Shown here: piece after piece, positions 1 to 64,000 of the stretch | Layout: each line of letters begins with the position of its first letter | Numbering within the stretch: the first letter of the stretch is position 1 | Assembly (NCBI RefSeq): GCF_016888135.1 | Contig: NZ_JACSWB010000174.1 | Span: 186,001 to 250,000 of the forward strand | Length of the DNA: 64,000 bases | Direction of reading: 5' to 3' | Source of the DNA: Leptolyngbya sp. CCY15150 | Lineage (GTDB): Bacteria > Cyanobacteriota > Cyanobacteriia > RECH01 | Position numbers and translations under genes: made by a program | Notes under the pieces: generated by a model | What the model saw: the letters and a program-made list of their open reading frames with translations, nothing else | Told to the model about the DNA's origin: nothing | The model's database searches: none

Positions 1-58
1 TCAACTCGAATCTATCCCGAATCTGTTCCGAATTTATGGTGACTTTGGAGACGCTTGC
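1..58. other. Partial upstream region of ctaA
   Basis: The window starts in noncoding sequence. The ribosome-binding site GGAG for ctaA lies near 46-49. The promoter is probably further left, outside the window. Confidence 0.4.
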
Positions 59-1018
59 ATGACAGACTCCATCCTGCAGCCCACTATCTCAACTGCCTTG
101 GCAACCCCCTCTGTAGCGAAACCGCTGCCGATAGACCGGGTGCGACGCTTGCTATGGAAAATGGCGATCGCCACTTGGATCTTGATGGCCATTGGCAGCG
201 CCACCCGCGTCATGAATGCCGGCTTAGCCTGTCCCGATTGGCCCTTATGCTACGGCACTCTCTTTCCTGGCCAGCAGATGAACCTCCAGGTCTTTTTGGA
301 GTGGTTCCATCGCCTAGATGCTGCCTTGATCGGGGTGATGGCGATCGCGTTGGTGGTCTACAGCCTATGGCAGCGAGCCGCCTTGCCCAAGTGGGTACCC
401 TGGGGGGCATTGCTAGCCTTAGGGCTGATTATGGCTCAGGGACTGTTAGGCGCTCTGACTGTCACCCAACTCCTGCGGTTTGACATTGTCACCGCCCACC
501 TCGGGACGGCCCTGCTATTTTTTATCACCCTGCTGGTGATGGCGAGCTTGCTCTTGCCCTATCAACGCACCGGCACCGTGGGGAATTGGCCCCAAGTCAG
601 CCTAGTTGCGGCTCTGCTGATCTACACCCAGAGCATCACGGGGGCGCTAGTCGGATCCCGCTGGGCTCTGCACCAATGTTTAGCCGGTGGCAATACCTTT
701 TGCACAGTGCTGCAAAGCCATGTCTTGGGCGTGATCCCCGCCAGCCTAGGCACCTTGATTTTGGTGATTGGCGTTTGGCGCACCCCGGCCCTGCAGGCGA
801 GCCTGCGGCAGTTAGGTTTCATGGCTCTGGCGCTGCTTTGCATCCAGGTGGGTCTGGGTCTATCCACGTTTTATGCTCACCTGCAAATTGAGCTGCTCAC
901 CGTTGCCCACCAAGCCGTTGGCGCGGCCCTCCTAGGTACCCTCGTCTGCTTCACGGTGCTAGGCAGCCGCGATCGCTGTCTTCCCTCCATTTCGCTGGGC
1001 GATCGCGTGGGTGCTTGA
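59..1018 (+). CDS. ctaA: Heme A synthase (CtaA/COX15 family)
   Basis: This 319-residue integral membrane protein converts heme O to heme A for the aa3-type respiratory oxidase. About eight hydrophobic segments are visible. Family signatures include RVMNAGLACPDWPLC near residues 50-64, EWFHR (His84), TAHLG (His147), LHQCLAG (His205) and VAHQAVG (His284); the histidines are the expected heme ligands. A Cys pair lies near 207 and 215. The ATG is preceded by GGAG at a workable distance. ctaB follows 97 bp downstream on the same strand, which is the usual cyanobacterial order. The coxBAC genes are not in the window. Confidence 0.95.
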   Translation: MTDSILQPTISTALATPSVAKPLPIDRVRRLLWKMAIATWILMAIGSATRVMNAGLACPDWPLCYGTLFPGQQMNLQVFLEWFHRLDAALIGVMAIALVVYSLWQRAALPKWVPWGALLALGLIMAQGLLGALTVTQLLRFDIVTAHLGTALLFFITLLVMASLLLPYQRTGTVGNWPQVSLVAALLIYTQSITGALVGSRWALHQCLAGGNTFCTVLQSHVLGVIPASLGTLILVIGVWRTPALQASLRQLGFMALALLCIQVGLGLSTFYAHLQIELLTVAHQAVGAALLGTLVCFTVLGSRDRCLPSISLGDRVGA

Positions 1019-1115
1019 GCGATCCCCACCCCTTGGCAGCCTCACCAACGTTGCTATCCTCACCAAACTTTCCGCCCCGATTTCTACCGTTGCGAACCCT
1101 TGGGACTTGAACTGA

Positions 1116-2111
1116 ATGCATGAATCCGTCTTACATCCATCCCCTCGGCACCATACCAACATCTGGCAGGTGCTCCGTAGCTATTGGCAACTCACCAAGC
1201 CACGCATCATTATCCTGCTGCTGATTACCACCGCTGGCAGTATGTGGATGGCCGCCGAAGGCCAGGTTGACCCCGTCCTCTTGCTCGTAACCCTGCTGAG
1301 CGGAGCCTTGGCCGCCGCCGCCGCCAATACCATCAACTGTCTCTACGATCGCGACATTGACTATGACATGGAGCGCACCCGCCATCGCCCCCTACCGTCG
1401 GGACGGGTGCAGCCCCGCGATGCTCTGGTGTTTGCCATTGCCCTAGCCGTCATCTCCTTTACCCTGCTGACGGTCTTTGCCAATTTGCTGAGCGCCTGCC
1501 TGGCCATGTCTGGGATCGTCACCTACGTGCTGGTCTACACCCATTGGTTGAAGCGCCACAGCACCCAAAATATTGTGATCGGCGGTGCCGCTGGTGCTAT
1601 TCCTCCCCTAGTAGGCTGGGCTGCGGTAACCGGCGATCTGGGCTGGCCCGCCTGGATCTACTTCATCATCATTTTCCTGTGGACGCCCCCCCACTTTTGG
1701 GCTCTGGCGATGATGATCCGCGAAGACTATGCCAAGGTCGGTGTCCCCATGCTGCCGGTGATCCACGGCGAGGTATCCACCGCTCAGCAAATTTGGGTCT
1801 ATACCCTGCTGCTCGTCCCCGTGACCCTGCTGCTGGTCTATCCCTTTGGCGTTCTGGGTGCGTTCTACGCTCTGTCGGCGCTGATCCTAGGCGGAATCTT
1901 TGTGGGCAAGGCCTGGGCGTTGCTGCAGGAGCCAGCGGATCTGCAATTGGCGCGATCGCTCTTCAAATATTCCATCTTTTATATGATGTTGCTGTCGGCG
2001 GGTATGGCCGTGGATAGCTTACCGGCCACCCACGCCTTCGTAAGTCAGCTAACAGAAACTCTGGATATGGTCGTCAGCGCTGTGCCGATCAATCAAATTC
2101 GCGTCCCGTAA
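1116..2111 (+). CDS. ctaB: Protoheme IX farnesyltransferase (heme O synthase)
   Basis: This UbiA-superfamily membrane prenyltransferase (331 residues) adds a farnesyl group to protoheme to give heme O, the substrate of CtaA encoded just upstream. The aspartate-rich NxxxDxxxD-type motif is seen in [19 protein letters not shown] near residues 72-90, and a second conserved loop reads [11 protein letters not shown]. About nine membrane helices can be traced, and the length is normal for the family. Its pairing with ctaA makes the assignment firm. No strong ribosome-binding site precedes the ATG. Confidence 0.95.
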
Positions 2112-2227
2112 AAAAGCTTCACACTTTAGAATAGAAGGCAGAGTCTTTCATGTGATGGCGATCGCATTGGCGGACATGATCCCCAAGCGATCGCCGATCA
2201 CCACTGATGCATCACGCTAGGAAACCC

Positions 2228-3247
2228 ATGACGCCTGCTATTTGCATTCAAAATCTGCAAAAATGCTACGGTTCCGTTAACGCTGTTCAGAACGTCTCCC
2301 TGCAGGTCGAGCCAGGGGAGATTTTTGGGCTACTGGGCCCCAACGGGTCGGGTAAAACCACCACCCTTCGCTGCCTTTGCACCCTCACCACACCTGATGC
2401 CGGTACTGTGGAGGTGTCCGGCATTTCCGTCTTAGAGCATCCCAAACGCGCCCGACAGCTCCTAGGCTACGTGGCTCAAGAAGTCGCCATCGATAAGGTA
2501 CTCACCGGACGAGAACTGCTCCAGCTCCAGGCCGCTCTTTACCATTTGCCATCCCAGCAAAGCAGCGATCGCATTCGCCACATGATTGATCTGCTGGGGC
2601 TAACAGAATGGATTGACCAGCGCAGCGGCACCTACTCCGGCGGCATCCGCAAGCGCCTAGACCTGGCCGCAGGTCTACTCCATCAGCCCCATGTGCTGGT
2701 GTTAGACGAACCCACCGTGGGTCTAGACATTGAAAGCCGCGTGATTGTTTGGAACTTCCTGCGTCAGTTGCGTGAGCAGGGCACCACCATTCTGATCACC
2801 AGCCATTATTTAGAAGAAGTAGACGCCCTCGCCGACCGCGTGGCGATTATTGACAACGGCACCGTCCTGGCTACCGGCCGGCCATCCGATCTCAAGGATC
2901 AGCTCGGGGGCGATCGCATCACCCTCCGCATCCGCGAATTTACCCCGGCTGATGAAGTCGAAACGGCAAAATCTGCTCTAAAATCCGTGAGCTGCGTGCA
3001 AGAGGTGATCGTCAATCCCGCCCAGGGCAACTCCCTGAACTTAATTGTGACGCCCCAAAGCGATGCCCTGACCACCGTTCAACAGGCCCTGCACCAGGCC
3101 GGACTACCCACCTTCGGCATCTCCCAGTCTCGCCCTAGCCTCGATGATGTCTACCTAGCGGCCACCGGCAAAACCCTGATGGATGCTGAACTTGCCGCCG
3201 CCAGCCGCCGCGATCCCAAGGCAGAGCGTAAGCAAAATATGCGCTAA
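2228..3247 (+). CDS. ABC transporter ATP-binding protein, DrrA-like
   Basis: This is the ATPase subunit (339 residues) of an export-type ABC system whose permease is the next gene. All motifs are present: Walker A GPNGSGKTTT (about residues 38-47), signature YSGGIRKRLD, Walker B VLVLDEPTVGLD and the switch histidine in TSHYLEEV. A C-terminal extension of about 100 residues is typical of the DrrA/CcmA group. The frame is open from 2207, but AGGA sits just before the ATG at 2228, so that start is preferred. The substrate cannot be deduced. Position after ctaA-ctaB is a recurrent cyanobacterial arrangement, and a role linked to oxidase biogenesis would be a guess. Confidence 0.9.
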   Translation: MTPAICIQNLQKCYGSVNAVQNVSLQVEPGEIFGLLGPNGSGKTTTLRCLCTLTTPDAGTVEVSGISVLEHPKRARQLLGYVAQEVAIDKVLTGRELLQLQAALYHLPSQQSSDRIRHMIDLLGLTEWIDQRSGTYSGGIRKRLDLAAGLLHQPHVLVLDEPTVGLDIESRVIVWNFLRQLREQGTTILITSHYLEEVDALADRVAIIDNGTVLATGRPSDLKDQLGGDRITLRIREFTPADEVETAKSALKSVSCVQEVIVNPAQGNSLNLIVTPQSDALTTVQQALHQAGLPTFGISQSRPSLDDVYLAATGKTLMDAELAAASRRDPKAERKQNMR

Positions 3248-3319
3248 GGTTCTCTCGCTCTCGCCCGTTGCTACCCACACGAATGCGGAGCAAGGTTGAT
3301 AGTGTGATATTGAATCATT

Positions 3320-3343
3320 GATTGAGTAGTTGATTGAGTAGTT
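3320..3343 (+). repeat. 12-bp tandem repeat, two copies
   Basis: Two perfect copies of GATTGAGTAGTT lie in the gap between the ABC ATPase and permease genes, followed by a partial third copy. The function is unknown. The unit length equals that of tandem repeats at 10981 and 37960. Confidence 0.85.
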
Positions 3344-3380
3344 GATTGTTGATCCCCGCTGAACTGCACGGCTAATTCCT

Positions 3381-4274
3381 ATGACACGTACGGTAACACC
3401 CCAAGTCTCATCACCCGAGGTTACGGCCTCGACGATCCCGGAAGCGATCGCCCTCCCAGGTCTGTTCTCCTCTGAGTTTGTCCAAGAAACGGCAGCCCTC
3501 ACCCGCCGCCTCTTCATTCAGCTTCAGCGCCGCCCAACGACCCTGATTGCTGGAGTGATCCAGCCGTTGATGTGGTTGGTACTCTTTGGGGCGCTGTTCC
3601 AAAACGTCCCCCGCGGACTGTTTGGGGAAAGTGATAATTACGGACAATTTTTGGGAGCCGGCATCATTGTCTTCACAGCCTTTGGCGGTGCCCTGAATGC
3701 CGGACTGCCGGTGATGTTTGACCGCGAGTTTGGCTTTCTCAACCGCCTGCTCGTGGCTCCCTTGGCCTCGCGGCTGTCCATTGTCTTGGCCTCAGCTCTG
3801 TTCATTGCCACCCTCAGCCTGATCCAAACCGCTGCCATTGTTGGCACCAGCGCTTTCCTAGGCGCAGGGTTGCCCGGTCTAGGAGGATTGCTGCTAGTCA
3901 CCGCCATCGTCCTGCTGCTGGTGTTGGGCGTCACCGCCCTGAGTTTGGGATTGGCCTTCTCCTTGCCAGGACATGTGGAACTGATCGCCGTCATTTTTGT
4001 CACCAACCTACCGCTCCTATTCGCCAGCACGGCCCTCGCCCCCCTCTCCTTTATGCCCGCCTGGCTACAGGTCGTCGCAACCCTCAATCCCCTCAGCTAC
4101 GCCATTGAGCCCATCCGCTATATCTACACCCACAGCGACTGGTCGCTGACCAGCGTGGTGATGCAGGCTCCCTTTGGGGCAGTCTCCATGGTGGCGGCGC
4201 TAGCGGTACTCGTCGTCTTTGATGCGATCGCCCTTTTAGCCGTTCGCTCCACCCTCAAACGCACCCTTTCCTAA
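3381..4274 (+). CDS. ABC-2 type transporter permease
   Basis: This membrane subunit (297 residues) partners the ATPase encoded just upstream. A hydrophilic N-terminus of about 45 residues is followed by six hydrophobic segments. The ABC-2 signature is visible as LNPLSYAIEPIRYIY near residues 233-247, and the motif FDREFGFLNRLLVAPLASR is typical of DrrB-like permeases. The two genes are 133 bp apart with a small tandem repeat between them, and are probably cotranscribed. The exported substrate is not evident. Confidence 0.9.
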   Translation: MTRTVTPQVSSPEVTASTIPEAIALPGLFSSEFVQETAALTRRLFIQLQRRPTTLIAGVIQPLMWLVLFGALFQNVPRGLFGESDNYGQFLGAGIIVFTAFGGALNAGLPVMFDREFGFLNRLLVAPLASRLSIVLASALFIATLSLIQTAAIVGTSAFLGAGLPGLGGLLLVTAIVLLLVLGVTALSLGLAFSLPGHVELIAVIFVTNLPLLFASTALAPLSFMPAWLQVVATLNPLSYAIEPIRYIYTHSDWSLTSVVMQAPFGAVSMVAALAVLVVFDAIALLAVRSTLKRTLS

Positions 4275-4344
4275 CAGCAGGCTGGGAGCAAATTCAGGGC
4301 ATCCAGCGTCTCTTACTGTAGTTCACGTCTTCTTGCAACTATTG

Positions 4345-4713
4345 ATGACCATGGCAACAGTCTCCACCGTTCGATTCCTCCGTCGCACCGCCCTAATAGG
4401 GTTACTGGCAACCAGCAGCCTGCTGGCAGCCGGTACTGCGATCGCCCAAACTACAACATCCTCCGACCTCGATCCCCTAGAGGGACTGCGCACTCAAGAT
4501 GGCGGCAGCGGCAATATCCTCGACAACAACAACGGCGGCAGTATGTTTGACATCTACCACCGCATGAACCTGAACAACGGACAATCGTCTCAGCAGTTCT
4601 ATAATCAGCAGCGAGACAATATTGACGCCGCTGCCTCCGACTTCCGCGCCGAACAGCTCCGCCGCATGCAGCAACAGGAAGAGCAAGACACCCAGGCACC
4701 CAGCGAAAACTAG
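4345..4713 (+). CDS. Small secreted hypothetical protein
   Basis: I do not recognise a named family. The 122-residue product begins with a clear signal peptide: RFLRR, a hydrophobic core, then AIAQ as the likely cleavage site. The mature chain is hydrophilic and low in complexity, rich in Asn, Gln and Asp, with a Gln/Glu-rich helix-forming tail (RRMQQQEEQ). It is probably periplasmic. Either ATG, at 4345 or 4351, could start translation; the frame stays open from a TTG at 4333. The gene converges on the membrane-protein gene at 4794 with 80 bp between them. Confidence 0.7.
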   Translation: MTMATVSTVRFLRRTALIGLLATSSLLAAGTAIAQTTTSSDLDPLEGLRTQDGGSGNILDNNNGGSMFDIYHRMNLNNGQSSQQFYNQQRDNIDAAASDFRAEQLRRMQQQEEQDTQAPSEN

Positions 4714-4793
4714 CGCTTGCTAAAAATTCGGGTCAAACCTTGATGATCTTGTCGGACGGATCAAGAATCTTGAGGTTGTAAAGCCGTGCTTCG

Positions 4794-6380
4794 CTAAGAT
4801 TTCGGTGGATCGCCGGTGTTCCTCACCCGCATCACACTTCCCAGCAAGTTGTACCAAAATCCGGCTCCCATGGAAATGGCGATGCCGCTCAGCACCCATC
4901 CCACCATTCGCTTCAAGATCGGCACGGGCCACGATTGGCTCGCGGCTTGCTGTTGCTCGGTCACCATTGGCGATCGCCCGATCGGTAGCGGAATGTCATC
5001 CAGGTTCTCCGCCACGGCTGCCTTCAGTCGCCGCAGTTGTTCAGCCTCAGGCGTTGCGGCATCTAGGTTAGAAGTATTAGAGGCATCGGTTTGCGGTAGG
5101 GTCAGCCCCGTCAAGGTATCGGCCGATCCTGTCGGGGAATCAGTTCCATCCAATGGCTGATCCAACGACTGCTCTGACAAGCTAGGCGGCTCAGCACTGG
5201 GGAGCGTTTGCAGTTGGCCAGCTGCGGTTTGAATGGCACGACGCAGATCTGAATCCTGGGAGAGCCGCTCGATCATGTATAGCGTATCGGCATTAGCCAC
5301 ATAGGCGATCGCCACGCCAATGATCAGAGCAATGCCCTTCGCATTGCGTTTATACACGCCGCTGGCCCGCTCCATAGATTGATCAAACCAGCTACTCAGC
5401 TCAACTTCGAGGTGCTGAACGCTTTTTTCTAGCGACTGCTCTAGGGCATCTACACTGGTTTCAGCCATCCGCGCCAGGTCTCCGAGGCTACGCTGGAGAT
5501 GGAGGGGAAGGGCGACCTGCGCCTGAGATGGAGCTGTCGTCGCCAAGGCTTGATCCACCAGATCTCGCAGTTCTGGATGGAGGCGATCGTAGGTGGTGCG
5601 ATCGGTCAGCAGGCTGACAACTTCACTGAGGGTTGGCGGACTAATAGCCAACCCCACAGACTGACGCAGATAAGGTAACCGGCGACGAACAATATCCTTA
5701 CAGTGATTGTCGTTGATCAGCAATTGATCAATAATCTGCGTAAACTCCAGCAGATAATCTGTCACATCCTTCAGGCTTTGGCTCAGCGATCGCCGCTGTT
5801 GGCAAAAGTCGTAAATAATGCGATTGAGATTTTGCTTAAGCTGCTCTACTTCCGATTCAAACAGGGCATCATTGGCAACGCTGTAGCGCAAATCGAGTAA
5901 GATACTCTGAATCTGCGTCAGCTTTTCCTCCACCGCGTCCCGCAGCAAAATTTCACTGTACTTGTGCCCCAACTCCCGAATCTTCAGCTTTTGGATCAAA
6001 GCAGCCGCAAAGGTTGGGGAAGGAATATAGGAGGGGCCACTATCGGCTTCCCCAAAGATCTTGGGCGATCGCGTGAGGGTTGTATAGGCGCTGTAGATCA
6101 TCTGTCCAAACCAACGAAATCCTCGGGCGATCGCCCCAGTAGCTTCCTGGTTGAGCGATCGCATCAAAGGAGCACGATATAGCTCATCGACAAACTCGGA
6201 AAGGTGGGATTGCCGCGCTTCATCACCCGTGAGCAACTGATCCACGGATTTTTTCAAATGCTCCGCTCGCCACTGCAGGACAGTACCGATTAATTCCTGA
6301 ATCTCAGATGCTAGCAGACTCAAAATTAGATAAACAAAGATGAGTCCAATAGCAATGTCTAAAATAAACGGTAGATCCAT
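4794..6380 (-). CDS. Membrane-anchored conserved protein of unknown function
   Basis: The 528-residue protein starts with a strongly hydrophobic anchor (about residues 5-25) followed by a conserved-looking segment, SEIQELIGTVLQWRAEHLKK. A long, mostly helical middle part has coiled-coil character near residues 150-215 and 300-340. A second membrane segment lies near 347-367 and a third near 490-515. The stretch between the last two is Ser/Pro/Thr-rich and may be a linker. TAGGAG stands seven bases before the ATG and fixes the start. Similar proteins occur in cyanobacteria and other bacteria without an assigned role, and I give none. Confidence 0.8.
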   Translation of the reverse strand: MDLPFILDIAIGLIFVYLILSLLASEIQELIGTVLQWRAEHLKKSVDQLLTGDEARQSHLSEFVDELYRAPLMRSLNQEATGAIARGFRWFGQMIYSAYTTLTRSPKIFGEADSGPSYIPSPTFAAALIQKLKIRELGHKYSEILLRDAVEEKLTQIQSILLDLRYSVANDALFESEVEQLKQNLNRIIYDFCQQRRSLSQSLKDVTDYLLEFTQIIDQLLINDNHCKDIVRRRLPYLRQSVGLAISPPTLSEVVSLLTDRTTYDRLHPELRDLVDQALATTAPSQAQVALPLHLQRSLGDLARMAETSVDALEQSLEKSVQHLEVELSSWFDQSMERASGVYKRNAKGIALIIGVAIAYVANADTLYMIERLSQDSDLRRAIQTAAGQLQTLPSAEPPSLSEQSLDQPLDGTDSPTGSADTLTGLTLPQTDASNTSNLDAATPEAEQLRRLKAAVAENLDDIPLPIGRSPMVTEQQQAASQSWPVPILKRMVGWVLSGIAISMGAGFWYNLLGSVMRVRNTGDPPKS

Positions 6381-6670
6381 ACAAGTCTCCTATCCCACCA
6401 GTACACCAACCTGCACCACGCGATCGCCACGCATGGCACACCATATTCAAGCACAGTGCTGGCGAATCGACATGCATAGGCTCCTGACACAGACTGGGAG
6501 AAAGATGCGGATCGGCAGCAGGCAGGAGCGATCGCTCCCCATTCACCCCCCATGGACAAAAGCTGGCCAACGATTCCACAAGGGCCAAGCTGGTTCAATA
6601 TCATTACTAGCGATCGCCCCATAGGTAGCCACCATCCGCCCATCCCCCAGCGTTCCAGCAGGAGCGATCG
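6381..6670. other. Intergenic region between two minus-strand genes
   Basis: These 290 bp have several HIP1 copies and no recognisable gene. The promoter for the membrane-protein gene should lie here. Confidence 0.4.
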
Positions 6671-7189
6671 CTAGGACACCGACGCGTAGCTGGCTGCAAA
6701 GTCTTGGATGCTCTGACTTTCATACTGCTCAAAGGGCTGGTGAATCCATGGATTATCAGGTAAGTAATCTACATAGTAGTCCGGCTTGATCACCGAACAG
6801 TCCTTGTACCACAGCACCGCCGTGCGCACCTCTTCGATATAAAATCCATAGCGGCGATCCAGCCAGGGAAGGGTTTTCTGCAGCGTCACCCCAGAATCGA
6901 CCAAGTCATCCACTAACAGCACATGGCTGCCCAAGTTCGCCGTCGTTTTGGTCAGATCTGCCCCAAAGGTAATTGAGCCACGGGTTTGGTTATTCTTGCC
7001 CCCATAGGATGTGGTCGCCAAAATAGCCAGCGGTACATCATAGATGCGAGCCAAAATATCGCCGACCCGCAGCCCCCCCTTCGCCAAACAAACAATTTGG
7101 TTAAACTGCCAGCCCGATTCATAGATCTGCACGGCCAGTTGTTCAATCTTTTGGTGATAGTCTGCCCACGACACATAGAGGTCTGACAT
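6671..7189 (-). CDS. Phosphoribosyltransferase (purine PRTase-like)
   Basis: This 172-residue type I PRTase carries the PRPP-binding motif HVLLVDDLVDSGVTL near residues 90-104 and an early loop CLAKGGLRVGD. The tail LPDNPWIHQPFEQYE resembles hypoxanthine/xanthine phosphoribosyltransferases used in purine salvage. The exact base specificity is not decided by the sequence. The frame extends 15 codons further upstream, but TTAGGAG stands before the ATG at 7189, so that start is chosen. It is likely cytoplasmic. The WG-repeat gene is divergent, starting 124 bp away. Confidence 0.85.
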   Translation of the reverse strand: MSDLYVSWADYHQKIEQLAVQIYESGWQFNQIVCLAKGGLRVGDILARIYDVPLAILATTSYGGKNNQTRGSITFGADLTKTTANLGSHVLLVDDLVDSGVTLQKTLPWLDRRYGFYIEEVRTAVLWYKDCSVIKPDYYVDYLPDNPWIHQPFEQYESQSIQDFAASYASVS

Positions 7190-7312
7190 GGTTGGCGCTC
7201 CTAACTCTTGGCAATCACGAATGAAAAGCATCATACAACTGTTGCAAGCGTTGGGTTAGATTGGGTTCATCCAAGATTCGTGACAACAGACTCAGACACC
7301 CCCTAAAACACC

Positions 7313-8275
7313 ATGCTGTTACACCATTCCTACCTAGCGCGATCGCTTGCCCCCCTGGTGATCACGCTGGGTCTGGTTGGGGCACAAGCTGCCCAAGGCA
7401 CCGAGAGCGGCGATCGCCCCCAACTCTATCCCGTTCCCATCGATGACCGCTGGGGATTTATCGACGAGACGGGCGCGATCGCGGTGGCACCCAAGTTTGA
7501 AGCAGCCCAAGGTTTTTGGGGTGGAGAGCTAGCGCCGGTGCAGGTGGGCGGACGCTGGGGCTATATCGATCGCAGCGGCACCATGGCCATTGCGCCCCAG
7601 TTTGATGCGGCAGGTCTGTTCAGCCAGGGGCTCGGTGTCATCCAACAGGACGACCTCTGGGGCTTCGTGGACAACCAAGGGGCGATCGCCCTAGAGCCCG
7701 ACTATGTCTGGGGCTATGAATTTGGGGAGGATCACCTGGCCGCCGTGGCGATCGCCGACCAGGTTGCCGACGACCAAGCCGCCCGCTGGGGCTTCATTGA
7801 CCCCCAAGGTACGGTGATCATTCCCGCCAAGTTCTACGATGCTCGCTTCTTTGCCGAAGGACTCGCTCCCGTCTCCGTTGCCCCTAGCTGGACTGGCTAT
7901 TCTAGCTGGGGATTTGTGGATACCACAGGACAGATGGCGATCGCCCCCCAGTTTGACGCCGCCTTCTCTTTTTCGGAAGGACTGGCTCCCGTTAGCGTGC
8001 AAGGGCGATGGGGATTTGTCGCCCCAGATGGCAGCTTGTCCATTTCTCCCCGCTATGCCCAAGCCTGGATGTTTGGAAATGGGCTAGCTCCGGTGCAAAA
8101 CCTTGACGGTCTGTGGGGCTTTATCAACCACCAAGGCGACGTGGTGATTCCCTTCCGCTATGACTACGCCTATAGCTTTTCCGAGGGGCTAGCCTACGTT
8201 ATGGTTGAAGGACAGCCAGCCTATATCAACCCAGCGGGAGACCAGGTTTGGCCCGCTCCTCCATCAAGCCGCTAA
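7313..8275 (+). CDS. WG-repeat protein, secreted
   Basis: After a short signal peptide (hydrophobic to about residue 24, then AAQG), the 320-residue chain consists of about seven to eight WG repeats. Each is roughly 30-45 residues and contains W-G-(F/Y)-(I/V)-D followed by G and a P-x-(F/Y)-D/E-x-A element. Examples are DRWGFIDETGAIAVAPKFEAA and SWGFVDTTGQMAIAPQFDAA. WG repeats form beta-rich folds thought to mediate binding, with no known catalysis. The protein is probably periplasmic or surface-associated. The next gene begins 20 bp downstream, so the two may be cotranscribed. Confidence 0.9.
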   Translation: MLLHHSYLARSLAPLVITLGLVGAQAAQGTESGDRPQLYPVPIDDRWGFIDETGAIAVAPKFEAAQGFWGGELAPVQVGGRWGYIDRSGTMAIAPQFDAAGLFSQGLGVIQQDDLWGFVDNQGAIALEPDYVWGYEFGEDHLAAVAIADQVADDQAARWGFIDPQGTVIIPAKFYDARFFAEGLAPVSVAPSWTGYSSWGFVDTTGQMAIAPQFDAAFSFSEGLAPVSVQGRWGFVAPDGSLSISPRYAQAWMFGNGLAPVQNLDGLWGFINHQGDVVIPFRYDYAYSFSEGLAYVMVEGQPAYINPAGDQVWPAPPSSR

Positions 8276-8295
8276 CAGGACGTCGTTAACCCCCT

Positions 8296-9402
8296 ATGCC
8301 TCATCTTGCCATCATTGGCGGTGGTGTCGTTGGCGCAGCGATCGCCTACGAACTCAGCCATATCCCCGCCCTGCATCTCACCCTGCTTGAGCAACATCAG
8401 CCCGCCCAAGCCTCCACCGGCGCTGCCCTCGGCGTTTTAATGGGAGCCATTAGCCATAAAACCAAGGGACGGGCCTGGCGCATGCGGGAAACCAGTTTGC
8501 GCTGCTACGACGCTTGGATACCCGAGCTAGAGAAGCTTACGGGTAAAGCCTTTCCCTACAACCGCCAGGGCATTGTCATGCTGCTGTCGGAAGGTGCCGA
8601 CCTGGCCAATTGGGATACCCTGATCAGCACTCGTCGGGCCCAGGGCTGGAGCCTGGAATGCTGGAGTCGCGATCAGTTGAGCGATCGCTGCCCCCAGGTG
8701 CAAGATGACACGATTATGGCGGCGATCTACTCCTCCGGCGATCGCCAACTGGATCCCACCGCCCTCACCCTCGCCTTGCTCGATGCAGCCCAGCAGCGCG
8801 GTGTTGCTCTGAAACTGGAAACGACCGTCACGGCAGTAGACTGTGCCGCCGACGGGACAGCTCAGGTGCTGCACACCACAGACGGAGACCTAGCTGTTGA
8901 TGGCCTGGTGATCGCCGCTGGCCTTGGATCCACGCCCCTCACGGCCGCGATCGCCCAACCCGTCGATATTCGCCCGGTGCTCGGTCAAGCCATGCGGGTG
9001 CGCTTACCGGAAGTTCTCGGACATCCAGACTTTCAGCCCGTCCTCACCGGCAGTGACATCCACATCGTTCCCCTTGGGGATGGCGACTATTGGATTGGCG
9101 CAACCGTGGAGTTTCCCGATGATGTCGGTGAGCTTCAGGCCCATCCAACGCTGCTCGACCAAGTTTTGGAAGGGGCGATCACCTTCTGTCCTAGCCTCAG
9201 CCAGGCCCAAGTGGTACAAACGTGGTCAGGTCTGCGTCCTCGCCCCTTCAACCGCCCGGCCCCTATCGTGGAACCGCTGCCTGGAACCGCCAACGTCTGG
9301 CTGGCCAGCGGTCATTATCGCAACGGCGTCCTGCTAGCACCGGCCACGGCCAAGGCGATCGCGGCCTGGGTGCAGAAATTCTTTGGACTGGAGCCAGCCT
9401 AG
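8296..9402 (+). CDS. FAD-dependent oxidoreductase (DAO / glycine oxidase-like)
   Basis: The 368-residue protein opens with a Rossmann FAD-binding site, GGGVVGAAIAYEL, at residues 7-19. It ends with the segment ASGHYRNGVLLAPATA, typical of D-amino-acid/glycine oxidases of the DAO family. WSGLRPRPFNRPAPIVEPL is another family hallmark. It probably oxidises an amino acid or secondary amine with release of H2O2. A role in thiazole synthesis (ThiO) is possible, but no thiG is nearby, so the substrate is left open. HIP1 sites are frequent, marking it as native to this genome. Confidence 0.85.
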   Translation: MPHLAIIGGGVVGAAIAYELSHIPALHLTLLEQHQPAQASTGAALGVLMGAISHKTKGRAWRMRETSLRCYDAWIPELEKLTGKAFPYNRQGIVMLLSEGADLANWDTLISTRRAQGWSLECWSRDQLSDRCPQVQDDTIMAAIYSSGDRQLDPTALTLALLDAAQQRGVALKLETTVTAVDCAADGTAQVLHTTDGDLAVDGLVIAAGLGSTPLTAAIAQPVDIRPVLGQAMRVRLPEVLGHPDFQPVLTGSDIHIVPLGDGDYWIGATVEFPDDVGELQAHPTLLDQVLEGAITFCPSLSQAQVVQTWSGLRPRPFNRPAPIVEPLPGTANVWLASGHYRNGVLLAPATAKAIAAWVQKFFGLEPA

Positions 9403-9510
9403 GCGATCGCGCCACGTTTGGGTCATACCTGAGGTATACAGCTTCGGTTTATTGGTGAGAACGGTTGCCTGAAAGTGATCTGCCAGTATCTAGTGTTAAG
9501 TGAGCTATCA

Positions 9511-10374
9511 ATGTCAAAATTATCACCCGAAACTCTGAATCTCTTTTTTCCACAATGGCAGGGTTCAGCAAGATTTGAACTTTATGAAGGGGCTAAACTT
9601 CTTTATGAGTCCCTTCATAACAGAATTTCATTCACTCAGATTCCTAGTTCTTCAACTTATTCCCTAGCTGCTGACAAAAACATTCTTGGATACAGCCAAA
9701 TCTTTTCTCAACTTCTAGATGCTTGCAAGGTGATTCAGACTCATATCCCAGAACGTATTTTGACTATTGGAGGAGATTGCGGCGTTGAAATTGCTCCAGT
9801 TTCTTTTCTAAATAAGAAATACGATCAATCCCTAGCTATCATTTGGCTAGATGCTCATGGAGATTTGAATACACCTAGTTCATCTCCTAGTGCTCATTTC
9901 CACGGAATGCCGTTGCGGGTTTTACTGGGTGAAGGCGACGTAAGCTTAGTGAATCAAGCCTTCTCAACATTACGCCCAGAGCAAGTATTTTTGATTGGAG
10001 CAAGGGAGCTTGACCCACCTGAAAAAAGTTTCATTCAACAGAATGAATTATCTGTTTTTTCTGCCGAAGCAATAAACGATGGAGATGTTGATTGCTTATT
10101 CTCAATGCTGGACAAGACTGGCTTTGATAAGCTTTACATCCATCTTGATTTAGACGTCATCGACCCTGAAGAATTTCCTCATGTTGCTTGTCCAACGCCA
10201 GGTGGAATACACATAGACAAACTCAAGGACTTATTAGTTAGCTTAAAACGAAAATTTGACATAGTTGGCTGTAGCGTGCTGGAATTCTTACCTTCTGGGT
10301 GTAAAAACTTGGCAATCTTAGAAGTTGTCAAGCTGCTTGACTACATTAGTTTGCCGCTGCTGACAGCCGTATAA
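9511..10374 (+). CDS. Arginase/agmatinase (ureohydrolase) family protein
   Basis: The 287-residue protein has most ureohydrolase signatures: GGDC (87-90), DAHGD (114-118), HGMPL (131-135) and DLDVIDPE (213-220). These hold the binuclear manganese site. Residue 90 is Cys where classical arginases have the metal-binding His (GGDH). Cys variants exist in the family, so activity is possible but the substrate (arginine, agmatine or another guanidino compound) is unclear. The gene is visibly more A+T-rich than its neighbours, contains no GCGATCGC, and is followed by an attC-like structure. It is probably acquired. The ATG at 9511 is chosen over an in-frame upstream start at 9475 because homology begins there. 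Confidence 0.85.
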   Translation: MSKLSPETLNLFFPQWQGSARFELYEGAKLLYESLHNRISFTQIPSSSTYSLAADKNILGYSQIFSQLLDACKVIQTHIPERILTIGGDCGVEIAPVSFLNKKYDQSLAIIWLDAHGDLNTPSSSPSAHFHGMPLRVLLGEGDVSLVNQAFSTLRPEQVFLIGARELDPPEKSFIQQNELSVFSAEAINDGDVDCLFSMLDKTGFDKLYIHLDLDVIDPEEFPHVACPTPGGIHIDKLKDLLVSLKRKFDIVGCSVLEFLPSGCKNLAILEVVKLLDYISLPLLTAV

Positions 10375-10464
10375 CCATTGCAATGCAGCGGACGGAAACA
10401 TATCGCTACTTCTTAGTTCAGTTTGCATATCGCCGCTGGCTGCAACCGTTCGATGACGTTATGA
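10370..10464 (+). other. attC-like imperfect inverted repeat after arginase gene
   Basis: The arms ATAAC-CA-TTGCA-AT-GCAGCGG on the left and CCGCTG-GC-TGCAA-CC-GTT on the right pair as in integron attC sites. The right arm ends in GTTATGA, after an apparent 10-bp insertion (CGATGACGTT). The arginase stop codon lies inside the left arm, as is common in gene cassettes. GTTAAGT, which matches the GTTRRRY core, stands at 9495-9501, ten bases before the arginase start. No integrase gene is in the window. This is inference from pattern only. Confidence 0.45.
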
Positions 10465-10475
10465 GTAAGACAACT

Positions 10476-10590
10476 CTAGGGATAGGTAGGATACGTATAG
10501 CCTGCGACTTGGCTCCGATAAGGCGATAGCGCAACGCCTCCAAGCCTGATGAGACGATGCGTCACGGCTGCGCCTAACGGCATAGGAAGT
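10476..10590. repeat. Dispersed cyanobacterial-type palindromic repeat
   Basis: The segment contains CGTCACGGCTGCGCCTAACG (10559-10578), an imperfect hairpin in which CGT/ACG and GGC/GCC pair. It is embedded in a block beginning GATAAGGCGATAGCGCAACG. From memory of the group, related sequences recur in intergenic regions of many cyanobacteria. Only one copy is in this window, so the repeat status rests on that recollection. Confidence 0.4.
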
Positions 10591-10592
10591 GA

Positions 10593-10964
10593 TCATTCCA
10601 CGCTTTCTGGATCATGAATAGGCAACAGCAGGCAGCCATTGATCCGCCACATGTGGTCGAGCTGCTGCTGCATCAGATAGAGGGCGCGGGATAGGGTGCC
10701 ATCCTGGCCTAGGATCAACACCGCTTGCGCAAGGTGGTGATCAATCATCCCTAAATCTTCGAAAATCACAGAGCGGGCTTGATACACCGATGGATAGGCG
10801 CGCCGCACCATATGCATAAAGCGATCGGGGGTTTGAAACTGCAGTTGAATGCTGGGGCTGGCGAAGGAAAAGGCCTGCATGGCATTGCCCTGTTCAAATG
10901 CCTGCAACTGTTGAGAAATCGTGGTTTTGATCGCCAAGCGATCGCGTTCGGTGATGTCTATCAT
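10593..10964 (-). CDS. DUF4864 domain-containing protein
   Basis: This small soluble protein of 123 residues fits the DUF4864 pattern. An N-terminal helix (IKTTISQQLQAFEQGNAMQA) leads to FSFASPSIQLQFQTPDRFMHMV and a beta-rich second half with WRINGCLLLP at the end. The fold expected is related to the NTF2-like/cystatin group. No enzymatic residues are evident and the function is unknown. A short tandem-repeat tract lies just upstream of its start, in the probable promoter region. Confidence 0.75.
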   Translation of the reverse strand: MIDITERDRLAIKTTISQQLQAFEQGNAMQAFSFASPSIQLQFQTPDRFMHMVRRAYPSVYQARSVIFEDLGMIDHHLAQAVLILGQDGTLSRALYLMQQQLDHMWRINGCLLLPIHDPESVE

Positions 10965-10980
10965 GACCTCGATTCTGCGA

Positions 10981-11040
10981 ATGGTTCAACGGATCGTTCA
11001 ATGGATGGTTCAGTAGATCGTTCAATAGATCGCTCATGGA
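10981..11040. repeat. Degenerate 12-bp tandem repeat, five units
   Basis: Five successive 12-mers related to ATCGTTCAATGG occupy this stretch: ATGGTTCAACGG, ATCGTTCAATGG, ATGGTTCAGTAG, ATCGTTCAATAG and ATCGCTCATGGA. They lie 17 bp upstream of the DUF4864 start. They may be simple slippage products or a cluster of binding sites. Confidence 0.85.
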
Positions 11041-11165
11041 AAAGATGACAACGGTCGATGCTAAGTGGGAGAACATAGCGATGGGCCAGCATTTCGACAT
11101 CGCTCAAGGCTTAAATCCTGATGGAAAGAGGGTTGAGCGCAGTCGAAACCCGGCCTTGAGTCCAC

Positions 11166-13229
11166 CTACGTCCCAATCTCTAACGTCCTCACCAGGAAGG
11201 CATAGCGATCGGCAATTTCTTCAATCACCTTGGCCGTAGGTTTACCAGCTCCATGCCCTGCCTTGGTCTCAATGCGAATCAGCACTGGAGCCTCGCCCCC
11301 CTGGGCCGCTTGGAGAGCAGCCGCAAATTTGAAGCTATGGGCGGGCACCACTCGATCATCATGGTCAGCCGTGGTAATCAACGTGGCGGGGTAGGCCGTT
11401 CCCGGCTTCAGATTATGCAACGGTGAATAGGCATAGAGGGTGGGAAAGTCGTCGGCATGTTCCGATGAACCATATTCCGAACACCAGGCCCAGCCAATGG
11501 TAAACAAATGGAAGCGCAGCATATCCATGACGCCCACGGCGGGCAAGGCAGCCCCAAAAAGCTCAGGACGCTGGGTCATACAGGCTCCCACCAGCAAACC
11601 ACCATTACTGCCACCGGCGATCGCTAGCTTGTCTGAGCGGGTATAGCCTTGGTCGATCAACCATTCCGCTGCGGCGATGAAATCATCAAAAACCGTTTGC
11701 TTGCGCTGCTTCGTACCCGCCTGATGCCAGTCTTCGCCATATTCACCCCCACCCCGCAGATTGGGCACCGCATAGACACCCCCCATCTCCATCCAAACCA
11801 GGTAGCTAGGGGAAAAGCTCGGGGTGAGAGACACGCCAAAGCCACCGTAGCCGTAAAGCAAGGTGGGATTGTTACCCTCCAGCACCAACCCGGCTTTATG
11901 GGTGATGAACATGGGAATTTGGGTACCGTCGGCACTGGTGTAAAACACCTGGGTGGTGGTGAAGTCTTCGGGATTAAAGTCCACTGTGGGCTGGCGGAAG
12001 AGCTGGCTTTCCCCGGTCACGGCATCGTAGCGATAGATACTGGTGGGCGTAGTGTAGCCCGTGAAGCTGTAGAAGGTTTCCGTATCCTGGCGCTTGCTGC
12101 CCAAGCCCCCCACCGAACCAATGCCGGGTAGGGGCAGTTCTCCCAGGGGTGTACCGTCTAGAGCAAAGCGCTGCACCTGACTGCGGGCATCTTTTAGGTA
12201 GGTGGCCACAAATTGATGATTCAGCACCGTCATGGATTGCAGAGTTTCCGCCGCTTGGGGAATCACCTCCTGCCAATGATCGCGATCGGGCTGGGTTAGA
12301 TCAATGGCAATCAACCGTCCCCGAGGCGCATCTAAGTCGGTCTGCACCCAAAGGCGATCGCCCTCAGCTTCCACCACGTTAAACTCCGCCTCAAAGTCTC
12401 GGATCAGCTCCACGACTGGACTATCGGCCACCGTCAGATCTTTGTAGAACAAGAGATTTTTCGGTTCAGTGCCCCGCCAGACGGAAATAATTAACAGCCG
12501 CCCATCGTCCGTGACGCTACCGCTGAACCCCCATTCCTTCTCGTCAGGGCGATCGTAGATCAGCACATCGTCAGCCTGGGGCGTCCCCAAACGGTGGTAG
12601 TAGAGCTTCTGGTAATAGTTCACCGCCTCAAACTGGCTGTCGGCGCTGGGTTCATCGTAGCGAGAATAGAAAAAGCCTTGGTGGTCATGACTCCAGGCTG
12701 CCCCGGAAAACTTCACCCACTTGAGATGATCCGGCAGGTCTTCCCCGGTTTCAACAGAGCGCACCTGCCACTCTTGCCAATCGGAACCGGAGCTAGATAG
12801 CCCGTAGGCCATAAACCGCGCGTCTTCACTGATGGCAAAATTCGATAGCGCCACCGTGCCATCCTCCGAAAGCCCGTTGGGATCGAGGAGCAGTTGCGGC
12901 TCGGCGTCTAAACTGGGCAGGGTGTACAAAATGCTCTGGTTTTGCAGCCCGTCATTTTTAAAGTAAAAGTAGCGATCGCCCATCTTGAACGGCGTGCCAA
13001 ATTTCTCGTAGTCCCAAAGCTGGGTGATGCGATCGCGCAAGGTTTCTCGGGATGGAATCTGCTGGAGATACTCAAAGGTGAGCTGGTTTTGAGCCTCAAT
13101 CCAGGCACGGCTGTCCGGCGAATCAGGGTCTTCCAGCCAGCGGTAGGGATCCGCCACCGCTGTACCGTGGTAATCATCCACATGATCAACCTGCAGACTG
13201 GAGGGATAGGTGAGGGGAGTTTCAGCCAT
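11166..13229 (-). CDS. Prolyl oligopeptidase (family S9)
   Basis: The 687-residue serine peptidase has an N-terminal beta-propeller (about residues 70-420) that restricts access to small peptides, then an alpha/beta-hydrolase domain. The nucleophile Ser lies in LAIAGGSNGGLLVGA (about residues 524-538), the Asp in TADHDDRVVP and the His in ETKAGHGAGKP near the C-terminus. It should cleave after proline in oligopeptides. It has no signal peptide, so it is probably cytoplasmic. The frame is open for 16 further codons, but the chain from MAETPLTYP matches the family's usual N-terminus. No clear ribosome-binding site separates the alternatives. Confidence 0.92.
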   Translation of the reverse strand: MAETPLTYPSSLQVDHVDDYHGTAVADPYRWLEDPDSPDSRAWIEAQNQLTFEYLQQIPSRETLRDRITQLWDYEKFGTPFKMGDRYFYFKNDGLQNQSILYTLPSLDAEPQLLLDPNGLSEDGTVALSNFAISEDARFMAYGLSSSGSDWQEWQVRSVETGEDLPDHLKWVKFSGAAWSHDHQGFFYSRYDEPSADSQFEAVNYYQKLYYHRLGTPQADDVLIYDRPDEKEWGFSGSVTDDGRLLIISVWRGTEPKNLLFYKDLTVADSPVVELIRDFEAEFNVVEAEGDRLWVQTDLDAPRGRLIAIDLTQPDRDHWQEVIPQAAETLQSMTVLNHQFVATYLKDARSQVQRFALDGTPLGELPLPGIGSVGGLGSKRQDTETFYSFTGYTTPTSIYRYDAVTGESQLFRQPTVDFNPEDFTTTQVFYTSADGTQIPMFITHKAGLVLEGNNPTLLYGYGGFGVSLTPSFSPSYLVWMEMGGVYAVPNLRGGGEYGEDWHQAGTKQRKQTVFDDFIAAAEWLIDQGYTRSDKLAIAGGSNGGLLVGACMTQRPELFGAALPAVGVMDMLRFHLFTIGWAWCSEYGSSEHADDFPTLYAYSPLHNLKPGTAYPATLITTADHDDRVVPAHSFKFAAALQAAQGGEAPVLIRIETKAGHGAGKPTAKVIEEIADRYAFLVRTLEIGT

Positions 13230-13384
13230 GGCGATCGCCGCAAATCCAACACCTTTCACTCTATCGCGTTTGCCCACGGCCCAACCAACCCACCACGATG
13301 GGCCACACTGAGGGTATTAAGGAAAGGCTGGGTGCGTCATAATAGTGAGCAGATTGCTGACTTAACCCAAGATCGATAGAACCC

Positions 13385-14194
13385 ATGACCCCTCCCTCTG
13401 ACCTTGAGACAGCGACGCAAGATATCAACCCAAAGCTAGCTAGCGCGCAGGCTAACTCGCGTTCAGCCAGTGATGATTCCGTCGATGAATTTCCTGATGA
13501 AGTCGAGATGTCAATTTTTGACCATCTTGAGGAACTCCGTCAGCGCATCTTCTACTCCCTGGGGGCGGCCATCCTCGGCGTGATTGGCTGCTTCCTGTAC
13601 GTGAAGCCTATCGTGCAGCTCCTCGAAGTGCCTGCCCAGGGCGTCAAATTTTTGCAGCTCTCCCCCGGAGAATATTTCTTTGTATCCATCAAGGTGGCTG
13701 GCTATAGCGGTCTCTTGGTAGCAACGCCCTTCGTGCTCTACCAAATTGTGCAGTTTGTGCTGCCGGGGCTATCGCTGCGAGAACGCCGCTTGATTGCGCC
13801 CATTGTCTTTGGATCGAGCATCTTGTTCGTTGCTGGACTGGGCTTTGCCTACATCGCCCTCATTCCTGCCGCCCTCAACTTCTTCATCAACTACGGCGAC
13901 GGCGTGGTGGAGCAACTGTGGTCCATCGATCGCTACTTTGAATTTGTGCTGCTGCTGTTATTCAGCACCGGTCTAGCGTTTCAGGTACCGATCATTCAGC
14001 TCCTGCTCGGCACCTTGGGCATTGTGTCATCCCGGCAAATGCTGTCCAACTGGCGATATGTGATTATGATCGCGGCGATCATGGGCGCAGTGCTCACCCC
14101 ATCTACCGATCCCATCACCCAAAGCCTGTTTGCTGGCGCAGTGTTGATTCTCTACTTTGGCGGTATTGGCATGGTAGTTGCCACTGGACGGTAG
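13385..14194 (+). CDS. tatC: Sec-independent protein translocase TatC
   Basis: TatC (269 residues) is the substrate-receptor subunit of the twin-arginine translocase in the plasma and thylakoid membranes. After a hydrophilic cyanobacterial N-terminal extension of about 40 residues comes the hallmark [18 protein letters not shown]. Six membrane helices follow, with [20 protein letters not shown] and ALLTPS-like [11 protein letters not shown]. The nearby petC encodes a protein that uses this pathway. It converges on the DUF3067 gene, the stop codons being 4 bp apart. Confidence 0.95.
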
Positions 14195-14198
14195 TAGC

Positions 14199-14513
14199 TT
14201 AGAACTCTAGCAACCACTCCGAGGCCCGTTCCCCTAGATCAATGGGAATACTCACAGCCTTGCCCAACCGGGGGCGATCGCGCGTCTGTTCAATATACTG
14301 ACGAATGTACTGTTCGCTGCCCCAAGCGTTCATATAGTGAGCGATCGCCTCCAGATGGGCGAAATAGTCAGCTTCACTGCGGGGAAACGACACCTGCTCC
14401 AAATATTTCCACATCACCTGTAGAAACACCTGGTCTTGAATGCGTCGTAGCTGTAGATCGTACGATCGTCCCCATTTGTCTATGAGTAGCTGATGCAGCT
14501 CCTCTCCTGTCAT
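14199..14513 (-). CDS. DUF3067 family protein
   Basis: The 104-residue soluble protein matches the DUF3067 family of cyanobacteria and plastids. It starts MTGEELHQLLIDKWGRSYD and continues FLQVMWKYLEQVSFP and YFAHLEAIAHYMNAWG. Members are short and helical with no known catalytic site. In several cyanobacteria the gene lies near tatC or petC-petA, as here, which hints at a link with photosynthetic complex assembly. That link is inference. It is read opposite to tatC and petC. Confidence 0.85.
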   Translation of the reverse strand: MTGEELHQLLIDKWGRSYDLQLRRIQDQVFLQVMWKYLEQVSFPRSEADYFAHLEAIAHYMNAWGSEQYIRQYIEQTRDRPRLGKAVSIPIDLGERASEWLLEF

Positions 14514-14630
14514 GATCTGTCCTGCTGCTAACCCGTTCCTATCTATCTTAGAGGCTATTGATGGGCGGTATCACTCCCAGCGTCTGACCTGTGGGGTCTT
14601 AGGACAACCCACCCCCGTCTCTGAGTGCAA

Positions 14631-14691
14631 GTGCTTTCAAAGCCCCTCTACCGCCCTGGGAGAGGGGTTTGGGGTGAGGGTCTTCAAGGTT
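14631..14691 (+). repeat. 61-bp dispersed repeat, copy 1
   Basis: This segment is identical over 61 bases to 37640-37700. Similarity weakens over the next 14 bases. The core CCCCTCTACCGCCCTGGGAG followed by AGGGG is an inverted repeat able to fold into a hairpin. It belongs to the CCCTCACCC/GGGTGAGGG repeat group also seen at 29122, 36153, 36318, 37818 and 48478. Confidence 0.9.
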
Positions 14692-14825
14692 GGTCAGTCA
14701 ACCAGTCCCCATCTATCTCCTCGTCCCAAGATGCAGGCGATCGCCCATAGACCAGGATTTCTAGTAACAACAAACGCGCCACATTCGATCAAAACTTAAT
14801 ATTTTTTCATATTGAAATCCCTAGG

Positions 14826-14853
14826 TTTCACGGCATTTCTAAGGCTGTACAAT
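14826..14853 (+). promoter_or_regulatory. Putative sigma70-type promoter for petC-petA
   Basis: TTTCAC (14826-14831) and TACAAT (14848-14853) are separated by 16 bases in an A+T-rich stretch about 210 bp before petC. This would give a long leader. It was found by inspection only. Confidence 0.3.
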
Positions 14854-15062
14854 ACTTCTAGAAGAAGTGTAAATTTCTATCATTAATTGCTTGTGTAACT
14901 AATCGTTAAGTCCGGCGATGGTAAGCGTGGCTGTCAAAGCGGCAGGGCGTTGGGGCGATCGCATTGGTTTAGCTTTCCGAGAGTGATCTGACTTAAGAAA
15001 GCGATACGATTAAACACAGAACACTTGTAGAACACGACTCAAACGCCGTATCCAATAAAATC

Positions 15063-15602
15063 ATGACACAACTGTCTGGAAATGCTGATGTGCCCGATAT
15101 GGGGCGTCGTCAGTTTATGAACCTGCTGACCTTTGGTGCTGTGACAGGAACCGCCCTAGGGGCCCTCTATCCCATCGTGAAATATTTCCTGCCTCCCTCC
15201 AGTGGTGCTGGTGGCGGCGGTGTCGTTGCAAAAGATGCCCTTGGTAACGACGTCGTTGCGGCAGACTTTTTGGCGAGCCACAGTGTAGGCGATCGCGTGT
15301 TGGCCCAGGGTCTTAAAGGCGACCCCACCTACATCGTGGTTAGCAGTGCCGAAGAAATTGCTCCCTACGGTATCAATGCAGTCTGCACCCACTTGGGTTG
15401 CGTGGTGCCTTGGAATGCCAGTGAAAACAAATTTATTTGCCCCTGCCATGGGTCACAGTACAACAGCGAAGGTAAGGTGGTTCGCGGCCCCGCACCGCTG
15501 TCCCTAGCGCTTGCCCATGCTGAAGTAACCGATGGCAAGGTAGCCTTTGTTCCTTGGACAGAAACCGACTTCCGCACCAACGAATCTCCTTGGTGGAGTT
15601 AG
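15063..15602 (+). CDS. petC: Cytochrome b6f complex Rieske iron-sulfur protein
   Basis: PetC (179 residues) passes electrons from plastoquinol to cytochrome f. The 2Fe-2S cluster motifs are CTHLGC (108-113) and CPCHG (126-130), giving two Cys and two His ligands plus the disulfide pair. The N-terminus has GRRQF at residues 14-18 followed by a hydrophobic segment. This is a twin-arginine signal anchor that stays uncleaved in the thylakoid membrane. A Gly-rich hinge (SGAGGGGVV) follows. petA starts 109 bp downstream, forming the standard petCA operon. Confidence 0.97.
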
Positions 15603-15711
15603 GCGATCGCAGTCCCCAACGCATGTCTGGCGATCCTTTACCGTTCCGATGCATCCTTTGGCTGCTCGGTTTTTAACCCATACCCCTGTCTTGTTGAGCT
15701 TTCTGGTACCC

Positions 15712-16701
15712 ATGAAATCAAGAATTTGGTCTGCGCTGCTGCCACGTAGCGCCAAGCTGATGGCGAAGGGCACCCTCGCCTTGCTGGCTGCCTTAACGAT
15801 TTTCCTCGGTAGTGATCTGCTATTGCCCCAATCGGCGGCAGCTTATCCCTTCTGGGCACAGCAAAACTACGAAAGCCCCCGTGAAGCAACGGGGCGCATT
15901 GTTTGTGCAAACTGCCACCTTGGCGCAAAGCCCACGGAACTGGAAGTGCCCCAGTCGGTGCTTCCCGACACAGTCTTCAAGGCTGTGGTGAAAATCCCCT
16001 ACGATAGCGATGCTCAACAGGTGCTGGCCACCGGAGAGAAAGGTGGTTTGAACGTGGGCGCGGTGCTGGTTTTACCCGAGGGTTTCACCATTGCTCCTAG
16101 CGATCGCATCCCAGAAGAGATGCAAGAGGAAGTTGGCCCCAGCTACCTCTTCCAAACCTACAGCGAAACCCAGGACAATATCATCCTGGTTGGCCCGCTG
16201 CCCGGTGAGCAATATCAAGAAATCGTCTTCCCCGTTCTATCGCCCAACCCAGCCACCGATAAGTCGGTGAGCTTTGGTAAATACTCGGTGCATGTAGGCG
16301 GCAACCGTGGCCGCGGTCAAATCTACCCTGCGGGCAACAAGAGCAACAACGCCATCTACAACGCCTCTGCTTCCGGTGTTGTGAGCAAGATTGCTGCTGA
16401 TGAAACCGGTGGCTACAACGTCACCATCCAGGCAGAAGACGGCAGTGTCGTCGTTGACAACGTTCCTGCTGGGCCCACGCTTGTGGTCACCGAAGGCGAT
16501 GTGGTCACCACCGGCGCTCCCCTCAATGCTGATCCCAACGTGGGTGGCTTTGGTCAAAAAGATGCAGAAATCGTGCTGCAAAGCCCCACTCGCATCAAGG
16601 GTCTGATTGCCTTCATGGCAGCGGTGATGCTATCCCAGGTGATGCTGGTGCTTAAGAAGAAGCAAATCGAGAAAGTGCAAGCTGCAGAAATGAGCTTCTA
16701 G
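15712..16701 (+). CDS. petA: Cytochrome f
   Basis: Cytochrome f (329 residues) is the c-type heme subunit of the cytochrome b6f complex. A signal peptide of 44 residues ends in SAAA. The mature chain begins YPFWAQ, whose Tyr45 amino group is the unusual axial heme ligand. The heme-attachment motif is CANCH at 65-69. One membrane helix near the C-terminus ([17 protein letters not shown]) precedes KKKQIEKVQ. The frame is open upstream into petC, but the ATG at 15712 gives the family length and a normal signal peptide. A hairpin terminator follows at 16761. Confidence 0.96.
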
Positions 16702-16760
16702 AGGACTCCAGCGGTTGGGCGATCGCTCGCCGCTGCCCCATTCTCACCACCTAGTTAAAA

Positions 16761-16798
16761 CGGGGAGGCGATCGTGCGATCGCCTCCCCGTTCGTTTT
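16761..16798. terminator. Intrinsic terminator after petA, probably bidirectional
   Basis: CGGGGAGGCGATCG and CGATCGCCTCCCCG form a perfect 14-bp stem with a two-base loop, flanked by AAAA on the left and TTCGTTTT on the right. The stem contains HIP1-like sequence. It lies between the convergent petA and DUF928 genes and can serve both. Confidence 0.8.
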
Positions 16799-16829
16799 AA
16801 AGGATAGTCAGCTCATCTGGCGGCTGGGT

Positions 16830-17672
16830 CTAGTTGCCCGTGCCGTTATCCATCCCGCTATTTCCGCCATCCTCCATCCCGCCATTAACGCCATCCTCCA
16901 CCGACGTCAGCGGCAAGAACTCCGCCTCCGCTAGGTACTCTAACTCCACCGAGGACAGCAAGCTAGACCACTGCTCTTGGATCGCGGCACTGGTGGGGTT
17001 GGCCAAGCGCAGGTCAGCGAGAGAAGCGATCGCTTCATACCAGAGACCCGATTGCGCATAGAGCGCTGGGCGATCGCTCTCCGGTAGGGTTTCTAGCTCC
17101 ATGGCCAAGGTGGCAGGAGTTTCAATGCGCTGTAGCCAGCCCGAGACCATGGAGTCTCCCGATCGATCGGTGCGATCGCAGATCAACGAGAAGATCCATT
17201 CGTAGTTTTCGCCTATGGCCAATTCCGGTAAGCCCACCGTCGAAGGCAGGTGGATGGCGATAACTCCCGGTTCGCCCGTGACTTGAAACTCGGAGGCATA
17301 GATTTCATCGCCAGCTTCATTCAGCAAGATAAACTCTGCTGCTTCTGCATTGAAGTCGGGGACATAGAAGTAGAACGTTGGATAGGCTGCTAGGGTTTCA
17401 CCATAGCCATTCATGGGCATCAGAGCTGTCAGAGGCTGCGGGCTCATGCAGCCGCCCCGAGTGCCACCGCCCTCTCGACGACCAGGAATACCGCGATCGG
17501 GGGGAGTATAGTGCGTACCGCCGCCCACTAATCGCCCTGGACTGCCGCGATCGGGGGGTACAAAATCTTCTTGAGCAAGGGTGGCTAGGGTCAACGGGGT
17601 GCCCATCCACAGGCCAGCAGAGACCAGGGTATAGGCTGTAATCTTTTGGGAAAGAAGCTTGAGCGAAGACAT
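16830..17672 (-). CDS. DUF928 family secreted protein
   Basis: The 280-residue product matches DUF928, a cyanobacterial family often found near CHASE2 proteins. A signal peptide (to about residue 30) is followed by two copies of a PPDRG-PGR-GGGTH/R motif, then RGGCMSPQPLTALMP. A predicted beta-sandwich follows (YPTFYFYVPDFNAEAAEFIL, IHLPS, YEWIFSLIC), and a helical C-terminal part comes last. The frame is open upstream, but the ATG at 17672 yields the signal peptide directly. The CHASE2 cyclase gene lies upstream on the same strand, matching the usual association. The function is unknown. Confidence 0.85.
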   Translation of the reverse strand: MSSLKLLSQKITAYTLVSAGLWMGTPLTLATLAQEDFVPPDRGSPGRLVGGGTHYTPPDRGIPGRREGGGTRGGCMSPQPLTALMPMNGYGETLAAYPTFYFYVPDFNAEAAEFILLNEAGDEIYASEFQVTGEPGVIAIHLPSTVGLPELAIGENYEWIFSLICDRTDRSGDSMVSGWLQRIETPATLAMELETLPESDRPALYAQSGLWYEAIASLADLRLANPTSAAIQEQWSSLLSSVELEYLAEAEFLPLTSVEDGVNGGMEDGGNSGMDNGTGN

Positions 17673-18109
17673 AGTTAGTAAGCGTCCTGCTATCAATACG
17701 ATAATCAACAAGGTTGAAAGCTTGGGCTCAGCACAAGGTCTGATGTCACCGGCCATCACGGGGTAAACGCAACTGGCAAACCTAACGAGGTACACCATTC
17801 GCGAGGTACACAGACGAGGCACACGAAGGTGCATCCGTCACTGTGCCAAGATGGGCTTGGTAACCGCATACTTTCTGCAAGACTAGCTTCCACCATCCTC
17901 TCGGGGTTCTCACTGATGGGTCTTGATCAATTAAGACTGAAGACTCAAGGTAGAGTTCCAATTCAGCATGGATAAACGACAGTCCATCGTCAATTCGTCA
18001 ATCAACCAGAATTCCTTAGGTTGAGGATCACCCCATCTGCTCTTAGTGTCAACGGGACTCTTACGAGAAAGTACACAACACCCGTGCAAAGCATCACATG
18101 TTGTGTTAA
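17673..18109. other. Intergenic region upstream of DUF928 gene, with triple box
   Basis: This region of about 440 bp lies between two minus-strand genes. CGAGG(T/C)ACAC occurs three times in direct orientation at 17786-17795, 17802-17811 and 17815-17824, which is 114-152 bp before the DUF928 start. The boxes could bind a regulator. Nothing else was recognised. Confidence 0.5.
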
Positions 18110-20149
18110 TTAACTCTTCACAGAATCTACATCAATTTTCGTATAGGTTGGCGATTCTGGATTGAGAGGGATGATCGATGGCTGAGCTGTCTCCGTAGAC
18201 GGCACCACCACACGGTAGACCTGCACCGTTTGCTCCCGTCCTCGCAACAGCATACCGCCCCAGTCTTCTAGGTCAAACCGCTCATCAAGGTACTGACGGG
18301 TTTCCTCGGCAATCAAAATCCGGCACTGTCCTGGATGAATGTCTTTACAGCAGCTTTCTAGGCGAGAGGCAATGTTGACACTATCTCCAATCACCCCATA
18401 TTCCAAGCGGTTTTTGCCCCCCAGGCTACCGGCAATAATGTTGCCTGTGAAGATGCCGATGCGGGTGTGACATTCCGGTAGATCCCTAGCTTGCCAGGCT
18501 TGGTTCAGCCGCCGCAGGCGATCGCTCATATCTAAGGCACAACTGACGGCATGGCGAGCATCTTGGGCAATTTCGTCCTCCGTCGTGCGTCCCACAGGCA
18601 CCCCAAAGACCGCGATCAGGCCATCCCCGGTAAACTTGTTGACGATGCCCTGATGCTCTTGAATAGACTGGGTCATTTCATCTAGATATTCATTCAGCCA
18701 CAGCAACACCCGATCAGGAGACTGGGTTTCAGCAATCCGACTGAAATGCTTAATATCGCTAAAGAGAATGGTGGCAGTCAGGGTTTGCCCTGGCAGCTTG
18801 CCCGTATCCATCAGCGCATCTCGATTGTCCCAGAGAGCCGCAGCAATTTCCGGCGAGGCATTTTGCCCCAGCAAGGTCATCACCATATGCTCCTTGCGTT
18901 GAGATTCACTCGCCCGCCCCGCCGTTACCGCCGCCACATTGATCAACACGCCGATGGCAGAAGCAGCCGACGGTAGCCAAAGGTGATAGTAGTGCAGGGC
19001 TCCATAGCTGATCAGGGCAATCGCAGCAGCGATCGCTATGGTCGCTACCCCCAACACTAGAGGATGGCGCAGACACCAAGCCACCGTACCGCCTAGCAGC
19101 GTCCAGCCCAAGAGCACCAGACCTTCACCCCAGGATGGCATAAAGCGAAACAGGCGATCGCCATCCAACGCCGCCGATAGAATCTGACTGACCATATGAC
19201 CATGAATAGTCACGCCCGGCATCAGGTGATCGCGAGTTTCGGCAGCACTGTAGGGAGTTTGAAATAAATCTTTACCGCTGGGAGCGGTGGTGCCAATCAA
19301 AATAATCTTGCCCTCAACCCAAGCCGGATCCACCTGGCGAGCCAGCACCTCCGAAAACGTCACTTGGCGAGCCAAGGAGCGAGGCGATCGGTAGTTCAAC
19401 AGCAGTTGATAGCCAGCACTGTCAATGGTGTAGTAGCCGCCGTCGGTGGACTCTAGGGGAATGAAAGAGGTGCCATTCAGGCTGAAGGATGAGTCATCCA
19501 CAGGGCTTGCCTCTAAGCCAATCCCTTCCTCCGCCAGGTAGGCCAAGGCTAAGCGCAGGGCAAAGGCGTAGTACACCGAACCATCGTCGGTCGTGGCAAA
19601 CAGCAGGCTGCGGCGCACCACGCCATCGGGATCGATCAGGAGATCATTAAAGCCAACCCGTTCTGGCGGTACGCCCTGGGGTGGCAGAATGCCTTCGGTA
19701 ACCGCATCGCCCAGTTTCGTAATCGCAAAAACATTGGGTCGCTGCAGTTGGGTCAGCAAGTCCTCATGACCAGGGTCTTGAGGCACCTCGCGGTAGAGAT
19801 CAATGCCGATGGCGCGGGGAGACGACTCACTCAAAATAGCGATCGCTTCTGCCAAACTAGCATCCGAGGGCGTTGCTCGCTGCAGGGCACGAATATCGCC
19901 TTCCGTGACCGCCACAATTAACAGCCGAGGATCTTCATCTCGATGGGGGCGGTGCTGCACCATGGTATCGTAGGCGCGCAGCTCCAAGGGCTGCATCCAG
20001 CCCAGTAGCTTCATACCAGTGACGGCACCGGTGGTCACGAGGCTGAGGAGTGTAACAACCGAAGCGCCCGTATGGAGCACTGGACGAACAGACCTACGCC
20101 AGCGGCTGCCCAGACGATTGCGAATAGTGCGAAAGTGCTCGACGTTCAC
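18110..20149 (-). CDS. CHASE2-domain class III adenylate/guanylate cyclase
   Basis: The 679-residue protein has one N-terminal membrane helix (residues 25-50), an extracytoplasmic CHASE2 sensor (about 60-330) and a cluster of three membrane helices (about 340-410). A class III cyclase domain (about 450-640) follows. Metal-binding aspartates lie in ILFSDIKHFS and FTGDGLIAVFG, and the purine-contact segment is LEYGVIGDSVNIASR. It should make cAMP, or possibly cGMP, in response to an external signal. The start is GTG with GAGGT just before it. DUF928 downstream is the expected neighbour. Confidence 0.92.
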   Translation of the reverse strand: MNVEHFRTIRNRLGSRWRRSVRPVLHTGASVVTLLSLVTTGAVTGMKLLGWMQPLELRAYDTMVQHRPHRDEDPRLLIVAVTEGDIRALQRATPSDASLAEAIAILSESSPRAIGIDLYREVPQDPGHEDLLTQLQRPNVFAITKLGDAVTEGILPPQGVPPERVGFNDLLIDPDGVVRRSLLFATTDDGSVYYAFALRLALAYLAEEGIGLEASPVDDSSFSLNGTSFIPLESTDGGYYTIDSAGYQLLLNYRSPRSLARQVTFSEVLARQVDPAWVEGKIILIGTTAPSGKDLFQTPYSAAETRDHLMPGVTIHGHMVSQILSAALDGDRLFRFMPSWGEGLVLLGWTLLGGTVAWCLRHPLVLGVATIAIAAAIALISYGALHYYHLWLPSAASAIGVLINVAAVTAGRASESQRKEHMVMTLLGQNASPEIAAALWDNRDALMDTGKLPGQTLTATILFSDIKHFSRIAETQSPDRVLLWLNEYLDEMTQSIQEHQGIVNKFTGDGLIAVFGVPVGRTTEDEIAQDARHAVSCALDMSDRLRRLNQAWQARDLPECHTRIGIFTGNIIAGSLGGKNRLEYGVIGDSVNIASRLESCCKDIHPGQCRILIAEETRQYLDERFDLEDWGGMLLRGREQTVQVYRVVVPSTETAQPSIIPLNPESPTYTKIDVDSVKS

Positions 20150-20941
20150 AGATACCTCAGGTAGATGACGAATCCTGGAAGTACAACGATGAACAGGGGC
20201 AAATCAACAAACGGGTGAACCCCAACCACCACGGGTGGGCTGAAGATTGCGATGAACAATGCTTCATCGGCCAAGAACTTCATCGGTCAAAAAAGAATTT
20301 AGGCTTGCCCCCGCAACAACCGATATCATGCCTGCTATCAGGTTACGGTCTCGGGCTGGGCAAACCAGGATAAGACACGAAACAGGAGCGATCGCCCATG
20401 GGATGCCCAAACATTCCATAACGTTCTAGGTAGAGCTACACCGTCCGGTGTGCCTATGTGCAACAAACCCTAGGACACCAGCGCATTGCACAACGGGACA
20501 TCGTTGCGGGCTGGTGATCCAGTCCTGAATCGCTGTAAAACAAACACCCTGAAATAAGCATCTTAGGCATGACGGTAGTCTCTCAGACCAGGCCGGGCCA
20601 TGGCTGATGAAGATACACAGTCGAGGCTGCGTCGTTGCCCTATGTTCACACTTTAAAAGCGACCTATCGTGGCGCTTGGACAGCACTCACGCCTCGCGTC
20701 TCTCAATATTGGCATTCTTTCCGCACAAATCAAAACCCATGAGCTGAAATTCTTCCAATGCGCAAGGATGGCAACAACGCGATCGCCCCCCCAAGGCTCG
20801 GATCGATGCAGCAAGAAAGTCCGCCACCGAAGGCATTGACATCCTAGACATCTAGCTTTGAGAACCCAAAAGCCCCGTGGGCTGCCCAACGCAAAGCCAC
20901 CCACGGGTCAGTCAACATTAAGACGATCCTATCGGACTTCC
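20150..20941. other. Noncoding region, about 790 bp
   Basis: No convincing gene is present. The reading frames here lack family resemblance and clear ribosome-binding sites. CTTCATCGG(C/T)CAA occurs twice near 20265 and 20278, a small direct repeat. The promoter of the cyclase gene should lie at the left end. Confidence 0.5.
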
Positions 20942-21520
20942 CTATCGGACTTCCAACGGCGTCAGACGCAGGGATGGATTCGTCTCCAGCAAAACACTGG
21001 GTGCATATTGAATAGCACGGTCATCCGCATCAATGCAGACATCCATGGCAGCGATCGCCTCTAGGTCAATCTCGCGGCGCAACCCCACCACACAACTCGA
21101 AAACTCCAGCGGCAGTAAGCTACGACGGCAGTAGTCCAAAGACTCGATAGACGCCACACTCTGGGTGTCTGAATCAACATCCACAACGCATTCTGCCAAA
21201 TCTAGAGGACGGCGCACCCGCTTGCAGCCGGTCAGAGCATCCACCGCAGCCACCGGCGTACCAGAATCAATACTCAGGACACAACTGGACAAATCCTGGG
21301 GATGGAGAGCGGCCGCGCAGGAGTCTGCCGCCTCTTCTGGCGAAATACCGGCACTCAGCAGACGATTGGCACAGATCTCGTAGTCATTACCACGGGGAGA
21401 CGATCGAAACAGGGCTTGGGCCGGCGAGATCGGCAAACCAGCGATCGCCACACTAGAAGCCAGGGCGATCGCTGCCCCTGCGGTGGGAAACCGACGAACA
21501 AGGAGCCTGCGGTTAGACAT
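20942..21520 (-). CDS. Secreted protein with four Cys-pair repeats
   Basis: I do not recognise a named family. A 35-residue signal peptide ends near PAQA. The mature 155 residues hold four repeats of about 31 residues, each with two cysteines 18-20 residues apart, as in CVLSIDSGTPVAAVDALTGC and the following C-VVDVDSDTQSVASIESLDY-C. The spacing suggests a disulfide-pinned helical hairpin repeated four times, in a periplasmic or surface protein. Similar proteins occur in cyanobacteria without known function. The frame is open to a GTG at 21553; the ATG at 21520 gives the best signal peptide. Confidence 0.75.
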   Translation of the reverse strand: MSNRRLLVRRFPTAGAAIALASSVAIAGLPISPAQALFRSSPRGNDYEICANRLLSAGISPEEAADSCAAALHPQDLSSCVLSIDSGTPVAAVDALTGCKRVRRPLDLAECVVDVDSDTQSVASIESLDYCRRSLLPLEFSSCVVGLRREIDLEAIAAMDVCIDADDRAIQYAPSVLLETNPSLRLTPLEVR

Positions 21521-21917
21521 GATGTGACGGAAACAATTCAACATAAAGTTCACAGTGGTGGAGAGGTTCTGAACACAACAGCAAGTAGATAGTACCCGAC
21601 CTTGCTCTATCTTCGGGCAAAAGCAGGGGATGGAAGGTTGCTATCTCACAAAATGGGCGTTCGAGATGCTATGCCTCCAGACGCCTCGGAGCCTTCAGGC
21701 TGTGACGGATACCGTTCGATACATCACGATCCTATGCAGGGATCTAGAGGCCGGCATCAGATGCGATCAACAGCACCATGGCACATTAGGCACAACCTTG
21801 CTAGACCTAGGACGGATTATTCCGCCAATGATCACCAAAATAAGGTACATATAGGGTCAGGATGCTGGAATCGTCATCAACCCCAACAACCTGTAGGTAC
21901 ACAGGGCACTTGCACAC
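21521..21917. other. Divergent intergenic region
   Basis: About 400 bp separate two divergent genes. Short frames in it look like noise. It should contain both promoters, but no motif was clear enough to name. Confidence 0.4.
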
Positions 21918-22283
21918 ATGCTAGTTAATATTCAACATGAACTCAGCCGACAACGGGTTAAACACATCGTCAATAGCTACAGGCTAGATGGACAAGAGCC
22001 CTTTCAATTCAATGCCTATCTCCATGACCTATTCGATGCCTACCAAGCACCGCTCATAGAGCTGGCCTTAATCGAAACCCTAGTCGATTGCTGGGCCAGC
22101 GTGCCCCTCGTGCGAGGAACGGACTTTCTCCGCCGCGCTCACACCATGCTCCATAGCTGGGATGAGCATCCGATCATCAGCACGCTGACGCCAGAACAGT
22201 TCAGCCAGATTTCTGGACTAGACCCGACGCCGGTCTATGGATCGGGCGATCGCCCCAATAGCCGCCCCATTGCCCACTCCTAG
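21918..22283 (+). CDS. Conserved cyanobacterial hypothetical protein
   Basis: The 121-residue soluble protein begins MLVNIQHELSRQRVKHIVNS. It contains LIELALIETLVDCWASVPLVRG and ends in TLTPEQFSQISGLDPTPVYG. It is strongly helical and I believe it is conserved across cyanobacteria, but I know no function or catalytic motif. Its last 66 bp overlap the 3' end of the convergent comF-like gene. Such a large tail overlap is unusual but both frames look genuine. Confidence 0.65.
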   Translation: MLVNIQHELSRQRVKHIVNSYRLDGQEPFQFNAYLHDLFDAYQAPLIELALIETLVDCWASVPLVRGTDFLRRAHTMLHSWDEHPIISTLTPEQFSQISGLDPTPVYGSGDRPNSRPIAHS

Positions 22284-22997
22284 CGATGAGGGGTCAGGAT
22301 TCCTGGGAGGATGGCCCCCCGCTCGGGCTAAGACCACCACGCCCTGCACAGGGATAGCCGCTGCCTGAAAGACCTGTAGCGCTGACCGTACGGTTGCGCC
22401 GGTGGTGTAGATATCATCCAAAAGCAACACCGGCGATCGCCCCTTCATGGTGCCCAGCCGAAAGGCCTGCTGTAGATTTGCCTCCCGCTCCGCACCGGAG
22501 AGTTCAAACTGAGGGCTGGTATTCCGCTCCCGCACCAGACCACGACGGGCCAGCGGTAGTCCTGTCACCTGGCAAAATGCATCGGCTAGCAGTTCAGCCT
22601 GGTTGTAGCCCCGCTGCCGTTGCTTGTCGGCATACATGGGAATGGGAACCACAACGAGCTGGGGCATCTTGAGCAGTCGCTGGTTGGCATGGTTGGGATG
22701 GCTCGTTTGCTGATCAAGCCAAGCCTGCCCCAGCCAATGCCCCAGAGGGCGGGCAAGCTGAGGACAGTTGTGGTATTTAATCAACGCGATCGCTTGGCGG
22801 AGCATTCCCCCATAGTCGCCCCAAGCAAAGAGCGGGCGGTCTAAATTCGACGGTGGCGCATGGGATACCTGACAGCATCGCAACTGGCGATCGCAGTCAC
22901 GACAGAGATGACCTGGCGTAGGCCGTTGGCAAACCAAACAGCCCTCATCTAACAGGCATCCAAGGACAGCTTGGGTGAAGCGGTTAAGCATCTGCAT
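22218..22997 (-). CDS. comF: ComF family protein (PRTase fold)
   Basis: The product (259 residues) has the ComF layout. An N-terminal zinc finger, CLVCQRPTPGHLCRDC, is followed by a phosphoribosyltransferase domain with the PRPP motif PVLLLDDIYTTGATVRSA near residues 190-207. RQRGYNQAELLA is another ComF hallmark. ComF proteins aid the handling of incoming single-stranded DNA in natural transformation, although the name is often used loosely in annotation. The frame is open to a TTG at 23042; the ATG at 22997 or 22991 is more likely. The 3' end overlaps the gene at 21918-22283. Confidence 0.85.
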   Translation of the reverse strand: MQMLNRFTQAVLGCLLDEGCLVCQRPTPGHLCRDCDRQLRCCQVSHAPPSNLDRPLFAWGDYGGMLRQAIALIKYHNCPQLARPLGHWLGQAWLDQQTSHPNHANQRLLKMPQLVVVPIPMYADKQRQRGYNQAELLADAFCQVTGLPLARRGLVRERNTSPQFELSGAEREANLQQAFRLGTMKGRSPVLLLDDIYTTGATVRSALQVFQAAAIPVQGVVVLARAGGHPPRNPDPSSLGVGNGAAIGAIARSIDRRRV

Positions 22998-23652
22998 AGG
23001 TTGATGAGCATAGGCAACGTGGGCATCGATCAACAGGTGCAAAAGATGGGGGCGATCGCCGCACTGCCGTATAACAAATCTGTAAAACTCTGAAACGCAA
23101 TCCAGCCAGATCGCATAGTATGTTTAGTATTAAGGGCACAGGTCATGATCAAAACCGTGTACCCACTGATTCATCTCCCATTCATGTCCCACTGGGGAGC
23201 ATGCCTTAGATGCCCTGTGATCTAGAGATGCCCTGTGATCTAGACACCGTGGTTGACGTTTTCCATTCAGCCTTTGCACCATCGATGGCCCATTGCACTA
23301 TCTCAACTTCCCCTTATTCTCTAGGTTTCAAACCTCTGGTATGTCGTGACCATGGTTAGACCTTGTCTCAGCCGTTGGTGTGAGCCGACCATGACAGATG
23401 CCCTAGGGTTCATGACAAACCATTCCGGCTCTCATCCATACCCATCAAGCCCTGCAGATAGCTGCGGGCGATCGCCCTTGCGTTTGAATCATAACGATTG
23501 TGTGACGTCACTCACAGCCATCCCTAGTGAGTGAACAGTTATGGTTAGATAGTGTTTGCGTTGTCTCGTTTACGTCCTCATCGTAGATTCTGACTTGATT
23601 GTTTTGTAGTGTTTGGCAAACCCTCGCAAATTCACGCATATCATCGTCGCCC
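22998..23652. other. Divergent upstream region of comF and infC
   Basis: This region of about 650 bp has no convincing gene and should contain both promoters and the infC leader. It contains a perfect 18-bp tandem duplication at 23209-23244. Its left part is A+T-rich near 23090-23140 (TATGTTTAGTATTAAG), a plausible promoter area. Confidence 0.5.
23209..23244. repeat. Perfect 18-bp tandem duplication
   Basis: GATGCCCTGTGATCTAGA occurs twice back to back, about 410 bp before the infC start. The function is unknown. Confidence 0.9.
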
Positions 23653-24189
23653 ATGGTTTTGACTAAGAAGAATCGTAATCGTGACCTGCCCACTATCAAC
23701 GAACGGATTCGCTTTCCAGAAATTCGGGTCATTGATACAGACGGCGCACAGCTTGGCATTATGCCTCCTTCCGAAGCCCTGAGAATTGCAGAGGACAAGG
23801 ATCTAGACCTGGTTCTAGTCAGCGATAAGGCTAATCCGCCGGTCTGCCGAGTGGTGGACTATGGCAAGTACAAATTTGAGCAGGAGAAGAAGGCGCGGGA
23901 AGCCCGCAAGAAGCAGCACACCTCCGATGTCAAAGAGGTGAAGATGCGCTACAAGATCGAAGAGCATGACTACAACGTTCGTGTGAATCAGGCAGAGCGC
24001 TTCCTGAAGTCTGGAGACAAGGTGAAGGCGACGGTCATGTTTCGCGGACGAGAAATCCAACATGCAGATTTAGCAGAAGTGTTGCTAAAACGGTTGGCCC
24101 ATGATCTCCAAGAACTGGCCGAGGTGCAGCAAACGCCGAAGCGGGAAGGGCGCAACATGATGATGATGCTCTCTCCCAAGAAGGTCTAA
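23653..24189 (+). CDS. infC: Translation initiation factor IF-3
   Basis: IF-3 (178 residues) binds the 30S subunit and proofreads start-codon choice. The N-domain reads [19 protein letters not shown] and [20 protein letters not shown] basic Lys/Glu linker (near residues 75-95) leads to the C-domain with [18 protein letters not shown] and [15 protein letters not shown]. The frame continues 18 codons upstream, but the ATG at 23653 gives the family's length and N-terminus. rpmI and rplT do not follow, which is common in cyanobacteria. Confidence 0.95.
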
Positions 24190-24268
24190 ACCTCTAGGAA
24201 TAGGCCATCAATATCCCTAGTACCGCAAGACAGAAGAACGAAAAGGAGTTCCAGGATACACAAGGGCT

Positions 24269-24308
24269 CCCGCCTTAGCAACTAGGCGGGTTACGTCCGC
24301 CTCAGAGG
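24269..24308 (+). other. Overlapping alternative hairpins downstream of infC
   Basis: CCCGCCTTAG pairs with CTAGGCGGG (24269-24290), while GGCGG of the same right arm can instead pair with CCGCC just downstream. No U-run follows, so this is not a standard terminator. It may be an RNA-stability element or part of termination after infC. Confidence 0.35.
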
Positions 24309-24424
24309 TCTAGGGTGGATGCATCCCAGACTGTCCCAGCTCGAAGGCGATCGCCCCAGATGCTTCTCAAGTATCTGGGGCATGGTCTGTATCATGATTC
24401 ACGGCAGGATTCACGGCATGGTGG

Positions 24425-25921
24425 CTAACGGCAATCGCGATCGCTGCTGCTGCCATCGGGAAGCGTGGTACGACAGAGAATGGCTCCATCTAGACCAGAC
24501 TCTGGCGATAGCTGGGCACCAGTGAGATTAGCCTCTCGGAGATCTGCCCCTCGCAGATCCACCGCATCGGGCCAGGAGCGTTGGGTGCTGGAATACTCGC
24601 GATAGACAACGGCATGGCTGAGGTTGGCTCCCCGCAGGTTAGCCCCGGCTAGACTGAGAGGCTGGGCTGTAAAATCTACGCCCTGGAGGTCGCAGCCAGG
24701 ACATTGCCCCGTGGTGCGCAGGCGGGCCAGATTGAGATCGCGCTCTACTTGGGCCAGGAACTCTGGGGGAGCGATCGCCCCGGTCACATCACTCTCGGTG
24801 AAGAGGCTAGGATTCGCCTGGATCTCTGCCAAATGGGCTCGGCTGAGCTTCGTTTGGGTTAAATCCGGGATCAGCGCCGCATAGAGACAGAGGTCATCGG
24901 CACCCAGCAACGGCAGGGGATCAAGATTCACCTCACTCAAATTTGCATCCTGTAGATTCGTGCCCCGCAGATTGGCCGCCCGCAGATCGGCCCCCTTAAG
25001 ATTGCCGTGGCTCAGATCTAGTCCCCGCAGATCGGCCCCCACCAAGTCACAGTAGGAACAGGTGCGGGTCGTTCGCAGGCGATCGCGACGGCCCTGCAGA
25101 CGGCGGCGCTGGATGTCGGTGCGCTCCAGAGTAAACTCACAGGGTATACCGCCCAGACTCCAGTCCTCCTGCACCTGCTGAGCATCCTCAGGACTCAGAC
25201 CAATGGCATAGTCAAACCGGGTCTGCGATCGCTCCGTATCCGTGAGGATGGCTCCCAGCAAATCCGCTTGGGTGAAATCAGCATCCCTGAGGTTGGCACC
25301 GGTCAAGTCTGCCCCGCGCAACGTCGCTTGATGGAAATTGGCCTTGCGTAAATCCGCTCCCCGCAGATTCGCCCCTGATAGATCCACCGATCGCTGGTCT
25401 AGCGACAGAACTGCATCTCGGAGATTGGCCTGCTGCAAATCTGCCCCAGATAGAGTAGCATTTTGCAGGACTGCTGCCCGCAGATAGGCTCCCCGCAGGT
25501 AGGCACCGGATAGATCTGCCCCCGATAGATCCGCAGCTTTGAAGCTAGCCCCAGCTAGGTTGGCCCGCCCAAAGTCTGCCTGGTGAAGGATCGCCTGATC
25601 CCACATCGCACCTCGACCATCGGCACCGGCAAACCGAGCCCCCCGCAGATCGGCCGCCGTCAAGGTCGCCTGTTGGAGATTGGCCCCCTGGAACTGGGTC
25701 TGCTCTAGGTGCGATCGCGCCAAGCTGGCCCCCTGCAGGTTCGCTTGACGAAAGTCGGCCTGAGCAAACGAGCGATCGCTCAAGTCCATGCCCGGCAAGT
25801 CGCAGCCCGGACATCCTTGAGAGCCGACTATCTGCCCCCAGCCACAGGCCACCATCAGAGCGATCGCCACCGCTAGCCCCATCCATCGAGAGCGATCGCC
25901 CCATCGATTTCCTGTCATCAT
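24425..25921 (-). CDS. Pentapeptide-repeat protein with signal/anchor segment
   Basis: The 498-residue protein starts with a hydrophobic segment (residues 13-32), either a membrane anchor or an export signal. Three blocks of A(D/N)LxX pentapeptide repeats follow, which form a right-handed quadrilateral beta-helix. Each block is preceded by a CxxCDL motif: CPGCDLPGMDL, CSYCDLVGADL and CPGCDLQGVDF. The function is unknown; such proteins are numerous in cyanobacteria. ATG at 25921, followed by another ATG, is preceded by GGGAGAG, so the longer frame to 26044 is rejected. It is divergent from the gene at 26019 with about 97 bp between them. Confidence 0.88.
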   Translation of the reverse strand: MMTGNRWGDRSRWMGLAVAIALMVACGWGQIVGSQGCPGCDLPGMDLSDRSFAQADFRQANLQGASLARSHLEQTQFQGANLQQATLTAADLRGARFAGADGRGAMWDQAILHQADFGRANLAGASFKAADLSGADLSGAYLRGAYLRAAVLQNATLSGADLQQANLRDAVLSLDQRSVDLSGANLRGADLRKANFHQATLRGADLTGANLRDADFTQADLLGAILTDTERSQTRFDYAIGLSPEDAQQVQEDWSLGGIPCEFTLERTDIQRRRLQGRRDRLRTTRTCSYCDLVGADLRGLDLSHGNLKGADLRAANLRGTNLQDANLSEVNLDPLPLLGADDLCLYAALIPDLTQTKLSRAHLAEIQANPSLFTESDVTGAIAPPEFLAQVERDLNLARLRTTGQCPGCDLQGVDFTAQPLSLAGANLRGANLSHAVVYREYSSTQRSWPDAVDLRGADLREANLTGAQLSPESGLDGAILCRTTLPDGSSSDRDCR

Positions 25922-26018
25922 CTTGCTCTCCCTTGAATATCCTAGCGACCCATGGGATACAGACATATCCGGATGGGAGGTTCCCGTGCTTAGATAGTAG
26001 GCAGCACAGCGTAACATC

Positions 26019-29000
26019 ATGAAGTTAGAGGACTGGCAACTCAATCAGAACACACCGAGTGTTCGACAAAAGATCCTAGGATGGCTCAACCTCCGCCCAG
26101 AGGAAGGAGCCCGAACATTGCTGATGTTCTTGTTTTACACCACCACGTCCGTTGGCGTGCTGTGGTTTGAAGTGAGCGTCGCAGCGCTGTTCCTAGGAGA
26201 GTATGGAGCAGAAGGGCTGCCCTGGATTTACTTAGCCAGCTCCGGAATTGGAGCCGCTCTGGGATTGCTCTATTCCTGGATGCAAAAGTTTTTGCCCCTG
26301 CGCCACGTCATCTTTCTGATTGCCGTCTTGATGGCCGTGCCGGTGGTGCTCCTGCGCATTGGGATGCACCCAGCCCTCTTGGGGGGCTATGCCATTTTCA
26401 TGCTGCGGCTGTGGGTGGAAGGGATCTATGTCCTCAACGAACTGACGACAACGATTACCGCCAACCAGCTTTTCAATATTCGAGAAATTAAACGCACCTT
26501 CCCCTTCATCAGCAGCGGCATTTTGATGGCCGACGTGCTCAGCGGGTTTTCCCTGCCGGTGCTGCGATCGCTGATTGGTCTACCCAATATCTTGATTCTC
26601 GCCAGCGGCATGATGCTGGTGGGCGCATTCACGCTGCTGCACATTGGCCGCACCTACCACCAGTTCTTCCCCGACTCGCCCCGACGGCGGATGCAGGAGA
26701 AGCAACCTGACTTTACCGCCCGTCGCCTGCGGGGGCCCTTGCTGCGGTACGTGGTGCTGATTGTGTCCTTCTTCGTGATGATTCAGGTGCTGCTGCTGCT
26801 GATCGACTTTCAGTATCTCAGCCAGCTTGAGAAAAACCTGAACGTACAAGTAGAAGAAATTGCCGACTTTTTGGCCCTCTTCAGCGGCGTTTTGGGGCTG
26901 TTTGAACTGCTCACCCAATGGTTCATCTCCAGCCGCATGATTGAGCGGCTAGGCGTGTTCTTCATCTCCATGCTGCCGCCGGTCTTAGTGGTCACCATCA
27001 GCAGCTTTTCCCTCCTCGTTCTCGGTCAACCGGCCGTGCTTTTTTGGGGGATCATTCTGCTGAAATTCGTGGACGAATTGCTGCGCTATACCCTAGTGGC
27101 CAGCACCAGCCCCGTCCTGTTTCAACCCATCCCCGACACCATGCGCAGCCGCGTGCAGTCTATGGTGCGAGGCGTCGCTGAACCCATTGCCATTGGCGTC
27201 ACGGGAGGCAGCATGTTGCTGGTGCTGAAGGTGTTTCGCACCCAGGCGGGTAGCGCCAACTCCGTCCTCTTTCAGCAATTTCAAGACGGAGCCTTCACCG
27301 CGCTGATTCTCTTAGCTGCCCTAGTGTGGCTGCTGACCGTCTGGTGGCTGCGATCGCGCTACCTAGAACTCCTCGTGCTCAGCGCCGAACGGGGGCAGTT
27401 GAGCCTATCCGACGTGGATCTGCGATCGATTAAGCGAGCCGTGGTGGATGCCCTCGATCGCCCGGGCACCGAGGCGGACAAACAGTCCTGCATTGAACTG
27501 CTCACCCATATTGACCCCAGAAACGTGGGAGATGTACTGTCGCCCCTACTAGCCCGCCTGACGCCACGGCTCCAGCGCCAAAGCCTAGAGGCCATGCTCG
27601 ATCATCCCAGCTTGGACTATCTCGACCGGGTGCGATCGCTAATCCAAAACCCCCTGCAGCCAGAAGTGCTAGCCGTTGCCCTGCGGTATATCTGGCTCAC
27701 CGAAACCAATCCAGACATCCCCGAACTGCGCCACTATCTGCAAGCCCAGCAAGATCCCGTCGTGCGCGGCACGGCCGCCTCCCTGATGCTGCGGCGCGGC
27801 AACTCCCACGAACGGGCAGAAGCCACCGCCACCCTACGGCGGATGCTCACCCACACCCAAGAGCGAGAACGGGTCATGGGCTGCCGAGCCCTCGGGGAAG
27901 CCGTCTATATGCAGGCCCTGCGGCTCTATATCAAGCCCCTGCTACAGGATGAGTCTCTGCGGGTGAGGCGGGCCCTGCTAGAAGCGATCGCCTCCACCCA
28001 CTTGGAAGAATATTATCCCTCCTTGATTCGGGGTTTGCGCTATCAATCCACCCGAGAGGCCGCCATGCAGGCCCTGACCCGCCTGGAAAATGACGCCATT
28101 CCCCTAGTGCTCTCCATTGCCGAAGATATTCATCAACCGGATATTGTCCGCAATAGCGCTTGGAAAGTGATGGGACGCATCGGCACATTAGAAGCCCTGA
28201 ATGCCCTCGTGTCTCACTTGGTGACCTCCTGGGGCGCATCCCGCCGCAGCATTCTACGGATTTTGCTCAAGCTGCCCCACGATGCGGGCATTGAAGCCGT
28301 GGGCGATCGCTTAGGACGGCGCGGGGTTGAAACCTTGATGAATCAAGAACTGATGCTGATCGGGCAAATGTATGCAGCCCTGCTCGACTTCCTGCCAGAA
28401 CGATTGGAAGGTCGAGAAGCTGACCTGCTGCGGCGGGCCCTGCGCTATGCCCAATCCGATGCCCAGGATCGTCTCTTTTTGCTGATGCGATTCCTCTACC
28501 CATCCAGCGCCATCCAGGCCGCGTCTTTCAACCTGCTCTCAGGCTCCCCCGACAATATGGCTCGGGGTCTAGAGATCCTGGATAATACGGTAGACTTACC
28601 CAGCAAGCGCGCCCTGCTTAGCATCCTCGATCGCCGCCCCGACTATGACAAACTGCAAAGCCTGTCCGACCTGGTTCCCTATACCCCCATGGCCGCCAGC
28701 GATCGCCTGCGATACCTTCTCGACCTACGCCATTTTCTCTCCGAGTGGGCCCTAGCCTGCTGTTTCCACCTAGCCCGGCGGCAGTTGTGGGGCGTGAAAG
28801 TGGATCAAGCGATCGCCTGTCTGCGGCACCCAGCGGGGTTTGTGCGAGAATCTGTGTTGTCCTACCTCCAGGTGGCCTCACCGCGCACCCTACGCATCTT
28901 GCTGCCCCAGTTGGGCCAAGATCCCAATCCCCTAGTGGCGGCCCAGATTCGGCATCTATTATTCATCATGGAACAAACCACCCTACCGCCCCAGCCCAGC

Positions 29001-29033
29001 CAGCCAGCACTTCCCAGCCTTCCAGATGCCTAG
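26019..29033 (+). CDS. Transporter-like membrane domain fused to HEAT repeats
   Basis: Residues 1 to about 440 form some twelve membrane helices. They resemble the major facilitator superfamily or the Npt1/Npt2 ADP/ATP-translocase group (LWFEVSVAALFLGEYGAEGL, LYVLNELTTTITANQLFN-like segments). Residues 460-990 are soluble and made of helical HEAT-type repeats (SLRVRRALLEAIASTHLEEY, VRGTAASLMLRRG). Total length is 1004, about twice that of a simple carrier. Similar fusions are known in cyanobacteria, but the substrate is not. The soluble part probably recruits a partner on the cytoplasmic face. HIP1 sites are frequent. Confidence 0.8.
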   Translation: MKLEDWQLNQNTPSVRQKILGWLNLRPEEGARTLLMFLFYTTTSVGVLWFEVSVAALFLGEYGAEGLPWIYLASSGIGAALGLLYSWMQKFLPLRHVIFLIAVLMAVPVVLLRIGMHPALLGGYAIFMLRLWVEGIYVLNELTTTITANQLFNIREIKRTFPFISSGILMADVLSGFSLPVLRSLIGLPNILILASGMMLVGAFTLLHIGRTYHQFFPDSPRRRMQEKQPDFTARRLRGPLLRYVVLIVSFFVMIQVLLLLIDFQYLSQLEKNLNVQVEEIADFLALFSGVLGLFELLTQWFISSRMIERLGVFFISMLPPVLVVTISSFSLLVLGQPAVLFWGIILLKFVDELLRYTLVASTSPVLFQPIPDTMRSRVQSMVRGVAEPIAIGVTGGSMLLVLKVFRTQAGSANSVLFQQFQDGAFTALILLAALVWLLTVWWLRSRYLELLVLSAERGQLSLSDVDLRSIKRAVVDALDRPGTEADKQSCIELLTHIDPRNVGDVLSPLLARLTPRLQRQSLEAMLDHPSLDYLDRVRSLIQNPLQPEVLAVALRYIWLTETNPDIPELRHYLQAQQDPVVRGTAASLMLRRGNSHERAEATATLRRMLTHTQERERVMGCRALGEAVYMQALRLYIKPLLQDESLRVRRALLEAIASTHLEEYYPSLIRGLRYQSTREAAMQALTRLENDAIPLVLSIAEDIHQPDIVRNSAWKVMGRIGTLEALNALVSHLVTSWGASRRSILRILLKLPHDAGIEAVGDRLGRRGVETLMNQELMLIGQMYAALLDFLPERLEGREADLLRRALRYAQSDAQDRLFLLMRFLYPSSAIQAASFNLLSGSPDNMARGLEILDNTVDLPSKRALLSILDRRPDYDKLQSLSDLVPYTPMAASDRLRYLLDLRHFLSEWALACCFHLARRQLWGVKVDQAIACLRHPAGFVRESVLSYLQVASPRTLRILLPQLGQDPNPLVAAQIRHLLFIMEQTTLPPQPSQPALPSLPDA

Positions 29034-29121
29034 GAAAAGAGATGCGATCGCACCACGCGATATACTCTACGTCTAGACAACCTCTCCGAGCCAGGACTCA
29101 GGGACTATCCCACGTTTCGTG

Positions 29122-29179
29122 AACCCTCACCCTAAATCCCTCTCCCAAGTCGGGCGAGGGACTTTGAATCCGGCTCCTC
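29122..29179. repeat. CCCTCACCC-type dispersed repeat, inverse orientation
   Basis: This is the reverse complement of the units ending GGATTTAGGGTGAGGG at 36189-36240 and 37858-37910, including the GGATTCAAAGTCCCTCGCCC core. It lies between the HEAT-fusion gene and the response regulator and was probably inserted upstream of the regulator's promoter. Confidence 0.85.
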
Positions 29180-29304
29180 TTATACCTTTTTGGGTGGGTC
29201 ATGGCTTTGTCAAGGTGAGATGCTCCCTAGACTCAGTTCGACAATCCCCCGGCACTGATGCATTACAGTTGAGATATCGATGGACTGCCACCCGTGAGCT
29301 ACGG

Positions 29305-29985
29305 ATGAAAAAAATTCTGATTGTGGATGACGACATCACCCTCCGCACTGCGTTGATTCGGTATCTGGAAAAACGCGGTTACTCGGTGCAACAGGCTAGT
29401 TCTGGCTTAGAGGGCCTAGCCAAATTTGAAGACGATCCCCCCGATCTCATTGTGTCGGACATTATGATGCCCGAAATGGATGGCTTAGAGTTTTGCCGGC
29501 GGCTTCGCAGCACCCGCACCGGCCAGCTCGTGCCGTTCATCTTTCTATCTAGCCGCCAAGAGGTGGATGATCGGATTGAAGGGCATCGAACAGGGGCCGA
29601 CGACTATTTGGTCAAGCCCTTTGAAACCAAAGAATTGGAAGCCAAAATTGAAGCGCAACTAGAGCGATCGCGGCGGATGAATGCCGAAATTGTGCGGTTG
29701 ATGCAGCAGTCCAACACGGAGCAACCACCGGCCCCTGCAGCACCGCCCCCCGAACCTCTACCCCTGACGCCTGCCGAAGAGCGCGTCTTTTGGGAAGTGA
29801 TTCGCGGTTTGACCAATAAGCAAATTGGCGATCAGCTCTTTGTCAGTCCACGCACGGTGCAAACCCACCTCAGCAATATTTTGAGCAAGCTCCAGCTTGA
29901 AAATCGGGCCCAGTTGATTCGCTTTGCCTATGAGCATGGCTACCATCCTCCCGCAGAACCCCAGGATGGAGACGATAGCCATTGA
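29305..29985 (+). CDS. NarL/LuxR-family response regulator
   Basis: The 226-residue regulator has a receiver domain with acidic pocket VDDD (7-10), phospho-acceptor Asp52 in SDIMMPEMDG and Lys102 in DDYLVKPFE. A Pro-rich linker (PPAPAAPPPEPLPLTP) leads to a LuxR-type helix-turn-helix: FWEVIRGLTNKQIGDQLFVS and RTVQTHLSNILSKL. It resembles the Ycf29/NarL type found in cyanobacteria and plastids. No histidine kinase is nearby. The ATG at 29305 is chosen because the longer frame would translate the upstream repeat. The stop codon is 23 bp before the next start. Confidence 0.92.
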   Translation: MKKILIVDDDITLRTALIRYLEKRGYSVQQASSGLEGLAKFEDDPPDLIVSDIMMPEMDGLEFCRRLRSTRTGQLVPFIFLSSRQEVDDRIEGHRTGADDYLVKPFETKELEAKIEAQLERSRRMNAEIVRLMQQSNTEQPPAPAAPPPEPLPLTPAEERVFWEVIRGLTNKQIGDQLFVSPRTVQTHLSNILSKLQLENRAQLIRFAYEHGYHPPAEPQDGDDSH

Positions 29986-30008
29986 TGTTGTCCAGCAGGA
30001 GCCATGGA

Positions 30009-30509
30009 ATGATCGGAGTGTATAGTCTCGCCGAATTGCAAGCAGCGATCGCCCGTGAACCTGATCGCTGGCGACCCCTGGTTTTTACCAACGGCTGCTT
30101 TGACCTGATCCATGCTGGGCATGTGCGCTATTTGCAAACGGCCAAAGCCCTAGGGCGATCGCTGGTTGTCGGTCTCAATAGCGATCGCTCCATCCAAGGG
30201 ATTAAACCCCAGCCGGCCGGATTGCCCCAGCGACCGATTGTGCCAGAAGCGGAACGGGCGGAAGTGTTGGCGGCGCTGAGATCTGTCGATGGCGTGGTGC
30301 TGTTTTCAGACCCCACTGCCACGCACCTGATCACCACCCTCCAGCCCGACATCTACGCCAAAGGGGGCGACTACAATATTGCAACCCTACCCGAAGCTCC
30401 TGCCGTCCAACACTACGGCGGCCGCATTGAGCTAGTCCAAGTCGAAGTGCCCAGCTCCACCAGCGGCATCATTCAGCGGATCCTCGCGGCGGCATCGCCC
30501 CAAGCCTAA
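30009..30509 (+). CDS. D-glycero-beta-D-manno-heptose 1-phosphate adenylyltransferase
   Basis: This cytidylyltransferase-fold enzyme (166 residues; RfaE domain II/HldE C-terminal type) activates heptose-1-phosphate with ATP for ADP-heptose synthesis. The nucleotide-binding signature FTNGCFDLIHAGHVRYL is at residues 28-44, and KGGDYN and EVPSSTSGIIQRI follow. It stands alone, without the kinase domain. In-frame starts occur at 29982 (TTG) and 29985 (ATG, overlapping the regulator's stop). AGGAG with seven bases of spacing favours the ATG at 30009. Tight linkage to the response regulator suggests cotranscription. Confidence 0.88.
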   Translation: MIGVYSLAELQAAIAREPDRWRPLVFTNGCFDLIHAGHVRYLQTAKALGRSLVVGLNSDRSIQGIKPQPAGLPQRPIVPEAERAEVLAALRSVDGVVLFSDPTATHLITTLQPDIYAKGGDYNIATLPEAPAVQHYGGRIELVQVEVPSSTSGIIQRILAAASPQA

Positions 30510-30558
30510 TCCCATCAAAATCAGGTAGGATGCCTATGGTCAATCATGGCGATGGATA

Positions 30559-31020
30559 ATGGGCGGATTTTCTGCAGAAGAGCGCATTGAGTCGCTGAAG
30601 GTGGGTACGGTTGGGGCGATCGCCACGGGTTTGGCTTGGTTGCTCACCACGGGGCTAAATCAGTTTATTCCGCTACCGCTGCAGCCGATTTTGTTCCAGG
30701 GCGATCGCCTTCTGAGTTGGGTGGGGGTCAGTCAAGGAGCGATCGCTTTGGTATGCGGTGGATTATTTGGCATCACCTATCGCTACGTCATCCGCACGGA
30801 GACGAATGGACAACTGAAAACCGGAGCTGTCTTTGCCTTTGGCGGCGTGCGCGGTCTGGCGCTGGTGGAAGTAGGGCTACGGGATAGGTTTCCTCTGTGG
30901 AGTTTAGCGATTCCTTTACTGGAGGCGGTGGTGTGGTTTGCGATCGCTGCCCTGTGGATTGATGTGGGGCTAGGGCGAGGCTGGCTAAAACCTTGGACGG
31001 GGGGAACAAGCGATGGGTAG
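30559..31020 (+). CDS. Small conserved membrane protein
   Basis: I do not recognise a characterised family. The 153-residue protein has about four hydrophobic segments: VGAIATGLAWLLTTGL, AIALVCGGLFGITYRYVI, FAFGGVRGLALVEVGL and LLEAVVWFAIAALWIDV. Arrangement and length resemble a conserved cyanobacterial membrane protein of unknown role. It follows the heptose adenylyltransferase gene by 49 bp on the same strand and may be in the same operon. Confidence 0.7.
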   Translation: MGGFSAEERIESLKVGTVGAIATGLAWLLTTGLNQFIPLPLQPILFQGDRLLSWVGVSQGAIALVCGGLFGITYRYVIRTETNGQLKTGAVFAFGGVRGLALVEVGLRDRFPLWSLAIPLLEAVVWFAIAALWIDVGLGRGWLKPWTGGTSDG

Positions 31021-31117
31021 GTTGAGCTGGAGGGCGATGGATCGATGGCTGGGTACTCGGCTAGGGTGGGATGGCCTAGACTAGGGAAATCTTGTGTTTC
31101 TTCCTGAATATAGCGCT

Positions 31118-33841
31118 ATGACCAACCCCGAGCCGCCTACCAACCATACTCCCTTAACTTGGAACGACGTTCGGAACCTCTTAAACTCCAAGCTAGTAAG
31201 TACGGGAGTCCCTGGGATGATTGTGGGTGTGGCTATTACCCGAGCAATTGATGGTGCATGGGGACAAGCCATTCAAGCCCTTGGCGTTGCAGCAGGAGCT
31301 TGGGTTTTAATCAAAGTTGGTGTCCGCCTAGCGCCCAAAGTTGAGCGAGTTGTTGATCATGTAGATCGAACGTTTGATAATCGCGTTGAACTTACCCTCA
31401 GTACAGTCACTGGATTTCATCGACAATACCTAGAAGCCTTAAAGACACATTGCCACAGTATTAATATAGAAGGCTATAAAGGTAGGTTACCTCGCCTAGT
31501 TCTTGAAAAAGTTTATGTGCCGCTACGAGTGAGTGTAGATGATCCTGATAGATCACCACTGCAGAACCGCAGCCTCAAGATTTGGGATAAGTTGCCTAAA
31601 GTCGAGCAACCTGATGGCTATTTCTCAGAGCGTTTGATTGCTATTATTGCTAGTCCTGGGTATGGAAAAACTACACTTTTGCGATTCCTGACTCTAAGTT
31701 TTTCAAATACAACCTATATTGAACATGGAGCAAAGGACTTAATTCCTGTTTTACTTCTATTTCGTAGCTTTCATTCAGCAATTCAGTCGAAGAAAGAACC
31801 TTCACTTCCAACACTGATTGTGAGCCAAGTCAAAGAGTTACCTCGCTGTGATGAGCTGCGCACTTCTGAGCCATGGTTTAAAGGGCAGCTTAGCCGAGGA
31901 AAGTGCTTAGTAATGTTCGATGGCTTGGATGAAGTTCCAGAAGAACGGCGAGATTTAGTAAGCCAGTGGGCAAACTGGCAAATGCAGAACTATCAAACTC
32001 AATTTATCATTACATCACGCCCCCATGGATATGACAACAGCCTATTTTCAGGAGTGCAGCGCTTTGATGTTCTCGACCTTAATAGTGATCAACAAAGACT
32101 ATTTATTGAGCAATGGTATTCTTGCATCACGTGGGAACGAGAATGGAAATCTCATTATGAGGAAAGTCAGCAAGACCCCAATTCAAGTAAGCGCTTATCC
32201 CAAGAGCAAGCAGCCGCTGAAAGCGAGCATCTAGCCCAGCTAGCAGCAGATGACCTAAAGCGTCAGCTATTTTCGGATCGCAGCTTGACGGATCTTGCCA
32301 AAAATCCGCTGCTGATTACCATTATTGCCGCAACCCATGAAGCTGGGGAGCAATTGCCTAAGCAACGTATTCATCTTTATCGAGAAATTTTTAAGGTGCT
32401 GTTGGAGTATCGCCCAAATCGGCGAGATACCCGACTGACCATTACAAATGCTGACGACAACCAAAAAGTATTGCAGGGGTTAGCTTTGAGCCTAACCGAG
32501 GCTAAAAAGACCCGATTTTCGGCGGAGGAGGGAGCAGATTGGATCCGAGATCGCCTAACGACGGTTCATCCCGCAGCAACTCTGACACCCAAAGGCTTCC
32601 TAGACGAGATTCAAAAAATTTCAGGCTTGTTAGCTGGAGGAGAGGGAAACTTATACGAATTTACCCACAAAACCTTTCAAGAATATCTGGCTGCTCTAGA
32701 GCTGAGCAGTATAACAGACGGGTTTTCAAGAGTGATTTCCCAATTAGAGAGTGAAGATTGGAAAGAGGTTATCTATTTCTTTGCCATGCAAAAGGATCCA
32801 AATCCTTTTATAGAAGCTGCCTTAAAGAGTCCCAACGTGAGCCATCTAGCTCTCGCCTGGCGATTGGTTAAGGATAATCCACGGGTTAGAGAAGATCTGA
32901 AAGATAAGACGCTAGATGCGCTACGAGAACACAACTTTATCTTCTCATCAATGCAGCTATACCAACGTTTTCGCAACCTAGTACAAATTAATGATAAAGC
33001 GGGCGTCTCAGAATTTATAACCTGGGGAGAATACAAATTACTCCAACAAGATCAACTTGATGGACAGTTTCATTCCCAATCTGCTATCTATTCAACATAT
33101 CATCTACCCAGTGGCAATCCAATTGAAGACATAAGCTGGGAAGATGCCCGGTGGTTTTGTGCTTGGTTATCTACCCAGGCATCCCTGGCGTCAGAGGATG
33201 AGGTCTATGACTATCGCCTGCCCACACCGGAAGAATGGCAACAGGTGCAGCAGCATATCGCATCATCAGAACACTCCAGATCTCTCACCTCTTGGACAAC
33301 AGACCCAGCTCTTGGCGGCAATGCGCTGTGCGTTGTGCGAGAACGTATCCCTGATTGCTATAGAAACCTGGTGAACTATTTAGCCAACGGAGCCTGGAAA
33401 GAAGCAGACCAAGAAACCGAGCGACAAATGTTGAAGGCTGTGGGGAGCGACGCTGAGAAGCGTGGCTGCTTAGATCTAGAGGAGATCCGCGAGTTTCCCT
33501 GCGATGACCTGCGCATCATTGATCGCCTATGGGTGAAGTTTAGCGGTGGTCGGTTTGGATTTAGCGTGCAGAAGCAAATCTGGGTTGAGGTAGGTGGTAA
33601 GCTAGACTATAGTAAAGACTTGGAAGCTGCTGTAAAAGCTTATGGAAAGATGAGCGATCGCAATGGATGGCAACAGTCCGGGTCGTTCATTAGCCCGTCC
33701 GATGTAATTTTTGATATCACTGCTCCTTTGGGTCACCTCCCGTCTTTTGGTATGCTCGGGTTGGTGTTCGAGGGAGCTATTCGGTTGGGGGTTGTTGGGG
33801 GTGGTATATTCTTATCTCGTATCCAGACCTGTAAACTTTAG
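31118..33841 (+). CDS. NACHT NTPase with partial FGE-like and C-terminal GUN4 domain
   Basis: The 907-residue STAND-type protein has a hydrophobic N-terminal stretch (about residues 28-68). A NACHT ATPase follows, with Walker A ASPGYGKTTLL (178-188) and Walker B LVMFDGLDEV (264-273). A helical region ends in FTHKTFQEYLAALEL. Around 640-710 there is an FGE/SUMF1-like piece (ISWEDARWFCAWLS, YRLPTPEEWQ) that stops before the catalytic part. Residues 750-907 are a GUN4 tetrapyrrole-binding domain (GAWKEADQET, LRIIDRLWVKFSGGRFGFS, GHLPSF, SRIQTCKL). The likely role is signal sensing, possibly defence, gated by a tetrapyrrole; that is inference. The ATG at 31118 is preferred over GTG at 31094. The first two kilobases are A+T-rich. 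Confidence 0.85.
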   Translation: MTNPEPPTNHTPLTWNDVRNLLNSKLVSTGVPGMIVGVAITRAIDGAWGQAIQALGVAAGAWVLIKVGVRLAPKVERVVDHVDRTFDNRVELTLSTVTGFHRQYLEALKTHCHSINIEGYKGRLPRLVLEKVYVPLRVSVDDPDRSPLQNRSLKIWDKLPKVEQPDGYFSERLIAIIASPGYGKTTLLRFLTLSFSNTTYIEHGAKDLIPVLLLFRSFHSAIQSKKEPSLPTLIVSQVKELPRCDELRTSEPWFKGQLSRGKCLVMFDGLDEVPEERRDLVSQWANWQMQNYQTQFIITSRPHGYDNSLFSGVQRFDVLDLNSDQQRLFIEQWYSCITWEREWKSHYEESQQDPNSSKRLSQEQAAAESEHLAQLAADDLKRQLFSDRSLTDLAKNPLLITIIAATHEAGEQLPKQRIHLYREIFKVLLEYRPNRRDTRLTITNADDNQKVLQGLALSLTEAKKTRFSAEEGADWIRDRLTTVHPAATLTPKGFLDEIQKISGLLAGGEGNLYEFTHKTFQEYLAALELSSITDGFSRVISQLESEDWKEVIYFFAMQKDPNPFIEAALKSPNVSHLALAWRLVKDNPRVREDLKDKTLDALREHNFIFSSMQLYQRFRNLVQINDKAGVSEFITWGEYKLLQQDQLDGQFHSQSAIYSTYHLPSGNPIEDISWEDARWFCAWLSTQASLASEDEVYDYRLPTPEEWQQVQQHIASSEHSRSLTSWTTDPALGGNALCVVRERIPDCYRNLVNYLANGAWKEADQETERQMLKAVGSDAEKRGCLDLEEIREFPCDDLRIIDRLWVKFSGGRFGFSVQKQIWVEVGGKLDYSKDLEAAVKAYGKMSDRNGWQQSGSFISPSDVIFDITAPLGHLPSFGMLGLVFEGAIRLGVVGGGIFLSRIQTCKL

Positions 33842-33999
33842 CATGTAAGCGCTCCAGCTCATTCCAAAAAGATTATTGGGAACCGTCTCTCCACGGAAAA
33901 CTAGGTGGTTCGGCGATTCGCTACCGGTTACCAGGATCACATCGTATCCGTGAATTGCAGCATGGCAATGGTTAGGTTGAGATAATTTGCTACATCGCT

Positions 34000-34659
34000 C
34001 TATCGTTTCAGGGCGAGGGTGAGGCCGTCGGCGATGGGGATAAGGCTAAGGTGGATGCGATCGTCTTGGTGCAGAGCTGTGTTGAAGTCGCGGATCGCTT
34101 GGGTGCGGTTGTCGGTCACGCTAGGATCAGCGACTCGTCCTGACCACAGCACATTGTCGATCACGATGAGGCCCCCAGATCGAACGAGCTGGAGCGATCG
34201 CTCGTAGTAGTTGCGATAGTTCGACTTATCGGCATCAATGAAAGCTAGGTCAAAGGGTGCGACTTGGTCTGCTAATAAGCGATCGAGGGTGTCTAGGGCT
34301 GGAGCAATGCGCAGATCTACCTTGTGGGCCACACCTGCCTGTTCCCAGTAGCGACGAGCGATCGCTGTATAGTCATCACTGACATCACAGGCGACAATCT
34401 GACCATCGGCCGGCAGCGCTAACGCCATCACCAGAGAGCTATAGCCCGTAAAAACACCAATTTCCAGAATCCGCCGCGCCCCCATGAGCTGCACCAACAG
34501 CGCCATCAACTGCCCCTGCTCTGGAGCAATCTGCATCTGCCCCATGGGATGCTGGGCCGTCTCCGCCCGCAGGGCTTGCAGCACCTCGGGTTCTCGGAGA
34601 GAAACGGAAAGCAGGTAGTTGCGTAGGGTCTCGTTGAGGTTGAGGGTTTCGTTAGACAT
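34000..34659 (-). CDS. SAM-dependent O-methyltransferase (caffeoyl-CoA type)
   Basis: The 219-residue cation-dependent O-methyltransferase shows the SAM-binding motif ILEIGVFTGYSSLVMALAL near residues 61-79 and the acidic loop ACDVSDDYTAIARRYWEQAG. The metal-binding motif FIDADKSNYRNYYE is also present. The family methylates catechol-type hydroxyls, and the natural substrate in cyanobacteria is unknown. It is soluble and of normal length. It converges on the NACHT gene, with 158 bp between the stop codons and no clear terminator there. Confidence 0.9.
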   Translation of the reverse strand: MSNETLNLNETLRNYLLSVSLREPEVLQALRAETAQHPMGQMQIAPEQGQLMALLVQLMGARRILEIGVFTGYSSLVMALALPADGQIVACDVSDDYTAIARRYWEQAGVAHKVDLRIAPALDTLDRLLADQVAPFDLAFIDADKSNYRNYYERSLQLVRSGGLIVIDNVLWSGRVADPSVTDNRTQAIRDFNTALHQDDRIHLSLIPIADGLTLALKR

Positions 34660-34699
34660 AGGTGCAGGGGAATGCTACAGGTTCCATCATGCCACGGGC

Positions 34700-35785
34700 T
34701 CAGACTTTGAACAGTAAAAGCCACAGGGGAATCGTCAACAGCAGCAGGCCGCTGGTTAAGACAATGCTGCTGGCGATTAATTCCCGATCCAGTTCATACT
34801 CCTCCGCAAGGATGAGCCCCGCGAAGGCACTGGGCATACCTGCCATCAACACCACGGCTAAACAGGCTTCCGAGGGTAGACCAATCAGGGTAGTGATCAG
34901 ACCCACCAAAGCCGGAATCACCAACACTTTCAAGAGCGTGGGAGCGATCGCCCATTTGAGGCTACTCCAGCCCTTGAGCTGGCTCAGGCGAATGCCCATC
35001 AGCGACAGCGCCACGGCAATCACCACCCACACCGATACCTCCAGAGCCCCATCCACGAGGGGCGCAAAGGCCAGGGAATGGGTGGCAGCACCCACGATAA
35101 ACGCCCAGAGAGACGGCACGGTGAGCACATCACGGACTTGCCCCCAACTCAGCCCCGGCTGGGCCGATCGCCCAAAATAGCTGGCGAGGAAAACACCGAT
35201 GCCGTAGGTACCCACCACATTTTGGGTAACGCTGTAGAACACAATCCAGCTAAGATAACTATCGCTCACCAAAATAGGGGCGATCGCTAAGCCCACAAAG
35301 CCTGTATTGGCAATCATCGACGACAGGACAAAACTACCGCGCCGGGCTGGATCGCTCCAGTAGTCTATGGGCGGAATCGGAGGTGGTGATAAAACCGGTT
35401 CCCTAGGCGCTGTATCGGCGGCATCTAGAGAGAGCAGATTGTCTGTAGTATCAGACGATTGATCGACTTGGCTAGGATCTGAGCTGGGATCTGGGAGGGG
35501 CGATCGCTTCTCCTGTTCTGCCCGCCAGGTAATCCAAGATAAGGTGATCCAAGTCAACCCTAGGCTGCCCACCAGGGTCAAGACTGTAATCAGCGGCACT
35601 AAGCCAATGCTATCAGAGAAATTGGTACTGTGGGCCAGGGCAAAGACTTCTAGGGGAATGCCCACCCAGTAAAGCCCTCGACCAATCAAGCGGGGCCAGG
35701 CTTCGGGTAAAAATCTCGCTAGGATTACCCCCAGTCCTGGCCAAAATATGAGAGGTAGATAAGCATGAAGGAGAGTGTCGGTCAT
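34700..35785 (-). CDS. AEC-family (auxin efflux carrier-like) transporter
   Basis: This 361-residue permease has about ten membrane helices. A long hydrophilic, Asp/Ser-rich loop (about residues 95-145, PDPSSDPSQVDQSSDTTD) separates the first helices from the rest. Family features include RGSFVLSSMIANTGFVGLAI and MAGMPSAFAGLILAEEYELD near the end. AEC proteins export organic anions or similar solutes in bacteria, and the substrate here is unknown. The methyltransferase gene follows 41 bp downstream, so the two could be cotranscribed. Confidence 0.9.
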   Translation of the reverse strand: MTDTLLHAYLPLIFWPGLGVILARFLPEAWPRLIGRGLYWVGIPLEVFALAHSTNFSDSIGLVPLITVLTLVGSLGLTWITLSWITWRAEQEKRSPLPDPSSDPSQVDQSSDTTDNLLSLDAADTAPREPVLSPPPIPPIDYWSDPARRGSFVLSSMIANTGFVGLAIAPILVSDSYLSWIVFYSVTQNVVGTYGIGVFLASYFGRSAQPGLSWGQVRDVLTVPSLWAFIVGAATHSLAFAPLVDGALEVSVWVVIAVALSLMGIRLSQLKGWSSLKWAIAPTLLKVLVIPALVGLITTLIGLPSEACLAVVLMAGMPSAFAGLILAEEYELDRELIASSIVLTSGLLLLTIPLWLLLFKV

Positions 35786-35827
35786 GGCTTAAGCTCCTTC
35801 AGTCTAGATAAGCGATCGATCACTCAA

Positions 35828-36085
35828 CTATTTCTCCAATCGCACCACGTACCATTGCAGGAAGCGATCGGGGCCAAGGTCAAATTCACAGTAGGTATCG
35901 CGCAGATGCAGAGCTTGGGCTTCCAAGGAGTCCAGCCGCTGGAGATCCCGAGGCAGGGGGTCGGAATAGGTAGACAACACCTGCGTCAATTTGGCCAGCA
36001 GTTCCTCTGCGGTCAAGAATTGCTCCGGTTGATTCGCTTCCAAGAGGACGTAGGCATCTTCTTGGTACATCATGGGGTCAGGCAT
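35828..36085 (-). CDS. crr7: CRR7-like protein (chlororespiratory reduction 7)
   Basis: The 85-residue soluble protein reads MPDPMMYQEDAYVLLEANQP and then FLTAEELLAKL, and ends DRFLQWYVVRLEK. This matches the CRR7 family, a factor needed for accumulation or assembly of the NDH-1 complex in chloroplasts and present in cyanobacteria. The frame is open for 30 more codons, but AAGGAGAG immediately before the ATG at 36085 decides the start. It precedes the AEC transporter gene on the same strand by 42 bp. Confidence 0.85.
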   Translation of the reverse strand: MPDPMMYQEDAYVLLEANQPEQFLTAEELLAKLTQVLSTYSDPLPRDLQRLDSLEAQALHLRDTYCEFDLGPDRFLQWYVVRLEK

Positions 36086-36152
36086 GGTTCTCTCCTTGCA
36101 ATGGGCATCCCTGTTTTGCACGTTGACCCACCCTTCGGGAAGCGCAAGCTCT

Positions 36153-36242
36153 ACATCCCCAGTCCCTTCTTCCAAAAAGGGCGAAGGGGAGCCGGATTCA
36201 AAATCCCTCGCCCGCTCTGGGAGAGGGATTTAGGGTGAGGGA
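36153..36242. repeat. Composite CCCTTC/GGGTGAGGG dispersed repeat
   Basis: CCCAGTCCCTTCTTCC and GGGCGAAGGGGAGCCGGATT form one small dyad. The second, CCCTCGCCC-GCTCT-GGGAGAGGG, is followed by ATTTAGGGTGAGGG. The unit recurs at 37818-37912 nearly complete, and its second half recurs at 36318-36362 and, inverted, at 29122. Confidence 0.85.
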
Positions 36243-36317
36243 CGTGGGATGCATCTCTCGCGATCGCCCCGACTCCCCTGTGATCAAAAGGAATCGGGGT
36301 TCAACCTATCGGCTAGA

Positions 36318-36362
36318 TTCAAAGTCCCTCGCCCGCTCTGGGAGAGGGATTTAGGGTGAGGG
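36318..36362. repeat. Half-unit of the dispersed repeat, next to pdhA
   Basis: TTCAAAGTCCCTCGCCCGCT and the rest of the second dyad are repeated from 36201-36240. The unit ends four bases before the pdhA stop codon region, so it could act on the end of that transcript as a hairpin. Confidence 0.85.
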
Positions 36363-36366
36363 CATC

Positions 36367-37395
36367 CTAGTCTTCCGCAAACACGTAGCGATAGAGTTCG
36401 CTGGGGTCGGGTTCAGGACTGTCTTGAGCAAATTGCACCGCCTCATCAATCTCCGCCTGAATGCGCTTTTCGATCGCTTTCAGTTCCGCCTCGGTCGCCA
36501 ACTCTTCATCCACCAGGTAGGTGCCCAGACGCTTGATCGGATCGCGGGAGAACCAGGCGTCTTTTTCCTGCTTACTGCGCAGTTCATCCGGATCCGCCAA
36601 GGAGTGACCGCGGAAGCGATAGGTGAGCGCTTCAATCAACGTGGGCCCTTCCCCAGCTCGCGCCCGTTCAACGGCTTCTTGGGCCACAGCTCGCACCGCT
36701 AGCACATCCATGCCGTCTACCTCAACGCCCACCATATTGAAGACGCTGGCTTTCTTGTAGATTTCTGGCTGAGAGGTGGCGCGATCGTGGGCCATGCCGA
36801 TCGCCCATTTGTTGTTTTCCACCACGTAAATGATCGGCAGCTTCCACAGCGCCGCCATGTTCAGGCATTCAAAAAACTGACCGTTGTTCGACGCACCATC
36901 GCCAAAGAAGCAGGTGGAGACTTGGTTGGCATTAGCGTCTCCCAGAGCTTCCCGGCGATACTTAGCCTGGAAGGCGGCCCCAGTGGCCACGGGAATGCCC
37001 TCAGCCACAAAGGCATAGCCGCCTAGCAAGTTATGTTCTGCGGAGAATAGGTGCATGGAACCGCCTCGTCCCTTGCTGCAGCCCGTTGCCTTACCAAACA
37101 GTTCTGCCATTACTTCCCGTGCAGGCACCCCAGCACTCAAAGCATGGACGTGGTCGCGGTAGGTGCTACAAACGAAGTCATCCGACCGCAGGGCCTTGAT
37201 CACACCTGAGGAAACGGCTTCTTGACCGTTATAGAGGTGAACAAACCCGAACATTTTGCCGCGATAGTACATCTCGGCACATTTGTCTTCAAAAAAGCGC
37301 CCGAGCACCATATCTTCGTAGACGATCAGCCCGTCGTCGCGGGTAATCGCCCCAGGCTTGGGCGTAAAGACGGGTACTGTTCTCTCTTGATCCAT
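36367..37395 (-). CDS. pdhA: Pyruvate dehydrogenase E1 component, alpha subunit
   Basis: This 342-residue thiamine-diphosphate enzyme subunit decarboxylates pyruvate and passes the acetyl group to lipoyl-E2. The ThDP-binding motif is [20 protein letters not shown] ending in VENNKWAI (near residues 163-194). The phosphorylation-loop region [15 protein letters not shown] is present. The length is normal for cyanobacteria. The frame is open for 60 further codons, but homology starts at [10 protein letters not shown] (37395). The beta subunit, E2 and E3 genes are not in the window, as is usual for scattered cyanobacterial pdh genes. Dispersed repeats flank it on both sides. Confidence 0.95.
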
Positions 37396-37941
37396 GAGTT
37401 TGCTTGTCCTTGCAGGAGTATCCAGTGGGCAACAAGATGGGGGTGGATGGAGAGCGATCGCCCCCGAGCATCCCCCCTCGCCATACCAAAGCGGTATCAA
37501 ATTGTAACAGGCTTTCTGGTGCAGATCTATCTCCACCGTCGTCTGTGCCGCCTTTCGTTGCTGGTTGGCTGACAAATCTCCCCCCTCATCCCCCAGCCCC
37601 TTCTCCCACAGGGGGAGAAGGGGAGCAAGAAAGGTGTAGGTGCTTTCAAAGCCCCTCTACCGCCCTGGGAGAGGGGTTTGGGGTGAGGGTCTTCAAGGTT
37701 TGTCAATCAACCAGCTTTCATTGTCTCACCCCTGCGGAGCTTCTTGCCGACGAAACGCAAGAAAACCAGGGTAGCCATGGGGGCGATCGCTGTGGTGCAT
37801 CCCAGTTTTGCACGTTGACCCTCATCCCCCAGCCCCTTCTCCCAAAAAGGTAGAAGGGGAGCCGGATTCAAAGTCCCTCGCCCGCTTTGGGAGAGGGATT
37901 TAGGGTGAGGGCTCCAAAAATCAGATAGAACCGATCGCCAC
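37396..37941. repeat. Repeat-rich region between pdhA and the polysaccharide locus
   Basis: This 546-bp region without a gene carries three repeat units. A CCCCTTCTCCC-ACAG-GGGGAGAAGGGG hairpin lies near 37584-37624, the second copy of the 61-bp repeat at 37640-37700, and a full composite unit at 37818-37912. It marks the boundary between housekeeping genes and the polysaccharide cluster. Confidence 0.85.
37640..37700 (+). repeat. 61-bp dispersed repeat, copy 2
   Basis: The segment is base-for-base identical to 14631-14691. The perfect identity over noncoding sequence suggests recent copying or conversion. Confidence 0.9.
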
Positions 37942-39843
37942 TCACGAGGCGGCCGCATCGGTCGTTGTGTCGGTCGTTGTGTCAGTAATCGTCCAGTCTT
38001 GAAAATTATAGGTACGCACTAAGTCGCCATAGCGCATTTCCAGCCATTCCCCGGCTTCAGAGGTCATCCAAGGATTTTCAAACAGCGGCCAGGTCGAATA
38101 ATCCACCACTTCGCCATTAATGGAGCGATCGCGGTTAAATTCCAGAGCCAACACATCCCCAGATAGGGTGGTGAAGGTGAGGGCCGGCCGGCTTTGATCC
38201 ACCCGCGAGTCGTCGATCACCGTGCGAGTTTTCACCGCCTCGGCAAAGGCATCCAGTTCCTGACGGGGAGACTCGCCTGCAAAGTCTTCCACCGGTGCGG
38301 TTTGAATCACAAAGCCATTGCGGTCAGCGGCACTGTAGAACGAGTCAAAGGGCGTGCCGTAGAGATCAATCGTCTCCTGCCAGTCATACCCCTGAGCGCT
38401 CTTGAAGGCCAGCAGCATAGGGCCGCCATGGATAAACAGCCAGCCGTCATCTTCCACCTTCTCCACCACCACCTCTGTGGCCGGTAAAAAGCCGGTCATG
38501 GTGCTTTCGTAGACCCCAATCATGGCCCGTTGGTGGAGCAGCACCTGGCCGTGATCCGTATCACCCCGCACTCCTTCCACTGGATTCTTGACCACAAAGG
38601 TCGCGCCGGGGGCATCAGACACCCACACCACACCCATGCGCTGAAGCTGGTCATGCCAAGCTAGGTCGCCGTAGCCGTCAAACTGGTTGTACAGGGCATA
38701 CTGCCGATCCATGTAGGTGGATTTGCGATATTTGTCATCGCGGTTGAAGCGCTGCCCGTGGGTTTCTCGATGCACGTAGGGACGGCGGCGATCCTGACCG
38801 ATATATTGCAGAACCTCCGGGATGCGGTAGTCTGACACGGCGCTCATGATCGCGCAGCCATCTTCCGGCACGGGCATGTCTGAGCCACCCCAGTAGAGCC
38901 AGCCAACCGGGCCCGTCAGCGAAATGATCCGCTTGGGATCGTGGGTGAAGGAGACAGTGCGAAGGGTGGCGGTAGGCCAGTAGCCATGCAGCCATTCGGG
39001 AGCCATGGTGGTGAGCAGGAGCTCTAGCCCTACCTTGGCCCGCTGCTGCATCTCGGGATCGGTGGCGTGGTCATGGAGCGACAGCAGACTGTTGATAAAG
39101 AAGACATGGTAAATAGGCGAGTCGTGCTCGACCACCCCGTGGAGGCTGACGTTTTCAACAAACTCGTAGAGGTGCGATCGCGTCTGGTCTCGCACCTGAT
39201 CTGCCCGTTCCCAATCGGGCCATTCTTGGGCGGCCAAGTAGCCACCGGTGGCGAACATGATGCCGTGGTTTTCTGTGGTGCCGCCGGTGTAGTCGTCAAA
39301 GCTGGTGATAAAGCGTCGGGCTTTGGCGTGGATCTCCTCTGGCATCACGTCCTTGTAGCGCATATACAAGTCCATGCCGGCCATCACCAAAAACATGGAG
39401 GCGCTGTGGGGATTGGAAAACAGATCATCGGCCATGCGATTGCCGCCGTCGATATCCCCGGAGGCGTAGAGGGCCATGGCGGTGTAGACGCCAGACTTGA
39501 CGTAGCCTGAAGGATCACTGGCGCGATCGCGATTGGGGGGATGGGTAGCGTGGTATTCAATGAGCTGGCGGGCCCGGTCTTCAAAGGTGTCGTCTGGGGG
39601 CATGAAGTCCGGTAGATCCCCCGGACTGTTCACAAACTCCGTGGAGGAGGTGATGGCGGACGAGGTTGTCGCAGCAGAGGAGGCGATCGCTCCCGACTCG
39701 TCGGTTGCAGAGTTGGACGACAGAGATTCGTTGGCACAGCCTTTGATCACCAGAATGGACACCAGAACGAGGGTGATCAACCGCCAGCCTGACCAGCGCA
39801 GTCGGGCATACCATGGGCGGGGCGAGCGATGCAGACGGGACAT
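37942..39843 (-). CDS. Lipoprotein, polysaccharide lyase-like alpha-toroid protein
   Basis: The 633-residue protein has a hydrophobic signal ending in IKGCAN, a lipobox-like site, followed by a Ser/Ala/Thr linker (to about residue 75). The middle part is helical with conserved-looking motifs TENHGIMFATGGYLAAQEW and EHDSPIYHVFFINSLLSL. This recalls the alpha/alpha-toroid of alginate/heparinase-type lyases, with Asn-His and Tyr as candidate catalytic residues. A beta-rich C-terminal half ends in a TDTTTDTTTD repeat coded by a 12-bp duplication (37960-37983). It may trim or release the exopolysaccharide. ATG at 39843 has GGAG upstream; the TTG at 39858 is less likely. Confidence 0.6.
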   Translation of the reverse strand: MSRLHRSPRPWYARLRWSGWRLITLVLVSILVIKGCANESLSSNSATDESGAIASSAATTSSAITSSTEFVNSPGDLPDFMPPDDTFEDRARQLIEYHATHPPNRDRASDPSGYVKSGVYTAMALYASGDIDGGNRMADDLFSNPHSASMFLVMAGMDLYMRYKDVMPEEIHAKARRFITSFDDYTGGTTENHGIMFATGGYLAAQEWPDWERADQVRDQTRSHLYEFVENVSLHGVVEHDSPIYHVFFINSLLSLHDHATDPEMQQRAKVGLELLLTTMAPEWLHGYWPTATLRTVSFTHDPKRIISLTGPVGWLYWGGSDMPVPEDGCAIMSAVSDYRIPEVLQYIGQDRRRPYVHRETHGQRFNRDDKYRKSTYMDRQYALYNQFDGYGDLAWHDQLQRMGVVWVSDAPGATFVVKNPVEGVRGDTDHGQVLLHQRAMIGVYESTMTGFLPATEVVVEKVEDDGWLFIHGGPMLLAFKSAQGYDWQETIDLYGTPFDSFYSAADRNGFVIQTAPVEDFAGESPRQELDAFAEAVKTRTVIDDSRVDQSRPALTFTTLSGDVLALEFNRDRSINGEVVDYSTWPLFENPWMTSEAGEWLEMRYGDLVRTYNFQDWTITDTTTDTTTDAAAS

Positions 39844-39876
39844 AGTTCTGTTCTCCAAACGATGGGGCAGGCGGGA

Positions 39877-41064
39877 TCAGATCAGACTCAAGGCATGGTC
39901 AAAGTTGGTGAGCAACGACTCTAGGGAAAAGGTGGCTTTGGCATGGTCGTAGCCGCGCTGGGCTAGGTCAGCGGTCTGCTGCGGATGCTCTAAAATCTCG
40001 TGAATCGCTTGCCGGAGGGCGATCGCATCCTTGGGTGGCACCAGTCGCCCCGTGACGCCATCTTCCACCAACTCCACCGCGCCGCCCGCCGCCGTGGCAA
40101 TCACCGGACGCTGGGCCAACTGCCCTTCCACGATCACCCGTCCAAAGGGTTCCGGTTCCGTTGAGGTATGGGCAACAATGGAGCAGGCCTTCATCAGCGC
40201 TGGGATATCGGTGCGGAAACCAATCCAGTGGACACGTCCCGCCAGCTCAGGCGATGCCGCCAAGTCCTGAAGCTGAGCCACATACTCATCCTCGCCAAAT
40301 AGCGATTTGCCCACCAGCAGCACATGCACCTCGGGCAGCGATCGCACCGCCTCCAGCAAGACATGCTGCCCCTTCCAGTAGGACAAGCGGCTGAAGCTGC
40401 CGATGATCGGTACATCGGCCCCTAGACCCAATTCTTGGCGCAGGGCGATCGCCTGCTCCTCGCCAACAGCATCAAAGGGTTGGGCAGACAGACCGTTATA
40501 AACCAGGTGAACCAGGCCGGGGCGTCCTCCCGCCGCCACAAAGGCCTCCCCCGTCGCCTGGGAATTGACCATCACCTGACTGGCTTGGGCATTGGCCAGG
40601 GCGATCGCCAACCGACGATTCATGGCGCTAAAGTGACTGGCGGTGAGAATATCCCGCAAATGCCACACCACCGGCGGCGCTCCCATCCAACGGGCCAGGG
40701 CCGCGGCCACAAAAGCTTTTTGGGAATTGGCATGGATTAGATCCACACCGCGACTCTGCTCCACAATCCGCCGCGCCATCCAGCCCAGCCCCGGAATCGC
40801 CTTCAGCGCACTCAAGCCTCCCGACGCCTTCACCGACAGCAGCGAGCTAGGTGCAGCAATTACCTGGACGGGAACGTTGGCTCCCTCCAGTCGCTCCCGG
40901 AACGGGCCCTGGTCAAACAGCAGCACCCGACTGGTATCTCGGTAGGCGATCGCCAGATCCAACAGGCTTAACTCCGCGCCGCCCATCACCGCTGCATGAT
41001 CGACAAACAGCACCCGCCGTCGGGTTGGCGATGGTATTTGTACAGCATTAGATGCAAGGTTCAT
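39877..41064 (-). CDS. Glycosyltransferase family 4
   Basis: This GT-B glycosyltransferase (395 residues) has an N-domain opening VLFVDHAAVMGGAELSLLDL, with the Gly-rich acceptor loop. Its C-domain contains IGSFSRLSYWKGQHVLLEA and the donor-binding E-x7-E motif in EPEPFGRVIVEG. It should transfer a hexose or derivative from a nucleotide sugar to the growing lipid-linked repeat unit at the inner face of the plasma membrane. The exact sugar is not predictable. Its ATG overlaps the stop of the upstream GT4 gene by four bases, showing translational coupling. Confidence 0.9.
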   Translation of the reverse strand: MNLASNAVQIPSPTRRRVLFVDHAAVMGGAELSLLDLAIAYRDTSRVLLFDQGPFRERLEGANVPVQVIAAPSSLLSVKASGGLSALKAIPGLGWMARRIVEQSRGVDLIHANSQKAFVAAALARWMGAPPVVWHLRDILTASHFSAMNRRLAIALANAQASQVMVNSQATGEAFVAAGGRPGLVHLVYNGLSAQPFDAVGEEQAIALRQELGLGADVPIIGSFSRLSYWKGQHVLLEAVRSLPEVHVLLVGKSLFGEDEYVAQLQDLAASPELAGRVHWIGFRTDIPALMKACSIVAHTSTEPEPFGRVIVEGQLAQRPVIATAAGGAVELVEDGVTGRLVPPKDAIALRQAIHEILEHPQQTADLAQRGYDHAKATFSLESLLTNFDHALSLI

Positions 41065-42215
41065 GCCACCCTCCCCTTAGCTGCTGCTTCATAAGCCGCT
41101 TCATAGATAGATTTCAGCCTTGTGGCAATCAACGGCCAGGCAAAATTCTCTGCCACATAGGTCTGGCAGGCCGTGTCATCCGGCAGCGATCGCTCTCCCG
41201 ACAGCGCTTGCAGAATGCCCCGAGCCAACTGGGCCGGCTCCGATCCCTCCAGCACCAGATCCGACGAAAAGGGTCGCAAAATTTCAGGAATGCCGCCAAT
41301 GGGTGTGCCTAGCACCGGGGTGCCCGCCGCCAGCGATTCCACCACAATCAAGCCAAACCCCTCTAGGGACACCGTCGGCACCATGGAAAAATCAGCAGCC
41401 CGATAGATCAGCGGCAGTTGCTCGTCCGGCACATAGCCAAGGAGTTGCACCTGCTGGGTCAAGTCCAGGGCCTCGATTTGCTGCTGGAGAGCATCCTTGA
41501 GGGAGCCCTTACCGGCAATCTTGACGACAATATCCGGGTACTGATCTCGCACCTGGGCGATCGCCTGAATTAAGTTTTCCAGACCCATGCGTTTGGCCAA
41601 GCGACGCACGACGACGATGGTGGGGCGATCGCTCTCCCAGCCCAGCTTTTCCCGCGCCTGCTGCCGCGATAGACCCGTGTGAAAATGCTGAGGATCCACG
41701 CCCCCCGGCACCACCTGAATCGTCTCTAGGGGCACACCATAGCTGTGGTGCAAAATATCGCGAAAGGCTTGGGAGAGCACGATGAACACCACCGCCCGCC
41801 GATAGCAGGTTTGCTCTAGCCATTGTTTGAACCGCACCGCAATCGCCTTGGCACCCTCCGCCTGCCCCTCCAGCGCCCATGGCCCGTGGAAATGCACCAC
41901 CAAGGGGCGATCGCCCAGTTGGTTGAGGACAGGAAAGGTATACAGGGCAAAGTGAGAGACCACTAGGGGCGGCAGGTCAGATTGCTGAGCGATCCAGCGC
42001 CGGGCTCCCAGCCAGCGTTTGGGGAGAGACGCCTTCGCTAAGGCAAAGGTTTGCACCCGCCCACTCGATTCCTGGTAGGCGCGATCGCTGCCGGCCACTA
42101 ATCCCTGCACCTCAATACCTACCAGAGGTAAGGCATGGACACAGTCATAAAAGTAGCGGTTTAGCCCCCCTGGTTCCTCCGGAAACCAACCCTTACCAAT
42201 CTGCAAAATTTTCAT
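41061..42215 (-). CDS. Glycosyltransferase family 4
   Basis: The 384-residue GT-B enzyme begins MKILQIGKGWFPEEPGGLNR, with the Gly-Gly loop of the acceptor domain. The C-domain includes VVVRRLAKRMGLENLIQAI and the E-x7-E signature EGFGLIVVE, followed by GTPVLGTPIGGIPEIL. It is a retaining glycosyltransferase of the polysaccharide locus, donor unknown. The ATG at 42215 is preferred over an in-frame start seven codons upstream. It is coupled to the next GT4 gene by a 4-bp overlap. Confidence 0.9.
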   Translation of the reverse strand: MKILQIGKGWFPEEPGGLNRYFYDCVHALPLVGIEVQGLVAGSDRAYQESSGRVQTFALAKASLPKRWLGARRWIAQQSDLPPLVVSHFALYTFPVLNQLGDRPLVVHFHGPWALEGQAEGAKAIAVRFKQWLEQTCYRRAVVFIVLSQAFRDILHHSYGVPLETIQVVPGGVDPQHFHTGLSRQQAREKLGWESDRPTIVVVRRLAKRMGLENLIQAIAQVRDQYPDIVVKIAGKGSLKDALQQQIEALDLTQQVQLLGYVPDEQLPLIYRAADFSMVPTVSLEGFGLIVVESLAAGTPVLGTPIGGIPEILRPFSSDLVLEGSEPAQLARGILQALSGERSLPDDTACQTYVAENFAWPLIATRLKSIYEAAYEAAAKGRVA

Positions 42216-42259
42216 AGGGTTAGATATAGATAACAATCAAGATCAATGAACACCATACC

Positions 42260-43318
42260 TTACTCAATTAGCTCCTCATAAACCCCTAGTGTTTTCCGGT
42301 GCATATCCTCCACCCGTAACCAGTCAAGATTCTGAACAGTCTGCGATCGCAGTCGGGATATCAAACCATCCTCTGTCAACAACTGCACTAGGGCCGAGGC
42401 TAGAGCGTCCGGGGATCCAGGGGGAACTAACAGTCCAGCTCTTCCCTGTTCTAACACCTCAGGAATTCCTCCCACCTGGCTGGCCACAATCGCACAGCCC
42501 GCCTCCCGTGCCTCTGATAATACCAGGCCAAAAGGTTCATCATGGGACGCCAACACAAAAATATCCGCTGCCCGACAATAGGTCTGAGGATGACGCTGAA
42601 ACCCTTCAAAATGAATGCGATCGCTGACGCTGGTGGCTTGGGCCTGCTGTTCAAACTGGGGGCGATCGCCCCCATCACCCACCAAATACAAATGGGCATC
42701 AGCAAACAGGTTGCCCACCTGCTCAAACGCCATAATTAAATCCGCAATCCCCTTGCGTGCCGTCATCCCACATACGGTCACGATGGCCGGATGCTGGAGA
42801 TCCGCCGGTGTATAGTCCTGAATGGGCAACGTGCGAGGGCTCCCCAAGGTGCCATTCCACACTACTTTGAGCTTATGGGGAGCAATGCCACGCAGCGCCA
42901 TCGCCCGAGCTACCGCATGACTCACCGCAATCACGCGATCGCCCAAACCCATGAGGATAGAACTGCGCTGAAACTCATTGTGAACTGTAGCAACCAGTGC
43001 ATAGGATCCAGACCACTTGAGGACATGGGCCAAAACAACACCGGTCATCATATGGGCATGAACAATATCGGGCTTAAATCTACGAATGAGCTGAATGTAG
43101 TTCCAAACGGCTTTGAGCAAACAGAGGGGCGATCGCGTCTGATCTAGGGGAATATGCTGCACATCATAATGGCTTAGAAGATCCTCATAGCTGCCGCCAA
43201 TAGAGGCAACACAGACCTGATGATTGGCATCAGCTTGCAGGCAAGCCAAATCTATCGCAACATTGACAATGCCGTTTCCTGTTTGCCGAACATGGTTCAG
43301 AATATGGAGAATACGCAT
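42260..43318 (-). CDS. Glycosyltransferase family 4
   Basis: The product (352 residues) is a third GT-B enzyme in a row. It starts MRILHILNHVRQTGNGIVNV and has VHAHMMTGVVLAHVL in the N-domain. The C-domain carries VCGMTARKGIADLIMAF and the donor motif EPFGLVLSE, then VGGIPEVLEQGRAGLLVPPG. The downstream GT4 gene starts 44 bp away. Three related enzymes suggest three successive retaining linkages in the repeat unit, which is inference. The ATG at 43318 is chosen because the family N-terminus begins there. Confidence 0.9.
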   Translation of the reverse strand: MRILHILNHVRQTGNGIVNVAIDLACLQADANHQVCVASIGGSYEDLLSHYDVQHIPLDQTRSPLCLLKAVWNYIQLIRRFKPDIVHAHMMTGVVLAHVLKWSGSYALVATVHNEFQRSSILMGLGDRVIAVSHAVARAMALRGIAPHKLKVVWNGTLGSPRTLPIQDYTPADLQHPAIVTVCGMTARKGIADLIMAFEQVGNLFADAHLYLVGDGGDRPQFEQQAQATSVSDRIHFEGFQRHPQTYCRAADIFVLASHDEPFGLVLSEAREAGCAIVASQVGGIPEVLEQGRAGLLVPPGSPDALASALVQLLTEDGLISRLRSQTVQNLDWLRVEDMHRKTLGVYEELIE

Positions 43319-43434
43319 GGCTGTAGGACTCAAAATTAGTCATGATAGTAGAATAAGCTTCTGATTCTTAAGGATTCCCGTGATAGACAGCGTTACATCT
43401 TCAGCACTGCCCTCAGGTTATATCAACAGATCGA

Positions 43435-44874
43435 TCACGGCAGCTTCGATCGTTGAAATAAATAATGTTTACGCGCCGCCATACCGATCCCTAAAAATCC
43501 CCACATGACCATGCCTGACAACCCCACCATAAACGGCCCGAGGGACAGAATTGCCAAGAAGCTAACGGTAATCGCTCGAGCTGCCGCCGCAAAGGGATCT
43601 TCTCGTCCTTCCGGGCCACGGAATTGATTAAACAGGAGCATCAACATACCCAGAATATAGGGTAAGCCTCCGTACCAGCCTAGGGTAAAAAAGGTATCTA
43701 GAATACCGCTGTCTAGAGCAACCCGTTCAATCTGTCCATTAGGCTTCACCGTCCAAGTACTGCCCAATCCCTTCCCCAAGAATCCTGATAGAGCTACCCC
43801 TAGATTTTTATTGTACGTTTCGGCACGGGCCTCGTAGCTAGAGTCGTCCTGTACATTGGTCATGCTTTCCATGCGATCGCTGATCACCACCGAGAAGGGT
43901 TCAATAAACGTCAAGGGCACCACAAAAAGAGACAAAGCCACAATAGTGGCGAACAAACGAATTTGCAGAGTTGACTTGAGGGAGAACACCAGGGTAAGCA
44001 GGCCAACCGCCCAGCCGGCCCAAGCTGCCCGCACAAGGGATAGCAAGAATGCCAAATACCCCACCGCCGCCGCTGGCACCCGCAGGAAACCTTTGCAGAC
44101 AAACAGCATCAGCAACGTGGCCATCATCACGCAGCCAAAAGACGGTGGTGAATTCATAGTGCTCCATACCCGAATCTGTTGCGCTTCCGGCAACCCAAAA
44201 GAGACATTGCCCACATTCACCAGCCAATAGTTATCCCACAGCGGTGCCACCATATATTGATAGACACCGTAGCCACCAGTCAACAGCGTGATCCAGAGAA
44301 ACGCGGTTTGAGTCGTTTTACGAATCTCTGGATACAGCCGCCAATGCACGGAAAGATGCAGCCCAAACAAGAGCGGTGGCATCCAGTCTAAAAACGTTCG
44401 TATGACAGTCGTGACGGGATTATTGAGAGCACCCACCAAAAAGGCAAAGAACACAGCCCCCATCGCCATAATGAACGGAATATCGCCCGTGCGATGTACC
44501 CGAGGAAAGTGGCGAAAGAGGGTTAAAACGCAAATAAACGTGACGAGGTAGGGTGCTGTCAGCATGAGGCTAGATTCGTCATACTGCCCGCGATAGTAAT
44601 CACCCAAACGACGCAGGAGGGGCGTAAAACACCAGATCCACCAGTTAAAATTGATGTAAAAGATCGGATGAAAGATATAGAGATAAATAGCGACTAGCAA
44701 GGAGCCAGCCGGAAAGGCTAAACGCATCAAGGAACCCGCCCCGGCAATGCATCCAAGAAGGGTCATCCCAAATAAGAGGATGACAGATGCCCAAGCTAAA
44801 AATGGCTGCTCCCAGAGGGACAATCGCTGGGGGGAAGAAAGAGTTGAGGGGGCTGGAGATACATTCGCAGACAT
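43435..44874 (-). CDS. O-antigen polymerase/ligase-like membrane protein (Wzy candidate)
   Basis: The 479-residue protein has about eleven membrane helices and a larger hydrophilic loop near residues 320-400, which contains SYEARAETYNKNLGVALSGF and GKGLGSTWTVK. This layout is that of Wzy polymerases and WaaL-type ligases (O-antigen ligase domain). In this locus it is best read as the polymerase that joins repeat units at the outer face of the plasma membrane. Sequence conservation in the family is low, so the call rests on topology and context. ATG at 44874 is preferred over 44907. Confidence 0.8.
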   Translation of the reverse strand: MSANVSPAPSTLSSPQRLSLWEQPFLAWASVILLFGMTLLGCIAGAGSLMRLAFPAGSLLVAIYLYIFHPIFYINFNWWIWCFTPLLRRLGDYYRGQYDESSLMLTAPYLVTFICVLTLFRHFPRVHRTGDIPFIMAMGAVFFAFLVGALNNPVTTVIRTFLDWMPPLLFGLHLSVHWRLYPEIRKTTQTAFLWITLLTGGYGVYQYMVAPLWDNYWLVNVGNVSFGLPEAQQIRVWSTMNSPPSFGCVMMATLLMLFVCKGFLRVPAAAVGYLAFLLSLVRAAWAGWAVGLLTLVFSLKSTLQIRLFATIVALSLFVVPLTFIEPFSVVISDRMESMTNVQDDSSYEARAETYNKNLGVALSGFLGKGLGSTWTVKPNGQIERVALDSGILDTFFTLGWYGGLPYILGMLMLLFNQFRGPEGREDPFAAAARAITVSFLAILSLGPFMVGLSGMVMWGFLGIGMAARKHYLFQRSKLP

Positions 44875-44991
44875 GATAGAGCAGGATGGTGAGGGAACAT
44901 CAATCAAGAAGACTAGGACTCAAACCAGAACCATGGTGAGGGCAACCATGAGATCTCCCACACTAGGCTAGGGACAAGCAACATGGTGTTC

Positions 44992-45969
44992 TTAGGACGA
45001 CGCGATCGCTTTTGGCTCCACCGCCTGGGAGCGATCGCCCTTGCCCCGCCGCCAGGTTTGCCAACCCTGCCAGCGCCCTTGCATAGAAAGCCACCATTTT
45101 TGTCCGGCAAAGCTTCCTTCCTTGGGCAAGAAGCGACACCATTGAGCGATGCCGAAGGCCTTGCGCGTTCCCACTAAAACCGCCCACATCAGAAAAACGA
45201 GGCGGCGCAAGGGTGGCAAATAGTCGAGCAAGGCTACGGTTTCATTATGCACGGCATTAAAAAAAGCGATCGCGTTGAACTGATCCCGTTGATCTTCATC
45301 GAATCGCTTGGCTTGATAATGGTCAATGTCTGCCGCTGGATCGTAGATGAGCCGCCAGCCGGCGCGCTTTACAGCTAGGCTAAAGGCTAGGTCATTATGC
45401 ACCTGGGCACCACTGCCAAGAAGGCGGCTGTCAAAACGCTGGTGGGCGATCGCCGTCTTGCGGTAGCTCATATTGGCTCCCTTCAGCACCTCCACATCCC
45501 TGGGTTCACCTACGCCTAGATTATGGCGGCCCACCACTCGCCCAAACCACTGCACCCGGCCCACCACAGCACTCTCCCCTTCCTCCAGATCCGTACCGCC
45601 AAGGTAGAGCCAATCGCGCCCACCCACGCCGCCCACGCGCTCATCGGCAGCAAAGTGCGACTCGATCCGCTCTAGCCACTGGGGGCGTGGTGCAGCGTCG
45701 TCATCGGTGATGGCAATAATGTCACCTTGAGCTGCTTCTAGACCTGTATTCAGCGCCGCCACCTGCCCCGGCATCGCCACCGCAACCCAGCGTAGAGGCA
45801 AGCTCTCCTGAGGGAAATCTTTCACAACAGCTTGGGTTTCGGTATCAGAATCGCGTACCACCACCACCACCTCATCGGGCGATCGCGCCTGCTGGGTCAA
45901 GGCCTGCAAACATCGACGCAGATCATCAGGACGATGATAGCTTGGAACCAAAACTGTGATTTTTAACAC
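44992..45969 (-). CDS. Glycosyltransferase family 2
   Basis: This GT-A enzyme (325 residues) begins LKITVLVPSYHRPDDLRRCL. It has the nucleotide-sugar/metal motif AITDDDAAPRPQWLERIESH near residues 90-110 and a later GGVGGRDWLYLGG segment. A hydrophobic stretch, LRRLVFLMWAVLVGTRKAF, near the C-terminus may attach it to the membrane. It inverts anomeric configuration when transferring the sugar. The start is GTG with TGAGGTG correctly spaced upstream, so the unusual start is well supported. Confidence 0.9.
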   Translation of the reverse strand: MLKITVLVPSYHRPDDLRRCLQALTQQARSPDEVVVVVRDSDTETQAVVKDFPQESLPLRWVAVAMPGQVAALNTGLEAAQGDIIAITDDDAAPRPQWLERIESHFAADERVGGVGGRDWLYLGGTDLEEGESAVVGRVQWFGRVVGRHNLGVGEPRDVEVLKGANMSYRKTAIAHQRFDSRLLGSGAQVHNDLAFSLAVKRAGWRLIYDPAADIDHYQAKRFDEDQRDQFNAIAFFNAVHNETVALLDYLPPLRRLVFLMWAVLVGTRKAFGIAQWCRFLPKEGSFAGQKWWLSMQGRWQGWQTWRRGKGDRSQAVEPKAIASS

Positions 45970-46059
45970 GTCAGCACCTCATGATAACCAGCGAGTACCC
46001 TTGCTTATCTCGAAAATTATCAGCCCTCCGTCATGGAATCAAGCATCCGATGGCATTCT

Positions 46060-46923
46060 TCATAGCCTGTTCACATTAGAGATCTTGATAATGTCGGGCC
46101 ATGACTGCAGAGACTTGCGACGCAGTAAATAGAGCGTCATGTGCAAATAATACACAACGCGAAAGATCAAGAGCTTGATCGGATCAGGAAAGAGATGCTT
46201 ATAGCGCTTGATGCCGATATAAAGACGGCTGGCGGCCACATAGATTTCATAGCTTTGCATCTTGCCCTGTTCTGCAGAGGGCAAGGTCGTTTTTTGGAAG
46301 CGTGTATCAAAGACCTTCAGGGTGGGTTCATAGATAATTTGGTAGCCGCAGCGCAGCGCCCGCAGCGAGAGTTCAATATCTTCCTGCCCCAGAAAAATCT
46401 GTTCGTCCCACTCTTCCTGATCTAAAAACTTCTTAGGAAAGAGACTGGCATAGAGATTCACCACCTGAGGAATGCCTGGCTTCCAAGGGCAAAAATAGCC
46501 GCGAAAGTTGACGCCTAGGGGGCCGATATCCGGTGGGCTAAATTCATTGCGGTTGTCTCCGGTAAGAATAGTTTTCTCATCTAGACCGGGAGGAAGGTTT
46601 TGGTAACATTGTACTGCCCGCTCAAAAAAGTTAGGTGACACCTGAATATCGTCCGCCAGAAAAATGATGCGATCGCTATCCTGAGGGGCAGCATGGAGAG
46701 CATTATTGCGATTAGCCGTTACACCGGTGTGGGGGCCTTCTAGATAAACCGTCTGGGCATAGCGCTGCACGACCTCTTGATTGCTCCGCTGTACCTCCGG
46801 ATCCGTTGAGTTATCTGAAACCACAACGGCATAGGGCAGGTAGGCTGACGACCATAATCCTTTTAGACATTCATCCAGCTCCTGCGGACGATTCATGGTG
46901 GTGATGCAAGCGGTGATTTTCAT
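46060..46923 (-). CDS. Glycosyltransferase family 2
   Basis: The 287-residue GT-A enzyme opens MKITACITTMNRPQELDECL. The DxD-type site is IIFLADDIQVSPNFFERAV near residues 89-107, and a GQEDIELSLRALRCGY segment lies in the acceptor region, where ED supplies the likely base. The C-terminal part is basic with a possible amphipathic membrane helix (PIKLLIFRVVYYLHMTLYLL). It is one of three adjacent GT2 genes on the minus strand. Confidence 0.9.
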   Translation of the reverse strand: MKITACITTMNRPQELDECLKGLWSSAYLPYAVVVSDNSTDPEVQRSNQEVVQRYAQTVYLEGPHTGVTANRNNALHAAPQDSDRIIFLADDIQVSPNFFERAVQCYQNLPPGLDEKTILTGDNRNEFSPPDIGPLGVNFRGYFCPWKPGIPQVVNLYASLFPKKFLDQEEWDEQIFLGQEDIELSLRALRCGYQIIYEPTLKVFDTRFQKTTLPSAEQGKMQSYEIYVAASRLYIGIKRYKHLFPDPIKLLIFRVVYYLHMTLYLLRRKSLQSWPDIIKISNVNRL

Positions 46924-47026
46924 GCGCTCAAACCCCTGTTTAGAATAAGTAAACTCAATACGTTACACACCCAGCAGCTAGAGATCCGTTGATTCCCATC
47001 ATTCACGATGATCAGCACCATCCAGA

Positions 47027-48001
47027 TTAAAATCGACGGGCTAGGGCATAGGGTAGATAGCTCACCACAAGCGCGACGAATGTACGCATCTTAAACTGGC
47101 TACGCAGCGATCGCCACAGGTAGGGACGAGCCTCCGCGGGTTTGCGATCGCGAATCAGTCCAATACCTAAGGTGGTGTTGGCATGGGCCCAGCGCTGCCG
47201 AAAGATAGGATGGTAGGTCTTGAGGCGATCGTCTGCCAGCAAGGTGTTGAAGCAAAAAATCTGGGCACGACCTTTGCGCAGCTTCGCCTGCACATTTCGC
47301 GTCCCGCTTTGCTGCGTTTCCGATTGAGCATGCTCTCGGACGCGAGTAAGCTTTTCTGGACAGTAATAGCTGCCCCAGTCATCCCGACAGCATACATAGT
47401 TCACGTACATGTCCCACAGAACATCCGCTTCTGCCGGAATTTGGCTCCAGTCCACCGCGTCTCGCCGTATCAATCCCGCCATGGCAGGCGAAATAGCGCC
47501 ATTAATCAAGCCATACTCAGCCATGGGATAGTACAACCCTTCCGGTAAATCATGGCGATTATTGGCGCGGGAGCAGGCTTCTGTGGCTGCTACATCAATC
47601 TCCCCCGTAGCGCTGACCATATAGTGATCACAAAAAGCGATCGCCACACTGGGATAGCGCTCTAAGGGAGGCACTAACTTGTCTAAAAAGTCTGGCTCCC
47701 AGGCATCATCATCCAACAGACTAGCCATATATTTACCCTTAGCCCGCAGGAATGCACTTTGCACATTGGCAAACATACCTACATTTTGCTCTTGCCGATA
47801 GACCTGAATTCTTGGATCATTCAAGGCCTCAATCCAGGGCTGAGGATTGTCTGGACTCGCATTATCTGAAACAATAATCTCAATATTTCGATAGGTTTGT
47901 TGCAAAGCACTTTTCAGCGCATCTTTCAAATAGTCAGGACGGTTATAGGTAGGAATAATGACACTAACAAGCGGTTCTGATTCTAAGTCATGGTCTGGCA
48001 T
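47027..48001 (-). CDS. Glycosyltransferase family 2
   Basis: The product (324 residues) reads PLVSVIIPTYNRPDYLKDAL and IEIIVSDNASPDNPQPWIEA. The DxD motif lies in YMASLLDDDAWEPDFLDKL (about residues 92-110). The C-terminal third is more divergent, with a Cys pair near VNYVCCRDDWGSYYCPEKL. It acts as an inverting sugar transferase on the lipid-linked intermediate, donor unknown. GGAGGTG stands eight bases before the ATG at 48001, which decides the start over 48010. Confidence 0.9.
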   Translation of the reverse strand: MPDHDLESEPLVSVIIPTYNRPDYLKDALKSALQQTYRNIEIIVSDNASPDNPQPWIEALNDPRIQVYRQEQNVGMFANVQSAFLRAKGKYMASLLDDDAWEPDFLDKLVPPLERYPSVAIAFCDHYMVSATGEIDVAATEACSRANNRHDLPEGLYYPMAEYGLINGAISPAMAGLIRRDAVDWSQIPAEADVLWDMYVNYVCCRDDWGSYYCPEKLTRVREHAQSETQQSGTRNVQAKLRKGRAQIFCFNTLLADDRLKTYHPIFRQRWAHANTTLGIGLIRDRKPAEARPYLWRSLRSQFKMRTFVALVVSYLPYALARRF

Positions 48002-48529
48002 AGACAGCACACCTCCGATTAGAGAAACGTAATGTTAAAACCTAGTCGTCGGACAAGTCGCACTCATACCATGGGACGGTATCAAATGTGAAGTTCTGAT
48101 AAAGTTAAGATTTCAGCACACCACCATGACATACCGCAAGCAGGTTTAAAGCATAATAGCCTGTCCACCATCAAATCCTAGCGATCGCCCCCTAAGCTAG
48201 ATGATGGGTATGCCCTCTAAGACGCCATATCACCAGCACAACGCTTGGCGTAGCACTCATGATATGGCGTTTCAGTCCAGCAGCTAAAGCTACAGGTTTC
48301 GCAACCCTTATTCCTCACGTTGCGGTCGTTTTCTCTAGCGTATCAGAGGATGCTTACGAAGTTTGCTGGATAATCCAAGGACATCCAGTACTTTCCCCAG
48401 GGTCAACCTCGGCCACTCTAGCACCAGCCACTCTAGCACCATAGCTGACGCGGCGTTGCAGAATCGATATAGGATTGGCCCTCATCCCCAACCCTTCTCC
48501 CTAGGGAACGGGCTAGGGTGAGGGCAGAT
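48002..48529. other. Intergenic region with inverted, tandem and dispersed repeats
   Basis: This 528-bp gap holds a perfect 11-bp inverted repeat (ACGCCATATCA at 48222, TGATATGGCGT at 48260) enclosing 27 bases, and a 15-bp tandem duplication GCCACTCTAGCACCA at 48412-48441. It also holds a CCCTCATCCCC...GGGTGAGGG dispersed repeat at 48478-48526 that ends at the acyltransferase stop codon. No gene was recognised. Confidence 0.75.
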
Positions 48530-49222
48530 TTAGTTGTCCACCGGCTCATGCGTAACGTCTCGCCGCTTGATGACCTTGGCTGGCACCCCCACGGCAATGG
48601 AGTAGCTGGGGATGGTTTGGGTGACCACAGCGCCAGCCCCAATCACGCTGCCCTCACCAATCGTGACCCCGTCTAAGATAGAAACTCCATGACCAATCCA
48701 GCAGTTTTTCTCAATGACAATCCCTTGCCAGGTCAACCCTTGATCATTGGGTCCCAGGGTAGGATCATCAAACTTGTGCTGATTGGCAAATATTCCGCAG
48801 TGAGCAGCGATCGAACAGTTATCACCAATCTCAATATTTCCTGGCCCCGCTAAATAGGTACAGGAACCAATAAACACTCGTTGACCAAGATGCACTCGAC
48901 TGCGCTTCAAGGCCCGAATTTCCACACCGCGCTGCAGTGAAGTATCACTGCCAATATAAACCTCATTGTCAGGGCCTCTCGCATCGATGCGCACACCGTT
49001 GAAAAGACTGACCGACGACTCTAGGGTAATAGCCCAGCCACCGAGAAGCTCCACCCCAGATTGGATATAGGTTGACGCTCCTAACTTTTTAAGGATGGTT
49101 GAGTAAACCAGCGATCGCACCCTTGCCCCCCCAAATAAATCAGGGATAGATCCTGTTAGGGTCGTCGTCAAGACCTCCCATAGACGTCTGAATTTTGAAG
49201 ATGACTGACCTGAAGAATTCAT
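48530..49222 (-). CDS. Left-handed beta-helix (hexapeptide) acyltransferase
   Basis: The 230-residue protein contains hexapeptide repeats of the form (I/V/L)GxxxX through residues 75-215. The C-terminal block ends IEKNCWIGHGVSILDGVTIG, GSVIGAGAVVT and YSIAVGVPAKVIKRRD, typical of NodL/LacA/WcaF acetyltransferases. His and Asn residues in CGIFANQHKF are the likely acetyl-CoA/catalytic site. It probably O-acetylates a sugar of the repeat unit. The frame to 49309 would overlap the upstream gene, so the ATG at 49222 is chosen. It is a diverged paralogue of the adjacent gene. Confidence 0.88.
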   Translation of the reverse strand: MNSSGQSSSKFRRLWEVLTTTLTGSIPDLFGGARVRSLVYSTILKKLGASTYIQSGVELLGGWAITLESSVSLFNGVRIDARGPDNEVYIGSDTSLQRGVEIRALKRSRVHLGQRVFIGSCTYLAGPGNIEIGDNCSIAAHCGIFANQHKFDDPTLGPNDQGLTWQGIVIEKNCWIGHGVSILDGVTIGEGSVIGAGAVVTQTIPSYSIAVGVPAKVIKRRDVTHEPVDN

Positions 49223-49244
49223 AAAATCTAGAAAGCTCTCATCG

Positions 49245-49934
49245 CTATTGACGTGTCTTAATGACCTTGGCCGGAACGCCAACAGCCACGGAGTAGGGAG
49301 GAATATCACGCGTCACCACGGCACCAGCCCCAATGACACTGCCATGACCAATCGTGACCCCATCCACCACTCGTACCCCTGTCCCTAGCCAGCAATTATC
49401 TTCAATGACAATGCCTTTGTAATCTAAGGGTTGGTCTACAATCGGTTGCTCTAAATCTTCAAAGACATGATTGTTGGCATAGATGGAAACATGGGAAGCA
49501 AGTAAGCACTTGGTGCCGATTTTAATAAAGCCAGGGCCCGCCATACAGACATAGGGGCCAACCAAGGTACTCTCGCCAATGGTGATTCCATCAGAATGGT
49601 AATAATTACCGAAAGCAGTTATGTTCACGCCCCGCTCAATATGCACCCCCTGTTCAAAACAGATAGGGTTGCTGTTGCTTTTAATAAACGCTCCTTTTTC
49701 AATCTGAACGCGATCGCCAATCTTGATGTAACGCGTGCCAATAAATTGGACATCCGGGCGAATATAAACCGAATCCCCAAGTTTTGGGAATAGGGTGCGA
49801 TAAACGCCATTGCGAATAATTGCCCCAATAGGAGTTGGCAGATGACTGAATAAGCCAGTTAGTAAGTATTCGTGGCCATATTTCTGAATCAGTCCCGCCA
49901 AGCTATTGAGATCTTTAAGCTTGGTAAGATCCAT
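49245..49934 (-). CDS. Left-handed beta-helix (hexapeptide) acyltransferase
   Basis: The 229-residue protein has hexapeptide repeats from about residue 50 on. Examples are YIKIGDRVQIEKGAFIKSN and IGESTLVGPYVCMAGPG, then HVSIYANNHVFED with the candidate catalytic His. The closing block IEDNCWLGTGVRVVDGVTIG with GAGAVVT and YSVAVGVPAKVIKTRQ is shared with the next gene, showing a tandem duplication. It likely O-acetylates the polysaccharide in the cytoplasm. It ends 22 bp before the paralogue's start. Confidence 0.9.
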   Translation of the reverse strand: MDLTKLKDLNSLAGLIQKYGHEYLLTGLFSHLPTPIGAIIRNGVYRTLFPKLGDSVYIRPDVQFIGTRYIKIGDRVQIEKGAFIKSNSNPICFEQGVHIERGVNITAFGNYYHSDGITIGESTLVGPYVCMAGPGFIKIGTKCLLASHVSIYANNHVFEDLEQPIVDQPLDYKGIVIEDNCWLGTGVRVVDGVTIGHGSVIGAGAVVTRDIPPYSVAVGVPAKVIKTRQ

Positions 49935-50974
49935 ACTTCTGATACCTGAGCTAAGACTTGAGAGAATAGTTAAGAATCATCATCACGGGTGTGACCGTTG
50001 CCATACAGGCAATCACCCATAGCTTCATCTACTCAGAAATGGCATATGGTTATCCCCAAGTTACGTCACATAGATAATCTGCTTCCTATCATTTCTGATA
50101 CAACAGATTGTTTCTGACATAGCAGAAGCATGGAGCACCATGACGAATGCCCTAAAAACGAGTAAGAACGATCAGGGCAACCCTGAGCCCGTGATTCAAA
50201 CCTTGAGGATCAACGATTATGCTTTCTGAGAGGAAGCAGGCTGACCAGTAAACGCTGATGGGCTGACACAATATAGCTGGAGGTTGCTGAATCGCCATAG
50301 GATTTGCGCCAAGGAACCGTGAGCAAAGCACTCACACGACCTTGATCGGGCATGAAATGTGAGGGTGAGCATCTTACTCCCATTCTGATTTCATCGCCTC
50401 ATTCAGCAGCGCCTATCAATCACCTATCAATGCTAATGCTAGGTAGTTGAGTCTACGGCTACACCGTCAACGTCAATCAACGCTGTCCCAACACCTGTCA
50501 GGCAGACGCCCAAGCGACTTTGCACACTTAGGCATGGCTTCTAGCTACCCATGCTAAGAGGTTTGTCCATCAACCCGCAACCAGTGTCATCAAGGTGGAG
50601 TGAGGCGAATTCCTTGGTTGGTTCGAACAGATAACGGCTCTCTAAGTCTCTCACTAAAGAGTAGTACCCTAGGCTTATCTAAGTCATATAGCCCCAAACG
50701 ACAGAAGCAAGACCGCAAGAAAGCTACATAGTGGTTAGCTTTGCACGCATGTCTAAGTGCCAGGGACGTCACAGCCATGGGAGAACAACGTAAGGCGTTA
50801 TGCAGAATAGCTTGAATCTGAAATAGCCTTGATAGCATGTCAAACTCTGTGCAAAGTTGTGCGTTGTTTTTCGTTCAAGTCTGATGAGTTATTCCCATAC
50901 TATAGCCGATATCACCCCATTTCAAACAAGTTACCGCTGCCAACCCTGACAACTGTCAACATTGCTTAACATGA
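49935..50974. other. Noncoding region of about 1 kb inside the polysaccharide locus
   Basis: No recognisable gene. One minus-strand frame at 50590-50838 (82 codons) has no family resemblance or ribosome-binding site and is not accepted. The region could hold the promoter of the acyltransferase genes. I see no tRNA or clear terminator. Confidence 0.5.
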
Positions 50975-52690
50975 TCAGCCAGACGCAAGGCGAGGGCCAC
51001 AATAGGCGAGGGCCACAATCGTCAGGGTTGGGTTAGCATGTCCGCCGGTTGGGAAAACAGCGCTGCTAGCAATATATAGATTGTCAACGCCATGAACTCG
51101 GCAGGTTTCATCCACGACCCCCTGCCTGGGATCAGGGTGCATGCGTGTGGTGCCCATATGGTGGTGGGAGCCTAAGCTTTCGAAGACAGGTAAATTATCT
51201 CTATCTCGCAATATCTGAAGCTCACCTAGATGAGCCTTGGCAATAGCATCTGCTAAGCTGTCCTGCGATCGCAGAATGCTTTGAATCATCTGATCAGATA
51301 GACGCCAATGGAGCTGAGGCTTCAAGCGCCCAAATGGATCCCGCTGGGCACCGAGGATGATGCGATTGGATGGATCGGGCTCTTGTTCAACCATACAGAG
51401 CACTTCAAAATCATGAAACCAGCGATGGGCCTGTTGATCGGCCGACCACCCGCCTCGCCCCAATCCGGTCATAGCAGGTTGCTTATTTTTCAGGGTTCGA
51501 TAGGTAGCAGGTAGAATGTAGTCTAATCCGGATGCGATCGCGACGACACGCTTCCAGATATCATCCGGGCAGCGTCGCCCCGTCAAAAGATGTTTGATGA
51601 TTCGCTTTAAGAAAGCTACTTTCCCCACTGCCGGACTATCCCCATCCGCCTGCGTTAGCTCGTAAAGCAATGTTTTTAGTGCATAGGTAGCCTGGGCTTG
51701 GTAAGGCTTAGATCGTGGAAACAGCATGGCGCTGATAGCCAAGAGGTGCTCTTGCTGAGCTATTTTATCCGATAGGGTAAGCGCTCCCATGATAGGCGAT
51801 GCATGCACACGTCTCATATCATAGAGTAGGGCTTGGTGAATCAGTCTCGGACGGGAGGGAATCCAAGAGCCAAGGTACACCTTAGGGTGATCCATAAAGA
51901 ATCGACCCACTAGGTCATGGGCATTCCCCAGCCCTGCCCGCTGCACACGATTGGAGAGGAGTAAGAGCTGAGCGCTTTCAATTCCTCCCGCAGCTAGGAT
52001 AAACGTCTTAGCCTTCACCTGAAACGTAGATCCCGTCGATGCTGCCACTCTCACGCTGGTGACATGCTGGCCCAAATCATCGGTTTCTAGTTCTAAAACA
52101 TTGGCATGGATATAGGCCGTAATGGTGGGAGACTGCTGAATCTCCTGGCGATACTCATGGGCATACACATCACGCAACCCAAACTGATAGATATGAGTTC
52201 GCCACGTCTCTGGATCTAGGGGCAGAACAGGCGATCGCTCCGTCGTCCAGTCTTCAGCTTCGTAGGCAAAGGGGCCAGCACAGCACACCTTCTGCGCACG
52301 TTCATAGTAGGGATCTAACGCAGCTCGGTCGAACGGCCAACCGCTATGGGCTATCCAGTCTCGCTGCTCAAAATCAATCGCCGATAAAGGCGCTAAGCGT
52401 ACACCCCATTGACCGCCTCCAATATTAATGCACCAGAAATTAGATGTTCCCCCAAACTTACGGCATCGAGTTTCTGGGCCAATAGAACAGGGTTGGCCAA
52501 TGGTTTCTGTTTCACAGAGTTGCTCCAGATCGGCACGGGGCTCTAACCCACCACTTTCCAATAGACAAACAGATGTAGGTTGCCCGATAAACTCACGGGC
52601 GATCGCAATCCCCGCTGGCCCAGCGCCTACAATACAAAGTTCCGTCTCAAGAACCGTATCCTGCGGAAGCGTTAACGCATCAACTAGCAT
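50975..52690 (-). CDS. GMC-family FAD oxidoreductase
   Basis: The 571-residue flavoprotein has an N-terminal dinucleotide-binding motif, CIVGAGPAGIAIAREF (20-35). A substrate-domain core follows, and the C-terminal segment SLGSHHHMGTTRMHPDPRQG leads to ASSAVFPTGGHANPTLTIVALA. The His and Asn of these motifs are the GMC active-site pair. Members oxidise alcohols of sugars and related compounds. Here it may oxidise a sugar or lipid intermediate of the polysaccharide. There is no signal peptide. The 4-bp-start ATG and family N-terminus agree. Confidence 0.88.
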   Translation of the reverse strand: MLVDALTLPQDTVLETELCIVGAGPAGIAIAREFIGQPTSVCLLESGGLEPRADLEQLCETETIGQPCSIGPETRCRKFGGTSNFWCINIGGGQWGVRLAPLSAIDFEQRDWIAHSGWPFDRAALDPYYERAQKVCCAGPFAYEAEDWTTERSPVLPLDPETWRTHIYQFGLRDVYAHEYRQEIQQSPTITAYIHANVLELETDDLGQHVTSVRVAASTGSTFQVKAKTFILAAGGIESAQLLLLSNRVQRAGLGNAHDLVGRFFMDHPKVYLGSWIPSRPRLIHQALLYDMRRVHASPIMGALTLSDKIAQQEHLLAISAMLFPRSKPYQAQATYALKTLLYELTQADGDSPAVGKVAFLKRIIKHLLTGRRCPDDIWKRVVAIASGLDYILPATYRTLKNKQPAMTGLGRGGWSADQQAHRWFHDFEVLCMVEQEPDPSNRIILGAQRDPFGRLKPQLHWRLSDQMIQSILRSQDSLADAIAKAHLGELQILRDRDNLPVFESLGSHHHMGTTRMHPDPRQGVVDETCRVHGVDNLYIASSAVFPTGGHANPTLTIVALAYCGPRLASG

Positions 52691-53257
52691 AGCTGCCCAG
52701 CGCCTATTTTAAATGAATGCAGATGCACAACCCATCATCCTGACCATGATCAGGAATCCCACACGATATGGAGGCTTTTTCTTAACTCTGATGATGGGGA
52801 GGCATTGACGTCTGTAGCTAGAGTAGTTCAGACTTACTTTAAACTAAAGTATATAGTTGTTCTCCAATGCAGCACAAACACTTCACAAGAATCATCACGA
52901 TCATCAATTTTTCGTAACGTTGCTCGTTATATCACCCCAAGCATATCTTTCTAGAAACGCTAGGACATGCTCAAGGATAGAGCGATCGCCGCCAGAGATG
53001 AGTCAGATCAACCACACTGCTCGACTCAGATCTGGTTAGACATGCTATGTATCCAGGATGTAGTAGTATCCAGATGCATATAGCACCCGTGCCAAGGGGC
53101 AACGAAAACGAGCCATGCAATTATATTACTTAGAATACATGATGTCTCCGCTCTGATTTCACATATCTATGATGCAACATCATGCTGAAATCTTCAGAAT
53201 AGGCTGGGTGTTGAGCATGACCATTGATGTATGGTTGACATATGTGCGTTGCTTTCT
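52691..53257. other. Intergenic region with 17-bp palindrome
   Basis: This A+T-rich gap of 567 bp lies between two minus-strand genes. TACTTTA-AAC-TAAAGTA at 52835-52851 is a perfect palindrome about 145 bp before the GMC start and could be an operator. Otherwise nothing was recognised. Confidence 0.5.
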
Positions 53258-54394
53258 CTAATTTTCTACCCAGGATTCATGGAGAGGATTCAAACCTTGG
53301 CTGACTTCCTGTAACTGAGCTTTGCGCTTTGACAGAATCGGCAGGGAATCTAATCCACAGGTCGTTAAAATGTATTCCCAGCGATATACCCAATCATGTC
53401 GCAGCAGAGCATTAACCATGCTGTTTCGGCGAATAGATTCCAACCGCTCAGTCTGCGATCTTAGATCTTGTAGAACTTCACCAATATTGGGACAGTCAAA
53501 AGGAATATCGATTACAGCATCTGGCCAATCAAAGTTTTCTTGAAATGGCTGACAAACAGGCGCATAGCCTAACATAATTGCCCCACTTGCTGCTCCTTCA
53601 AAGAACCGAGGCCCAACCTCTTCTTGGGGGTTAGACGTTCCGAGCAAGTCAAATTTTGCTTTATTAACTAATACAAAATTACTTCTCTTTAATAGATTTT
53701 TATATAAGCTTCGATGATACTTATAGTACTTCATATTCAGTCCATTAAGAGTATCATAGACATAGAAAAAATCTCCAGTATCAGCGAGCTCTACCATAGA
53801 CTCATGAGTAATACTAGAACGCCTACCTACACTAAGCATATCAATGCTTCTAGTCGGCACTTGAGGATGGGTAAAAGCCAGTGCATCAACGCCATAATGA
53901 ATGGGATAGCATGGTCTTTTCAGCAGCTTCTGAACTTCATCTAAGCTAGAGGAAAAGTTCATAAAAATCGCATCAAACTGATCTAATAGATTCAGATGAT
54001 TTCGATATTTCTCAATATCTTTCTCCCATATTTCATCCATCCAGCAAATTGCAAACTTGCATTTTGAACGCCATCCTTTGACTGAGTTTAGAGCCAGGAT
54101 ATCCTTAATCGACTGACTAAAAAAGAATAGGACTTCATACTCTTTTTTGATTTCAATCTTGCGTCCTGGCAAAGGATTTAAATATTGACTAATTTTCGAG
54201 AAATGCAGAGCTTGATTAGATAGATTATTAGTCACCTTAAAGAATTCTGGATGATAGTCAAGCTCTAGCAAGTCAACAGAGTCGCAGGCAGAGATGACAT
54301 CTTCAAATTCGTAAATTGCTGCCCTTGAGACATGATATTTCAACTTGCGCAGAGAAATAATGAGTGTTCGCTTTTCTGGAAAATTCATTGGCAT
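53258..54394 (-). CDS. CgeB-like glycosyltransferase (GT-B fold)
   Basis: The 378-residue protein is less conserved than the other transferases. Its C-terminal half fits the glycosyltransferase group-1 type used in CgeB-like proteins: IDMLSVGRRSSITHESMVEL, EEVGPRFFEGAASGAIMLGY and a tail with RHDWVYRWEYIL. The Glu of FFEGAASG is the probable donor-contact residue. The N-half includes FAICWMDEIWEKDIEKYRN. It probably adds a sugar to the repeat unit. TTG at 54430, ATG at 54394 and ATG at 54388 are possible starts; 54394 is a compromise. The gene is A+T-richer than its neighbours. Confidence 0.7.
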   Translation of the reverse strand: MPMNFPEKRTLIISLRKLKYHVSRAAIYEFEDVISACDSVDLLELDYHPEFFKVTNNLSNQALHFSKISQYLNPLPGRKIEIKKEYEVLFFFSQSIKDILALNSVKGWRSKCKFAICWMDEIWEKDIEKYRNHLNLLDQFDAIFMNFSSSLDEVQKLLKRPCYPIHYGVDALAFTHPQVPTRSIDMLSVGRRSSITHESMVELADTGDFFYVYDTLNGLNMKYYKYHRSLYKNLLKRSNFVLVNKAKFDLLGTSNPQEEVGPRFFEGAASGAIMLGYAPVCQPFQENFDWPDAVIDIPFDCPNIGEVLQDLRSQTERLESIRRNSMVNALLRHDWVYRWEYILTTCGLDSLPILSKRKAQLQEVSQGLNPLHESWVEN

Positions 54395-55928
54395 AATACA
54401 CCGCTGATTATCTACCTGGATGGCTGACAAAACTTAAGCGATAAAATATGAGCTAGGAGGGAAGCTTACTGACTAACAAACGTTGGACGCAGGTGACTGA
54501 GGGATTGCTGCGCGATCGCTGCCATCCTTGTAGCCATGTCAACCGTGCTGATCGACAAGAAAAAGAAATAGCCCCCATAGCTAGGATCATCTCGGGTATA
54601 TCCTAGATGTTTGATTTTCTCCAGTATAAACTAAGGCAGCTTAGCAAGCGGTTGTGTATTCTGAACGCTACAAGTCTTACATTAAGACTTTGCCAAGTAG
54701 TTTGGGACATACATACTTAGATCCAAATAAGCGATATGCATTATTTCGTTGAGTATACATCATTTAAAACAGATTGCTCTAGCTCTCAAGCTCATATCCT
54801 TTAAAATACTGCCAGATGTCAAGCCTTCAAGACCAGAGGTAGCGCCGCCAAACTACCAGGGCTCGCTAGCACTCTAGTCTTTGATGATACGCACCACGTT
54901 GAAGCCACTTATCCAACCATGTAATTATTGATGGGATCAATGACAACCATGCTAAAAACCCTATGTATTGCCATTCTCACCTAAAACCTTGCCCATTTAC
55001 TCAAGGTTCAGGTTGCCTGGGTTGCTACTGCAGCTAGGAGGCTAGTCCCGTGACCTTGCTTCTTTGTTCTTACCTTACATAGGCATGGAGACGCAACTCT
55101 GAGGACAATGGGGCGATCGCCATGCATCAGGAAACCCCTCTGTCATATAGCTTCCAGGCACCCTGTCATCATAGACCACAAAAGATTATTAAGTTTCATT
55201 AAACACTGTAGCTATTATTTTTTCTGTGTGAGAAATTTAACCTCAGAGTACCGCTTCAACCCCTTCTTACCTAAGTCTATGCTTGGGCATGTCTTAAAGG
55301 GCGATAGCTGATTGAGTGTCTTGATCGGTCTAGTTAATAGCTTGCTCTTCTGAATATGCTATTAATTCCTGCCTGTAGACGCCAATAAGCATTGCCTGCA
55401 CGGTGTCTGTAGACAGAACGGTTGCGATGTTTTCGCTAGACTGAACATCATTATTTATTCCATCATCAAAATCATCATTAGATCAGAAATTTGTAACATG
55501 AGTCAAACAATAGACATCTCTTGAGTCGTGGTGCTTGTTTAAGTGTCTTCCCTGGTCTATGGCTCTTAAGTATTCTCTTCCTGAATTGGCAGCTTGGGGA
55601 TAATGCTTAGCTGTTGCACCATAAGTTTCCTATCTTTCTCTTGGAACCTTGATCTAGCAAGGTTTTTTTCTAATAGGGAGAGATAGATCCTCGTAGGCTT
55701 GTTTTTCATGACCCATCCTAGTGTTTTGCTTACGCTCTCATCTCAGGGTAGCAATAGCTGATCTAGGGGCGGCGCATCCAGACAAGGCTAGCATAAGCTT
55801 TTCTAATCGACAGTCAGGCTTATCTTGGCTCGTCTCTCATGCTGCATGGTTGTCGTAGAACTTAGCAGCATACCTCTATTTACTTATTTATTCACCATTA
55901 TCTTCAAGCTGCAGGCGATTGGAGATTT
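54395..55928. other. Long A+T-rich gap between divergent glycosyltransferase genes
   Basis: These 1.5 kb have no convincing protein gene. A plus-strand frame at 55108-55311 (67 codons) lacks support. An intrinsic terminator at 55645-55670 shows that something is probably transcribed rightwards inside the gap. The rightmost 250 bp should hold the promoter of the GT2 gene at 55929. Confidence 0.5.
55645..55670 (+). terminator. Orphan intrinsic terminator
   Basis: AACCTTG-ATCTAG-CAAGGTT forms a perfect 7-bp stem with a six-base loop, followed directly by a run of seven T. No gene on the plus strand ends upstream of it within the gap. Confidence 0.75.
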
Positions 55929-56867
55929 ATGCAAAGATTGTTGACAATTAGCATTCCCACTTACAACCGAGCTGTTTTCCTGGATCATCAACTTGCATGG
56001 TTATTCAAAGCAATTCAAGGCTTTGAAGACCAATGTGAAATTTTCGTCTCTGATAACTGCTCCACGGATCATACCCCTCAGATTATTCAGCAGTGGCAAG
56101 ACCGATTCCAAACGACACCATTTCGATGGAATCGTAACGATGAAAACGTTGGTCTCATGAACAACATTGGCTGCTGTATTCGAGCAGCCGCAGGGAAGTT
56201 TGTATGGGTGATTGGTGATGATGATCCTATTAACGAAAAAGCGATCGCCTACATCATCCAAACCCTGTCTGAAAGCTCTGATCTAACATGGCTAAATCTT
56301 AATTTTTCCTGTCGCGATGGCATCAACAATACTCTCATCTTCGAGCGTTGCTATCCAGTAGAGTCTGATTATGTCGATTCTAACGGCAGAGCCGTCTTTG
56401 AAGCCTGCCTACGCCACAACAACTCTGGTGTAGGCGTGATGACAGCCCAAGTCTATCGCACAACTCTTGTACAGCAAGCGCTTGCAGCCTGGCCAGACCT
56501 TACCAATGGTGAAGCCCAGGTCTATTGGACAGGATTTTGTGCGTTTCACGGCAGTGTCAAAATCTCTCCCGACACCTATCTAGAATATATAGCGGGTACT
56601 GCTTCTTGGATGAGAGATAAAAAGCAGTTGATACGAATGCACTATACCTATCTACCTGAAGTCTATGCCAAGATTTCGGAAGTCGGCTATTCCAAAGACT
56701 TTTGTCGTAGTTTAGTGATCAACCACTTCTTAAGAAATAACTGGAGAGTCTTCCTCGGAGCTATAAGACGATGGCCCATGCTGACTCTGCAAGTCATGAG
56801 CCGCTATCTCTTGCTAGTCTATCGAGTTTGTTTGTATTCTAATTGGCGTTTTACAAAATTTCTCTAA
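55929..56867 (+). CDS. Glycosyltransferase family 2, inverted in the locus
   Basis: The 312-residue GT-A enzyme begins LLTISIPTYNRAVFLDHQLA and has EIFVSDNCSTDHTP. The metal site is FVWVIGDDDPINEKAIAYI (near residues 95-113). The C-terminus carries a basic, partly hydrophobic helix (WPMLTLQVMSRYLLLVYRV) that may dock on the membrane. It is the only plus-strand gene in the polysaccharide locus, so it has its own promoter. GGAG stands five bases before the ATG. Confidence 0.88.
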   Translation: MQRLLTISIPTYNRAVFLDHQLAWLFKAIQGFEDQCEIFVSDNCSTDHTPQIIQQWQDRFQTTPFRWNRNDENVGLMNNIGCCIRAAAGKFVWVIGDDDPINEKAIAYIIQTLSESSDLTWLNLNFSCRDGINNTLIFERCYPVESDYVDSNGRAVFEACLRHNNSGVGVMTAQVYRTTLVQQALAAWPDLTNGEAQVYWTGFCAFHGSVKISPDTYLEYIAGTASWMRDKKQLIRMHYTYLPEVYAKISEVGYSKDFCRSLVINHFLRNNWRVFLGAIRRWPMLTLQVMSRYLLLVYRVCLYSNWRFTKFL

Positions 56868-57046
56868 TGCCATAGGGTATCAAGACCAGCTCATCACTCT
56901 ACTGTTCATACATCAACTGTTGTTGTCCTCCCATCAGAGGCTTAACTTGGCACGACAAGTGGGCTGATCTAAAAAACGGTAGTGCTGTGTGAAGAAAGTG
57001 CTCCTCCAGGCACAAAACAGATACTTCAGAGAAAGCTAGAGCAGGA

Positions 57047-58381
57047 TTAGCTTTGATCTCGTTTAGCAATCGATCGTCTAATATACTGAACATCATCCAG
57101 CGTGATAAGTAAATTAGGAGGAGCTATCTTGAGCACAAGGGGGTAGGAAACTAACACGAGTACAAATCTGACGGAGGTTGAGATCAGGAGAGCTAGACCA
57201 GCCCCAATCAAACCATAGCGTGGGATTAACAACAGCATCATAGGCACCGTAATACTTAAGCCTATGCCTTGGAGCACTGTCACAACACCCGGACGTCCTG
57301 CAGCCATGAATGATTTGGCTAGCATCCAAGTTGTACCACTAATCAAAACCTCGACTAATAGGATGCGAAAGACTGCTGTCGCTGGAGCAAAATCTTCGCC
57401 ATAGAGCAACGTTAGGAAAAACGGCCCCAATAGGAGTAGAGGTATAACACACAGCAGTGTTAAAAACGTGCTAGCTCGCACCGCTCGCCCCGTGAGCAAA
57501 ATAATCTCAGGTAGAGGACGAGCCGACGCCTTGGGTAAAAGAACAATGTTGATGGCTTCTTCAAAGGTATTGAGAACCCTAGATAAGCTAATGGCAACGG
57601 TATAGAGACCCATGGATGTCGCGGTGAGCATGCCAACCACCAGGGCTTGGCCAATTTTGCCAGACAGCGATCCAATTAAGTCAATCCCATAAGCCTTAAT
57701 CCCGTAGTCTAGAAGTCGCTTCGACGCAGCATACATGTTCTGCATACTGAACTGGTATCGAGACCAGAGCCGGGTAAACATCCAGATACCAACTGGAACA
57801 CTGGGCAGCACATAGGCCATACCAAACGTAATGGGATTATCAACATCAAAAGCTAAGAGTAAAAGCAGAAAAACAAGCGTACTAAGTGGAATAAAATAGC
57901 GAATTTGATTAGAAAATGTAAACTCATCCCGAGCTTCGAACGAAGCTGCAAAAACCATGCTCATCAGGGACAGAGGCGAGGCGAGCATAAACCATTGCGC
58001 GGCTCGAACGATGTCGGGTGAATATTGAGACAACCACAGGGGCATACAAATAATGCCAACTCCGGAGGCAACGAGCCCCAAGATGAAGGACAACACTAAC
58101 GCAGTGGAAAAAAGCTCAGATTTTTCTTCAGGGTAGCGCTTGAGGTTGTACAACAAGGATTGAGGCACACCAAGCGTGAGCGCATAGGCTAAAAACTGTG
58201 GCCATAAAATAACGGCAGCCAGTTCTCCACGCCCTTCAGACCCCAAAACGCGAGCTGTAATAATCCCTGTTCCCATGTTGATAGCAATCACGAGAACCTT
58301 CACCACAAACGTCTGAATCGCCGCTGTAATTCCACTCTTGCCACTAAGTAGCGACCTCACCCGATTGGACACCTTGTGCAT
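57047..58381 (-). CDS. Polysaccharide flippase, Wzx-like (MOP superfamily)
   Basis: The 444-residue protein has about twelve membrane helices. The N-terminal VKVLVIAINMGTGIITARVL with LGSEGRGELAAVILWPQFLA is the usual Wzx/RfbX signature. MAAGRPGVVTVLQGIGLSIT near the C-terminus also fits. It moves the undecaprenyl-linked repeat unit from the inner to the outer leaflet of the plasma membrane, feeding the polymerase. The length is normal. It is 157 bp downstream of the CgeB-like gene at 58539 on the same strand, and converges on the GT2 gene at 55929. Confidence 0.9.
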   Translation of the reverse strand: MHKVSNRVRSLLSGKSGITAAIQTFVVKVLVIAINMGTGIITARVLGSEGRGELAAVILWPQFLAYALTLGVPQSLLYNLKRYPEEKSELFSTALVLSFILGLVASGVGIICMPLWLSQYSPDIVRAAQWFMLASPLSLMSMVFAASFEARDEFTFSNQIRYFIPLSTLVFLLLLLAFDVDNPITFGMAYVLPSVPVGIWMFTRLWSRYQFSMQNMYAASKRLLDYGIKAYGIDLIGSLSGKIGQALVVGMLTATSMGLYTVAISLSRVLNTFEEAINIVLLPKASARPLPEIILLTGRAVRASTFLTLLCVIPLLLLGPFFLTLLYGEDFAPATAVFRILLVEVLISGTTWMLAKSFMAAGRPGVVTVLQGIGLSITVPMMLLLIPRYGLIGAGLALLISTSVRFVLVLVSYPLVLKIAPPNLLITLDDVQYIRRSIAKRDQS

Positions 58382-58538
58382 CTTGGTTGAAACCTGTTAA
58401 TGAACAACAGAGCGATCGCCTTCATGCTAGTGCCGTTAGCTCACAGCAGAATGGTTGAGCCATTGTCTCATTTTTTAAGGCATCGTGGATAGACGTGGGT
58501 AGCCATAGAAATCGCTGTTAGGAGCAGCGTCCTACAGC

Positions 58539-59693
58539 TTAGACGGGTACTACCTCCTGCACAACAGACTGGCTTTGGTAATTCTCCAATACATCCAGAA
58601 ACCGTAACGCAACAGCCTTCGATGTGTAGTGGGTCAAGGCCCACTCTCTTCCCTGTCGGGAGATATCTGCCAAAATGCCCGGCTCATCGATCATTCTGTC
58701 AATATCGTCTTGGATATGGTCTAAGTCAAGTCCAATGTAGTGAACCCAATTCTTAGGCATAACCGGCAGAGAAAAACCGTATTTTTCAAAATCTACATGC
58801 AGAGAGACAGCACCCGCCGCCAGGGATTCCCAAAAACGCCAGCTATCCCATTGCAAAATAGATTTTGAGGACCATCCCAATTCCGTGAACAATCGTTTTT
58901 GGATCTCTGCCCAGCGAGTACCAGGATGCTTGATATGAGATGGTACAAAAAAGCCGCCAAAGCAAGAGCAAAAAGCAGATGTTTTCAGATTGTTGTAATA
59001 GTCAGGATAATGTCGTCGTCCAGTTTGTAGCCATTGAAAGTAGTGATACTCTGATGTCGGAGGTGCATTAAAATCGTTCACCGCTTTGTAAACAGGAGCT
59101 AACTTGCTTTCAATGTAGGGATGAAGCGAGTGATACACGCTTTTGCGAACGGAATGCATCCATTGAGTATCTCGAAAATTGACGAGAAGATGATGGTTGC
59201 GCTCATCATAGGAAGGGATATCAGATACTTCATCCAGGACACGCTGAGGTAGGCTAAATGTCCAAGGTCTAAAATTCTGAGGGTATTCAAACTGTGTGCT
59301 GCAGTGAGTTCTTAGAATCAAGTCAAACTGTGAAAATTCTTGACTCCAAGATTGCTTACGAATACATTTTGTCGATTCAGAGTTGTCTAAATAAACGGTT
59401 ATATAGTTGCGATGAGGCTTAAAAAGCTGCGGCGGTAGTTCTCCTGGGCCGGTAATCAACCAATGTTCGTCAATCATCACAACATCGCAATCATCTGGTG
59501 TAACATCAGGATCATGAATGATTAGATATTCATCAGAATCTGGTGATGCTTTCCAGTAGTTAATATTGGAATAGAGTTGCACGCCAAGGGGCTTTAATCC
59601 CTCCGCGATCGCTAGCATGAGGTGATGATAGCCAACCTGATCGGGGGCGGCAATGGGAAGACAGTAAAAGAATACTCGCTTGGGACTTAACAT
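58539..59693 (-). CDS. CgeB-like glycosyltransferase
   Basis: The 384-residue protein has an N-terminal RVFFYCLPIAAPDQVGYHHL. The C-half is related to group-1 transferases: WDSWRFWESLAAGAVSLHVD is the donor-binding segment with Glu, then NWVHYIGLDLDHIQDDIDRM, and REWALTHYTSKAVALRFLDV closes the fold. The length and style resemble the CgeB-like protein at 53258 only weakly. It probably transfers a sugar to the lipid-linked unit. TTG at 59738 is in frame, but the ATG at 59693 is more plausible. Confidence 0.7.
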   Translation of the reverse strand: MLSPKRVFFYCLPIAAPDQVGYHHLMLAIAEGLKPLGVQLYSNINYWKASPDSDEYLIIHDPDVTPDDCDVVMIDEHWLITGPGELPPQLFKPHRNYITVYLDNSESTKCIRKQSWSQEFSQFDLILRTHCSTQFEYPQNFRPWTFSLPQRVLDEVSDIPSYDERNHHLLVNFRDTQWMHSVRKSVYHSLHPYIESKLAPVYKAVNDFNAPPTSEYHYFQWLQTGRRHYPDYYNNLKTSAFCSCFGGFFVPSHIKHPGTRWAEIQKRLFTELGWSSKSILQWDSWRFWESLAAGAVSLHVDFEKYGFSLPVMPKNWVHYIGLDLDHIQDDIDRMIDEPGILADISRQGREWALTHYTSKAVALRFLDVLENYQSQSVVQEVVPV

Positions 59694-60251
59694 CGTTGTT
59701 TCTGCTCTAACTATAGGTCGATCAACAACACTATTCAACTAGGCTAGCGTTGTTACTAGGGCTTAAAAAAGCACAGTAAAATGGTCGGGTTGTTGTCAAC
59801 CTGAACATAGTCTTCTTACAAGCCATGATTTCGACAGAGCAAGTCATTCTCTGGTCAGATCAAATCCGGTCAATCAGCCTACGTTTGATACCATCTTGCA
59901 ACCCTCACCCCAGTCCCTATCCCGCAGGAAGAAGGGCTAGAATTCTTGATGGTTCAAGTCATGGTTCAAGGTTGGATGAAGGCTAGAGTGAGGAACAGAT
60001 CTGGCAGCTCTTTAACCAGATTTGATATGAACAGTCCACCAATAACTTCGGAATCCGTGTCATGGTTGCGAAGACAATGTTAACCATGACTCTATCAAAA
60101 CGGCATGATAAAGGTATCCTACTAGAGGACTATTCATGAAGGGCTACAGAGCTAAAACCCATCATGCATTTAGGATCAAAAGCAGGGTCAAACCATAGCG
60201 ATCGCCGCTTGGTTCGTGAAATCTACCTATTCAGCTATTCATACATCAGCA
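59694..60251. other. Intergenic region with MITE-like palindromic element
   Basis: This gap of 558 bp holds an element bounded by inverted repeats ATCAAATCCGG (59859-59869) and CCAGATTTGAT (60016-60026), matching in 10 of 11 positions. It contains CCCTCACCCC and GAGTGAGG inside. No gene was seen. Confidence 0.55.
59859..60026. mobile_element. Putative nonautonomous palindromic element (MITE-like)
   Basis: Terminal inverted repeats of 11 bp enclose 146 bp with internal partial dyads. It carries no coding sequence. Target-site duplication is not evident, so transposition is only suggested. Confidence 0.35.
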
Positions 60252-62519
60252 TTAATGGCGAGTTATGAATGAATGAGATAAGGGCTCACTCTTGACAGAC
60301 AAGGATTGAACCTGCGTCTGCCCTGGGCCTCCGGCAGTACTGTAGGCGGGATTAACCGGTTGACCGTGGTTAGCAACAACTCCCAATAAGTCAAAGCGCA
60401 TCAGCACATCTAAAGCTTGAGTTAAATCTGTTTTAGAAATTTTGTGCAAGCAGGTCATCAACAAGGTATTACGACAGACAGATGCTGTTTGTAGTGCATC
60501 CACCGTGCCTAAAACAGGTGACGAATCAATGACAACCAGGTCATACTGTTGCTCAGCGTCTCGCACAAGGTTGTGCATAGTGGGCGAACTCAGCAGCCGC
60601 ACTGGATCCGAGGGAATCTCACCGGCTGGTAGCACATCAATGCTGCAGTCGGAGATGGTCACATGATGCATCAGTGGGTAGGCATCTGCCTGCATGAGAT
60701 AGGTACTCAAACCGCGATCGCCCGGCAGATTTAGACTGGTATGAAGGGTAGGATTACGCAAATCAGCATCAATCAGCAACACCCGCTGATGGAGACGAGC
60801 TGCCGTAATGGCCAGGCCCAGAGCTAGGGTCGATTTTCCTTCTCCAAGGCTCGGTGAGGTAACAGCAATGGATGTTGAAGACTTATCGGAACTCAGGAGC
60901 TGAATATTTTTGTAGACCAAATCCAGAGCTTCACGAAACGGCAGCCAATTGAGCGCTAGCAGGATAACAGACTCAGAGGCGCTGCTTCGCTGGAAACCAG
61001 GCAACCAGCCTAGCCCAGGAATCTGGGGCCCCGAGGATGGCTTAAACCAAGGTAATGTGCCTAGCAATGGAACGGTGATCGACTCCCGAAGCTGTTGCGT
61101 CGAGCGGATGGATCCATCCATCGCTTCCCGCACAAACGCCAGCACAATCCCCAAAAAGAGGCCAGCAATCCCTCCCAAAATCACGTCCATCTTAAAGTTG
61201 GGGCCCGTCTGATAGCCGTATTGCGGATCCTCCACAATTTGCCAATTAAAGCCACCTCGGGCAATATCAATGCTCAATTCTTGCTGAAGGCGCAGAAGTT
61301 GCTGAAGCGTATCCCGCTGGATTTGGATCTCCGGCTGGAGGCGATCGTATTCAGCAATCAATTCTGGGTAATTTGACAGCTCTTCGCGAAGCTGCTGTTC
61401 GACCTCAGCCAGGCTGCGATCGCGGGCAGCAAGCCCCGACAAAGCAGTTTGGGTCTGAACCAATTCGCCCGTCAAGGTTCGATCAATTTCACCTAGCTGC
61501 CCCTCGGAGAGCAGGTCAGGAGACGTTAGCACAGAGGCCGAGTTTTCACCCAAGACCCGGTTCATTTCTTGCTGGAGAAGAGCGCGTTGGCGTTCAAGCT
61601 GCTCTCGTAAACGACGCACATTCGGCGCATCATCCGTAAAGGTCACCGCTAGATCGCTGAGCGCTAACTCCACCTGTTGATATTCATTGAGCAGATTTTG
61701 ATAGCGAGCCGACTCGCTGAGCCGCGATGAAACCAAAGCATTCTCGGGCGATCGCGCTAGCTGATCCTGCAGCACATTGTACTGAGCCTGCAGTCCTTCA
61801 AACTCAGCTCGAATCTGGCGACGCTCTTGCTCGACCGTTGTTAGCGCCTCAGCTAAACCGCCCGCCCGCTGTTGGGGATCGATCAAGCTTTGCCCAGCCC
61901 GAAATTCCTCTAGGGATTGTTCTGCCGTGCGCAGGGCTTCCCGAGTTTGGGGAATCTGCTCTGCAATAAACGACAATCCATCCTGAATACGCACCTCTTG
62001 CTGTTCCAGGTTGTAGTCAAGATAGACCGTCCGCATCGCTTCTAAGATATCCTGAGCCTTCTCCGGATCATTGCTGGTGTAGTCAACCTGCAGGATTTTG
62101 GTATCAACTTCATCTTCCGTCTCCGTGACACGAGATACGGCCAAGCGAGACTGGATCTCATCGGTTGTAATGTCAGGATACTCAGATTGCAACAGCCCCA
62201 CCGCTCGCTCCATCAATTGGGAGCCCTGCATGATTCTGATCTGGGTGGCATAGTCTATTTCAATGGGAGCGCCTTCCGTCAAACGATTTTGCTCAGCCCT
62301 GGCCCGAGCTACCTCCGGACGTTCACGGTAATTAGATTCGATCAAAAGCTGCATCGAGCTACGATAGGTGGGCTCTTTTTGTCGCGAGTTATGGGCAGCG
62401 ATCGGAATTGTGACCAGCAATGCGCCAATAATCCACAGGCGATGCCGCCACAAAACAGACAGGATTTGGCCGTATCCTAGTTCTCCGGTTGATAGATCTT
62501 CGCTACGATTCTCAGGCAT
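60252..62519 (-). CDS. Wzc-like polysaccharide co-polymerase / BY-kinase
   Basis: The 755-residue protein begins with a Wzz domain and a membrane helix (LWIIGALLVTIPIAA), then long coiled-coil stretches (about residues 190-420) and a second membrane helix (DVILGGIAGLFLGIVLAFV). The cytoplasmic kinase domain has Walker A SLGEGKST (about 555), Walker A' VLLIDADLRNP (about 581) and Walker B YDLVVIDSSPVL (about 661). It controls chain length and export of the polysaccharide. The C-terminal tail has only one Tyr, in NPAYST, instead of the usual cluster. It follows the GT4 gene at 62537 by 17 bp, so the two are cotranscribed. Confidence 0.92.
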   Translation of the reverse strand: MPENRSEDLSTGELGYGQILSVLWRHRLWIIGALLVTIPIAAHNSRQKEPTYRSSMQLLIESNYRERPEVARARAEQNRLTEGAPIEIDYATQIRIMQGSQLMERAVGLLQSEYPDITTDEIQSRLAVSRVTETEDEVDTKILQVDYTSNDPEKAQDILEAMRTVYLDYNLEQQEVRIQDGLSFIAEQIPQTREALRTAEQSLEEFRAGQSLIDPQQRAGGLAEALTTVEQERRQIRAEFEGLQAQYNVLQDQLARSPENALVSSRLSESARYQNLLNEYQQVELALSDLAVTFTDDAPNVRRLREQLERQRALLQQEMNRVLGENSASVLTSPDLLSEGQLGEIDRTLTGELVQTQTALSGLAARDRSLAEVEQQLREELSNYPELIAEYDRLQPEIQIQRDTLQQLLRLQQELSIDIARGGFNWQIVEDPQYGYQTGPNFKMDVILGGIAGLFLGIVLAFVREAMDGSIRSTQQLRESITVPLLGTLPWFKPSSGPQIPGLGWLPGFQRSSASESVILLALNWLPFREALDLVYKNIQLLSSDKSSTSIAVTSPSLGEGKSTLALGLAITAARLHQRVLLIDADLRNPTLHTSLNLPGDRGLSTYLMQADAYPLMHHVTISDCSIDVLPAGEIPSDPVRLLSSPTMHNLVRDAEQQYDLVVIDSSPVLGTVDALQTASVCRNTLLMTCLHKISKTDLTQALDVLMRFDLLGVVANHGQPVNPAYSTAGGPGQTQVQSLSVKSEPLSHSFITRH

Positions 62520-62536
62520 AGCAGATTCTTAAGATC

Positions 62537-63643
62537 CTAACTTGCTAAGGCTAAACTTTGGGCTCCACAAACATCTTGGATGGCTTGTTCAACACGTTGG
62601 AAAAAGACAGCTTCCGTAAACCGCTGAACAGCATGATCACGAATAGCATCATAATCCCATGACATCTCTTGAAATTTTAGTAGCGTGGCTATCAATGACT
62701 CCGGCGTTTGCTGATCAAAAAACAGCCCCGTTGTCCCCGGAACCTGCGTATCTAAAACTCCCCCAGCTCCATAGGCAACCACCGGTGTGCCGCTAAAATT
62801 CGCTTCAATCGGCACCAACCCGTAGTCTTCCAAAGCAGCGAGAATCACGCCCTTAGCCCGAGACATTAAGCGACAACGCTCTTCATCACTCACGTATCCC
62901 AGAAAGGTAACATTGTCAGCCGCCATAGCCTCTAAGCGGCTACGCTCAGGGCCATCACCGGTGATCAGAAGCGGCCAACCTAGCTGGTTAAACGCTTCAA
63001 CAATGACGTCTATGCGCTTATAGCCTAGCAACCGAGCTGAGGCCAAATAGAAATTATCTTTCTGGGCCGAGAACATAAACCGTTGATCGTCAATTGGGTA
63101 GTTAATCACGATGGCAGGCTTTTTGTAAATACTCTCAACTCGGCGAGCAACGGTACTAGAGTTGGCAATGTACAGGTTTGGCTCTTGGGCATAGCGAATA
63201 TCTGTCTTGCGCATGAACTGAAATATTGTTTTAATAACAGGCGAGAAAGCCTTAAAATCTCGATATTCCTTCAGATAAGTCTGGGTATCCCAAAGAAACC
63301 GCGTAATATTATGACATAGACAAATGTGGTAAGCTCCCTTGGACTTGCGGACAGCCTTGGCAAAACTAGAGGTACTACTGATGATCAGGTCATACCCTTG
63401 AAGATTCAAGGTGCGAAACGCAGGGTAGTACAAAGGAGCTAAAAGCCGAAAGTATTTAGCCGATTTTGGAATAGCTTGGAGAAACGTCGTTTTCACGGGG
63501 CGATCGCCCAAATCAATCGTATGCCCAGGTGCATAGATAGATGTATAGACGTCCGCATCTGGAAAGCGACGGCATATAAGCTCAAATACTCGTTCCGCCC
63601 CTCCCCGCTGGGTAAGGTAATCGTGAACTAGGGCAATCTTCAT
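62537..63643 (-). CDS. Glycosyltransferase family 4, WbaZ-like
   Basis: The 368-residue GT-B enzyme starts MKIALVHDYLTQRGGAERVF. It has the family-specific CLCHNITRFLWDTQTYLKE and NLYIANSSTVARRVESIYKK, found in mannosyltransferases of the WbaZ group. The donor motif is EDYGLVPIE and the closing region reads GTPVVAYGAGGVLDTQVPG. A mannose or related donor is plausible from the subfamily. It is the first gene of the minus-strand run in the window, and its promoter should lie in 63644-64000. Confidence 0.9.
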   Translation of the reverse strand: MKIALVHDYLTQRGGAERVFELICRRFPDADVYTSIYAPGHTIDLGDRPVKTTFLQAIPKSAKYFRLLAPLYYPAFRTLNLQGYDLIISSTSSFAKAVRKSKGAYHICLCHNITRFLWDTQTYLKEYRDFKAFSPVIKTIFQFMRKTDIRYAQEPNLYIANSSTVARRVESIYKKPAIVINYPIDDQRFMFSAQKDNFYLASARLLGYKRIDVIVEAFNQLGWPLLITGDGPERSRLEAMAADNVTFLGYVSDEERCRLMSRAKGVILAALEDYGLVPIEANFSGTPVVAYGAGGVLDTQVPGTTGLFFDQQTPESLIATLLKFQEMSWDYDAIRDHAVQRFTEAVFFQRVEQAIQDVCGAQSLALAS

Positions 63644-64000
63644 AATTTATGATCGTCTCAGGCGATGCAGTGAATGGATGATATGAATGACTGATGAATC
63701 CAGACTATTGATCAAGCCAGTGAAAGTCATATATTCAAGGCTGCCACCGACTTGAACAACCTCCACTCTAAAGCACATTAAGCCATAAATGTCAAATGTC
63801 TAGGCATCTAGTAAGCATGCCCCCATTTTACCCTTAGACTAGAATGTGCCTCCCATTTTACCCTTGGAACAGACTAACAAACCTATGAGCTAGAAATGTC
63901 CCATAACAAACTTATCACAGAAGGTAGACATTGATTAGGGTCTATAGAAGCTAGAAGTTTACAGTAGCTTGCTGAACAAACGCGTTAACCACTAGTATGA
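63644..64000. other. Upstream region of the polysaccharide run, with direct repeat
   Basis: No gene is seen in these 357 bp. CCCATTTTACCCTT occurs at 63822-63835 and again at 63852-63865, spaced 30 bp start to start. The pair lies about 180-220 bp before the glycosyltransferase start and could be a paired regulator site. Confidence 0.5.

Follow-up and report, generated by a model that had tools for sequence, protein, structure and literature searches.

What does a GUN4 domain do at the end of a NACHT protein? The question is raised by an intact open reading frame of 907 amino acids in the window (the whole stretch of 64,000 nucleotides that was analysed; coordinates in Table 1). The original prediction read it as a NACHT NTPase joined through a truncated FGE-like segment to GUN4, the latter being a possible ligand sensor that links an immune-like or cell-death switch to heme or chlorophyll status. 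The layout was confirmed. Pfam placed NACHT (181-343, 3.6e-7), FGE-sulfatase (660-716, 1.2e-6) and GUN4 (756-888, 2.1e-35) in this order along the protein, every match lying above the curated cut-off (numbering of the 915-aa product from the upstream GTG). GUN4 entries were clear matches in a PDB sequence search with the C-terminus. AlphaFold modelled the full-length protein with a pLDDT of 82 and the FGE and GUN4 parts together with a pLDDT of 88, and Foldseek matched the full-length model to NLRC4, NLRP3 and NOD2. The Walker A (SPGYGKTT) and Walker B (LVMFDGLDEV) motifs were invariant across 12 relatives. The protein has the P-loop, the Walker B motif and the NLR-like fold of the NACHT/STAND class. 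Family and fold agree with an immune- or cell-death-like switch, and GUN4 sits where STAND proteins have their sensor. The N-terminal region may be an effector or membrane part; at least one hydrophobic segment there passed the threshold of the hydropathy scan in only 26 of 47 relatives.

Table 1. Features of the NACHT-GUN4 locus, in window positions.
Feature	Position	Strand	Basis and remarks
NACHT - compact FGE - GUN4-fold protein	31118..33841	+	907 aa; ATG 31118 to stop 33841; alternative start GTG 31094
N-terminal helical region with hydrophobic stretches GVPGMIVGVAITRAI... and AIQALGVAAGAWVLIKVGV; putative effector/membrane part	31118..31500	+	Hydropathy scan; model pLDDT 40-67
NACHT NTPase and the helical domains after it	31610..32900	+	Pfam; Foldseek NLRC4/NLRP3/NOD2
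Compact FGE/C-type-lectin-like domain, complete, ITWGEY to ALCVVRERI	32990..33352	+	Pfam FGE; 23-linker alignment; model
GUN4-fold core up to GHLP (33731-33742)	33359..33742	+	Pfam; Foldseek; residue table; tetrapyrrole-binding residues lost
Hypervariable G/T-rich segment, 68 bp, in place of the canonical alpha6-alpha7 ligand loop	33743..33810	+	
29-bp DNA element CTTATCTCGTATCCAGACCTGTAAACTTT	33811..33839	+	Encodes the tail, overlaps the stop codon; short hairpin arms
Conserved non-coding DNA 3' of the stop	33840..33936	.	Second conserved block at ~33907-33936

The FGE-like segment was expected to break off after YRLPTPEEWQ. In fact it runs on to the closing strand ALCVVRERI, which resembles GIRVVRE of NACHT-FGE relatives and was modelled with high confidence by AlphaFold (segment modelled as E74-78 ... 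E116-122). An alignment of 23 NACHT-GUN4 proteins showed a conserved compact linker of ~160 aa with an ITxAEY strand, SWEDAxxFCAWL, YRLPTxxE and a closing (I/L)xVV(R/K)E strand, in this order; other bacteria have NACHT-FGE proteins in which a large insert separates these two halves. Being compact yet complete, the segment is neither truncated nor pseudogenic. A complete FGE/SUMF1 core with the catalytic cysteine region is absent, as only Pfam positions 75-119 of 255 matched. Since the portion in which a catalytic region would lie is missing, the segment could be at most a binding module. Six proteins with the same three domains (L177, L178, L179, L180, L182 and L021) carry an additional full FGE domain behind GUN4. 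In two NACHT proteins (L192 and L193), the compact FGE is interrupted by a large insert, which in L192 is rich in DRVLD-type repeats.

Tetrapyrrole sensing by GUN4 fusions was proposed by Kaur et al. (PMC7159879), and at this locus it would mean that GUN4 reports chlorophyll, heme or light stress to the NACHT switch. The fold itself is intact: Foldseek matched the C-terminal model to GUN4 crystal structures (TMt 0.74-0.78 to Arabidopsis GUN4), and fold residues such as W150, S154, G159, Q163, W183 and P208 were retained in ~96-99% of 110 non-canonical GUN4 domains. Canonical Gun4 binds porphyrins and bilins, and mutational and structural work has named Synechocystis F196 and R214 for porphyrins (PMC8967248) and the LxNxLR motif including N211 for bilins (PMC10156173). 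These residues are V, G and G/L (F196, N211 and R214, respectively) in the 907-aa protein, a loss of porphyrin-pocket residues that, by the terms of the original prediction, speaks against it. All three occurred in 30 of 30 canonical Gun4 proteins, against 4 (F196), 2 (N211) and 5 (R214) of the 110 non-canonical domains; LxNxLR was found in 28/30 and 0/110, respectively. The loop that carried them is now the hypervariable segment. Gun4 paralogues without Asn211 are known (PMC10156173), and Chlamydomonas GUN4 N219G loses bilin binding and keeps porphyrin binding (PMC10156173), which leaves room for some porphyrin binding here. From these residues, we expect that the GUN4 domain of the 907-aa protein has lost bilin binding, and it may bind porphyrin weakly. 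Since the pocket residues are missing, we rejected GUN4 as a tetrapyrrole sensor, a role that we hold to be quite improbable. A fully supported branch separated the canonical proteins from the rest in a GUN4 core tree; the fused proteins changed partner repeatedly, in an interior that was poorly resolved. PADLOC matched the protein to PDLC04062 (PD-T4-6) through the GUN4 domain alone, and canonical Gun4 also matches this model (1e-33). With only the GUN4 part of the model matched and no kinase domain, an assignment as PD-T4-6 defence kinase was rejected, and PD-T4-6 calls in cyanobacteria may be false positives.

The end of the gene suggested a different role. The tails of fused GUN4 proteins take three forms (SR..TC.L, SRLVNC... 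and LLSH.DL). Underlying all three is a single DNA sequence, CTTCTCTCGCATCGAGACTTGTAAACTGT, whose frames are used by 33, 22 and 22 genes. Because the frame is irrelevant, conservation acts on the DNA itself, and we rejected the tail as a protein motif. The element was present in 77 of 130 gene ends, compared with none among 29 canonical and 130 shuffled ends. The conserved DNA extends beyond the stop, with a second block ~100 bp further. In a pattern search of 242 genomes of the class, the element occurred in 87 genomes from 50 genera, with ~155 matches against 4 for the reversed control pattern. A GUN4 domain lay directly upstream in 28 of 30 loci from the unbiased pattern search, and one of the other two starts at a contig end. 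As judged from these sequences, the element is specific to GUN4 genes. A conserved RNA structure of the element was not supported, and it had no Rfam match. The element tolerates any incoming frame because each frame yields one of the short tails and a stop.

Between the GHLP codons and the 29-bp element lies a segment of quite another character, which we compared at 92 sites. With its element it is the most unusual feature of the gene, and the original prediction had overlooked it. Its length ranged from 16 to 107 bp (median 59) and was spread evenly over the residues modulo 3 (p = 0.31); G made up 0.39 and T 0.335 of the bases. Codon-position periodicity was far lower than in the adjoining core (chi-square 22 versus 89). 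In three pairs of loci (L058/L136, L092/L128 and the 907-aa gene with its counterpart in the congener G001), the downstream 81 bp were 94-98% identical, yet the segments were alike only at the level of shuffled sequence. Identity between paired loci ended 0-2 bases past GHLP. L092 and L128 are paralogues in one genome, and even their segments share no backbone. On the other hand, the segment was identical in a species pair (L275/L276) and differed in sequence and length in their congener L277, which points to sporadic change by whole replacement. The sample includes complete single-contig genomes, which argues against assembly error. In-frame stops were found in only 1 of about 91-92 segments, compared with 50.7 +/- 4.4 after shuffling (expectation 44-51), and the two unread frames held stops in 55 and 49 segments, as expected. 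The same was seen in 22 loci chosen by DNA pattern alone, ignoring open reading frames (0 versus 11.3 +/- 2.0 expected). By this measure, the segment is translated, and selection keeps its frame open. Four segments (L063, L064, L196 and L206) hold duplicated DNA from the GHLP codons, such as slippage or nested insertion might leave behind.

A classical diversity-generating retroelement (DGR) rewriting the 3' end, as for the CLec sensors on NACHT proteins that have been proposed as antigen sensors (PMC10907252), would account for the variable region at this end of NACHT, caspase and TIR genes and for the conserved site and hairpin behind it. It would not account for varying lengths or for the lack of a common backbone between paralogues of one genome. 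We found no TR/VR pair near six related genes and no template repeat with A-specific differences in the gene's own genome, in related genes or in the pair comparisons. No second copy of the 68-bp segment was found in the own genome, a 304-contig draft, nor a DGR-type reverse transcriptase; the sole reverse transcriptase found there is of the AbiA/DRT type (G000:C143, L298). With neither a TR/VR pair nor a template copy, we rejected a DGR, which is hardly credible here.

The element has a recurrent neighbour. At many element sites, the next gene is a convergent PF01797 Y1 transposase-like gene with the HuH motif. Among the 242 genomes, 27 of 38 copies of the subfamily concerned (at least 60% identity) adjoin an element, all 27 convergently, with the places compared by hand. 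The element was present in 31 of 35 genomes with this subfamily and in 56 of 207 genomes without it (p = 4e-12). Canonical gun4 loci had no Y1 gene, and NACHT-GUN4 loci shared no common partner gene apart from it. Such a neighbour, the hairpin and the few segments with duplicated flanking DNA would also fit the end of an IS200/REP-like mobile element behind GUN4 genes, the segment being a neutral scar or a loosely constrained tail. We regard this as rather unlikely: in-frame stops are nearly absent, the element stands beside GUN4 in nearly all loci of the unbiased search, and it is conserved across 50 genera and kept at many loci without the transposase. The Y1_Tnp protein is linked to the palindromic repeat at other loci, and a search at E <= 1e-60 found no member of the HuH subfamily in the own genome of the 907-aa gene. 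If the enzyme is indeed the agent, it has been lost or replaced at this locus, and the copy of the element and segment here may be frozen.

The survey of genomes for the same architecture yielded 62 distinct proteins in which a single frame encodes both NACHT and GUN4 (a 96-genome search and a scan of named genomes), from genera including Leptolyngbya, Leptothoe, Nostoc, Calothrix, Crocosphaera, Xenococcus and Prochloron. The partners in 94 GUN4 fusions included NACHT (28), kinase (19), caspase (15) and TIR (13) domains. The own genome (G000) holds ten GUN4 domains, one of which is canonical Gun4. Overall, the variable segment and element were found together in about a hundred related genes. 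In the window, the gene is surrounded by housekeeping functions (response regulator, nucleotidyltransferase, O-methyltransferase, CRR7 and PDH E1). PADLOC gave a few matches to defence genes as neighbours, from which we draw no conclusion.

At the same site as window 29512-37097, G001 (contig C158, L260) has another NACHT-GUN4 gene, one that lacks the FGE part. Here the flanking DNA is 92-93% identical and the NACHT only 31% at the amino acid level, with breakpoints at the start codon and within GUN4. At a second syntenic site (L169/L170, in Leptothoe and Leptolyngbya Heron Island J), the flanking proteins are 63-90% identical and the NACHT-FGE-GUN4 protein 39%. Such allele swaps are typical of a receptor locus that changes rapidly, though two cases give no rate. 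They would also favour recombination among divergent NACHT-GUN4 alleles as the sole source of diversity, to which we assign a small probability, since recombination leaves unexplained the random-like segments between DNA conserved on both sides, the G/T bias and the frame-free lengths. Dispersed repeats of ~45-150 bp, with dozens of copies in congeners, lie at ~29101-29195 and 36105-36255 of the window.

Taken together, the evidence argues that GUN4 probably serves NLR-like proteins as a scaffold that carries a diversified sensor loop. The receptor would consist of an N-terminal helical and hydrophobic part, the NACHT switch, the compact FGE and a GUN4-fold scaffold without a tetrapyrrole role. 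In place of the porphyrin loop of true Gun4 stands a hypervariable peptide, encoded by G/T-rich DNA of apparently untemplated origin that sits between the GHLP codons and the conserved element at the 3' end of the gene. Repeated events of nicking, extension and rejoining at the element could make the segment; the HuH enzyme is a possible agent, and the expected product of its chemistry is a free 3'-OH at the GUN4 side. The varied loop would be the ligand sensor, and ligand binding would lead to NACHT oligomerisation and firing of the N-terminal part. The 907-aa protein might thus sense a phage or nonself ligand and trigger death. More tentatively, cyanobacteria may possess a diversity generator independent of reverse transcription, in which a dedicated Y1/HuH nickase acts at a conserved 3' element and untemplated G/T-rich DNA enters the GUN4 ligand loop of NLR-, caspase-, TIR- and kinase-type receptors, much like the N-additions of vertebrate antigen receptors. 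In bacteria, diversification of receptors is known mainly from DGRs, and these depend on both a template and a reverse transcriptase. If NLR-like proteins are subject to a second route that apparently does without a template, the system would be of a new kind. The question of how receptor diversity arises could then be tested in culturable cyanobacteria, and the current view of GUN4 fusions as pigment sensors would have to be corrected.

How does this arrangement compare with known systems? Relatives in several bacteria are antiviral. The bacterial NACHT/STAND antiviral proteins (bNACHT, Avs) share the NACHT switch, a C-terminal sensor and the NLR-like fold with our protein, whereas the putative sensor here is a compact FGE with a variable GUN4. 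Canonical Gun4 and its paralogues (PMC10156173) share the fold and the core motifs; by contrast, our protein has lost the tetrapyrrole residues, is fused to NACHT and has its C-terminal helix replaced by the variable segment and DNA element. As in the RAYT and IS200-IS605 Y1 transposases with their REP elements (PMC3733652, PMC6006769), a PF01797 HuH protein stands beside a short hairpin. Here, however, the element is single or low copy and fixed at GUN4 gene ends, the Y1 gene is convergent and the variable segment lies on one side of the element. DGRs acting on CLec/NACHT sensors in Thiohalocapsa PB-PSB1 (PMC10907252) and in cyanobacteria (PMC7517822) likewise vary the 3' end of genes for NACHT, TIR or caspase proteins within a ligand-binding scaffold, and a conserved site closes the variable region. 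Their scaffold is a C-type lectin and ours GUN4; moreover, our segments have variable length and no backbone, template or DGR reverse transcriptase, and the neighbour is a Y1/HuH gene. In the open-access journal literature searched, we found no description of the variable segment or the element. V(D)J N-additions are random-like, G-biased, frame-free insertions in a receptor binding loop. Our segments share all of these properties, but the system is bacterial, with a single junction at the gene end, no RAG and no TdT identified. The arrangement looks like a previously undescribed bacterial route to receptor diversification.
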